NCBI GenBank assembly: GCA_016198545.1
Contig: JACQIJ010000087.1
Location: 1-34,656, forward strand
Direction: 5' to 3'
Source of the DNA: Pseudomonadota bacterium
GTDB lineage: Bacteria > Pseudomonadota > Alphaproteobacteria > Micavibrionales > Micavibrionaceae
DNA length: 34,656 bases
Part shown: positions 1 through 34,656 of the stretch, piece after piece
Layout of the letters: every line of letters starts with the position of its first letter
Numbering within the stretch: position 1 is the first letter of the stretch
Notes under the pieces: generated by a model
Databases searched by the model: none
What the model saw: only the letters and a program-made list of their open reading frames with translations
Told to the model about the DNA's origin: nothing
Program-made: the position numbers and the translations under genes

Positions 1-559
1 CTGCTCGTCCCCACGGAATGTCGATCTCCTGCAGTGAGGGAACGTATTCCAATCCCTTGTCGTTCGGATACCGGGCCTGCTGATCGGCGTCGGTGTAACG
101 GCGCGTCCTGGCGCGTTCCAAGTCGCGCAGGCGGCTTTCGACCATCAGCGTGACCGTGGCGGTGGGGGCACCGTCCACGATTTCGACCGTGTCCATGCGC
201 CCGTCGAATATAATCACTGGATCGGAGACGAGAGCACGATCCTCGTCCAGAAAACCCAGATAGACCTTCGCCTTGCGGCCCTGGATCGGCTCGGAAATGA
301 CGTCGGCCAGGTTTTCCGTCTTCACGCCGGAAAGCTGTAGGCTCATTCCGGTCGCTCGCAGTTCGAGGGTCTCCTCGACCGTCGAGACGCGGCCCAGTGT
401 GCCGATGCCTTTCCAGACTTGCGAATCCCATTCCAGATCGCCGACGCCGGACCACAGGCGCGTCGTTCCCGAAAGGAAATCCAGCCACGCAAGCAGGATG
501 GGCCGCACCACCTCCTTTTCGGTTTCGGTGACGGCCGGTGCGTCCAGACGGTTCATCAT
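1..559 (-). CDS. phage distal tail/baseplate-region protein, partial (runs off left edge)
   Basis: Not in the ORF track because it is truncated. Minus-strand translation from ATG at 559 is open to base 1: MMNRLDAPAVTETEKEVVRPILLAWLDFLSGTTRLWSGVGDLEWDSQVWKGIGTLGRVSTVEETLELRATGMSLQLSG... Overlaps the upstream stop at 556 in the tail operon. Confidence 0.8.
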   Translation of the reverse strand, partial: MMNRLDAPAVTETEKEVVRPILLAWLDFLSGTTRLWSGVGDLEWDSQVWKGIGTLGRVSTVEETLELRATGMSLQLSGVKTENLADVISEPIQGRKAKVYLGFLDEDRALVSDPVIIFDGRMDTVEIVDGAPTATVTLMVESRLRDLERARTRRYTDADQQARYPNDKGLEYVPSLQEIDIPWGRA

Positions 560-1527
560 GGCAGGGCTTCTTCCAGTCGGAGTTGGTAGGTTGAAATCAA
601 AGGCGGCTTCGTATCATTGAAGCCGGAATCATCATCGATCAGGCGCATGACCACTTTCACGCCGCCTGTTTTCAGGGATTGCCGCACGACAGCCTCGCGG
701 ATGACCGGAGCGATGACGACCTGCCCGTATCCGTTCGCGTCTGTGACGGTATCGAATAAAATCAAGTGACCGCGTTCCGGCGACGTCTGGATTCCTTCCC
801 CGGCGAAGAGAATTCCTTCAATCCACGGCGCGAGACCGTCGATGGCAAGGCGGTTCCAGGCACCGCCGACAAGTTCCGGCTGTCCGGCGCCTTCGAAAAA
901 GCGCCCGCCAACCTGAAAGAGAATGTCGTCGCCGTTCTCGGCTTCAAGACCGAAGCCTTCCTCCATGCCGATATCAAGCGGTTCGCCTTCCTCCAGCGTC
1001 AGAAAATCACCGCGCTCAGTCAGGAACGGAATGCCGACATTCTCGCCCCAGATCTCGTCGCCATTCTCCGTCAGGAGAAAAACGCCGTCATCGCCGAACA
1101 GGAAAGCGTCGAACACGCCGCCGCACAGGGAGTTTTCCTCCAGCCCCAGCGGCACGGATTCCTCTATGCACAGGAAACCGCCGTCCTGCGTCATGTCATT
1201 AAAATCGTATTCGTCGTCGAAAAACGTCAGCCCCACGGCGGCCGCGTAGGCATCCATGCTGTCCGTGACCGTCCTGACCTTCGTCCTACGGAAATCGGGA
1301 ACCAGAAGCTTTCCCGAAGGCCCGCTCAGTCCGGCGATCAGCGCATCCATGACGGCGGCCTTGTTCTTCGGCAGCCTAAAATCCAGCACCGCAACCCAGC
1401 GCGATCCCTTGCGCCCGCGCGCCTGCATCTGGCCTGTAAGGCCGGAGACGAAACTGGAGGTGCGCGCACGAATATAAAAACTCTGCCCGACCGGATAGAG
1501 TCCCTCTGGCCAGTCGGTCGCGGTCAT
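556..1527 (-). CDS. phage distal tail protein, paralogue of the adjacent upstream gene, with a large internal acidic insertion
   Basis: N-terminus (WPEGLYPVGQSFYIRARTSSFVSGLTGQMQ...GSRWVAVLDFRLP...DALIAGLSGPSGKLLVPDFRR) matches the protein at 1524-2192. ATGA overlap with its neighbour. Confidence 0.8.
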   Translation of the reverse strand: MTATDWPEGLYPVGQSFYIRARTSSFVSGLTGQMQARGRKGSRWVAVLDFRLPKNKAAVMDALIAGLSGPSGKLLVPDFRRTKVRTVTDSMDAYAAAVGLTFFDDEYDFNDMTQDGGFLCIEESVPLGLEENSLCGGVFDAFLFGDDGVFLLTENGDEIWGENVGIPFLTERGDFLTLEEGEPLDIGMEEGFGLEAENGDDILFQVGGRFFEGAGQPELVGGAWNRLAIDGLAPWIEGILFAGEGIQTSPERGHLILFDTVTDANGYGQVVIAPVIREAVVRQSLKTGGVKVVMRLIDDDSGFNDTKPPLISTYQLRLEEALP

Positions 1528-2192
1528 TCTTGTGGCAAAACTTCTATGAGCTGGAGTTGAAAACTCGAACGCAGGCGATTGTCCGTCAGGTTGCTGCCTG
1601 CGTCATCGTCGATCAGCCGCATCAGAACGCGGCAGTTATCCGTAATCAGATCGCCGACCTCGACGGGATCCCGCAGGCGCGGTGCCACGGGGACGGAAGC
1701 CTCTCCGCTCCCATCGGCATCGATATTCTGCACGACCATGTGCGTCCGGCCCTCCGACGTCTGGATCAGGTCGCCCGCCAACAAAACGCCGGTCGCGGAC
1801 GGCGTAAAACCGGAAAGGCTCAATGTGTTGCCGGTGCCGCCATCGAGTTGCGGCGACCCCGCAAGAGAGCCTTTGGCTTTCAGCCTCCTGAAATCCGGCA
1901 TATGCACATAGCCGACCGGGCCTTCCAGGGCGGCCAGCAAGGCATCGATGCGGCGGGAATCACGGTCGCCGCGCATGAGCTGCAGCTGCGTCACCCACCG
2001 CGCGCCGTCGCGTTCCTGCACCTGAACATGGCCCGTCAAAGGGCTTTCAAATCGGATCGTGTTGGTGCGGATAAAAAACGCCTGCGACACCGGACGTAAA
2101 TCCAGCGGCCAGATAACTGTCGCTTCGGTCAAGAAAACCTCCAAAAGATTGCGACGCGAATCGGCGTTCGATTCGCGTCGCAATTCTTCCAA
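1524..2192 (-). CDS. phage distal tail protein (paralogue of 556-1527)
   Basis: WPLDLRPVSQAFFIRTNTIRFESPLTGHVQ...GARWVTQLQLMR...DALLAALEGPVGYVHMPDFRR; contiguous with the tail operon. Confidence 0.8.
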   Translation of the reverse strand: MEELRRESNADSRRNLLEVFLTEATVIWPLDLRPVSQAFFIRTNTIRFESPLTGHVQVQERDGARWVTQLQLMRGDRDSRRIDALLAALEGPVGYVHMPDFRRLKAKGSLAGSPQLDGGTGNTLSLSGFTPSATGVLLAGDLIQTSEGRTHMVVQNIDADGSGEASVPVAPRLRDPVEVGDLITDNCRVLMRLIDDDAGSNLTDNRLRSSFQLQLIEVLPQE

Positions 2193-2294
2193 AATATTAT
2201 TGAAAAAAGAGAGGGGCTAGGAACGCATTTTCAAGGTTACGGCCATTGTGCCTTGCAAAACGTTCCTGTTTCGTTCAGAGTCAGAATCATTGGC

Positions 2295-2332
2295 CATGAA
2301 AAAAGCCGGGGTTGCTGCCCCAGCCTTTCATG
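2295..2332 (-). terminator. rho-independent terminator-like hairpin within an extended inverted repeat
   Basis: catgaaaaaagccggggttgctgccccagcctttcatg. On the minus strand AGGCTGGGG-CAGCAA-CCCCGGCTTTTTT; the CATGAAA/TTTCATG ends are also complementary. Confidence 0.7.
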
Positions 2333-2451
2333 AAACCCGCAAATGTTGAAACTGTCTGCGGATCAAAACCTCAAAGGGATCGTAACCCGATCACCGGCCC
2401 TGGTCAATAAGGCAGTTTCTTCCATAAACCTTATGAACAGGAGTAGGACGA

Positions 2452-2778
2452 ATGTCTAACGCCCCCGAAGTAACTTGGACGACCAACCGTGGCAAATACG
2501 TTTACTTTGTGCATGCCATCAATACTAAATTCAGCAACGTGGCCGGAAACTACATTTTCGGTTACCAAGGCCGCGATAGTAAATGGTACGCTGTTTATAT
2601 CGGCCAAACTAATGACCTCGGCGCACGGCTTGCCGACCACGAGAAATTGCCGCTGGCGATCAAAAATGGTGCCACGCATATTCTCGCGCACACCAATAGC
2701 AACGAACAGGCGCGGCTGGCCGAAGAAGCCGATCTGATCGCGGTCTGCCAACCGATCTGCAATGATAAACTGAAATAA
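2452..2778 (+). CDS. small GIY-YIG-like nuclease domain protein
   Basis: ORF with upstream AGGAGTAGGACGA SD. GNYIFGY...WYAVYIGQTNDLGARLADHE...EQARLAEEADLIAVCQPICND resembles the GIY-YIG core. Opposite strand to flanking tail genes. Confidence 0.65.
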   Translation: MSNAPEVTWTTNRGKYVYFVHAINTKFSNVAGNYIFGYQGRDSKWYAVYIGQTNDLGARLADHEKLPLAIKNGATHILAHTNSNEQARLAEEADLIAVCQPICNDKLK

Positions 2779-3120
2779 TTAGCAGGATCGTTCCCAGCCG
2801 GAACAACGCACCGAGAATTCAAGGTGTGTAAGCGGCGATTCTGGACTGAACTTCACATCAAAACCGTATATCCATCCATCCTCTTCGCTTTTGCGGGGAG
2901 GATGGAATTTTTTGATCCAGCATTTTGTACCATCGGAAAGCTCAAAGTCGTGGTCGCGCTGCACATCATTGGGTAACCGAGCGAACAAGGCTTCCATTAC
3001 TTCGGCGGCGACACGCTCTTTTTGAGACGAGCCTTCCTTGATCAGCATGCCAAAAGGAAGCTGAGATATATTCGATTTTCCTTTTTCAACGCCCGTTTTC
3101 ATACCGTGATTTTCTCGCAA
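2779..3120 (-). CDS. hypothetical protein, convergent with and directly abutting the GIY-YIG-like gene
   Basis: 113-aa ORF; stop codon (2779-2781) immediately adjacent to the plus-strand stop (2776-2778). No family recognised. Confidence 0.55.
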   Translation of the reverse strand: MRENHGMKTGVEKGKSNISQLPFGMLIKEGSSQKERVAAEVMEALFARLPNDVQRDHDFELSDGTKCWIKKFHPPRKSEEDGWIYGFDVKFSPESPLTHLEFSVRCSGWERSC

Positions 3121-3178
3121 ATCCCTTTATAAAAGACTAACGTACATTGGAAAATAAGGTTCCCAAATCGATGGTTTA

Positions 3179-5680
3179 TCAATCAAACCTTCCTCCCCGG
3201 CGTTGCCATGAATCCACGACCTCGGCGCGGGCAGCGGCGGCGCTGGTGCGAACGATGCCCGGAATGCGGGCCGACAGGGCGCGGTCGACAGCCTGTTCGA
3301 CCTGGCGGGCGGTTGCGGCAGGATCTGCAGATCCGCGCGCATCCACATTGACCATGTAAGATGAACCGCCGCCCGACGCTTCCACGCCCAGCCTGCCGGA
3401 AGGAAGGCGCCGCAACGGCATGATCGCTTCCGGCCCGGCTTCGCCCATGAGGCCGATGCCTTTGGCCATCGGGAAGATTGTCGGCTGAAATACGACCGAA
3501 CCGTTTCCGAAGGCATGGACGGGCATGCCGTGGGCGAAAACATTGCCCTGGGCGCTGCCGAAGAAGTTGCCGATCACCTGGTTAAGGGAATTGGCCAGAG
3601 GCCCGGTGATCTGCGTGCGGATGATGAGCCGCGTGATGTCGGAGATCATCGAATTCACCATGTCCTTCCAGTTGACCTTTCCGGTGGTGGTGAATTCGAC
3701 GAGGGCATCCTCCAGCCCCTGCAGCATCCTTGTCGTGACCTGCTGGACCTGCGAAGCCATGTCTGTGGCCTCGTCGGCATAATCCTGCAGCGCGCGCTGG
3801 ACACCCGCCGACCATTCCTTGCTATTTTGCAGCATGGTGTCGCGGGCTTGTTTCGAGGCGACTTCAAATTCCTTCTGGTTTATTGCGCCTTCCTTGAGAA
3901 GCCCGTTAAGCTCCGCCATTCGTTCGTTGTATTTTTCCTGCGCGTTGACCTGTTCTTCCGTTAGCTGCTTGATGTCGTCGATCAATGCCTTGCGGCGTTC
4001 TTCCTCCTTGCGCTTTTCCTCCAGCGCCTCTTTTTCGTCGTACAAGGCTCCGGCCAGAAGTTCGACTTCCCGGCGCTGATTCTGCGTGGCTTCGGCGGAC
4101 AGGCGGCGGACGGCCTGGTCGATAAAGTTCTGCCGTTCCGATTTTCCCAGCGCGGCGATTTCAATATTCAGGGACTCGACGACCTTCTTGTTGGCCTCGA
4201 CGGTTTTTCCCTTTTGTTCGGCTTCCGCCTTTGCGCGCTTGTCCGCAGCCTCAGCGCGCTTTTTCTCGGCATCGGCTTCCTGGTCGGCGAACTGCTTCAG
4301 GCGCACGTTCCTGACTTCAAGCGCGTCCGAAAGGAGATTGCCGATTTCGTCAGCGTTGAATTCGTTCCGCAGGGTTTCGATCAAATCGATCTGCTTCTGA
4401 TATTCGGCTTCGATCCGAGCGGCACCCTTGGTGGTGAGATCGAACAATTGCTGTTCGAGGGTGTTTCTCAGGCTCTCGGCCTGCTTCGCCTGGTCCTCCA
4501 GTTTTTGTAGGGCAGCTTCCGCGCTGGCGGCACCCACCGTATCCCCAGTTCCGGCCCTGGCGTTTTTATCCGCTTCCAGCTTGCCTTTCTTGTCCTGCAG
4601 CTGCTTGCGCTGCTCTTCGAGACGGTCGATTTCTCCCTGCAGCCTGTTCGTCTCGACATGAAACGGATCGATGAGAAAGCCGAGCTTCCCGGCCTGCTGC
4701 TCCTGAGAGCCGATATTGCCCAGCCTCTTTTGCAGGGACTCTATGCTCTCGTCGAGATTTTTAATGTCGCGGGTGACGCCGCGCAGGCTTTGTCCCTCCA
4801 GCTTGAAATCGCCGCTGAAGAACAGCTTCATCTTTTCATAGGCGGTTCCGGCGTCCGCCGCCAGTTCCGACAGAAAAGTTGAAGTGTCGGCGATAATCGG
4901 GGACAGATCGAGCAGCGCCCGGCTCAGGTTCGCCGATATGACCTTGTGCAGCGTGGCCAGCTCGTCCTGCGCTTTTTCGGCATTGCGGAGCAAATCCTCG
5001 TCGAGCACCAGACCGAGATCACGCGCTCTCTGGCGCATGGTCTCCATCTCGGCGGAGCCTTTGGCCAGAAGCCCGACCATCGCCACGCCTTCGCGCCCGA
5101 AGAGATTATAGGCGACACGCGCGCGCTCGGTAGGATTTTCGATGCCGCTCAAAGCGTTGGAAACCTGGTTGATGATGGTTTCCGTGTTTTTGAGACGGCC
5201 TTCTGTATCAAGAACAGACACGCCCAGAAGCTCGAAGGCCCGTTTGGCCTCGCCGGTTCCCGCCGCCGCCTCGCCGATGCGGATCGTGAATTTCTGCAGC
5301 GCCTTGTCGAAACGCTCCTGCGACACGCCAGACAGATCGGCGGCGTAGCGCAATTCCTGCAGCGCGTCCGTGCTGATCCCGATATTGTCCGCCGTCTTGG
5401 CAATGGCATCAGCGGAGTCGATGGCCCGTTTCGTCAACAGGGCAAGGCCGCCGATGCTGGCCGCGCTGAGCGCCGAGGCGGCCATCAGCTTGATGCTGCC
5501 CGACAGGGACTTCGCCCGGCCGGTCAGGGATTCAAGGCCGCTGGAGGCGCTCTTGCCGCCTTTTTCAATTTGTTGAAGGGATTTCTCCCCGCTGGTGCCG
5601 ATTTCGACAAGCTCGGCCTTGACCTTGCCGCCATCCTCGACCGCCAGCCTGACGGCGTATGTGTGTTGAACCTTAGCCAT
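3179..5680 (-). CDS. phage tail tape measure protein
   Basis: 833 aa, long coiled-coil/alanine-rich protein with N-terminal hydrophobic segment (KLMAASALSAASIGGLALL) and C-terminal ARQVEQAVDRALSARIPGIVRTS; downstream of the tail chaperones. Confidence 0.9.
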   Translation of the reverse strand: MAKVQHTYAVRLAVEDGGKVKAELVEIGTSGEKSLQQIEKGGKSASSGLESLTGRAKSLSGSIKLMAASALSAASIGGLALLTKRAIDSADAIAKTADNIGISTDALQELRYAADLSGVSQERFDKALQKFTIRIGEAAAGTGEAKRAFELLGVSVLDTEGRLKNTETIINQVSNALSGIENPTERARVAYNLFGREGVAMVGLLAKGSAEMETMRQRARDLGLVLDEDLLRNAEKAQDELATLHKVISANLSRALLDLSPIIADTSTFLSELAADAGTAYEKMKLFFSGDFKLEGQSLRGVTRDIKNLDESIESLQKRLGNIGSQEQQAGKLGFLIDPFHVETNRLQGEIDRLEEQRKQLQDKKGKLEADKNARAGTGDTVGAASAEAALQKLEDQAKQAESLRNTLEQQLFDLTTKGAARIEAEYQKQIDLIETLRNEFNADEIGNLLSDALEVRNVRLKQFADQEADAEKKRAEAADKRAKAEAEQKGKTVEANKKVVESLNIEIAALGKSERQNFIDQAVRRLSAEATQNQRREVELLAGALYDEKEALEEKRKEEERRKALIDDIKQLTEEQVNAQEKYNERMAELNGLLKEGAINQKEFEVASKQARDTMLQNSKEWSAGVQRALQDYADEATDMASQVQQVTTRMLQGLEDALVEFTTTGKVNWKDMVNSMISDITRLIIRTQITGPLANSLNQVIGNFFGSAQGNVFAHGMPVHAFGNGSVVFQPTIFPMAKGIGLMGEAGPEAIMPLRRLPSGRLGVEASGGGSSYMVNVDARGSADPAATARQVEQAVDRALSARIPGIVRTSAAAARAEVVDSWQRRGGRFD

Positions 5681-6373
5681 TCTCGTCCATACCGTTGTCG
5701 TTCAGAAGCGGCAGGATGACGGCCTCGGCTTCCTGCAAAAGTTCGGAAACCGTTACCGTGTCGTAACCGCGCGCTTGCGCTATCTGGAGGGCCGCACCCA
5801 CGCCGATGCCGATGACGCGGCCGGAGGGGGAAAGACGCAATTGACCGAGGGATGCCATGAGCACATCCCACGCCTGGTATTCCTCCTCGTGGATCAGCTC
5901 GTGCTCGTCGTAGGGGCATCCTTCGCATCCGAGACCGAGGCTTTTGCAGCCTTGGCAATATTCCGGCCCTCCGCCGCGCTGGAAGTGCCAGCCGCAGAGA
6001 GCCTTGATGCGTTTTTTGAGGCGTTCAGAAGAACCTGCCGCAGCGTGAATTCCTGATAGAACCGTTCGCCCACAGGATATAAATCCATGACGGCGCGGAG
6101 GTTCTCCGGCGTGGCGGCGGCATCCTGTCCGTCCATCTCCACGCCCTTGATGGCGGTGACATGGCGCTCGGCAAGCTCATATATAAGGTATGCCTGGTAC
6201 ACGCCGTCCCTGGTCTCGGCATCGGCGTCCTTGGGGGCCGCCTTGTCGGAAGCCCGCCGCGCCGCCGCCTGTGCCGCCAGCATCGAGGCCGTGGTCAGAG
6301 GCGTGACGGTGGCGACGATGCCGTAAGGAAGGTCGAGATCGTAAGGTTCGTTTTTTTGTTTCAGGCTGATCAT
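5673..6373 (-). CDS. tail assembly chaperone G-T fusion produced by programmed -1 frameshift
   Basis: Zero-frame ORF (5894-6373) reads ...NAS-KN over TCA AAA AAC (A_AAA_AAC, 6017-6011). The -1 frame is open to a TAA at 5673-5675, encoding RIKALCGWHFQRGGGPEYCQGCKSLGLGCEGCPYDEHELIHEEEYQAWDVLMASLGQL..., and overlaps the tape measure ATG. About 233 aa predicted. Confidence 0.8.
5894..6373 (-). CDS. tail assembly chaperone (G-like, non-frameshifted product)
   Basis: 159-aa ORF between tail tube and tape measure genes, the position of the lambda G-type chaperone. Confidence 0.75.
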   Translation of the reverse strand: MISLKQKNEPYDLDLPYGIVATVTPLTTASMLAAQAAARRASDKAAPKDADAETRDGVYQAYLIYELAERHVTAIKGVEMDGQDAAATPENLRAVMDLYPVGERFYQEFTLRQVLLNASKNASRLSAAGTSSAAEGRNIAKAAKASVSDAKDAPTTSTS

Positions 6374-7635
6374 GCGTACTGACTCCCGTCCAGATCGTTA
6401 AGAAGAGTAACCGTGAGCATTTGACCGGCACTTTCGTTTTTCGCGCCGGTAAATTCGAACGTCGCCTGCACGCCGCCTGGGCCGTTGACGGCTACTCTGG
6501 GCTTTTTCAAATGAGCCTCATGCGCTGTAAACGTAATGGATAGGCCGGAGTCCAGCGTGTAGGAGAACTCCAGATCAATCGGATCGCCGTCCTGCGCCTT
6601 GTCAAAAAACGTCGTGTCGGCGAAACGGACATCGATGCTGCCCGTCAACGACGCCACAGTGGGATCTGCGCCGTCGATCTTGCCGTCGTCGCGGATGGTC
6701 TCGATGCGCTCCAGATTATTCGAATAAGTGAAGTTTCCCGCTGTCAGGTTGGCAACCGGGACGCCGCCGCTGCGGATCTCTCCTTGGAACTGGCTGATCC
6801 GTCCGAAAGTGAGCGTCTGGGGCGTGCCGCCGAGCGTGGCGCCGTTGCGGCCTTCGCCCTGGGCGACGACACTGACGGTGGCCGTCGCCGCGCCGGAACG
6901 CTGAAAGCTGAAGGCAATGGAATTAAGCACGACGCCTGTGTGCATGAAGAAAGCCGGAATCTTCGACAGGCCGACCTCGATGGAGTAGCTCGGCAAATCG
7001 TCGGAGCCGGACAGGAAGACATGGGCCGTCCCGCCGCCCGTCAGCGTATCGCCGCTGACTGTGGCCGCTGAGGCTGCCAGCGTGAAAGCGTTGCCCGCCT
7101 GTCCGGCGGTGTCGTGAACGACCCGCAGGCGCTGCGTTCCGGTCGGTCGGCTGTAGGTGGCGTCGTTGACATCGTCATCGCTGGAGCCGTTGAGAACGCT
7201 GACGATCTCGTCGACCGTCTGGATCCCGGTGCCCTGGATGTCGATCTCGTTGGCACCGGGCGTGTCATCGACGAAGGTGAATTCCACGCCGTTGATGGTG
7301 ATCGTGTCGCCTTGAGTGGGATTGATCGAAAAATCTATATAGCCTTCCGCCGCCACGTCGTCGGAGTCGGGATCGCCAAAAAGGCCGGTCAGCCAGAGGC
7401 CCAGGTAACGCGGATCGACCGGCACGGCGATGTCGCCATCATCGTTGATCACATCGCGCAGGGGCTGGGCCGGATCGCGCCCGAAGCCGAGCACCGGATC
7501 ATCAATAAGCCCTTGTTCGCTGCTGAGATTGCAGCTGGTAAAGGGCATTTTCCAGTAATTGCCCGTCGCGCGCTGCCCGTACGTGGTTTCACGCTTGAGC
7601 AGAAGCGCGGCATTCGAGCCGTAAGCTCTTGCCAT
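6370..7635 (-). CDS. phage major tail tube protein with inserted beta-rich domain
   Basis: 421 aa; MARAYGSNAALLLKRETTYGQRATGNYWKMPFTSCNLSSEQGLIDDPVLG...; upstream of chaperones. SD GGAGACTTGAT before ATG. Confidence 0.85.
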   Translation of the reverse strand: MARAYGSNAALLLKRETTYGQRATGNYWKMPFTSCNLSSEQGLIDDPVLGFGRDPAQPLRDVINDDGDIAVPVDPRYLGLWLTGLFGDPDSDDVAAEGYIDFSINPTQGDTITINGVEFTFVDDTPGANEIDIQGTGIQTVDEIVSVLNGSSDDDVNDATYSRPTGTQRLRVVHDTAGQAGNAFTLAASAATVSGDTLTGGGTAHVFLSGSDDLPSYSIEVGLSKIPAFFMHTGVVLNSIAFSFQRSGAATATVSVVAQGEGRNGATLGGTPQTLTFGRISQFQGEIRSGGVPVANLTAGNFTYSNNLERIETIRDDGKIDGADPTVASLTGSIDVRFADTTFFDKAQDGDPIDLEFSYTLDSGLSITFTAHEAHLKKPRVAVNGPGGVQATFEFTGAKNESAGQMLTVTLLNDLDGSQYA

Positions 7636-7659
7636 ATCAAGTCTCCATTGCTAGGGGTT

Positions 7660-7686
7660 AAAAAAACGCCCTCCGGAGAGGGCGTT
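7660..7686 (-). terminator. rho-independent terminator
   Basis: Minus strand AACGCCCTC-TCCG-GAGGGCGTTTTTTT: perfect stem plus T-run just upstream of the tail tube gene. Confidence 0.8.
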
Positions 7687-7745
7687 CGGTAGTTGTTGAC
7701 TTACCTGCGAAGTGAAGCGTTCATCGGATGGAAAGGAGATGAACC

Positions 7746-8168
7746 ATGAAACTGCATTTTCCGTGGACGGGGATCGAACAATCCCTAGAAGAAATAAAAA
7801 CCGCCACCGCCGCGAAACCGCTTTACGGACAAGAGACCGGAAAGGGTCTCTGGCTCGTCGGCGATCAGGGCGTTTACCTCATGCCCAACACGACGGACGG
7901 CAAACACAACCGCGACCGCAAGGAGAACGAAACCCTCCTTGTCGTCTACGCCCGCGAATGCGATCCCACCGCGCTTGATTTCGACGCTTGGTGGGAAAAC
8001 AAACGCGCATCGTTCGGCGGCGACGACGGCGTCGATTTTCTTGATCTGAAAACCATCGAAGATCTGACGGCCCAGCCTCCGAAGCCGACCGCAAGGCCGG
8101 AATACCTTGTGATCGACATCTCGCCGGAGCAGTTCAGCGTCGGCGTGGTGTGGCGTACGCTGCAATAA
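7746..8168 (+). CDS. DUF3085-like protein (plus-strand cargo gene)
   Basis: 140 aa; GLWLVGDQGVYLMPNT...VVYARECDPTALDFDAWWENKRASFGGDDGVDFLDL; SD GGAAAGGAG upstream. Assignment from memory of the DUF3085 pattern. Confidence 0.6.
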   Translation: MKLHFPWTGIEQSLEEIKTATAAKPLYGQETGKGLWLVGDQGVYLMPNTTDGKHNRDRKENETLLVVYARECDPTALDFDAWWENKRASFGGDDGVDFLDLKTIEDLTAQPPKPTARPEYLVIDISPEQFSVGVVWRTLQ

Positions 8169-8606
8169 TCACGAAAGCGGCGTAGCGGTTTCGTATTCCG
8201 CTATGAGGATAATCGTTCCCGTTTTTATCGCCGGACCGCCGATGACCGGCTCGATGCTGATCTCCGGTCTGCTGTAGGTGAGACCAGCCACCAGCCCGTC
8301 GAGATCGGCATGAGATTCCAGCGCCGCCCCGATCTGCAAAAGCAAGGCGTCGAATTTCTGATCCCTCTGGGCGGGATCTCCTTCCTCCATGTAAACAACG
8401 ACCTCGATGGCATGCTGGTAATAGGCGCTGCCGAAACCGCCGAGCACCAGATCGGGATCGCCGGGGTCGCCGTCATAAATGATGATCAACCCGTCACTCG
8501 GAATCTTTTCCGGCAAAACGGAATTGCGCTCCACGCGCGCGGCACAGCCGTCGCCCAGCAACGTCTTGATCTCTTCCAGTATCTCTTCGGCCTTACTTGT
8601 CGGCAT
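8169..8606 (-). CDS. phage tail terminator-like (minor tail U-like) protein
   Basis: 145 aa; position between DUF6441-like protein and tail tube; alpha/beta composition. Confidence 0.65.
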   Translation of the reverse strand: MPTSKAEEILEEIKTLLGDGCAARVERNSVLPEKIPSDGLIIIYDGDPGDPDLVLGGFGSAYYQHAIEVVVYMEEGDPAQRDQKFDALLLQIGAALESHADLDGLVAGLTYSRPEISIEPVIGGPAIKTGTIILIAEYETATPLS

Positions 8607-9267
8607 TTTCCCTTGATCTCCTTGTGTGTTCCTGCTCGATCAGGTCCGGCATTTTCTCGACCCAGACCTTCGCAGCTCCGGCCACGTCGAGCCGCTTCTC
8701 CAGCTTCACCTGACGGATCAGGATGAACATGATGGCGGTCGTCAGCCCTTTTCCTGTTCGCAGGGCCGTGTCGCTGGCCTTGCGGAAACCCCGCAGCTGG
8801 CCGGTCTTGCGGCTGTACGAAGCGCGGACGTTGTGGACCACAAGGAAGGACGGACCTTTCTCCCGGTAAACGAATTCCAGTTTTCCCAGCTTGGCTTCAG
8901 GAAACGTCGTCGGTGTGATCCTCCTGCCGTCCGTGCCGCGTTCCGGCGCCGTGGCGGTGGGGATGGCCAGCCACACGCCGCCCGCTTTGGGTTTGATCAA
9001 AACACCCTTGTCAAAAGCCTGGACGATGCGCGGCGCGCGCGTGTAAACCAGACCGGCCGGATCGTATCCCTTGTTATCGTAAACCTTAGACCGCCATGCG
9101 TTGGCCAGCTTGCTGCCCATGCCAGCGCCGGTGATCTGGCCGCGTAAGGCGATTTTAAGACCGTCCGCCGCCTCCTTCGTTCCCGCCTTGATCGCGCCCG
9201 TGAGAGAAACAAACTCTTTCTCCATATCCTTGCGGAGGGAACCGATAATCTTGGCGGTGAATTTCAT
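8593..9267 (-). CDS. DUF6441-like phage minor tail/neck protein
   Basis: 224 aa; MKFTAKIIGSLRKDMEKEFVSLTGAIKAGTKEAADGLKIALRGQ...GKLANAWRSKVYDNKG; syntenic position. Confidence 0.7.
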   Translation of the reverse strand: MKFTAKIIGSLRKDMEKEFVSLTGAIKAGTKEAADGLKIALRGQITGAGMGSKLANAWRSKVYDNKGYDPAGLVYTRAPRIVQAFDKGVLIKPKAGGVWLAIPTATAPERGTDGRRITPTTFPEAKLGKLEFVYREKGPSFLVVHNVRASYSRKTGQLRGFRKASDTALRTGKGLTTAIMFILIRQVKLEKRLDVAGAAKVWVEKMPDLIEQEHTRRSRENADK

Positions 9268-9575
9268 GCTGGTCTCGTATCCAGCGTCCAGACGAGGCGG
9301 TCCACATCAACACTCAGGGGTTCGCCCTGTATTACATAAGTGTCATCGCCCACGGTCAGGCTGTCTCCTGCGGCGGGCGTGACGGGTTCCGAGCGACGCA
9401 TCTCGAATACCCGCGTGGAGACGCTGATCCGCGTCATGTCGAAGGCGATGGTTTCATCCCTGGACTTCGACACAACGCGGACGCTGACGGAGGGGCCGGA
9501 CTGCGGAACGTAAAGCGCATCAATGCCAAAGGCTGCAAAAACGGCATCGACGGCTATCGTTCCGGCTTCGCTCAC
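9264..9575 (-). CDS. phage head-tail joining protein
   Basis: 103 aa, beta-rich (...GDSLTVGDDTYVIQGEPLSVDVDRLVWTLDTRPA); ATGA-type overlaps both sides; connector position. Confidence 0.65.
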   Translation of the reverse strand: MSEAGTIAVDAVFAAFGIDALYVPQSGPSVSVRVVSKSRDETIAFDMTRISVSTRVFEMRRSEPVTPAAGDSLTVGDDTYVIQGEPLSVDVDRLVWTLDTRPA

Positions 9576-9967
9576 AGCCTTTTCTCCTTCGTCAGCTTAT
9601 CGATCAGCGCCTGCGCCTCGGCTTTCTGCAGAGGCTTTTCCGTCAGCACCACGCCCGCCGCGTCGACAACGTCATATTTGCCGAAACCTTGGTGGCGGAG
9701 CGTGGGAACTTCCGGCGGGGGCGGCGCGGATTTATCCGCGCCAACCTCTGCCACAAGACTGACCAGAGCCTTGGGGACGCCGCCGTCAGGGATGCCGATC
9801 ATTTCGCCACGCTTGAATTCAACGTGGGCGGTGACCCGGTAGAGATTATCTTTTACTTTCTGGAGGCTTTGCAGGCGCGGCTGCACCTGCTCATCCTTCA
9901 GCCGCAAAAGAAAACCGGGGACAAAGGAAACTTTGACCCCGGTCACTTCGTAAAGCCTTGCTGTCAT
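9572..9967 (-). CDS. phage head/connector-region hypothetical protein
   Basis: 131-aa ORF in operon between major capsid and connector genes. Confidence 0.55.
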   Translation of the reverse strand: MTARLYEVTGVKVSFVPGFLLRLKDEQVQPRLQSLQKVKDNLYRVTAHVEFKRGEMIGIPDGGVPKALVSLVAEVGADKSAPPPPEVPTLRHQGFGKYDVVDAAGVVLTEKPLQKAEAQALIDKLTKEKRL

Positions 9968-9979
9968 GATGCGCTCCTA

Positions 9980-10927
9980 TCAGGTTAGCGTTGCCAGACA
10001 GCCGTACTGCCAGAAGCCAAAGCCCACGTTGCGCCATGTATCGACGCCGTAGTGATGCTTGTCCTCGTTGAACTCCAGTTCGGAGCCTTCGGCGACGGCT
10101 TTGAGCGTGACAGGCTCTTCCTCCTGCCGGATGAACGGCTTGATCGAGCCGTCCGTGCGGAACACGGCAAACTTCGTGGTCCACGGCAAGCGGGGGTTCG
10201 GAGCCACGCGCAAGTTGATCGCATCCATGACCTGGATGATATTGGTCTGGCCGTGAGTGAGAACCGGCGCGGCGGTCGCGGCTTTCGCCACATGCCACAT
10301 CGGAACCGGCACCATGACCAGAAAGTCGCGGGCGTTCTCGTTGAGCGGCTCACCCTGGTCATCCTTGAAGCCGAACATGGCTTGGATGCATTGCAGGATG
10401 GAAAGCTGCATTTCCTCGACGGAAGGGACGGTCGTGCTGCCGTGAACTTCGACAGGCAGACCGCTGATGTCGATGGACAGAGCGTTGCTCTGGCTGCCGC
10501 TATCGCCTTCGGCATGGTCAGTATCAAAGAAATACTGCCCATCGTAAGCGACCCGCGATTCACCATTGGCGATCAGTTCCGAGATCAGCTTCGCCCAATG
10601 CGCGTTCGTGCGGTCGGCAAGTTCGTCCACGCGGACCATGACCTGTCCGGTCTTGTCGCGTTTCATCTCGCGCACGAGCAATTCGAGCGTTGCCTCGAAA
10701 TGCTTGTTCTCGATGGTGATCCCGTTTTCACGGAAGCCCTTGGCGTGACGCCCGCCAATCCACTCGCGCATGACAGGAACCTGGCCGAGCCATTTATAGG
10801 TCTCGGATTCCTGGTCAGAGGTGAAGTAATTGGAAAGAGCGTTGATCCATTCCAGCCCCGGATTTTGTTCCAGTCGCTGGTAGTACCGGCCAATAATGGC
10901 GCGGCTAGAGAGCGTTGTCGCACCCAT
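9980..10927 (-). CDS. major capsid protein, Mu gpT-like
   Basis: EKYxWLGQxPxxREWIG-type segment (ETYKWLGQVPVMREWIGGRHAKGFRENGITIENKHFEATLELLVREMKRDKTGQVMVRVDELADRTNAHWAKLISELIANG) typical of the Mu-like gpT major head subunit family. Confidence 0.85.
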   Translation of the reverse strand: MGATTLSSRAIIGRYYQRLEQNPGLEWINALSNYFTSDQESETYKWLGQVPVMREWIGGRHAKGFRENGITIENKHFEATLELLVREMKRDKTGQVMVRVDELADRTNAHWAKLISELIANGESRVAYDGQYFFDTDHAEGDSGSQSNALSIDISGLPVEVHGSTTVPSVEEMQLSILQCIQAMFGFKDDQGEPLNENARDFLVMVPVPMWHVAKAATAAPVLTHGQTNIIQVMDAINLRVAPNPRLPWTTKFAVFRTDGSIKPFIRQEEEPVTLKAVAEGSELEFNEDKHHYGVDTWRNVGFGFWQYGCLATLT

Positions 10928-10977
10928 AGTCGTTTCTCCTGTTGATGTTGGGAAGAATTGAAAGAAAGGCAGGCCGG

Positions 10978-11700
10978 TTAAGCGGCGGCCCGCAGGACGG
11001 TGTAGGCGATGACGGCATCGTTGCTGGTATTGGCGGCGGACAGGGTCAGCGTCACCTCATCGTCGTCGCTGATCTCTGCGGCCTTGAGATAGGCGGCCTG
11101 CGTCGGCGCGGTTTCGATGGTGGCGACGAGAATGTCCGTTGCCAGAACGCCAACGACCGCTTCCACAAGGCTGGCGCCGTCGCCGGACCATGTGATCTTT
11201 CCCGCCTTCACGGCGATGTGGGACGGCGTGATGCCGGGAGCGAGCTTGCCCAGCGACACGGCGGCGTTGGCGATGTCGGAGTTCGTGACCGTCGCTGGAG
11301 CGCGGGCCGTCCAGAATTCGACGGATGCCTTGCCGTCCGCGATATAGCGCCTGACGGCGCCCACTTGCGTGTTCGAACCGGCCGTCATCGTGAACGTATC
11401 GTCGTCGGACGCATAAACCGGCTTGCCGACGTCGTCGATGGTCAGGCCGGTGATGTTCAGGATGATCGTGCCGCGCGCGACGACGCGGACGTTTTTAGCG
11501 CCGTCCGTTCCGCCAGTGTTATCGCACTGCCGGAGGGCGAACCCGCCGAACACATCGCCCGCGACAAGCGGACGCGCGTAGCCGGAACCGTTGATGCCCA
11601 CGGCGGCGCCTTCGTAGAGGATGTCGCCGGTGATGGCCGGGAGATCGTTGTGATCGCCGAGTTCATAATCCCTCGGTTTGTCTGTTACCAGAGTCGTCAT
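10978..11700 (-). CDS. capsid cement/decoration protein (DUF2190-like)
   Basis: 240 aa; Ala/Gly/Thr-rich beta protein (...GDILYEGAAVGINGSGYARPLVAGDVFGGFALRQCDNTGG...) directly upstream of the major capsid gene. Confidence 0.7.
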   Translation of the reverse strand: MTTLVTDKPRDYELGDHNDLPAITGDILYEGAAVGINGSGYARPLVAGDVFGGFALRQCDNTGGTDGAKNVRVVARGTIILNITGLTIDDVGKPVYASDDDTFTMTAGSNTQVGAVRRYIADGKASVEFWTARAPATVTNSDIANAAVSLGKLAPGITPSHIAVKAGKITWSGDGASLVEAVVGVLATDILVATIETAPTQAAYLKAAEISDDDEVTLTLSAANTSNDAVIAYTVLRAAA

Positions 11701-11736
11701 TGAATATTCTCCTGTAATGGTTGGGGATGGGGAGGT

Positions 11737-12306
11737 TTACTTCGCGGCGAAACGGCGAACGCGGCCTTCGTCTTCCGCTTTGCGAAAGGCGAGGTAAGTT
11801 TCCTTATCGCCGAACTCGTCACGAACCTTGGGATCCTTCGTCCATTCGGCGGCGGCCCGTTCCTCGATGGGAGCGGAGTTGTCAACGCCGGAGCCTGTGG
11901 GTTGAGGATCTGTCGCGGGGCCGATGCTTTTGCTGGCATTGGCGTCTTCCCTGCGGGATTCGAGAAAGGAGAAGCCGCGCTGCTTTTGCGCCGCGACCAT
12001 TTTCATGGCTAATTCTCCCGGCTGGGTTTTGCCGTCTTTCTTGGCTTCGGCGACCATGTCTTCATGACCGGCTATGGCCATTTCTTCGAGAGCCAGGATG
12101 CGTTCGCGTTCGGCTTTTGCGCCTGCCGCCATGCCTTCCTCGTAGCCCTGGTTTTTTATGGTGTCCTGAGATTGCTCCCGGCCTTCGCGGATCAATACGC
12201 CCGCGATTTGCGGAAACTCGCGCATCAAAAACTCCGCCGTGATCTGTTCACGCCGGAACATTTCCGCGCCGCCCGCAGGCGATGCTGGGTTTTCTTGCTT
12301 AGTCAT
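11737..12306 (-). CDS. nested scaffold protein (Nu3-like), in-frame internal start
   Basis: Internal in-frame ATG at 12306 (MTKQENPASPAGGAEMF...) preceded by AAGGAG (12317-12312 on minus); arrangement as in lambda C/Nu3. Confidence 0.7.
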   Translation of the reverse strand: MTKQENPASPAGGAEMFRREQITAEFLMREFPQIAGVLIREGREQSQDTIKNQGYEEGMAAGAKAERERILALEEMAIAGHEDMVAEAKKDGKTQPGELAMKMVAAQKQRGFSFLESRREDANASKSIGPATDPQPTGSGVDNSAPIEERAAAEWTKDPKVRDEFGDKETYLAFRKAEDEGRVRRFAAK

Positions 12307-13092
12307 GGTTTCTCCTTGATTTGAGGGTTGGATTTCGGGATCGAATACAAGAGCCAGCGCGTCCCGAAACCCGCCAACCATGTCCGCCATGCCTACGCGC
12401 ACGGCTTCGCGGGCGGGCAGAACATCTCCCCGTCCGAAGTCTTTAAGAACCTTGTCTTCTGAAACGCCGCGATGAGATGCGACGGCGGCCACGAACTCGG
12501 CCTCCATCGCATCGAGGCGGCGCTGGATGGAATCCTGGCCTTCCTTTGTGCCGGGATCGATGTTCTTCCCCGGCGCATTGCTGGAGACGAAGCGAACCCA
12601 TCCTTTGTCCTGATCCTTGGCCACGGCCATCGCCACGCCGATGGAGCCGAGCGAAGTGGTGGGACCGGCGACGATGCGGTCGGCGGCGGAGGCGATCCAG
12701 TACGCGGCAGAGGCGGCGTTGCCGTAGGCGTATGCGACAATCGGCTTCGTTCCCCGCGCGGCCGCGATGGTGGAGGCAAGCTCCTCAACGCCTGTGATGA
12801 TTCCGCCAGGGCTGTCGATCCGCAAAACGATTCCGCCGATGGCCGGATCGTTTACGGCGTCGTCGATCTGTTCGCCGACCGATTGCACATCCGTGCCGCC
12901 GAATAAGGCGGACAGGATGTTCGGATAGGGCGTGATGACGCCGGAGATATCGATAACCGCGATGTTTCCCTGTTGCTGAAACCGCCCCTGCGCCGCCAAC
13001 GGCAAAGCGCGGATGGCGCCTTGCGGCGCGTCGGACGGCAGGGTGTCGATCTGGATGGCAAGGCCGGTGCCGGAAGGAATATCCCACATCAC
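11737..13092 (-). CDS. S49-family (SppA/ClpP-like) prohead protease with C-terminal scaffold region
   Basis: GNIAVIDISGVITPY...IGGIVLRIDSPGG...AYAYGNAASAAYWIASAADRIVAGPTTSLGSIGV; head-gene position. Confidence 0.92.
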   Translation of the reverse strand: MMWDIPSGTGLAIQIDTLPSDAPQGAIRALPLAAQGRFQQQGNIAVIDISGVITPYPNILSALFGGTDVQSVGEQIDDAVNDPAIGGIVLRIDSPGGIITGVEELASTIAAARGTKPIVAYAYGNAASAAYWIASAADRIVAGPTTSLGSIGVAMAVAKDQDKGWVRFVSSNAPGKNIDPGTKEGQDSIQRRLDAMEAEFVAAVASHRGVSEDKVLKDFGRGDVLPAREAVRVGMADMVGGFRDALALVFDPEIQPSNQGETMTKQENPASPAGGAEMFRREQITAEFLMREFPQIAGVLIREGREQSQDTIKNQGYEEGMAAGAKAERERILALEEMAIAGHEDMVAEAKKDGKTQPGELAMKMVAAQKQRGFSFLESRREDANASKSIGPATDPQPTGSGVDNSAPIEERAAAEWTKDPKVRDEFGDKETYLAFRKAEDEGRVRRFAAK

Positions 13093-13424
13093 GCGCCTCC
13101 TTCCAGTTTCGCCGGAATGATGAACAGGCTGCCGTCCGTTCCGCCCGATATGACAGAGATGGTGTCACCGGGCGTGATGGTTTCCGCCCAATTGATGCCG
13201 CCTGCAAGAAAAACGCTGCCCGCCGCGTTGGCAGCCTCATTGCCGCCGATCCGGTAGTAGCAATCCTCGGTGGCGACAAGCCGGACAAGCGGCGCGGCGA
13301 TGGCTTGCGAAGCCGCTGCCGTCCCTGAAAAGGCGACCTTCTGGCCGCCGTCGTAATCCCATTGAGGCGCGGGAACGGGTGTGTGTTGATCCCCGCTGAA
13401 TGCGCTTTTCACGCGTTCAGTCAT
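13089..13424 (-). CDS. small phage head-region protein
   Basis: 111-aa ORF overlapping the S49 gene start; between portal and protease. Confidence 0.6.
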   Translation of the reverse strand: MTERVKSAFSGDQHTPVPAPQWDYDGGQKVAFSGTAAASQAIAAPLVRLVATEDCYYRIGGNEAANAAGSVFLAGGINWAETITPGDTISVISGGTDGSLFIIPAKLEGGA

Positions 13425-13445
13425 GTATAGTCTCCTTTTCCAAAA

Positions 13446-15047
13446 TCAGTCGGTGGGTTGGTCAAGCATTTTTTGCGTTTCGGGATCTGTCGCATCGGAA
13501 TCCGCTCCGGTTTCCAGGCCATCCTCCACGCGCATGCGTCGTTCCTTGGCGCGCTGCTTGTGCTTTTGCTCCCAATCGCCGCCCGTCAGGGCCGCCGTTT
13601 CCTCGGCCAGGGTCGAGATGCCGAGATTGACGCGCTCCCTGGCGGCGTTGGTTTCCTTGAGCTGGTCGATCTGCCCGCGCGGCGGGCCGATCCATTCCGT
13701 ATCGAGATAAGCGGCGCGGATCAGAGGGTCGCTGAAAAATCCCGGCGCGTTCAGACGCCCGCGGGCGACAGCCTCCGTGATCACAGCCTCGTATACCGGC
13801 TGGCAGAACGTGCAGGCCAGCCACTGACGGCGGGAGCGGAAGAATTTCCACGCCTCGACAAGAGCCGCCTGCGCCGCGCTGTAGGAGGCGGTGAAATGCT
13901 TGATCAAAATCTCGAACGGTATCTCCAGTGCGACGCCGACCTGCCGCAGAATCGCCTGCATGAACGGATCGAATGCCTGGTTAGGGCGTTTTGGATCGGC
14001 AATCTCAATGCTTTCATAGGGCATGAGATCCAGGATCGCGCCGGATCCCAGCCTGAATTCGTCGTCGTCGCGGCCCGTCGGCATTCCTGCCGGAGCCTCG
14101 TTCATCGATGACAATCCGTCTGGATCTTCGGATTTGACGAAAACCGTGAACATGGCGGAGATAACCGCCGCCATGATCTCGGCCTCGGTGTATTTGTCGA
14201 GCTGCTTGAGGCTCTCAATCACCGGCGCCATGTAGGGAACACCACGCACCAGACCGGGACGCTGCCGCGTGAACAGATGCAGCATAAGCCGCATGCCGTC
14301 GCGCCCGTAGGCCGAAACCCGCAAGGACTCGCGGCTGCGCTTGTCCATGACGTCGCCTGGATGCGCCTTGAGAACATGATAGGCGATGGGCGCGCCATAA
14401 ATATCAAGCTCGACGCCGCCTGACAGGAACGGCATGTCGACTTTTCCGTCCGGGTTGCAGACACGGTCGGCCTCGATGACCTGCAGCGCCGTTCCAAGCG
14501 GCCACATGGGGCGCTCGATGAAGGTTTTAAGAATAAATACGTCGCCTGATTCCAGCGTTGAGCGCAGCACCAGATCCTGCAGGCCGACGAAATTCTGCGT
14601 GCGGGAGACGTCGCAGTTCTGGCTTTCCGCCCAGAGCCGGAATTCCCGTTCGGCGGCACGCTCGAAAGCATCGAAATCCTCTTCCTTATCGCCCAGGACG
14701 CCTTGCAGAACGTCGCGGTCAATCCGGCTTTGCACCATCAGTCCCGTGCCGACGACATTGGTGACGACGGTGTTCACGGCGCCCGCCGCCAGCGGCGCGT
14801 TGCGGATCAGGTCGCGGGAACGGTCGCGCAGCGTCGGAAGATCCGGCAGCGTGACGGCGTTGGCGCTGCCTTCGGACGTCTGCCAGTATTTTGTCTGGCG
14901 ACGATCCTTGCGGGCGGCGTTATAACCTCCGTACAGAGCCATGACGGCGCGGGCCTTCAAGCGCCGGACGCCCGTTTCCGGGCTGATCCAGCCGATGGCC
15001 TTGTCCAGAACGGTCGGCTCCGGCAGGGAAATGCGTTTGCGGCTCAT
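13446..15047 (-). CDS. lambda-family portal protein
   Basis: 533 aa; ARAVMALYGGYNAARKDRRQTKYWQTSEGSANAVTLPDLPTLRDRSRDLIRNAPLAAGAVNTVVTNVVGTGL... characteristic lambda-type portal N-terminus. Confidence 0.92.
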   Translation of the reverse strand: MSRKRISLPEPTVLDKAIGWISPETGVRRLKARAVMALYGGYNAARKDRRQTKYWQTSEGSANAVTLPDLPTLRDRSRDLIRNAPLAAGAVNTVVTNVVGTGLMVQSRIDRDVLQGVLGDKEEDFDAFERAAEREFRLWAESQNCDVSRTQNFVGLQDLVLRSTLESGDVFILKTFIERPMWPLGTALQVIEADRVCNPDGKVDMPFLSGGVELDIYGAPIAYHVLKAHPGDVMDKRSRESLRVSAYGRDGMRLMLHLFTRQRPGLVRGVPYMAPVIESLKQLDKYTEAEIMAAVISAMFTVFVKSEDPDGLSSMNEAPAGMPTGRDDDEFRLGSGAILDLMPYESIEIADPKRPNQAFDPFMQAILRQVGVALEIPFEILIKHFTASYSAAQAALVEAWKFFRSRRQWLACTFCQPVYEAVITEAVARGRLNAPGFFSDPLIRAAYLDTEWIGPPRGQIDQLKETNAARERVNLGISTLAEETAALTGGDWEQKHKQRAKERRMRVEDGLETGADSDATDPETQKMLDQPTD

Positions 15048-15250
15048 AGCGGCGATCCTCCGCGTGTGCGAATGCCGCCACCGCGTTGCTGGCGGGCAAG
15101 GCGCTGCTCCAGATAGGCTTCACGTTCATACAAGGTTTTCAGATCGGCCTTGTTGACGCTGCGTCCTTCATAGGAAACGCTTTGCCCGCCCGTTTCGATG
15201 GCCTCGATTGCCACGCGAACACGGTCGAGTTTGTCCTGAATGCTACTCAC
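15044..15250 (-). CDS. gpW-like head-tail joining protein
   Basis: 68 aa between terminase large subunit and portal; ...IEAIETGGQSVSYEGRSVNKADLKTLYEREAYLEQRLARQ. Confidence 0.8.
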   Translation of the reverse strand: MSSIQDKLDRVRVAIEAIETGGQSVSYEGRSVNKADLKTLYEREAYLEQRLARQQRGGGIRTRGGSPL

Positions 15251-17175
15251 AGTTTGATTCCCTTGCTACGGACACGACGTCCGCGTGATGTTGCCGGCCT
15301 CGAAGAAGGTGCGGAGGAACCGTCTTCCGGTCCCTCCGCTTCAGTTGGCTGCCGAGGAGGTTGATCAATGCCCAGACTCTGTTCAAAATTTTGCCAGTGC
15401 CGTTCTCCGAAGCGGTCGATGCCTTCGATGGCGGCGGCGGCGCGGGCGTAGACGTAGCAGTCGAGCGCCTCGTTCCGGTCGCGCATCTTTTGCCATTCAT
15501 GTACCGCGTAACCGCGCCGGTTCCGGCTGCTCACAAGCTGCTCGGAGCAGAGTTGTTTTAAATATTCCTCGTCCATCTTGGGCAAATGGACGTAGCCCTG
15601 CGGGTATGGATCGCCGCTTTCCTGCGTCGGCGGAACCTTGCGGAGGTTGTTGAACAACTCCAGCTTGGCGATGCCGCCGACGACGGCGCGGATCCGCAAA
15701 CCGCGTTTGAAGCGTTTCCCGTCAGCCGTCACTTCAACGGCGGTCGGCAGGCCGACAAGGGCGGAGCCGCGCTGGACGCCTTTGACAACGGTCACCAGGC
15801 CCGACGGTCGCCGCCGCGCCCAGGCATAGACTTCCTGCGTGGCGAAACCGGAGTCGATAGCGACACGCCGCAAATACAGGTCGAATCCGCATTCGTGCGG
15901 CCAGCTTTCCTCCAGCATGGCGTCGAGTTTTCTCCAGACGTCCGGCCGGGCGGTGTCGCCCTCCAGCACGCGGTGCTCGATCAGCCAGGATTCCTTGTCG
16001 CGGCCCCACGCCCAGACTGACACCTCGATCCGGTCCTTCTGGACGTCGGCGCCCGCCGTGATGAAAAGCCCGCCCTTGGGAACCGTGCCGACGCGGTAAT
16101 CCTCCCGGCGCTCATAGAGTCGCTGCCAGTCAGGGGCTTCGCCGGTCTCCACGTAGGTTTCTCCAAGCTCGGTGTTCTTGAACGATTTGATGGCGGCGTC
16201 GGAGCCTTGCGCGTCGAGCCATGCGCGCGCGATCTCCTCCCACGCCCTCCATCCCATCGGGGAATAGAGGCTTGAGAGGTGAAATCCTGCCGTCCGCCCG
16301 TCGCCTTCGGCCTGTGCCTCCCAATAACCGTTCTCCAGCATCCATGTTTTGTGGTGTTCATGAATTTCTGTCTGGCAATGTTCGCATTCGTAATAGACGC
16401 CCTCCGGGTTTTTCTCCGGCCATTTGAGCTGCTCGAATTTCAGCCACTGGCGGACGCCGCAGGAAGGACACGGCACCATGTAGCGGCGCTGATCGCTGGC
16501 GTCATACTCACGTTCGATCCGCGACATACCGCGAATGGTGGGCGTGGACACCAGAAGGATTTTCCTGCGCGAAAACGTGCGTGTCCTGGCTTCGGCCAGG
16601 GCCACGGGATCGCCTTCGCCGTCCGCGTCGCCGGGATAGGCGTCGATCTCGTCCAGAAACAGGTAGCGGACCGGCATCGAGCGCAATCCCACGGCGCTGT
16701 TCGCGCCGGTCATGACCAGGATGCCGCCCTGAAACTCCTTGGCAAGGATAGTGTTGCCGCTGTCCCGTGCGCGGGAGGGAACGACCCGCTCCCTCAACGC
16801 CGGACTTTCTTCGATAAGCGGATCGACCCTCTGTTTCGAGTTGCGCTTGGCCATCTCCACGGTGGGAAGGACGGCCAGCATCGGCCCTGGCGCATGGTGG
16901 ATGATGAATCCGATCCAGTTATTGCCGCATTCGGTGCCGCCGATCTGCGATCCCTTCATGAACACGACCCGTTCCACCGGCGAAGCCGGGGACAGGCAGT
17001 CCATGATTTCTTTTAAATACGGCGTCCGGCTCGTGCGCCACGGCCCCGGTTCGGCGGCAGCCTTGCCCGAAAGACGGCGGTGGATGTCCGCCCATTCCGA
17101 CACCGACAGGCGCGGGTCGGGCCGCAGGCCGCGTGATAAGGCCACGACATACACATCCCCTGCATCTTGAACCAT
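15247..17175 (-). CDS. phage terminase large subunit (GpA family)
   Basis: 642 aa; LSVSEWADIHRRLSGKAAAEPGPWRTSRTPYLKEIMDCLSP...VVFMKGSQIGGTECGNNWIG...YLFLDEIDAYPGD...LLVSTPTI. Confidence 0.95.
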   Translation of the reverse strand: MVQDAGDVYVVALSRGLRPDPRLSVSEWADIHRRLSGKAAAEPGPWRTSRTPYLKEIMDCLSPASPVERVVFMKGSQIGGTECGNNWIGFIIHHAPGPMLAVLPTVEMAKRNSKQRVDPLIEESPALRERVVPSRARDSGNTILAKEFQGGILVMTGANSAVGLRSMPVRYLFLDEIDAYPGDADGEGDPVALAEARTRTFSRRKILLVSTPTIRGMSRIEREYDASDQRRYMVPCPSCGVRQWLKFEQLKWPEKNPEGVYYECEHCQTEIHEHHKTWMLENGYWEAQAEGDGRTAGFHLSSLYSPMGWRAWEEIARAWLDAQGSDAAIKSFKNTELGETYVETGEAPDWQRLYERREDYRVGTVPKGGLFITAGADVQKDRIEVSVWAWGRDKESWLIEHRVLEGDTARPDVWRKLDAMLEESWPHECGFDLYLRRVAIDSGFATQEVYAWARRRPSGLVTVVKGVQRGSALVGLPTAVEVTADGKRFKRGLRIRAVVGGIAKLELFNNLRKVPPTQESGDPYPQGYVHLPKMDEEYLKQLCSEQLVSSRNRRGYAVHEWQKMRDRNEALDCYVYARAAAAIEGIDRFGERHWQNFEQSLGIDQPPRQPTEAEGPEDGSSAPSSRPATSRGRRVRSKGIKL

Positions 17176-17301
17176 ATGTCATACCGAAAACCCGCGTAAT
17201 CCTTCGCAGAAAGCAATGAAATGATCGGCGAATAGCCTGGATTAACAGGCGAAAGCGCGCATTCATGGATCATGATCAACGCAAACAAAAAGGAGAAAAC
17301 G

Positions 17302-17535
17302 ATGATCAAAACCAAACAAAAACAAGATCCGATTGACGCCTACATCCTCAAATGCGGCCACATCGAATCCATGCTCAACCGCCTTACCGAAGCCTGTGAC
17401 GACCATTTCGGCGATGATCCAGACAAGATCACTTGGGGCCACGTCGGATCGCTTGGCGCCGTCGAAGAAAAGCTCCAGCACCTTTGCGACATGGTCTTCA
17501 AGGAAGGTGAATACGCCCCTGAGAACAAAGCCTAA
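17302..17535 (+). CDS. small hypothetical protein (plus-strand cassette gene 1)
   Basis: MIKTKQKQDPIDAYILKCGHIESMLNRLTEACDDHFGDDPDKITWGHVGSLGAVEEKLQHLCDMVFKEGEYAPENKA; SD AAAGGAG before the internal ATG. Confidence 0.65.
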   Translation: MIKTKQKQDPIDAYILKCGHIESMLNRLTEACDDHFGDDPDKITWGHVGSLGAVEEKLQHLCDMVFKEGEYAPENKA

Positions 17536-17559
17536 CCATCAACAAAAAGGAGACAGAAA

Positions 17560-18132
17560 ATGACTTCACCAAATCTACAAAAGCAAATCATCGAGATGCT
17601 TCTCGACAAAGGCTTTTCCGAGGAGAAAAGCGGAAACAAGCAATGGCGGATCTTTGCCAGCCTTGAAACTTCCGGAAAGGACAGTCTCTGGCTTGTCCAC
17701 GAGACTGGAAAGGTTCGTCGAGGCAAGAGTGTTGCAAAATCAGTGGCCATCACACCGGAGGCGCGACGCATGCTCGGCCACTGGATGGTTGAAAAAGGCA
17801 TCGCGCCGAAAGACGATCAGCCGTCCAGCCAGCCACAGCAGAAAACGCCTAAACCCAAAACAAAAATAAACTCCAAGATCAAGGCGAGCAAAGCGGGCGG
17901 CGTCTCGGACAAAATCAACAAGACCTTGGCAATCATGTCGGCCCTCCAGCGCGATGATGGCGCCACAGTCACGGAGTTGATGGAAGTTACCGGATGGCAA
18001 GCCCATTCGGTACGTGGGTTTTTGTCGACGCAAAAAAAGAAGCGTGAAGATTTCACCCTTGAAAAATTCACGCGCGGGGACGGCAAGACGGCCTACAAGA
18101 TCGATGCTGCGGGAGACGCTGATAATGGTTAA
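17560..18132 (+). CDS. DUF3489-domain protein
   Basis: C-terminal GATVTELMEVTGWQAHSVRGFLSTQKKKREDFTLEKFTRGDGKTAYKI matches the DUF3489 pattern; SD AAAGGAGACA. Confidence 0.75.
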   Translation: MTSPNLQKQIIEMLLDKGFSEEKSGNKQWRIFASLETSGKDSLWLVHETGKVRRGKSVAKSVAITPEARRMLGHWMVEKGIAPKDDQPSSQPQQKTPKPKTKINSKIKASKAGGVSDKINKTLAIMSALQRDDGATVTELMEVTGWQAHSVRGFLSTQKKKREDFTLEKFTRGDGKTAYKIDAAGDADNG

Positions 18133-18439
18133 TACATATCAGGTCCATACCAGCGGCAGCGCCGGAGAAGCAGCGTTGCTGGCCGTGAATAAACTCACAA
18201 AGGCTCAGATCGCCGATGCTCTCAAGATTTACGCAAAACGCGAGAGCGTAATCATAGGCACGATCCTCGGCGTCAGCGTCGACGGTGTGATCTTCACGCC
18301 CGTCGAAGGCTGGCAGCCGAACATGGCGGACGCCTTCACGGATATATGCATCGTGCCTTGGATCCAGATTCACGAGCTGCTGGGCAACGTCCCTGACGGC
18401 ACAATGGAAGGGTTTTTCGACGGGAACAACCGGAATTAA
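18125..18439 (+). CDS. hypothetical protein (plus-strand cassette gene 3)
   Basis: Start ATG 18125 (MVNTYQVHTSGSAGEAALLAVNKLTKAQIADALKIYAKRESVIIG...) with GGGAGA upstream; overlaps the DUF3489 gene by 8 nt. ORF track shows a longer 5' extension. Confidence 0.65.
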   Translation: MVNTYQVHTSGSAGEAALLAVNKLTKAQIADALKIYAKRESVIIGTILGVSVDGVIFTPVEGWQPNMADAFTDICIVPWIQIHELLGNVPDGTMEGFFDGNNRN

Positions 18440-18445
18440 TCGAAA

Positions 18446-18483
18446 GAATAAGGGGACATTCCATCAGGAATGCCCCCTTATTC
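18446..18483. terminator. bidirectional terminator between convergent genes
   Basis: GAATAAGGGGaCATTCC-ATCA-GGAATGcCCCCTTATTC: near-perfect inverted repeat between the plus-strand stop at 18439 and the minus-strand stop at 18482. Confidence 0.8.
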
Positions 18484-19735
18484 AGTCGGTTTTCCGGATA
18501 AAGCGCTCTCCCGTCTCCGCATGTGTGGCGGCTTTCCCCGTGTATTCTTCCCACCGCGCGACGATCACGTCGACGTATTTGGGGTCAAGCTCGACCATCC
18601 GGCACTGGCGGCCCAGCTTTTCGCAGGCGATCAATGTCGTGCCGGAACCGCCGAAGGGATCGAGCACGATGTCCTGCGTCTTGCTTGAGTTTTTGACGGC
18701 CCGCTCCACAAGCTCGACCGGCTTCATGGTCGGATGCAGTGTGTTTTTCTGAGGCTTGTTCACGAACCAGACATCGCCCTGATCGCGGGCGCCGCACCAG
18801 TAGCGGTCATTGCCTTCCTTCCAGCCGTACAGCAGCGGTTCGTATTGGCGCTGGTAGTCGGACCGGCCCAGCGTGAACGTATTCTTCGCCCAGATGATGA
18901 AGGTAGACCATTTTCCGCCTGCCGAGACGAAGGCGCTTTGCAGCGTATGCAGCTCCGAGGAACTCATGCATACGTAAAGCGATCCCTTGGTTACCATCAG
19001 CATGTTAGTGATGGAATCATACAGGAACTGCGCGAAGGCCTCGCCCAGATTGTCGTTCATGATCGTCCGGCCGCCGCTCTTGCCTTTGCGGGCGCGCTGC
19101 TTGTCCTTGGCTGTGTTGCCGTAATCGACGTTGTACGGCGGGTCGGTGAACACCATGTCCGCCAGCTGGCCGTCCATGACCTTTTCAATGTCCGTCAGGA
19201 CGGTGGCATCTCCGCACAGGACGCGGTGATTTCCTAAAATCCAGACGTCGCCTGTTTCACTGATCGGATCTTCCGGTGCCTCCGGCACGACATCGTCATC
19301 GCCGATATCGTCCTCGTCATCACCGAAGAGCAGATCGTCAATCTCCGTGGGATCAAACCCTAGGATGTCGATGTCGAAATCCTCCGCCTTGAGGGTTTCG
19401 AGTTCCAGTTTCAAAAGTTCGTCGTCCCATCCGGCGTTCAGGGCGATGCGGTTGTCGGCGATAATCAATGCTTTGCGCTGTGTTTCCGACAGATGAGCAA
19501 GCTCAATGACAGGAATTTGCGACATGCCCAGCAACCGGGCTGCGGCCAGACGGCCATGACCGGCAATAATGATGCCGCGCTCGTCGATCAGGACGGGATT
19601 GACGAATCCAAACTCGGCAATACTGGCGGCGATCTGTGCGATCTGCTCATCCGAATGCGTCCGCGCGTTGTTGGCGTATGGCACCAGAGCGTCCAGCGGA
19701 CGATATTCCACTTCCAAATTATTCATAGCGATCAA
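18482..19735 (-). CDS. ParB-like domain fused to DNA (adenine-N6/cytosine-N4) methyltransferase
   Basis: N-terminal ParB/Srx motif (YANNARTHSDEQIAQIAASIAEFGFVNPVLIDERGIIIAGHGRLAAARLLG) plus MTase motifs TDPPYNVDYG and DPFGGSGTTLIACEKLGR. Confidence 0.93.
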   Translation of the reverse strand: MIAMNNLEVEYRPLDALVPYANNARTHSDEQIAQIAASIAEFGFVNPVLIDERGIIIAGHGRLAAARLLGMSQIPVIELAHLSETQRKALIIADNRIALNAGWDDELLKLELETLKAEDFDIDILGFDPTEIDDLLFGDDEDDIGDDDVVPEAPEDPISETGDVWILGNHRVLCGDATVLTDIEKVMDGQLADMVFTDPPYNVDYGNTAKDKQRARKGKSGGRTIMNDNLGEAFAQFLYDSITNMLMVTKGSLYVCMSSSELHTLQSAFVSAGGKWSTFIIWAKNTFTLGRSDYQRQYEPLLYGWKEGNDRYWCGARDQGDVWFVNKPQKNTLHPTMKPVELVERAVKNSSKTQDIVLDPFGGSGTTLIACEKLGRQCRMVELDPKYVDVIVARWEEYTGKAATHAETGERFIRKTD

Positions 19736-20636
19736 CTTTCGATGTGAGACGCAAGAGTTCGGAACGCATACGCGGCAGCCAGCGGGACCACGCCGTTGCC
19801 ACAGAGCCGCAGACGGTCCACCCGGCAGGCCATCCCATCAGCCATTCGGTGAACAGCGGGTTTAAGCGCATCTGGGACGGATCCCCATGTGTCGAGGTTG
19901 CCTGGACCTGGCGGCCAGAGCGGAATACGAGATTCGCAAGTGATACTTGCCGCGTGATCCGGTCCTTCATGCCGGGGCTGTCTTTCCAGTCCCGCGCCAC
20001 CGGTGTTGGCCATGCTTTGGCTGTTTCCGCCAGTCCCTTGCCGTGCGTCGAGCTGGTTGAGCCAGGCTCCTGCGCCCTCGGCGTGGGCCAGTATGAACAG
20101 CCGCTCCCGCTTGTGCGGCGCGCCGATTTCTTCCGCCGTAAACAGACCCGTCTTAACGCCGTAACCCAGGCTTCGAAGGTCATCGTGGACTTGTTGGAAT
20201 CCCAATCGTAAATGGTGGGAGACGTTCTCGAAAAAAGCGATCCTTGGCCGCAGGTCGGCGACGATATCGCGTATGTACGGCCAGAGGTGCCGTGGGTCGC
20301 GTTCGGCCTGTTTTCGTCCGGCGATGGAGAATGGCTGGCACGGATATCCCGCAGTGACGATATCCACGCAGCCACGCCACTGGCTGCTGTCAAAGGTTCG
20401 AACGTCAGACCAGACAGGCGCCGTATCCAAGGTTTGATCTTCCATGCGCGCAGCAAGGATGCTGGCGGCATAGGCTTCCCCCTCGACATAACAAACGGTC
20501 CGACAGCCAGGGACGGCAAGCTTGAGTCCAAGCTCAATCCCTCCGGCCCCGGTACACAGGGACAGCACTGCGGGGGAATGACAATCCACACGAAAAAATC
20601 CAATAGGTTAAAGGATGGGTTTGCTAAATTCTTCAA
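19719..20636 (-). CDS. overlapping alternative-frame phage protein (WPTP / LNPxFxEWLMGWPxGWT family); true start uncertain
   Basis: The +1 frame relative to the C5-MTase retains SRTSPTIYDWDSNKSTMTFEAWVTALRRVCLRRKKSARRTSGSGCSYWPTPRAQEPGSTSS...AWPTPVARDWKDSPG...RLNPLFTEWLMGWPAGWT...RMRSELLRL, a recognisable phage protein pattern. Confidence 0.5.
   Translation of the reverse strand: MKNLANPSFNLLDFFVWIVIPPQCCPCVPGPEGLSLDSSLPSLAVGPFVMSRGKPMPPASLLRAWKIKPWIRRLSGLTFEPLTAASGVAAWISSLRDIRASHSPSPDENRPNATHGTSGRTYAISSPTCGQGSLFSRTSPTIYDWDSNKSTMTFEAWVTALRRVCLRRKKSARRTSGSGCSYWPTPRAQEPGSTSSTHGKGLAETAKAWPTPVARDWKDSPGMKDRITRQVSLANLVFRSGRQVQATSTHGDPSQMRLNPLFTEWLMGWPAGWTVCGSVATAWSRWLPRMRSELLRLTSKVDRYE
19732..20589 (-). 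CDS. DNA (cytosine-5-)-methyltransferase
   Basis: Motifs LCTGAGGIELGL, GYPCQPFSIAGRK, FFENV, GAPHKRERLF, RLCGNGVVP. Confidence 0.93.
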   Translation of the reverse strand: MDCHSPAVLSLCTGAGGIELGLKLAVPGCRTVCYVEGEAYAASILAARMEDQTLDTAPVWSDVRTFDSSQWRGCVDIVTAGYPCQPFSIAGRKQAERDPRHLWPYIRDIVADLRPRIAFFENVSHHLRLGFQQVHDDLRSLGYGVKTGLFTAEEIGAPHKRERLFILAHAEGAGAWLNQLDARQGTGGNSQSMANTGGAGLERQPRHEGPDHAASITCESRIPLWPPGPGNLDTWGSVPDALKPAVHRMADGMACRVDRLRLCGNGVVPLAAAYAFRTLASHIES

Positions 20637-21123
20637 GGACGCGATTAATCTCGTCCGTCAGTATCTGGTGCACCTTGCGGCGATCAGTCTCGACGGCAAG
20701 AATGGCGTCCAGCCGGTCAGGAATCGACAGCATGCCGTCGCGGATAATCCGTCCGCGTTTAAATCCTACGGCCTTTACTATTTCAATATCGACGAACCGC
20801 TCCGCTTCGACCTTGGCTTTTATTTCCAGCAACTTCGCCTTCTCGGTTTCGCTTTTGATGCGGGTCTTGAGAAGCAGCGTCGGCAGTTCGGATGTAGGAA
20901 TCGTTCTTTTCGTTGGCTCGATGGTTTCCTGCTGCTGGGAAGATTTACGCCGCAGTGCTCTGGCAGGCTCACGCCGCGCCTCGATGATGGCATCGGCAAC
21001 AGCAGGATCGACCTGGCCGTCCGTCAATGGCAGAACGCCTTTCTGCACCAGCTCGCCGATGTACTGCCGACTGACGCCCATGCGCTTGGCATAGGCGATC
21101 TGGGACAAAAGCTCATCGCTCAT
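20608..21123 (-). CDS. terminase small subunit (Nu1-like)
   Basis: 171 aa; LLSQIAYAKRMGVSRQYIGELVQKGVLPLTDGQVDPAVADAIIEARREPARALRR...: N-terminal HTH plus helical C-terminus. Confidence 0.85.
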   Translation of the reverse strand: MSDELLSQIAYAKRMGVSRQYIGELVQKGVLPLTDGQVDPAVADAIIEARREPARALRRKSSQQQETIEPTKRTIPTSELPTLLLKTRIKSETEKAKLLEIKAKVEAERFVDIEIVKAVGFKRGRIIRDGMLSIPDRLDAILAVETDRRKVHQILTDEINRVLEEFSKPIL

Positions 21124-21136
21124 ACGGAAAAAATCC

Positions 21137-21245
21137 TGTCAAGTAAGCTGCTTACTTGACAAAGCATTCGCGCGCCGAATAACCGCCTGTATTCAAAATG
21201 TTAGCGGCCATCCGAATAGATTTTACGAATGTTTTGTCAAGTTAG
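21137..21245. promoter_or_regulatory. palindrome plus inverted repeats upstream of terminase small subunit
   Basis: Perfect palindrome TGTCAAGTAAG-CTG-CTTACTTGACA (21137-21161). 20-nt inverted arms CTTACTTGACAAAGCATTCG (21151-21170) / CGAATGTTTTGTCAAGTTAG (21226-21245), 18/20 match. TTGACA resembles a -35 element. Confidence 0.6.
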
Positions 21246-21501
21246 TTTTTTTGCCTGACGCTAGAAAAGTCCCGCTCGTTGCCCGCCCTCGGAGGAACCT
21301 CGCTGACAGGACCCGCGACCGCTGTAAGGCGCATCGCGTCAGGTCGATGATTGAAAGATTTTTCTGCTGGGTGCGGTGAAGAAGAGGCACTGCTCTGCCG
21401 CATCTCTCCTGACCATAGAAAAAATATGCCACTTTTTTGCAAAAAATGTACGAACTGCTTTGTGTGGACATTGTGTTTACATGCCTTTCTTTTTAAATCA
21501 G

Positions 21502-21933
21502 TTACTTATAACGCTCCATGATTTCCCCTTGCGGATCGTGCGCGTTGAGACGGCTCGCAATCTTGCCGATGCCCATGTTGTACCAGTTGGTCACCGCCGT
21601 TCTGCTGCTCTGCTGCTCGTGGGCGATGACTTTCCACGGAACACCGCTGGCGCGACGCCAGATGATCTTGCTCTCGCGTACCGGGACGGCGCGTAGCCAC
21701 TCGCAGACATATTCCATCTGGCTGATCTGCCGGGGCGTCGGGCGCCAGCGTTTTTCCACCTCGTGCTGCCCGTACATATCCCAGAAGTCGTAAATGGGTG
21801 TAGGCCATGTGCTGAAGTACCCTTGCACCCTAACGCGGGGAAGAGACTTCATCACCTCTGCGGCATCCTCCAGATAGACTTCCACCATCGCAGGCGTCCA
21901 GTATGGTTCCGGTGGTCTTGCTAGATCAGTCAT
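21502..21933 (-). CDS. DUF6362-like phage protein (HTH)
   Basis: 143 aa; VYLEDAAEVMKSLPRVRVQGYFSTWPTPIYDFWDMYG...RRASGVPWKVIAHEQQSSRTAVTNWYNMGIGKIASRLN. Confidence 0.75.
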   Translation of the reverse strand: MTDLARPPEPYWTPAMVEVYLEDAAEVMKSLPRVRVQGYFSTWPTPIYDFWDMYGQHEVEKRWRPTPRQISQMEYVCEWLRAVPVRESKIIWRRASGVPWKVIAHEQQSSRTAVTNWYNMGIGKIASRLNAHDPQGEIMERYK

Positions 21934-22138
21934 GCTGCACCTCCATGATGGAGCCGTACAGTTTCTCTCCCAGCTGCTTGACCAGCTCCTTCTCCGGCCA
22001 CGTCAGACGGTGATCGGAAGGCGAGACGTTCAGTACGCCCTGCTTTTTCCACGCCGCCCGGCGCATGAGTTCCATTTCGTCTTCGTTGGTGGGCGCAGAA
22101 GGCGTCCTTGAAAGTGATGAGCGATATCCGTTATGCAT
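21926..22138 (-). CDS. small phage hypothetical protein
   Basis: 70-aa ORF overlapping the downstream start; operon position. Confidence 0.55.
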   Translation of the reverse strand: MHNGYRSSLSRTPSAPTNEDEMELMRRAAWKKQGVLNVSPSDHRLTWPEKELVKQLGEKLYGSIMEVQHD

Positions 22139-22140
22139 GA

Positions 22141-22620
22141 TTAACCTCCGATTTTTGTGTCAATGGCCCAGCGCAGCAAGGCGATGGCGTCCGCTTCGTT
22201 GTCGTCCATAGGTGTGTGTCCGTGATCAAAAACGGCCCTGATCACGTCCTCCTTCGAGGCGTTTCCCTTTCCGGTGATGTGTTTTTTGATCGTGCCGACC
22301 GGGACGCCCTGATAAGGGATCTCCTTGAACTCCGCCCACGCCGACATCTGTCCGGCGAACGCGCCGTAGATATGGGCCGCCGTCGTGCCGAGATGACGCC
22401 TGACCTCCTCGAAGACGACAAGCTCGATATGGCCAGAGGTCTCATGCAAGGTGTCGAGCCAGTTGCGAAACCGCAGCAGGGCCATGCCTCCGCCTGAGAA
22501 GCGATCAGGTTTGAACGTCTCCCTGCCGGAGTAAATCTGCCCGTCGCGGCGCCGTAACGCCCAGCCGGTATTCTGTCCCAGATCAAGGGCCAGAATTTGT
22601 TTTTGAATATTCTCGTTCAT
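22141..22620 (-). CDS. RuvC-like Holliday junction resolvase
   Basis: ILALDLGQNTGWALRRRDGQ...VVFEEVRRH...KKHITGKGNASKEDVIRAV...DDNEADAIALLRWA: RNase H-like catalytic pattern. Confidence 0.85.
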   Translation of the reverse strand: MNENIQKQILALDLGQNTGWALRRRDGQIYSGRETFKPDRFSGGGMALLRFRNWLDTLHETSGHIELVVFEEVRRHLGTTAAHIYGAFAGQMSAWAEFKEIPYQGVPVGTIKKHITGKGNASKEDVIRAVFDHGHTPMDDNEADAIALLRWAIDTKIGG

Positions 22621-22642
22621 GTGTTTTTCCTTTCGTTGAGGG

Positions 22643-23227
22643 TTAAAAGGGAATCTCGTCGCCCTGCTTCCAGTCGAAGGACTGAGGCTGGGTTTGATCC
22701 GTTTTGTGGATGGCGGTGATTTCAGCGCCGGGAAACGTCTGCTTGATTGCAGCTACCGTGTTTCCGGCACCGTCGATCAGGTGCGCGATTTCAGAGATCG
22801 TCCATGTCTCGCGATCTGGCGATGCCACCAGATGCGCTTCCGCCGAAGTTCTGACGAAGGCGACGATCTTTCCGGAGTTGGGGAGCCTGACCTCCCAGAC
22901 GTCTGCCGAGATCGGCTTCTGTCCGGTTTCCGTGGCCGCCTTGTCCAGCGCCTGCCATGCCCGCTTCATGCCTTCGGCGTGCATTTTGATCAGCTCCAGT
23001 TTTTGTGACTGGATGGCTGCGTTGAACTTCTCTGCCTGGGCGTCGAACTTTGCGCGGAGCAGGTCATTGACCAAAAGACGAAGGCGGTCTATGCCCCATT
23101 TTCGCTCCATCGCGTGGGCGACAATATCGACACCGTCGATCATGGCCTGGGCCAGATATTCCGAAGGTGCGAAGGCGTCCTGCGACGCCGCGATCTTTTC
23201 AGGTGCGGGCGGTATGTGGCGTCTCAT
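22643..23227 (-). CDS. phage hypothetical protein with SSB-Ct-like C-terminus
   Basis: Start ATG 23227 (MRRHIPPAPEKIAASQDAFAPSEYLAQAMIDGVD...) with GGAGGTG upstream; ends ...FDWKQGDEIPF. Confidence 0.65.
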   Translation of the reverse strand: MRRHIPPAPEKIAASQDAFAPSEYLAQAMIDGVDIVAHAMERKWGIDRLRLLVNDLLRAKFDAQAEKFNAAIQSQKLELIKMHAEGMKRAWQALDKAATETGQKPISADVWEVRLPNSGKIVAFVRTSAEAHLVASPDRETWTISEIAHLIDGAGNTVAAIKQTFPGAEITAIHKTDQTQPQSFDWKQGDEIPF

Positions 23228-23292
23228 GGCCGCACCTCCGCCCCTTGGGGGGACAGCTTCATGTTTCGGGAAGCTGTAACCCCTATAAGGGG

Positions 23293-23419
23293 GAAACAGC
23301 CGAAACACTGAAACAGTGAATAAAAGCAGGCATTTAAGACTGGTGTGTTTCGCGGCGATCCGGAAACAGTGAAACAGTTAGCAAAAACAATCTGTTTCAC
23401 TCTGTTTCGCCATGAAACA
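23293..23419. repeat. GAAACA/TGTTTC repeat cluster, candidate iterons
   Basis: Nine copies of GAAACA or TGTTTC at 23293, 23302, 23310, 23346, 23363, 23371, 23393, 23403, 23414, in a noncoding gap beside the primase-helicase gene. Confidence 0.75.
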
Positions 23420-23428
23420 AAGATTAGG

Positions 23429-25693
23429 TCAGGTGTCATTTTCATCCTCCATGTCGTTGAAAATTTCAGGTGGTTCAGAAGCGATGTCCGTGGCATCCAG
23501 CGGACGTTCGAACCGCTTAAGTTTTGCGGGTCTGGCGTTCAGATCGACCGTGAAGCCACAGGCTTTATCGCCAGTGACGATCACGATGTTCGATTGGCAT
23601 GCCTCGATGACTTTTATGCGAAGGCTTTTGCTGGCACGCTGATTGCCATCGCCGGACTGCCGGTATTTTTCAAATGCATGATGCCCGCCCCATGCCAGGA
23701 GCTTCACCGCAGCATTGAGGGTGATTTCCGGATCTTTGACTTGCGCCAGGAGAGCGCTGATGATGGTTCGTTTGAAATCGCAGTCCTCGTCGCTCTCCGG
23801 GACGGCCTTCATATTGAGCGTCACGGGTTCTAGGACACCGACCTCGTCGCCATTCGATATGGCGACACTGATCTTTTTGAACCACCGGGCATCGGGGCTG
23901 GCCAGCGAGAGATTGGCTTTGGCGTCGTCGAGGCGCACATAAAGATGCTTGTCCTTCTCCGGTATGCCGCACCGCTCAGCGTCCTTCTTGCTCATACCGA
24001 AGAGCGTCTCTATCACTCGCGCAACCCCGACCAGGGCGCTGGCGCCGCGACCGGCGTAAAGATTGCCCGCATACCCGACCGAGGATCCCTGCGGCGGCTT
24101 GGCGGTATGGTGAACGAGGACGACCGCGCAGTTTCCCCGGCGGGCTATTTCCCTAAAAAGCTGGGCGACGAGGCTGATCTGCTCGTTGCTGTTTTCGTTG
24201 CAGCGGTGGGTTTCAACGAAGGGATCGACGATGAAAGCTTTTATATTGTGCACCCGGATATGAGCGATGCAGGCTTCCACGTCCGGCAACCTGATGACCG
24301 TGCCGTCGGGCATCGTCTTTGCCACTAGTAAGGGCCGGTCCGCGCCGCTATTGAGGGCCAGCTGCCCGCGGACATCGGTGAAGGATATGTCGTTATGTTG
24401 CAGGACGGCGGCCAGACGCCTTTTCAGCTCGTCCAGATCGTCTTCGTTGTTGTAAATCCAGACCCTGCCTGTTTCCTGAACCTCCTGGTCGGTAATTGCC
24501 TCCCCTGTGATGACGGCGACGGCCTGCGCCAGGCACAGGGTGGATTTTCCGACACCGGGCGGCGCGACAAGAACTGAAAGATAGCTTTTCAGAAAACTGC
24601 GGCCCAGGATCCATTGGCGCGGCAGGATCATCGCGGTGTTGAGTTCCTGGATGAAATGCGCCGCCAGCGGGATGTCGATGGGGTTGTCGATTGACGTGAC
24701 AAGAGGATTTGGAATGTTCCATTTCTTGCGCGCCCCGTCGATCATCGCCTGCATTTCGCGGCGCGTCTGTTCGACGGTGTAACCGGACAGCGTGAATGAT
24801 GGAGCGCACAGCATCATTTCCAGATCGCAGCGGCCCTCGGCAACCCAATGCCCTGTCAGGCGGGTCAGGTTGACGTGCCAGTGATCATTGCGCTGGACAG
24901 CTTTGATGCAATCTTCGACAAGATTTTGTCCTGACGAGCCAATATTGAGCTGCGGCGTTTCTACCTGTGCTTCTTCCGGCGCGGCAGGGGTAACGGCGGG
25001 AAATGCTTTCCTTACCTGATCCGGCAGGTAGGACTGGATGGCTGTCGACGTCCCGTCCGCAGCGGCCTTCTTTATAATATGAAATTCGGTTCTTTCTTTT
25101 TCACGACCGTCCTTGATCGGCCAGGCGATAGATCCCGCCAGCCGCATGACGCGGGAAGGATTGGCGACCGTCTTATCCCCGTTCAACGTCCTGGCAAGCA
25201 CCTCGTTCTGCGCCCTGCCTTCGGCCAAATCCTTCGCCGCCTCGCTCAGGCGCCACCAGAGCTGTACTCTTTTATAAGGATGGCGTCCGGTCACGACGGC
25301 GCAGGTTGGCGGGCAATCTTGGTAAATCTGCTTGGCGGCCTCGGCGGCGCCTTTTTCATCCAGATCGGCGTAAAACGATGTTAGGGCCAAAACGTCAGCA
25401 TCGCCGGCGCGTTCATCGCGTTTTATATCTGGCCGTCTCAGTGCGGCGCCGACATAGATGTTCCCGTTTTTCTTTTTATTCTGTTCAAAGGCGAAGTCGG
25501 CGGCCTCGTCCATCTCATCGGTGCCGAAATGCTTCGCCTTTTTGGGGCGGCCGCTTTCGTCATCGCAGTAAGTGATCTCGATCAAGCCATCCTGACATCC
25601 GTCGAGGAAACCGCCGAACAAATGTTCCAGATGATCACGCATCTGCTGCGCGTCCGGTTCCAGGTCGGTATGTAGGACAGCTTGATCGGTCAC
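23429..25693 (-). CDS. phage/plasmid-type primase-helicase (RepB-like primase plus AAA/RepA-like helicase)
   Basis: DVLALTSFYADLDEKG...TGRHPYKRVQLWWRLSE...SRVMRLAGSIAWP; VLVAPPGVGKSTLCLAQAVAVITGEA...VWIYNNEDDLDELKRRL. Likely GTG start at 25693 with AAGGGG upstream, avoiding overlap with the next gene. Confidence 0.88.
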   Translation of the reverse strand: MTDQAVLHTDLEPDAQQMRDHLEHLFGGFLDGCQDGLIEITYCDDESGRPKKAKHFGTDEMDEAADFAFEQNKKKNGNIYVGAALRRPDIKRDERAGDADVLALTSFYADLDEKGAAEAAKQIYQDCPPTCAVVTGRHPYKRVQLWWRLSEAAKDLAEGRAQNEVLARTLNGDKTVANPSRVMRLAGSIAWPIKDGREKERTEFHIIKKAAADGTSTAIQSYLPDQVRKAFPAVTPAAPEEAQVETPQLNIGSSGQNLVEDCIKAVQRNDHWHVNLTRLTGHWVAEGRCDLEMMLCAPSFTLSGYTVEQTRREMQAMIDGARKKWNIPNPLVTSIDNPIDIPLAAHFIQELNTAMILPRQWILGRSFLKSYLSVLVAPPGVGKSTLCLAQAVAVITGEAITDQEVQETGRVWIYNNEDDLDELKRRLAAVLQHNDISFTDVRGQLALNSGADRPLLVAKTMPDGTVIRLPDVEACIAHIRVHNIKAFIVDPFVETHRCNENSNEQISLVAQLFREIARRGNCAVVLVHHTAKPPQGSSVGYAGNLYAGRGASALVGVARVIETLFGMSKKDAERCGIPEKDKHLYVRLDDAKANLSLASPDARWFKKISVAISNGDEVGVLEPVTLNMKAVPESDEDCDFKRTIISALLAQVKDPEITLNAAVKLLAWGGHHAFEKYRQSGDGNQRASKSLRIKVIEACQSNIVIVTGDKACGFTVDLNARPAKLKRFERPLDATDIASEPPEIFNDMEDENDT

Positions 25694-25703
25694 ATTCAGC
25701 CCC

Positions 25704-26327
25704 TTAAAACTCTGTTTCCATGAGGGGATCCGCAGCCGGTTTGGCGGCGGGCGGAGAAACAGGCGTTCCCTGTTGGGGCCGTGGGGAAGACGCCTCGACT
25801 TTGAAGACGTCTTTGGGATCGACAGGGCTTTCATCCGGCAGCTCGGCAGGACGGTCGACCCATTTGGCGATCTCGAACTTCGGCTTGTAGTTCGTGCCGT
25901 ACTTGTCCTTCATCGCCTCCGATCCGGTGCAGACGATGACCGGGAGCTGCCCGCGATGGGCGTCTTTCTGCTCGGTGTAGGCTTGGTAGACCTCGCGGAC
26001 GGCATTGCACATGTGGATGGATGCCGAAGACAATTCCGCAATCCCGCCGAAGAACTTCTGGCTAAAGACGGCGACGACGAATCCCCGCTTGAAGCCTTCA
26101 TCCTGCGATGGCGCAGCCTTGTCGAGCGAGGGATCCATGACCCTTTCCGGAGCCTGCCCTTCGCGGAACCGTAGCCATCCTGTGGCGATGTTAGGAAAGT
26201 CGGCGACGAAGGTAGGACGGGCGACCTCAACATCGCCGCCGTCACCCTTGGCGAACCATTTATCGGCTTTCGAGTTGTATTTGGCATAAGGTCTGATCGT
26301 TCCCGATGCGCCAATGTTCAGTGTCAT
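25704..26327 (-). CDS. phage ssDNA-binding-like protein (DUF2815-like)
   Basis: Start ATG 26327 (MTLNIGASGTIRPYAKYNSKADKWFAKGDGG...); acidic C-terminal tip PLMETEF; neighbours are replication/recombination genes. Confidence 0.55.
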   Translation of the reverse strand: MTLNIGASGTIRPYAKYNSKADKWFAKGDGGDVEVARPTFVADFPNIATGWLRFREGQAPERVMDPSLDKAAPSQDEGFKRGFVVAVFSQKFFGGIAELSSASIHMCNAVREVYQAYTEQKDAHRGQLPVIVCTGSEAMKDKYGTNYKPKFEIAKWVDRPAELPDESPVDPKDVFKVEASSPRPQQGTPVSPPAAKPAADPLMETEF

Positions 26328-26358
26328 TTTCAGTCTCCTTTTCAGTTGTGATGGGGGG

Positions 26359-27135
26359 TTAAAATCCAAAAACTTTCAGGGCGTTCTCGCGGGCGGCCGG
26401 ATTGGACCAGTAGAAGCTCTCGTAGTTGGGACAGAGCAGACCCGCGAGTTCCTGAGGGTCTTTGGAAATCGATAAGAACCTGCCGAGCCTGGTGGCGATT
26501 TCGCGCAAGGCGTTCAGCTGGCTGTGGACCTCGTCGCCGGACATTTCGTAGACGGCGGCGGAGCGGCCATCCTTCTTGCCGGGCGTAGGCTTGACGTAGG
26601 CGAAGCGCATGCCGTAATTGCCGTGCGCCTTGGCGTATATGGCGCCCTGGCGGGCATGGGGGTTAGAAATCCCGGAGGGCAGACGCTCCCCTGTTTTCAG
26701 ATCGACGACGATGCCGTGCTGGTCGAAGCGCCAGTCGATATAGCCGATGAAGGGGACGGGAACGCCGTCAATGTCGATGCTGACTTTTTCCTGATAGGCA
26801 GTCGGGACACCATATTGACGAAGTTCTTTGAGACCCTCGACGACATAACCGGCGATATTTTTGCGTTCGTCCTCACGGCGCGGATCCGGCGTCAAGGCCA
26901 TCTCCCGATCATATTCGCGCTCGGCGTGGGCGATGCAGGCTTCGGGAGAAAGGGTCGGCTTTATAAGACCCAGCTGGATACCGGACTCGACCGATTTTCC
27001 TCGCGCCATGACGGCACTGCTGCCGTGCTTGTGGCCGAGGAGCCGTTCGAGAACCCAGAGGGCCGGTTCGGCTGCATATAGGTTGAGGGAGGACGCTGAA
27101 AGATGCTCGATGCCGTATTGACGAAAGGGTGTCAT
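26359..27135 (-). CDS. PD-(D/E)XK nuclease superfamily protein (RecB/Cas4-like)
   Basis: HLSASSLNLYAAEPALWVLERLLG...FIGYIDWRFDQHGIVVDLKTGERLPS...HARQGAIYAKA. Confidence 0.85.
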   Translation of the reverse strand: MTPFRQYGIEHLSASSLNLYAAEPALWVLERLLGHKHGSSAVMARGKSVESGIQLGLIKPTLSPEACIAHAEREYDREMALTPDPRREDERKNIAGYVVEGLKELRQYGVPTAYQEKVSIDIDGVPVPFIGYIDWRFDQHGIVVDLKTGERLPSGISNPHARQGAIYAKAHGNYGMRFAYVKPTPGKKDGRSAAVYEMSGDEVHSQLNALREIATRLGRFLSISKDPQELAGLLCPNYESFYWSNPAARENALKVFGF

Positions 27136-27356
27136 ACCGCACCTCCCGTCATCATAGCCTGACCATTATCGGAGGTGCTCTGGCGCAGCTGGGCGGTTTC
27201 GTAAGTCTCGACGTCCGCCAGCTTGTAAACGACCCGTCCGCCGATTTTATGGAAGCACGGTCCGGCTCCGAGCCAGCGCCAGCGTTCCAGGGTGCGGGGG
27301 GAAATTTTCCAGCGCCGGGATAACTCGGTCTGGTTTAAGAAGATGTTTTCGGTCAT
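27132..27356 (-). CDS. HTH_17/excisionase-like DNA-binding protein
   Basis: MTENIFLNQTELSRRWKISPRTLERWRWLGAGPCFHKIGGRVVYKLADVETYE. Confidence 0.85.
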   Translation of the reverse strand: MTENIFLNQTELSRRWKISPRTLERWRWLGAGPCFHKIGGRVVYKLADVETYETAQLRQSTSDNGQAMMTGGAV

Positions 27357-27489
27357 TCGCTGCTCCATTCCAGTTTTGGATGTTTTTCCTGAATGGGCGT
27401 ATGGCCTCTCAGGATTTATCCAAATTTTGCAAGGATTTAGCGAGTTCAGATATGCGCGGCGCGCACGGGAGTTTGTGACAAACAGTCAT

Positions 27490-27515
27490 AAAAAAAGCGC
27501 GGGAAACCGCGCTTT
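27490..27515 (-). terminator. rho-independent terminator of the QueC-like operon
   Basis: Minus strand AAAGCGCGG-TTTC-CCGCGCTTTTTTT, about 30 nt past the QueC-like stop. Confidence 0.85.
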
Positions 27516-27543
27516 GGGGGTGGGATTTGTGACAGGGAGGGAT

Positions 27544-29427
27544 TTAGCTTGTGACAGCCTCAGCTACGGCGGGTGCAAGATCAGCGGCGGACGCGAGTAA
27601 TTTTGCGGCTCCGTTGATTCTATACCCCTGTCCATGCACGTTTTCGATGAAATCAGGAATCACGGCCCCCATGTCCACACCGACGCGCTGAGAGACCTTT
27701 TCATTGATGCGCCCAATGGCCTGCCGCAAGCTCGGTTCTTTTTCTTTGAAAAATTCTTTTGCCAAAACCGCCGCGCTGATGGGCGCAGATTCTGCGCGCT
27801 TATTTTTCGCTTCGATGAAGGAAGGTAGAAGATATTTGACCAGATAATATTCGTTGGCCTGAAGAACCAGACCGCCAGAAAACAGAACCGTCTGCGCCTT
27901 ATCATCCACCGCAAACTCGCAGGGCTGGATAGAGAGCTTATCCATGAAAGCCTTCATCTCATTCGTTGTATCCTTGATGTGCGCCGTGATCGGTACAACT
28001 TTCGCGCCCGCCACGGACATGGATAGGAGACACCTTTCCGGTAAGGTGCCTTCTGATAAAGCATCCCCGTGTTCCTTGACGGCGGCGGCAATGACTCGCG
28101 TCACGTCTTTTGCGTGGCTTTGCATCATTTTGTGAATTTTATCAAGCGCGTCAGGGTCGTTGTAATGAGGCGCAGCATCGAAAACTGACGTGAAATCACG
28201 TTTCATTTGCTTAAGGCTAATGTCTGAAAACGCGTGAGCCAATCTGACGTAATTAACCGCCATGACAACATCAATACCCGTTCCCCTATCTCCGAGCATA
28301 AGATCACAAGCATATTTATCTTGCGGATCATGTGTGCCAAGACCTGCGGCCAGAATGCCGAAACGACGGTCGATACATTGCGAGCAGACCCCGCAGTGTG
28401 GTTTTCCGGCTGTGGGATTTCGTTGATTGGCGCAACTGTTTGTCTGACCGATAAGATCGGCATATCCATTTTTCTGGAGGAGTGCCGTTACTTCTCTTTT
28501 TGTCATCCATTGGTATGGATGCTCGATGGTGATAGTTTTGTTCAAAATGAGTGAGAAGATTTTTTCAAAACCACGGATGGTTTGCGGATGCGTAGTTTTT
28601 GTGGCACGAGCGCCAAGCACATCTTGCCCCAAGGGCAGATTCAGGCTGACAACGCCATTTTCGTAAAAAGTGATGGAATCCTTTTTGTAAAGCTGGGCGA
28701 TAGTCACGGCCAGAGAGGCGAAGATGAAGGAGCGTGTGCGCTGGGTGCGCTCTTTCTCTCTGTCCTCAAGGTTCTTGTTTCGAATTTTGACAGGAGTGTA
28801 GAAGATTTGCCTTGAAAGTCCGCGATTTCGAAGTTCTCCGACCAATTTTTTTTGAACGCTGACGACGTTATTGGATGAATGATGGCCGACAAGAAAGAGA
28901 TTCTTTTTGTTCGTTACCAGATCATCCACGGTGCCTGCGAAGGAATCTATGCCGCCAGAGAAAAGACAAATTTTGTCTGGCGTAAATCCAGCCGTGTTTT
29001 CACCATCCCAGAGACCAAGGTATTTTTGTGCCGTGTTGAGATCTTTCGCCACGCCCTTCTTGAATTCAAATTCGTAGGCATGATCGGATAAGAAGCCAAG
29101 GCACGACTTAAGAGCTTCCTTCACATCATCTCTGTTCCAAATATCGTATTCACGGACAGGGATCACAAACTTCAGGGGTTTCGTCCACGCCTGCCCGAAT
29201 TTTGCCAGTTCATTTGAGCCGCGCTTTGTACGCTGATCCGCGCAATAAATATATGCGGCGAATTCCAACAGATCGAGGAGAACGGGAGGGATGTTCGACA
29301 TGAGGGTATTTTCAATGTCGTCAATTACCAGCTCAACGGTCGGATCGTCGCCATGCACGTCCAGATAGACAGCATCTTCGCTATCTGTCGGAGTATATTT
29401 CACACCGCCGCAAATAATCTCAGGCAT
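27544..29427 (-). CDS. QueC-like enzyme (QatC/Cap9-type) with C-terminal OmpR-like winged helix
   Basis: PP-loop ICLFSGGIDSFAG; zinc motif SCANQRNPTAGKPHCGVCSQCIDRR; C-terminal LRQAIGRINEKVSQRVGVDMGAVIPDFIENVHGQGYRIN. ATG at 29427 with SD AGAGGG. Confidence 0.85.
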   Translation of the reverse strand: MPEIICGGVKYTPTDSEDAVYLDVHGDDPTVELVIDDIENTLMSNIPPVLLDLLEFAAYIYCADQRTKRGSNELAKFGQAWTKPLKFVIPVREYDIWNRDDVKEALKSCLGFLSDHAYEFEFKKGVAKDLNTAQKYLGLWDGENTAGFTPDKICLFSGGIDSFAGTVDDLVTNKKNLFLVGHHSSNNVVSVQKKLVGELRNRGLSRQIFYTPVKIRNKNLEDREKERTQRTRSFIFASLAVTIAQLYKKDSITFYENGVVSLNLPLGQDVLGARATKTTHPQTIRGFEKIFSLILNKTITIEHPYQWMTKREVTALLQKNGYADLIGQTNSCANQRNPTAGKPHCGVCSQCIDRRFGILAAGLGTHDPQDKYACDLMLGDRGTGIDVVMAVNYVRLAHAFSDISLKQMKRDFTSVFDAAPHYNDPDALDKIHKMMQSHAKDVTRVIAAAVKEHGDALSEGTLPERCLLSMSVAGAKVVPITAHIKDTTNEMKAFMDKLSIQPCEFAVDDKAQTVLFSGGLVLQANEYYLVKYLLPSFIEAKNKRAESAPISAAVLAKEFFKEKEPSLRQAIGRINEKVSQRVGVDMGAVIPDFIENVHGQGYRINGAAKLLASAADLAPAVAEAVTS

Positions 29428-30220
29428 CTTTCCCTCTTTGTCGTTGCTCTTTTGCAATTTTATTCATAGAAACATAAATGAACCCAGCTGATTTTTTCGC
29501 ATCCATTTTAGGTCTTGATCCATCTTTCGCCTGAGATGAATATTGCTTGCCAAGCCAATCCCGCGCGAATGGCCGCATAATCATGGACGATTCCATGCAA
29601 TGTTTTCTCAGGCCAGCTTGAAATACATTCATGTCTGCAATGGTTGGAAATCTTCCCGTGACCGAAACGTGCCTGGGCATTTCTCGGTCGAGATGGTAAT
29701 TCAATATTCTGTGGCTGAGATCAGCGTGAAAACGCTGACTTAATTCCCCAAAACGTGCCGTATCGGTAAAAGATGCGATCCCACTCTGCATATCATCCGT
29801 GTTCGACCCCCAGAGAGTTTGGGAGGCATTGTCCGACATTTCAAGGAAAGTAGAGATGGCTGATTGTTTAGCCATCGTCCCCAGATCCGTGCGCAGGCCG
29901 TTTTTGGCAGAAATGGCGTCAATGGTTTTCGCCATACCTTCTGCAATGTTATCGAGGGTTGGATTTTGCGGTACATCAATGCCGATCTTTTTTAGTGCCG
30001 CCTGAAAATCTTTCTCCTTTGCTGCCTGCGGGATATCGACCAGCATCTGATAAACAGCAACGAGTGTTTTGTCATTGGCAGCTTTTTCTAGGCCAGCAAT
30101 GGCAGCATTTGCTACGGCCTCCGCCAAGGCTTGCGCAGAAGTGCCATCGTCGCCCAGTAGGGCGATGATCTCCTTCCATTTCTGCGATGTGGGCAACTTG
30201 CCCAGCCTGACGTGACCCAT
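29420..30220 (-). CDS. QueC-associated partner protein, Met-Gly N-terminus (QatB-like role by position)
   Basis: 266 aa from internal ATG 30220: MGHVRLGKLPTSQKWKEIIALLGDDG...; GGGGGA upstream of this ATG; 8-nt overlap with the QueC-like start (ATGCCTGA). Confidence 0.75.
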   Translation of the reverse strand: MGHVRLGKLPTSQKWKEIIALLGDDGTSAQALAEAVANAAIAGLEKAANDKTLVAVYQMLVDIPQAAKEKDFQAALKKIGIDVPQNPTLDNIAEGMAKTIDAISAKNGLRTDLGTMAKQSAISTFLEMSDNASQTLWGSNTDDMQSGIASFTDTARFGELSQRFHADLSHRILNYHLDREMPRHVSVTGRFPTIADMNVFQAGLRKHCMESSMIMRPFARDWLGKQYSSQAKDGSRPKMDAKKSAGFIYVSMNKIAKEQRQRGKDA

Positions 30221-30371
30221 GATCCCCCGTTCAGGTGTCGAAATATCGAACACCATGAATTTAGACTCATTATGTTTATAGTGTGGGGATTATTTTATAA
30301 GAACATTACGAGAACGCAAGCGAAAAGCAACGTACAGGCGTGGAGAAGAGAAAATACGGCCTAATAACACA

Positions 30372-30459
30372 CCGAGGTATGACAACGGCTTATATAAGCA
30401 TTTCCTATCTTTTCGGCAGTGATCCTGCTATCATTGGAAATAGGAATCGTATGCCTCGG
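30372..30459 (+). ncRNA. possible structured RNA / nested hairpin in intergenic region
   Basis: Outer stem CCGAGG(TATG)/(GTATG)CCTCGG (372-381 / 449-459), middle stem TTCCTAT/ATAGGAA (402-408 / 440-446), apical GCAG/CTGC (416-419 / 425-428). Confidence 0.3.
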
Positions 30460-30595
30460 CTCGGAACGACCGAAAAGACGATAAGACTTCAGACTACTGC
30501 CTACAGCAACCTTCGTGAAACCGCTGGCACAGGTAGTTTTTAAACGTTCCCGAACTGCCGGACTTAAGCCCAGCCTTTAACGAAAGGATTGCATC

Positions 30596-31288
30596 ATGCA
30601 AGCCGATATCTCGAAAATGTGCGCGGATTTTCTCCGTGCCTACGTTCTATCCGAAACGAATGAAAACCTGAAGGCGACCCATGCGCGGGAGCTGACGGCG
30701 GCGTTCTTCGGATATAAAAGTCACGCGGCGTTGTTGGCGGAGAAGAAACATCCTCTCCATCAACTGGAGAAAGCGGCCATTCTTGTGCCAGACATCGCGT
30801 TGATGGATGCGCGGCGCGGGAAACTGGAGGGGCTTCCTCCGCACCTGCCGGATTCTAAAATGATCGCTCGGAAAATTGTAGATTTTTTGGATCGCGAGTC
30901 TCTTTTCACAGGTACGGTCTGGTGGGTCTATGACACGCTGGAAAATTACATCATCGAGGAATTTCTACCCGAATACGACTACGCTGTCATGGACGATTTG
31001 TCGGGGCAGATGGCCGAGACAAATGCGCTGTTCGACGAGACTTATTATGAGGAGGCTATAGTCGATGAAGATGATGATGGCATCCTTGTTTCTGTCACAG
31101 GGCAATGCAACGGTACGAGCGACCAAGACAAGCCGTTCAGCGGTGACCAGATCGACCTGACTGTCACTGTTGAAATGTCGCGTGCCGCTGGGCGGAATGC
31201 GTATTTCAAGCCCCACATAAAAGCCGACGGCGCAGTCAACTGGGATTGGGCGGATGTGGATGAACCCCAGCTTGAACGGGGGGCGTGA
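30596..31288 (+). CDS. uncharacterised accessory protein
   Basis: 230 aa, SD AACGAAAGGATTGC; N-terminal THARELTAAFFGYKSHAALLAEK segment; acidic C-terminal half. Confidence 0.75.
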   Translation: MQADISKMCADFLRAYVLSETNENLKATHARELTAAFFGYKSHAALLAEKKHPLHQLEKAAILVPDIALMDARRGKLEGLPPHLPDSKMIARKIVDFLDRESLFTGTVWWVYDTLENYIIEEFLPEYDYAVMDDLSGQMAETNALFDETYYEEAIVDEDDDGILVSVTGQCNGTSDQDKPFSGDQIDLTVTVEMSRAAGRNAYFKPHIKADGAVNWDWADVDEPQLERGA

Positions 31289-31306
31289 TGTTTGCTTATA
31301 TAGACG

Positions 31307-32356
31307 CTAAGGCAGTGAATACCACGCCCCACGGCCAGAGCCGTGCATCACCAGATGCCCTTTTTCGAGCAGCTGGCGGAAGTGTTCCTTCAGGGTGTTA
31401 CGGCTAACGCCGGTAAGCTTGACCATCTCGCCAATCGTCACGCGGCCATGCTCCCGCGCCTGTTCCAGGATACTCACCGACAGCTCCGGTAGCGCCGACA
31501 GGACGAGTTTTTCTCTCTCCATCTTTTTGGCGAGGCGCCGCATCTGGCTTTGAAGGGCGCGCAGGAAGAACAAGATCCACGGCTGCCAGTTGGGAGCCTC
31601 AGTCCTGATCGATCCTTGCGTCTGGCGCAGGGCAAGGTAATAGTTTTCCTTGTTCTGCTCGACCACGCTTTCGAGCGAACTGTAAGGAACATAGGCGTAT
31701 CCGGCACGCAGCAATAGCAGCGTTGTCAGGATGCGGCTCAAGCGGCCATTGCCGTCCTGGAAGGGATGGATCTCAAGAAAAATTACGATGAAGATGGCGA
31801 CGACGAGCAAGGGATGCAGCGCCTTTGTCTCCAGCGTCGCGTTCGCCCATGCGACTAGCTCCGTCATCAGGCGCGGTGTATCGAAGGGCGTGGCCGTCTC
31901 AAAGACGATCCCGATCTGGTTGCCGTCCTCGTCAAAGGCCGCGACGCTGTTGGATGAGGTTTTATAATCCCCTCGGTGGCGTGAATCCTTTTCGCTGTAT
32001 TTTAAAAGATCACGATGCAGCTGCTTGATATGATTTTCCGTCAGCGTGATATCTGCCCATGACTGGAAGATCAGCTCCATCGCCTCAGCGTAACCGGCGA
32101 CTTCCTGTTCATCCCGCGTTTCAAAGGATTTGATCTGGAGGTTGGACAGCAGGCGCTCGACATCGCGGTCCGACAGCTTGCTGCCCTCAATGCGGGTTGA
32201 CGAGCCGATGCTTTCAATGGTGGCCACGCGGCGCAGGGCCGACAGACGCTCCGGTGCCAAAGTCCCCAGTGCGCGCCACGCCCCTTTGAACTCGTCGATC
32301 TCAGAGACAAGGGCGAGGACGTCCTGGGTGATTTTTACGGTATCGGTCTTTATCAT
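31307..32356 (-). CDS. Fic/DOC family protein with N-terminal inhibitory motif and C-terminal winged helix
   Basis: Catalytic HPFQDGNGRLSR; inhibitory-type SSTRIEGSKL; C-terminal HTH (GRVTIGEMVKLTGVSRNTLKEHFRQLLEKGHLVMHGSGRGAWY). Start could also be ATG 32410. Confidence 0.93.
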   Translation of the reverse strand: MIKTDTVKITQDVLALVSEIDEFKGAWRALGTLAPERLSALRRVATIESIGSSTRIEGSKLSDRDVERLLSNLQIKSFETRDEQEVAGYAEAMELIFQSWADITLTENHIKQLHRDLLKYSEKDSRHRGDYKTSSNSVAAFDEDGNQIGIVFETATPFDTPRLMTELVAWANATLETKALHPLLVVAIFIVIFLEIHPFQDGNGRLSRILTTLLLLRAGYAYVPYSSLESVVEQNKENYYLALRQTQGSIRTEAPNWQPWILFFLRALQSQMRRLAKKMEREKLVLSALPELSVSILEQAREHGRVTIGEMVKLTGVSRNTLKEHFRQLLEKGHLVMHGSGRGAWYSLP

Positions 32357-32422
32357 ACACCCGATAATACACCCATTTGCACCCAATAGGCCAGCCAAAA
32401 AACCACCCATTTACACCCAATA
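32357..32422 (-). promoter_or_regulatory. phased CACCC-box repeat at the fic start, putative operator
   Basis: CACCC(A/G)A/TT units begin at 32358, 32370, 32380, 32404, 32414; two 19-nt copies CACCCATTT(G/A)CACCCAATA at 32370-32388 and 32404-32422. Confidence 0.6.
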
Positions 32423-32482
32423 ATCATGATTATGATACTCATGGGTTCGCTCATTTTTTAGTACACAGGTAGTACACAGACG

Positions 32483-32511
32483 ATTATCATCGCCTTGACG
32501 GCGACGACAAT
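32483..32511 (-). terminator. strong hairpin downstream of tRNA-fMet
   Basis: Minus strand ATTGTCGTCGCC-GTCAA-GGCGATGATAAT, 12-bp stem with two G-U pairs; no long T-run. Confidence 0.5.
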
Positions 32512-32544
32512 ACGTCAGATTTTCCTGATATTTCAAAGAGATGT

Positions 32545-32621
<77 letters not shown>

Positions 32622-32732
32622 TCAATGTGGCAGTCTTTACGGAAGACTGAAAAGAGACATGGGTTATAAACCCGCCGGGTCAATAAATCAACCCCAATCG
32701 TGGCAAACGTCTGAATCTCTTTATTTAAAGAT

Positions 32733-33743
32733 TTAAAGGTGCTTTTTGACAAGCAGTTCAGCCAGTTGCACGGCGTTCAGGGCCGCGCCCTTGCGCAGGT
32801 TGTCGGAGGCGCACCAGAAATTAATCCCGTTTTCCACGCTGGGGTCCTCGCGCAGGCGCGAGACGAACACATCGTCTTCGCCGGCGATTTCGGCGGGGGT
32901 GACGTATTCCATTTCGCTTTCGCGGTCGATTAGCGTCACGCCGGACGCATCGCGTAGCGCACGCTTGGCCTGGGCCGCGGAAATTTCGTTTTCGAATTCG
33001 ACATTCACGAATTCGGAGTGACCCACGAAAACGGGAACACGGCAGCATGACGCGCTGATCCTGATAGAGGGATCGAGAATTTTTTTTGTTTCCGCGACCA
33101 TCTTCCATTCTTCTTTTGTCATGCCGTCGTCCATGAAGTCGTCGATTTGCGGGATGATGTTGAAGGCGATCTGCTTCGTGAATATTTCGGGGCGCGGCGT
33201 TTCATTTGTATAGATGCCCCGCGTCTGGGAGAACAATTCATCCATCGCCTCTTTTCCGGCGCCGGAGGTTGATTGATATGTGCAGACGACAATGCGTTTT
33301 ATGCGCGCGATGTCATGAAGGGGCTTCAGGGCGACGACCATCTGTATGGTCGAGCAGTTCGGGTTGGCCACGATATTGCGTTTTGAAAAATCAGCCAGTG
33401 CCGCGGGATTGACTTCCGGCACGACCAGCGGCACATCGGGATCCATGCGGAAATGGCTTGTGTTGTCGATGACGACTGCGCCCGCCTTTGCTGCTGCTGG
33501 GGCGTATTCGGCGGAGATTTTCGCGCCGGGCGAGGACAGGACGATATCGATGCCCTTGAAATTGAATTTCGCGAGGTCGTGAACTTTCAGATTGCGGTCG
33601 CCGAACGACACTTCCTGCCCTGCTGAGCGCGCCGATGCCAGCGCCACGACATCGTCCGCCGGAAAACTGCGCTCGTTCAGTATGTCGAGCATTGCGCGCC
33701 CGACCGCCCCCGTCGCGCCGACTACTGCTATTTTGTATCCCAT
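32733..33743 (-). CDS. asd: aspartate-semialdehyde dehydrogenase
   Basis: MGYKIAVVGATGAVGRAMLDILNERSFP...NPNCSTIQMVVALKPLHD...VCTYQSTSGAGKEAMDEL: canonical ASADH with catalytic Cys. Confidence 0.95.
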   Translation of the reverse strand: MGYKIAVVGATGAVGRAMLDILNERSFPADDVVALASARSAGQEVSFGDRNLKVHDLAKFNFKGIDIVLSSPGAKISAEYAPAAAKAGAVVIDNTSHFRMDPDVPLVVPEVNPAALADFSKRNIVANPNCSTIQMVVALKPLHDIARIKRIVVCTYQSTSGAGKEAMDELFSQTRGIYTNETPRPEIFTKQIAFNIIPQIDDFMDDGMTKEEWKMVAETKKILDPSIRISASCCRVPVFVGHSEFVNVEFENEISAAQAKRALRDASGVTLIDRESEMEYVTPAEIAGEDDVFVSRLREDPSVENGINFWCASDNLRKGAALNAVQLAELLVKKHL

Positions 33744-33823
33744 TTGCAACCTCAATCAGGTGGTGTAAGACCCGATATATCTGTGTTAGGATACGGTCTG
33801 TCAAGATCCGGTGGTTTTTTTCG

Positions 33824-34656
33824 ATGGATATCCGCGCTTTTTACGATCAGTGCCCTGTCGGCGTATGCGTCATTCTGCGCGACCGGAAGCGCATGGATAT
33901 TTTGTACGCCAATGCGGCCGTCAGAAATATTCTGAAAAATAAAAATGATTTGGAAGGCAGTCCTTTTACGCAGGCATGGCCGGGAAAGGATGCGGAAGCT
34001 CTTGCGCGAAAACTGCAGGGAACAGGCGGCGTGCGCGACTGTTCGCTTCCTACGCCCTGCGGCGGGCGGTGGGTAAAGCTGACTGTTGAGGAAGGCGATT
34101 TCGAGGGCAAAAACGCATGGATTCTCTGGGCCACCGATATCTCCGCCAGCAAGGAGGCCGAAGAAAGATTGCGCGCCGCCGTGGCCGAGGCCGATGCGGC
34201 TGCGGAAATGAAGGCGAATTTTCTGGCCACGATGAGCCATGAAATCCGCACGCCTATGCAATCCGTATACGGGTTGCTGGAACTGATAGGAGAAGAAAAG
34301 CCGGATGTAAAAATAAAAACCATGATCGATATCGCCAAGACATCAGCCAGCGGATTGCTTGAGATACTCGATGACATTCTTGATTTTGCGAAAATCGATG
34401 CGAACAAGATGGAGCTTGATGCGTTTGAAGTGCCTGTCCGTACGTTGGTGCGCGGGATTAACGAAGCGCTGGCGGTGAAGGTTTACGGGAGGGGTGTGCA
34501 GCTTCTCGACGATATTGATAAAGATGTCCCTTTCGTCGTTATCGGCGATCCGAAACGCCTGCGCCAGATATTGATGAACCTGACCGGAAATGCGCTCAAG
34601 TTCACTCATGAAGGCAAGGTTACAATTCACGTTCGCAAGGGAGGCAAGCATATAGC
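33824..34656 (+). CDS. PAS-type sensor histidine kinase, partial (runs off right edge)
   Basis: Truncated ORF not in track: MDIRAFYDQCPVGVCVILRDRKRMDILYANAAVRNIL...MKANFLATMSHEIRTPMQSVYGLLELI...DPKRLRQILMNLTGNALKFTHEGKV (H-box and N-box). Confidence 0.92.
   Translation, partial: MDIRAFYDQCPVGVCVILRDRKRMDILYANAAVRNILKNKNDLEGSPFTQAWPGKDAEALARKLQGTGGVRDCSLPTPCGGRWVKLTVEEGDFEGKNAWILWATDISASKEAEERLRAAVAEADAAAEMKANFLATMSHEIRTPMQSVYGLLELIGEEKPDVKIKTMIDIAKTSASGLLEILDDILDFAKIDANKMELDAFEVPVRTLVRGINEALAVKVYGRGVQLLDDIDKDVPFVVIGDPKRLRQILMNLTGNALKFTHEGKVTIHVRKGGKHI

What the first reader, a model, noticed from the sequence alone, without database searches (positions are those of the whole stretch)
27490..30256. 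Two-gene QueC-like operon: a reduced Qat / type IV CBASS-like deazaguanine module in the prophage accessory region
Sequence: a QueC-fold enzyme (SGGIDS PP-loop; C-x12-C-x2-C-x2-C zinc motif) is coupled by an 8-nt start/stop overlap to an upstream 266-aa partner. The pair ends in its own strong terminator and sits between phage early genes and the tRNA end of the prophage. No queuosine biosynthesis neighbours (QueD/E/F, TGT) are visible. Established: QueC paralogues occur in the anti-phage systems Qat (QatABCD) and type IV CBASS (Cap9). Inference: this lacks a recognisable QatA ATPase, QatD TatD-like nuclease and CD-NTase, so it would be a distinct minimal system.
Basis: partly seen in the sequence, partly recalled or inferred. 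Interest (0 to 1): 0.88.

Follow-up and report, generated by a model that had tools for sequence, protein, structure and literature searches.

The report
Two-gene Qat-like prophage defence pair
A prophage carries a widespread but, as far as I could find, undescribed two-gene relative of the core of the Qat anti-phage system, in which a QueC-type enzyme fused to a DNA-binding domain probably modifies the conserved front end of its partner protein to block other phages; why such enzymes act on proteins, and with what chemical group, is an open question that this natural minimal version makes easier to test.

Summary
Window 27544-30220 (-) encodes a QatC-type enzyme and a 266-aa partner that overlap by 8 nt, followed by a strong terminator. 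About 145 loci were found from the partner (mostly Alphaproteobacteria, also Planctomycetota, Verrucomicrobiota, a Leptospira plasmid). In the reciprocal scan 67 of 72 loci carry the partner; the other five are cut by the contig end. (2) None of 197 loci has QatA or QatD, and in trees the enzymes lie on one side of a branch apart from qatABCD QatC (99/98; core only 100/96). (3) The enzyme has QatC's threonine pocket, not the Tyr/Asp pocket of QueC and Cap9. (4) The partner's disordered tail is its most conserved stretch (MGHxRLG; Gly2 invariant), like QatB's essential MGTS; profiles suggest remote QatB homology. (5) The enzyme ends in a PhoB-type winged helix, replaced by a DpnII/MboI-type nuclease domain in a Leptospira plasmid homologue. 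(6) Partner body and enzyme core were exchanged as one block between sister prophages. A deazaguanine modification is not supported: 14 of 28 carriers tested lack both QueC and any QueD-family gene. Anti-phage function is inferred, not shown. Verdict: new variant of a known kind.

The parts
29420..30220 (-). Partner protein, 266 aa: QatB-like, all-helical, N-terminal MGHVRLG tail (putative acceptor of the modification)
   Evidence: found in about 145 loci; Gly2 invariant; AF2 pLDDT 91, ten helices; hhalign to QatB P = 71%, E = 4e-5 for one pair
30200..30220 (-). MGHVRLG tail, the most conserved 9-residue stretch of the partner yet predicted as coil
   Evidence: 3.80 bits against 2.20 for the rest; M1 G2 H3 G7 invariant in 50; coil to residue 14
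27544..29427 (-). QatC-like enzyme, 627 aa from ATG 29427 (637 aa from TTG 29457)
   Evidence: PADLOC QatC 7e-55, NCBIfam QatC 212 bits (cut-off 280), PDB QatC 5e-57 by profile
28942..28959 (-). SGGIDS PP-loop (residues 157-162), ATP pyrophosphate binding
   Evidence: S157 G158 G159 D161 S162 invariant in 44 homologues
28585..28602 (-). TKTTHP (residues 276-281): QatC-type substrate pocket; T276 and T278 match P. aeruginosa QatC T278 and T280
   Evidence: Alignment to PDB 9zee; near-invariant; essential threonines described in PMC13279940
28375..28434 (-). Zinc motif C332-x12-C345-x2-C348-x2-C351 followed by DRR
27544..27963 (-). C-terminal OmpR/PhoB-type winged helix (residues 489-627), replaceable module
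   Evidence: Trans_reg_C weak; TcpP E = 0.003; pLDDT 89; SaeR, CadC, PhoP DNA-binding domains, Foldseek prob 0.80-0.99; Trans_reg_C 7e-11 in a sister; DpnII-MboI REase 1e-10 in the Leptospira homologue
29420..29427 (-). 8-nt stop/start overlap (translational coupling)
   Evidence: overlaps of 4-41 nt in almost all loci
27494..27515 (-). Intrinsic terminator after the pair
30301..30315 (.). GTTC-N7-GTTC, LexA-type (SOS) box of Alphaproteobacteria, 81-95 nt before the partner's ATG; a lead, not shown
   Evidence: also in the sister phage; 5 of 57 upstream regions against 0.34 expected

Best explanation
The pair is a stand-alone, prophage-carried anti-phage (superinfection-exclusion) module built like the QatB-QatC core of Qat. 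Steps: (1) partner and QatC-like enzyme are made together in a translationally coupled two-gene operon (sequence evidence); (2) after removal of the start methionine, Gly2 of the partner's MGHxRLG tail is placed in the enzyme's ATP-dependent PP-loop site and modified at its N-terminus (inferred, by analogy with QatB/QatC and CdnD/Cap9); (3) the modified complex is the active form and is aimed at DNA by the enzyme's C-terminal winged helix, or cuts DNA where that position holds a nuclease (inferred from domain architecture); (4) this stops an incoming phage, protecting the lysogen (inferred). The chemical group is unknown and is probably not the CDG used in type IV CBASS.
For: QatC family by profile and active site: 7e-55; QatC 5e-57 against Cap9 0.012; SGGxDS, RxRSF, ENG, T-x-T-T-H-P, Zn Cys conserved. 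Reciprocal co-conservation: and 57/62 (67 of 72; the other 5 end at the contig edge). No QatA/QatD in 197 loci. Distinct branch. Tail: invariant Gly2, most conserved stretch, predicted coil. QatB resemblance: hhalign P = 67-71%, E = 4-5e-5 over 140 columns against 0.1-0.3% for shuffled or reversed controls. Published: QatBC alone defends, QatB Gly2 and the QatC threonines are essential (PMC13279940). C-terminal DNA module. Mobile setting: 24 of 142 flanking proteins are serine or tyrosine recombinases. In related prophages the slot holds other genes. Partner body plus enzyme core were exchanged as one block (dS about 1.6-2 against 0.24-0.73 in flanks and 0.42 in the wHTH), with dN/dS near 0.09.
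Against: No phage-challenge data for any member. The partner hits no QatB model and its model has no PDB fold match at E <= 0.001 (whether the QatB entries are in that library is not known), so QatB homology is only suggestive. The enzyme scores below NCBIfam's QatC cut-off (212 of 280 bits). Neighbours within two genes are mainly phage and integration genes, with only single defence-gene hits. A winged helix could also mean plain regulation.
Confidence: 0.62

Rival explanations
1. A prophage regulatory switch: the QatC-winged-helix protein is a transcription factor whose activity is set by partner modification, controlling lysogeny or the pair's own promoter, with no direct anti-phage action.
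For: Winged helix of PhoB type; LexA-type box upstream shared with the sister phage; in the allele exchange the promoter region and the winged helix stay with the phage while the rest is replaced, as expected if that helix binds that promoter; the pair lies next to excisionase-like HTH and recombinase genes.
Against: The C-terminal module is replaced by other domains, once by a REase; related phages with the same early genes lack the pair, so it is not essential to the phage cycle; the closest studied relative is a defence complex.
Confidence: 0.2
2. A toxin-antitoxin-like or abortive pair in which enzyme action on the partner switches on toxicity, kept for prophage stability rather than aimed at phages.
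For: Two overlapping genes on mobile elements, repeatedly broken enzyme genes with intact partners (L109, L119, L137), exchangeable DNA-acting C-terminus.
Against: Both proteins are large and under strong purifying selection; QatBC defends without being described as a TA pair (PMC13279940).
Confidence: 0.1
3. A preQ0/deazaguanine enzyme: phage-borne QueC for queuosine or DNA base modification.
For: PF06508 match over the cut-off (33.6 bits); PHROG name 'QueC-like queuosine biosynthesis'.
Against: QatC scores far above QueC (212 against 24 bits); QueC motifs YxQxHxxE, VPxRN and YPDC are absent and replaced by QatC motifs; obligate linkage to a partner without any recognised enzyme domain; QatC does not complement queC (PMC13329287).
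Confidence: 0.02

Closest known systems
qatABCD (Qat) anti-phage system, QatB-QatC core
   Same: QatC-type enzyme with PP-loop, Thr/Thr pocket, zinc motif and C-terminal extension up to about residue 456; upstream all-helical partner with a disordered N-terminus beginning Met-Gly; two overlapping genes.
   Different: No qatA or qatD in any locus; MGHxRLG instead of MGTS; tail of about 14 residues instead of 30-90; added C-terminal winged helix or nuclease; separate branch in trees; below the NCBIfam QatC cut-off and no QatB model hit.
Type IV CBASS Cap9-CdnD
   Same: QueC-fold enzyme beside a partner with Gly after the start Met, proposed N-terminal conjugation.
   Different: No CD-NTase, no Cap10 seen; Cap9's CDG-binding Tyr/Asp replaced by Thr/Thr; enzyme about three times larger.
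[quoted passage not shown]
   Same: PP-loop Rossmann core and Zn site.
   Different: All QueC-specific substrate motifs missing; no Q-pathway neighbours; long N- and C-terminal additions.
Third QatC-like arrangement seen here (L147, L148, L242-L244)
   Same: About 190-aa partner directly upstream of a QatC-like gene.
   Different: Partner starts M(S/T)DGP, enzyme has SDGMDS; in the two loci annotated, an ImmA/IrrE-type HTH peptidase follows; own branch (100/100).

Membership tests
qatABCD (Qat) | QatC protein by curated model | tested here: inconclusive
   PADLOC QatC E = 7e-55, but NCBIfam NF041925 212 bits is under its 280-bit cut-off
qatABCD (Qat) | QatC substrate pocket Thr278/Thr280 and SGGxDS | tested here: met
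   T276, T278 and SGGIDS, (near-)invariant
qatABCD (Qat) | QatB protein | tested here: inconclusive
   No PADLOC model hit; hhalign P = 67-71%, E about 4e-5; AF2 all-helical, ten helices
qatABCD (Qat) | QatB N-terminal MGTS motif | tested here: not met
   MGHxRLG instead; Met-Gly is kept
qatABCD (Qat) | QatA KAP NTPase in the operon | tested here: not met
   0 of 197 loci; present in 4 of 4 classical loci
qatABCD (Qat) | QatD TatD-like nuclease in the operon | tested here: not met
   0 of 197 loci; present in 4 of 4 classical loci
qatABCD (Qat) | Protection against phages | not testable with these tools
   Needs a plaque assay
Type IV CBASS | CD-NTase next to Cap9 | tested here: not met
   Partner hits no CD-NTase model in Pfam, PADLOC or NCBIfam; its model is all-helical
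Type IV CBASS | Cap9-like Tyr-x-Asp CDG pocket | tested here: not met
   Thr/Thr in its place; Cap9 E = 0.012 against QatC 5e-57
Housekeeping QueC | QueC equivalog score and YxQxHxxE, VPxRN, YPDC motifs | tested here: not met
   TIGR00364 23.9 bits against cut-off 150.3; motifs absent in the translation
OmpR/PhoB-type winged helix (C-terminal domain) | Sheet, three helices, C-terminal hairpin with GYRL | tested here: met
   AF2 pLDDT 89; Foldseek SaeR/CadC prob 0.97-0.99, E 0.05-0.06; Trans_reg_C 7e-11 in sister L051; GYR(L/I) in 91 of 104 complete enzymes

The most novel reading that the evidence does not exclude
A separate family of two-gene immune switches in which a QatC-type ligase attaches an as yet unknown, non-deazaguanine group to the N-terminal glycine of its partner and thereby arms a DNA-targeting module fused to the enzyme itself (winged helix, or a restriction-type nuclease).
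Probability: 0.3. Interest if true: 0.88.

Novelty: new variant of a known kind. Interest (0 to 1): 0.72.

Why it matters
In April 2026 QatB+QatC alone were shown to defend, but the reaction, the modifying group and the way phage is stopped were left open (PMC13279940). This family is a natural QatBC-only system, found in prophages and genomes of several phyla, with a DNA-acting part fused onto the enzyme. It gives a clue to the missing effector step (DNA, by winged helix or nuclease) and to the chemistry: carriers without QueC and QueD suggest that the group is not CDG. It also shows that the QatC family holds at least three separate gene arrangements, while a family-wide survey (PMC13329287) treats it as one cluster and reports qatA in only 34% of neighbourhoods.

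Tried and rejected
Single-protein scan of genome contigs with the enzyme found nothing; the partner alignment was needed. Partner against the phage collection: no match; plasmids: one Leptospira record. Partner profile against PDB sequences and partner fold against PDB structures: nothing significant. Palindromic operator upstream of the pair: no clear enrichment over shuffles (14% of loci), rejected. Rfam on the neighbourhood: only the tRNA. Link to host Q synthesis: carriers 14 of 28 with QueC against 48 of 116 Alphaproteobacteria, so no dependence is seen. Housekeeping QueC and Cap9 membership rejected on motifs and scores. From the partner side a few loci (L086, L127, truncated L060) show no enzyme gene downstream although about 2 kb or more follows; I read these as decayed or orphan copies. 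Autoregulation by the winged helix was considered and left as a rival only.

Full report
WHAT IS THERE. A strong intrinsic terminator follows (27494-27515; 76-nt stretch z = -6.2). The window is a whole 34,656-base contig of a 1.97-Mb, 90%-complete assembly with phage terminase, portal and tail-type ORFs, a tRNA-Met at 32545-32621 and asd beyond it.

THE ENZYME IS QatC-TYPE. It matches PADLOC QatC (7e-55; QueC 9e-6), NCBIfam QatC (212 bits, under the 280-bit equivalog cut-off; QueC TIGR00364 only 24 of 150 bits) and crystallised QatC (8e-31, profile 5e-57; Cap9 0.012). Across 44 homologues SGGxDS, RxRxF, ENG, THP and three zinc cysteines with the DRR that follows are invariant, and T276, R277, T278 and the fourth zinc cysteine near-invariant. 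Aligned to P. aeruginosa QatC (9zee), T276 and T278 correspond to T278 and T280, the two threonines that replace the CDG-binding Tyr/Asp of QueC and Cap9 and are essential for defence (PMC13279940).

THE PAIR IS A CONSERVED UNIT. Starting from four partners in different alphaproteobacterial families, a partner-alignment scan found 47 loci in IMG/VR and 98 in GTDB contigs (80 kept); nearly all have a QatC-like ORF directly downstream, overlapping by 4-41 nt. The scan patterns used the MGH motif, so I reversed the test: a scan with the enzyme alignment (patterns from PP-loop and zinc site) gave 72 new loci, of which 67 have the partner just upstream and the other five begin at the contig edge. 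Some of the 72 are other stretches of contigs already seen. Hosts are mainly Rhodobacterales, Acetobacterales, Sphingomonadales and Rhizobiales, with a few Planctomycetota, Verrucomicrobiota and a Leptospira plasmid. Frequency is near 1% of Alphaproteobacteria sampled.

IT STANDS ALONE. tblastn with QatA and QatD from three classical operons finds them in all four classical loci and in none of 197 two-gene loci (2.2 Mb). In maximum-likelihood trees the two-gene enzymes lie on one side of a branch (99/98 whole protein; 100/96 catalytic core only), as do QatC of qatABCD and a third set. These trees are unrooted, so 'clade' holds only if the root lies outside.

THE PARTNER LOOKS LIKE QatB AND CARRIES A SUBSTRATE-LIKE TAIL. 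AlphaFold2 gives a confident (pLDDT 91) all-helical protein of ten helices with residues 1-14 as coil; QatB is also ten helices with a disordered N-terminus (PMC13279940). Fold search found no PDB match at E <= 0.001. Profile comparison with 14 QatB sequences gives P = 67-71%, E = 4-5e-5 over 140 collinear columns; shuffled or reversed controls give 0.1-0.3%. I call this suggestive. The coil is the most conserved stretch: 3.80 bits for residues 1-9 against 2.20 for the rest; Met1 and Gly2 are invariant and His3 nearly so (the extraction pattern required MG, so the unbiased evidence is, where the complete partners begin Met-Gly). QatB G2D and tail deletions abolish defence (PMC13279940), so the simplest reading is that Gly2 is the acceptor in the enzyme's site. 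That modification is inferred, not shown.

A DNA MODULE IS FUSED TO THE ENZYME. Residues 489-627 are predicted as an OmpR/PhoB-type winged helix (pLDDT 89; Foldseek SaeR and CadC prob 0.97-0.99, E 0.05-0.06; TcpP by profile 0.003). In sisters L016 and L051 Pfam calls it outright (Trans_reg_C, 2e-9 and 7e-11). In 33 enzymes, many of them planctomycetal, verrucomicrobial or metagenomic, another C-terminus is used, and in the Leptospira plasmid homologue a DpnII-MboI REase domain (1e-10, over cut-off), while partner and core are clearly homologous (1e-42 and 5e-112). An exchangeable C-terminus that is DNA-binding or DNA-cutting points to DNA as the target.

MOBILE, ACCESSORY, AND SWAPPED AS A BLOCK. 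Among 142 flanking proteins, 14 are large serine recombinases, 10 tyrosine integrases, 7 DUF2924 and 7 phage AAA_24 ATPases; defence genes occur singly. Phages that share the early module (PDDEXK, primase/helicase) carry other genes in this slot, except the sister L250. Between window and L250, identity is about 0.9 in the phage early genes, the winged helix (from 27960 down) and the promoter region (30206-30340), but about 0.7 from about 27990 to about 30185. dS is 1.6-1.9 in partner and enzyme overall against 0.24-0.73 in flanks and 0.42 in the last 101 codons; dN/dS near 0.09. So partner body and enzyme core were exchanged together, with a breakpoint at the domain boundary, and the promoter with the winged helix stayed. 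This supports partner and core as one functional unit, and is also what a promoter-binding winged helix would show.

THE CHEMISTRY. The own genome has neither QueC nor a QueD-family gene (90% complete). Of 28 carriers tested for QueC, 14 lack it, and all of these also lack any PTPS/QueD protein, including three assemblies at 99-100% completeness (G196, G343, G686). QueC is present in 48 of 116 Alphaproteobacteria at large and in 9 of 11 classical Qat carriers. QueE was not searched. A substrate made by the CDG pathway is thus unlikely to be required, in line with the Thr/Thr pocket; salvage of related bases is not excluded.

REGULATION LEAD. A GTTC-N7-GTTC site (the alphaproteobacterial LexA consensus; established knowledge, GTTC/GAAC groups in PMC6473078) lies 81-95 nt before the partner and is kept in the sister phage; 5 of 57 upstream regions have one, 0.34 expected.

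VERDICT. Real, conserved, and distinct from qatABCD by tested features (no QatA/QatD, no MGTS). It should not be filed as Qat, but most likely works like its QatBC core. I found no description of it in the open-access library; most subscription papers and preprints are not in that library. Defence is inferred.

Noticed in passing
L154:4566-8323, L155:3765-6870, L242, L243, L244: A third QatC-like arrangement: about 190-aa partner starting M(S/T)DGP, a QatC-like enzyme with SDGMDS instead of SGGxDS, and (in the two loci annotated) an HTH-ImmA/IrrE (Peptidase_M78) protein; own branch (100/100). Function unknown.
   Followed up: partly
L279:4001-6645 (NZ_CP091938.1, Leptospira noguchii plasmid p1): Homologous pair (MGHERLG partner) whose enzyme ends in a DpnII-MboI REase domain instead of the winged helix; an IS982 transposase gene lies just upstream.
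   Followed up: partly
window 30402-31306: About 905 bp with a lone 230-aa ORF (+) without family match, absent from the otherwise 84%-identical sister phage L250; an insertion or deletion between the pair and the Fic gene.
   Followed up: partly
window 31307-32410: Fic/DOC protein with C-terminal HTH between the pair and the tRNA-Met, 92% identical in the sister phage; a possible further cargo gene.
   Followed up: no
window 30301-30315: LexA-type GTTC-N7-GTTC box upstream of the pair, also in a few distant loci (L019, L076, L105).
   Followed up: partly
G000 (whole assembly): No QueC and no QueD-family gene found in the 90%-complete host assembly; the sampled same-family genome G137 also lacks QueC.
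   Followed up: partly
L069, L072, L109, L111, L119, L137: Enzyme genes broken by frameshift or stop with the partner intact, suggesting repeated loss of the enzyme.
   Followed up: no
window 18482-20589: Adjacent ParB-like/adenine and C5-cytosine-type DNA methylase ORFs overlapping by 4 nt, probably phage self-protection; named from sequence appearance only.
   Followed up: no
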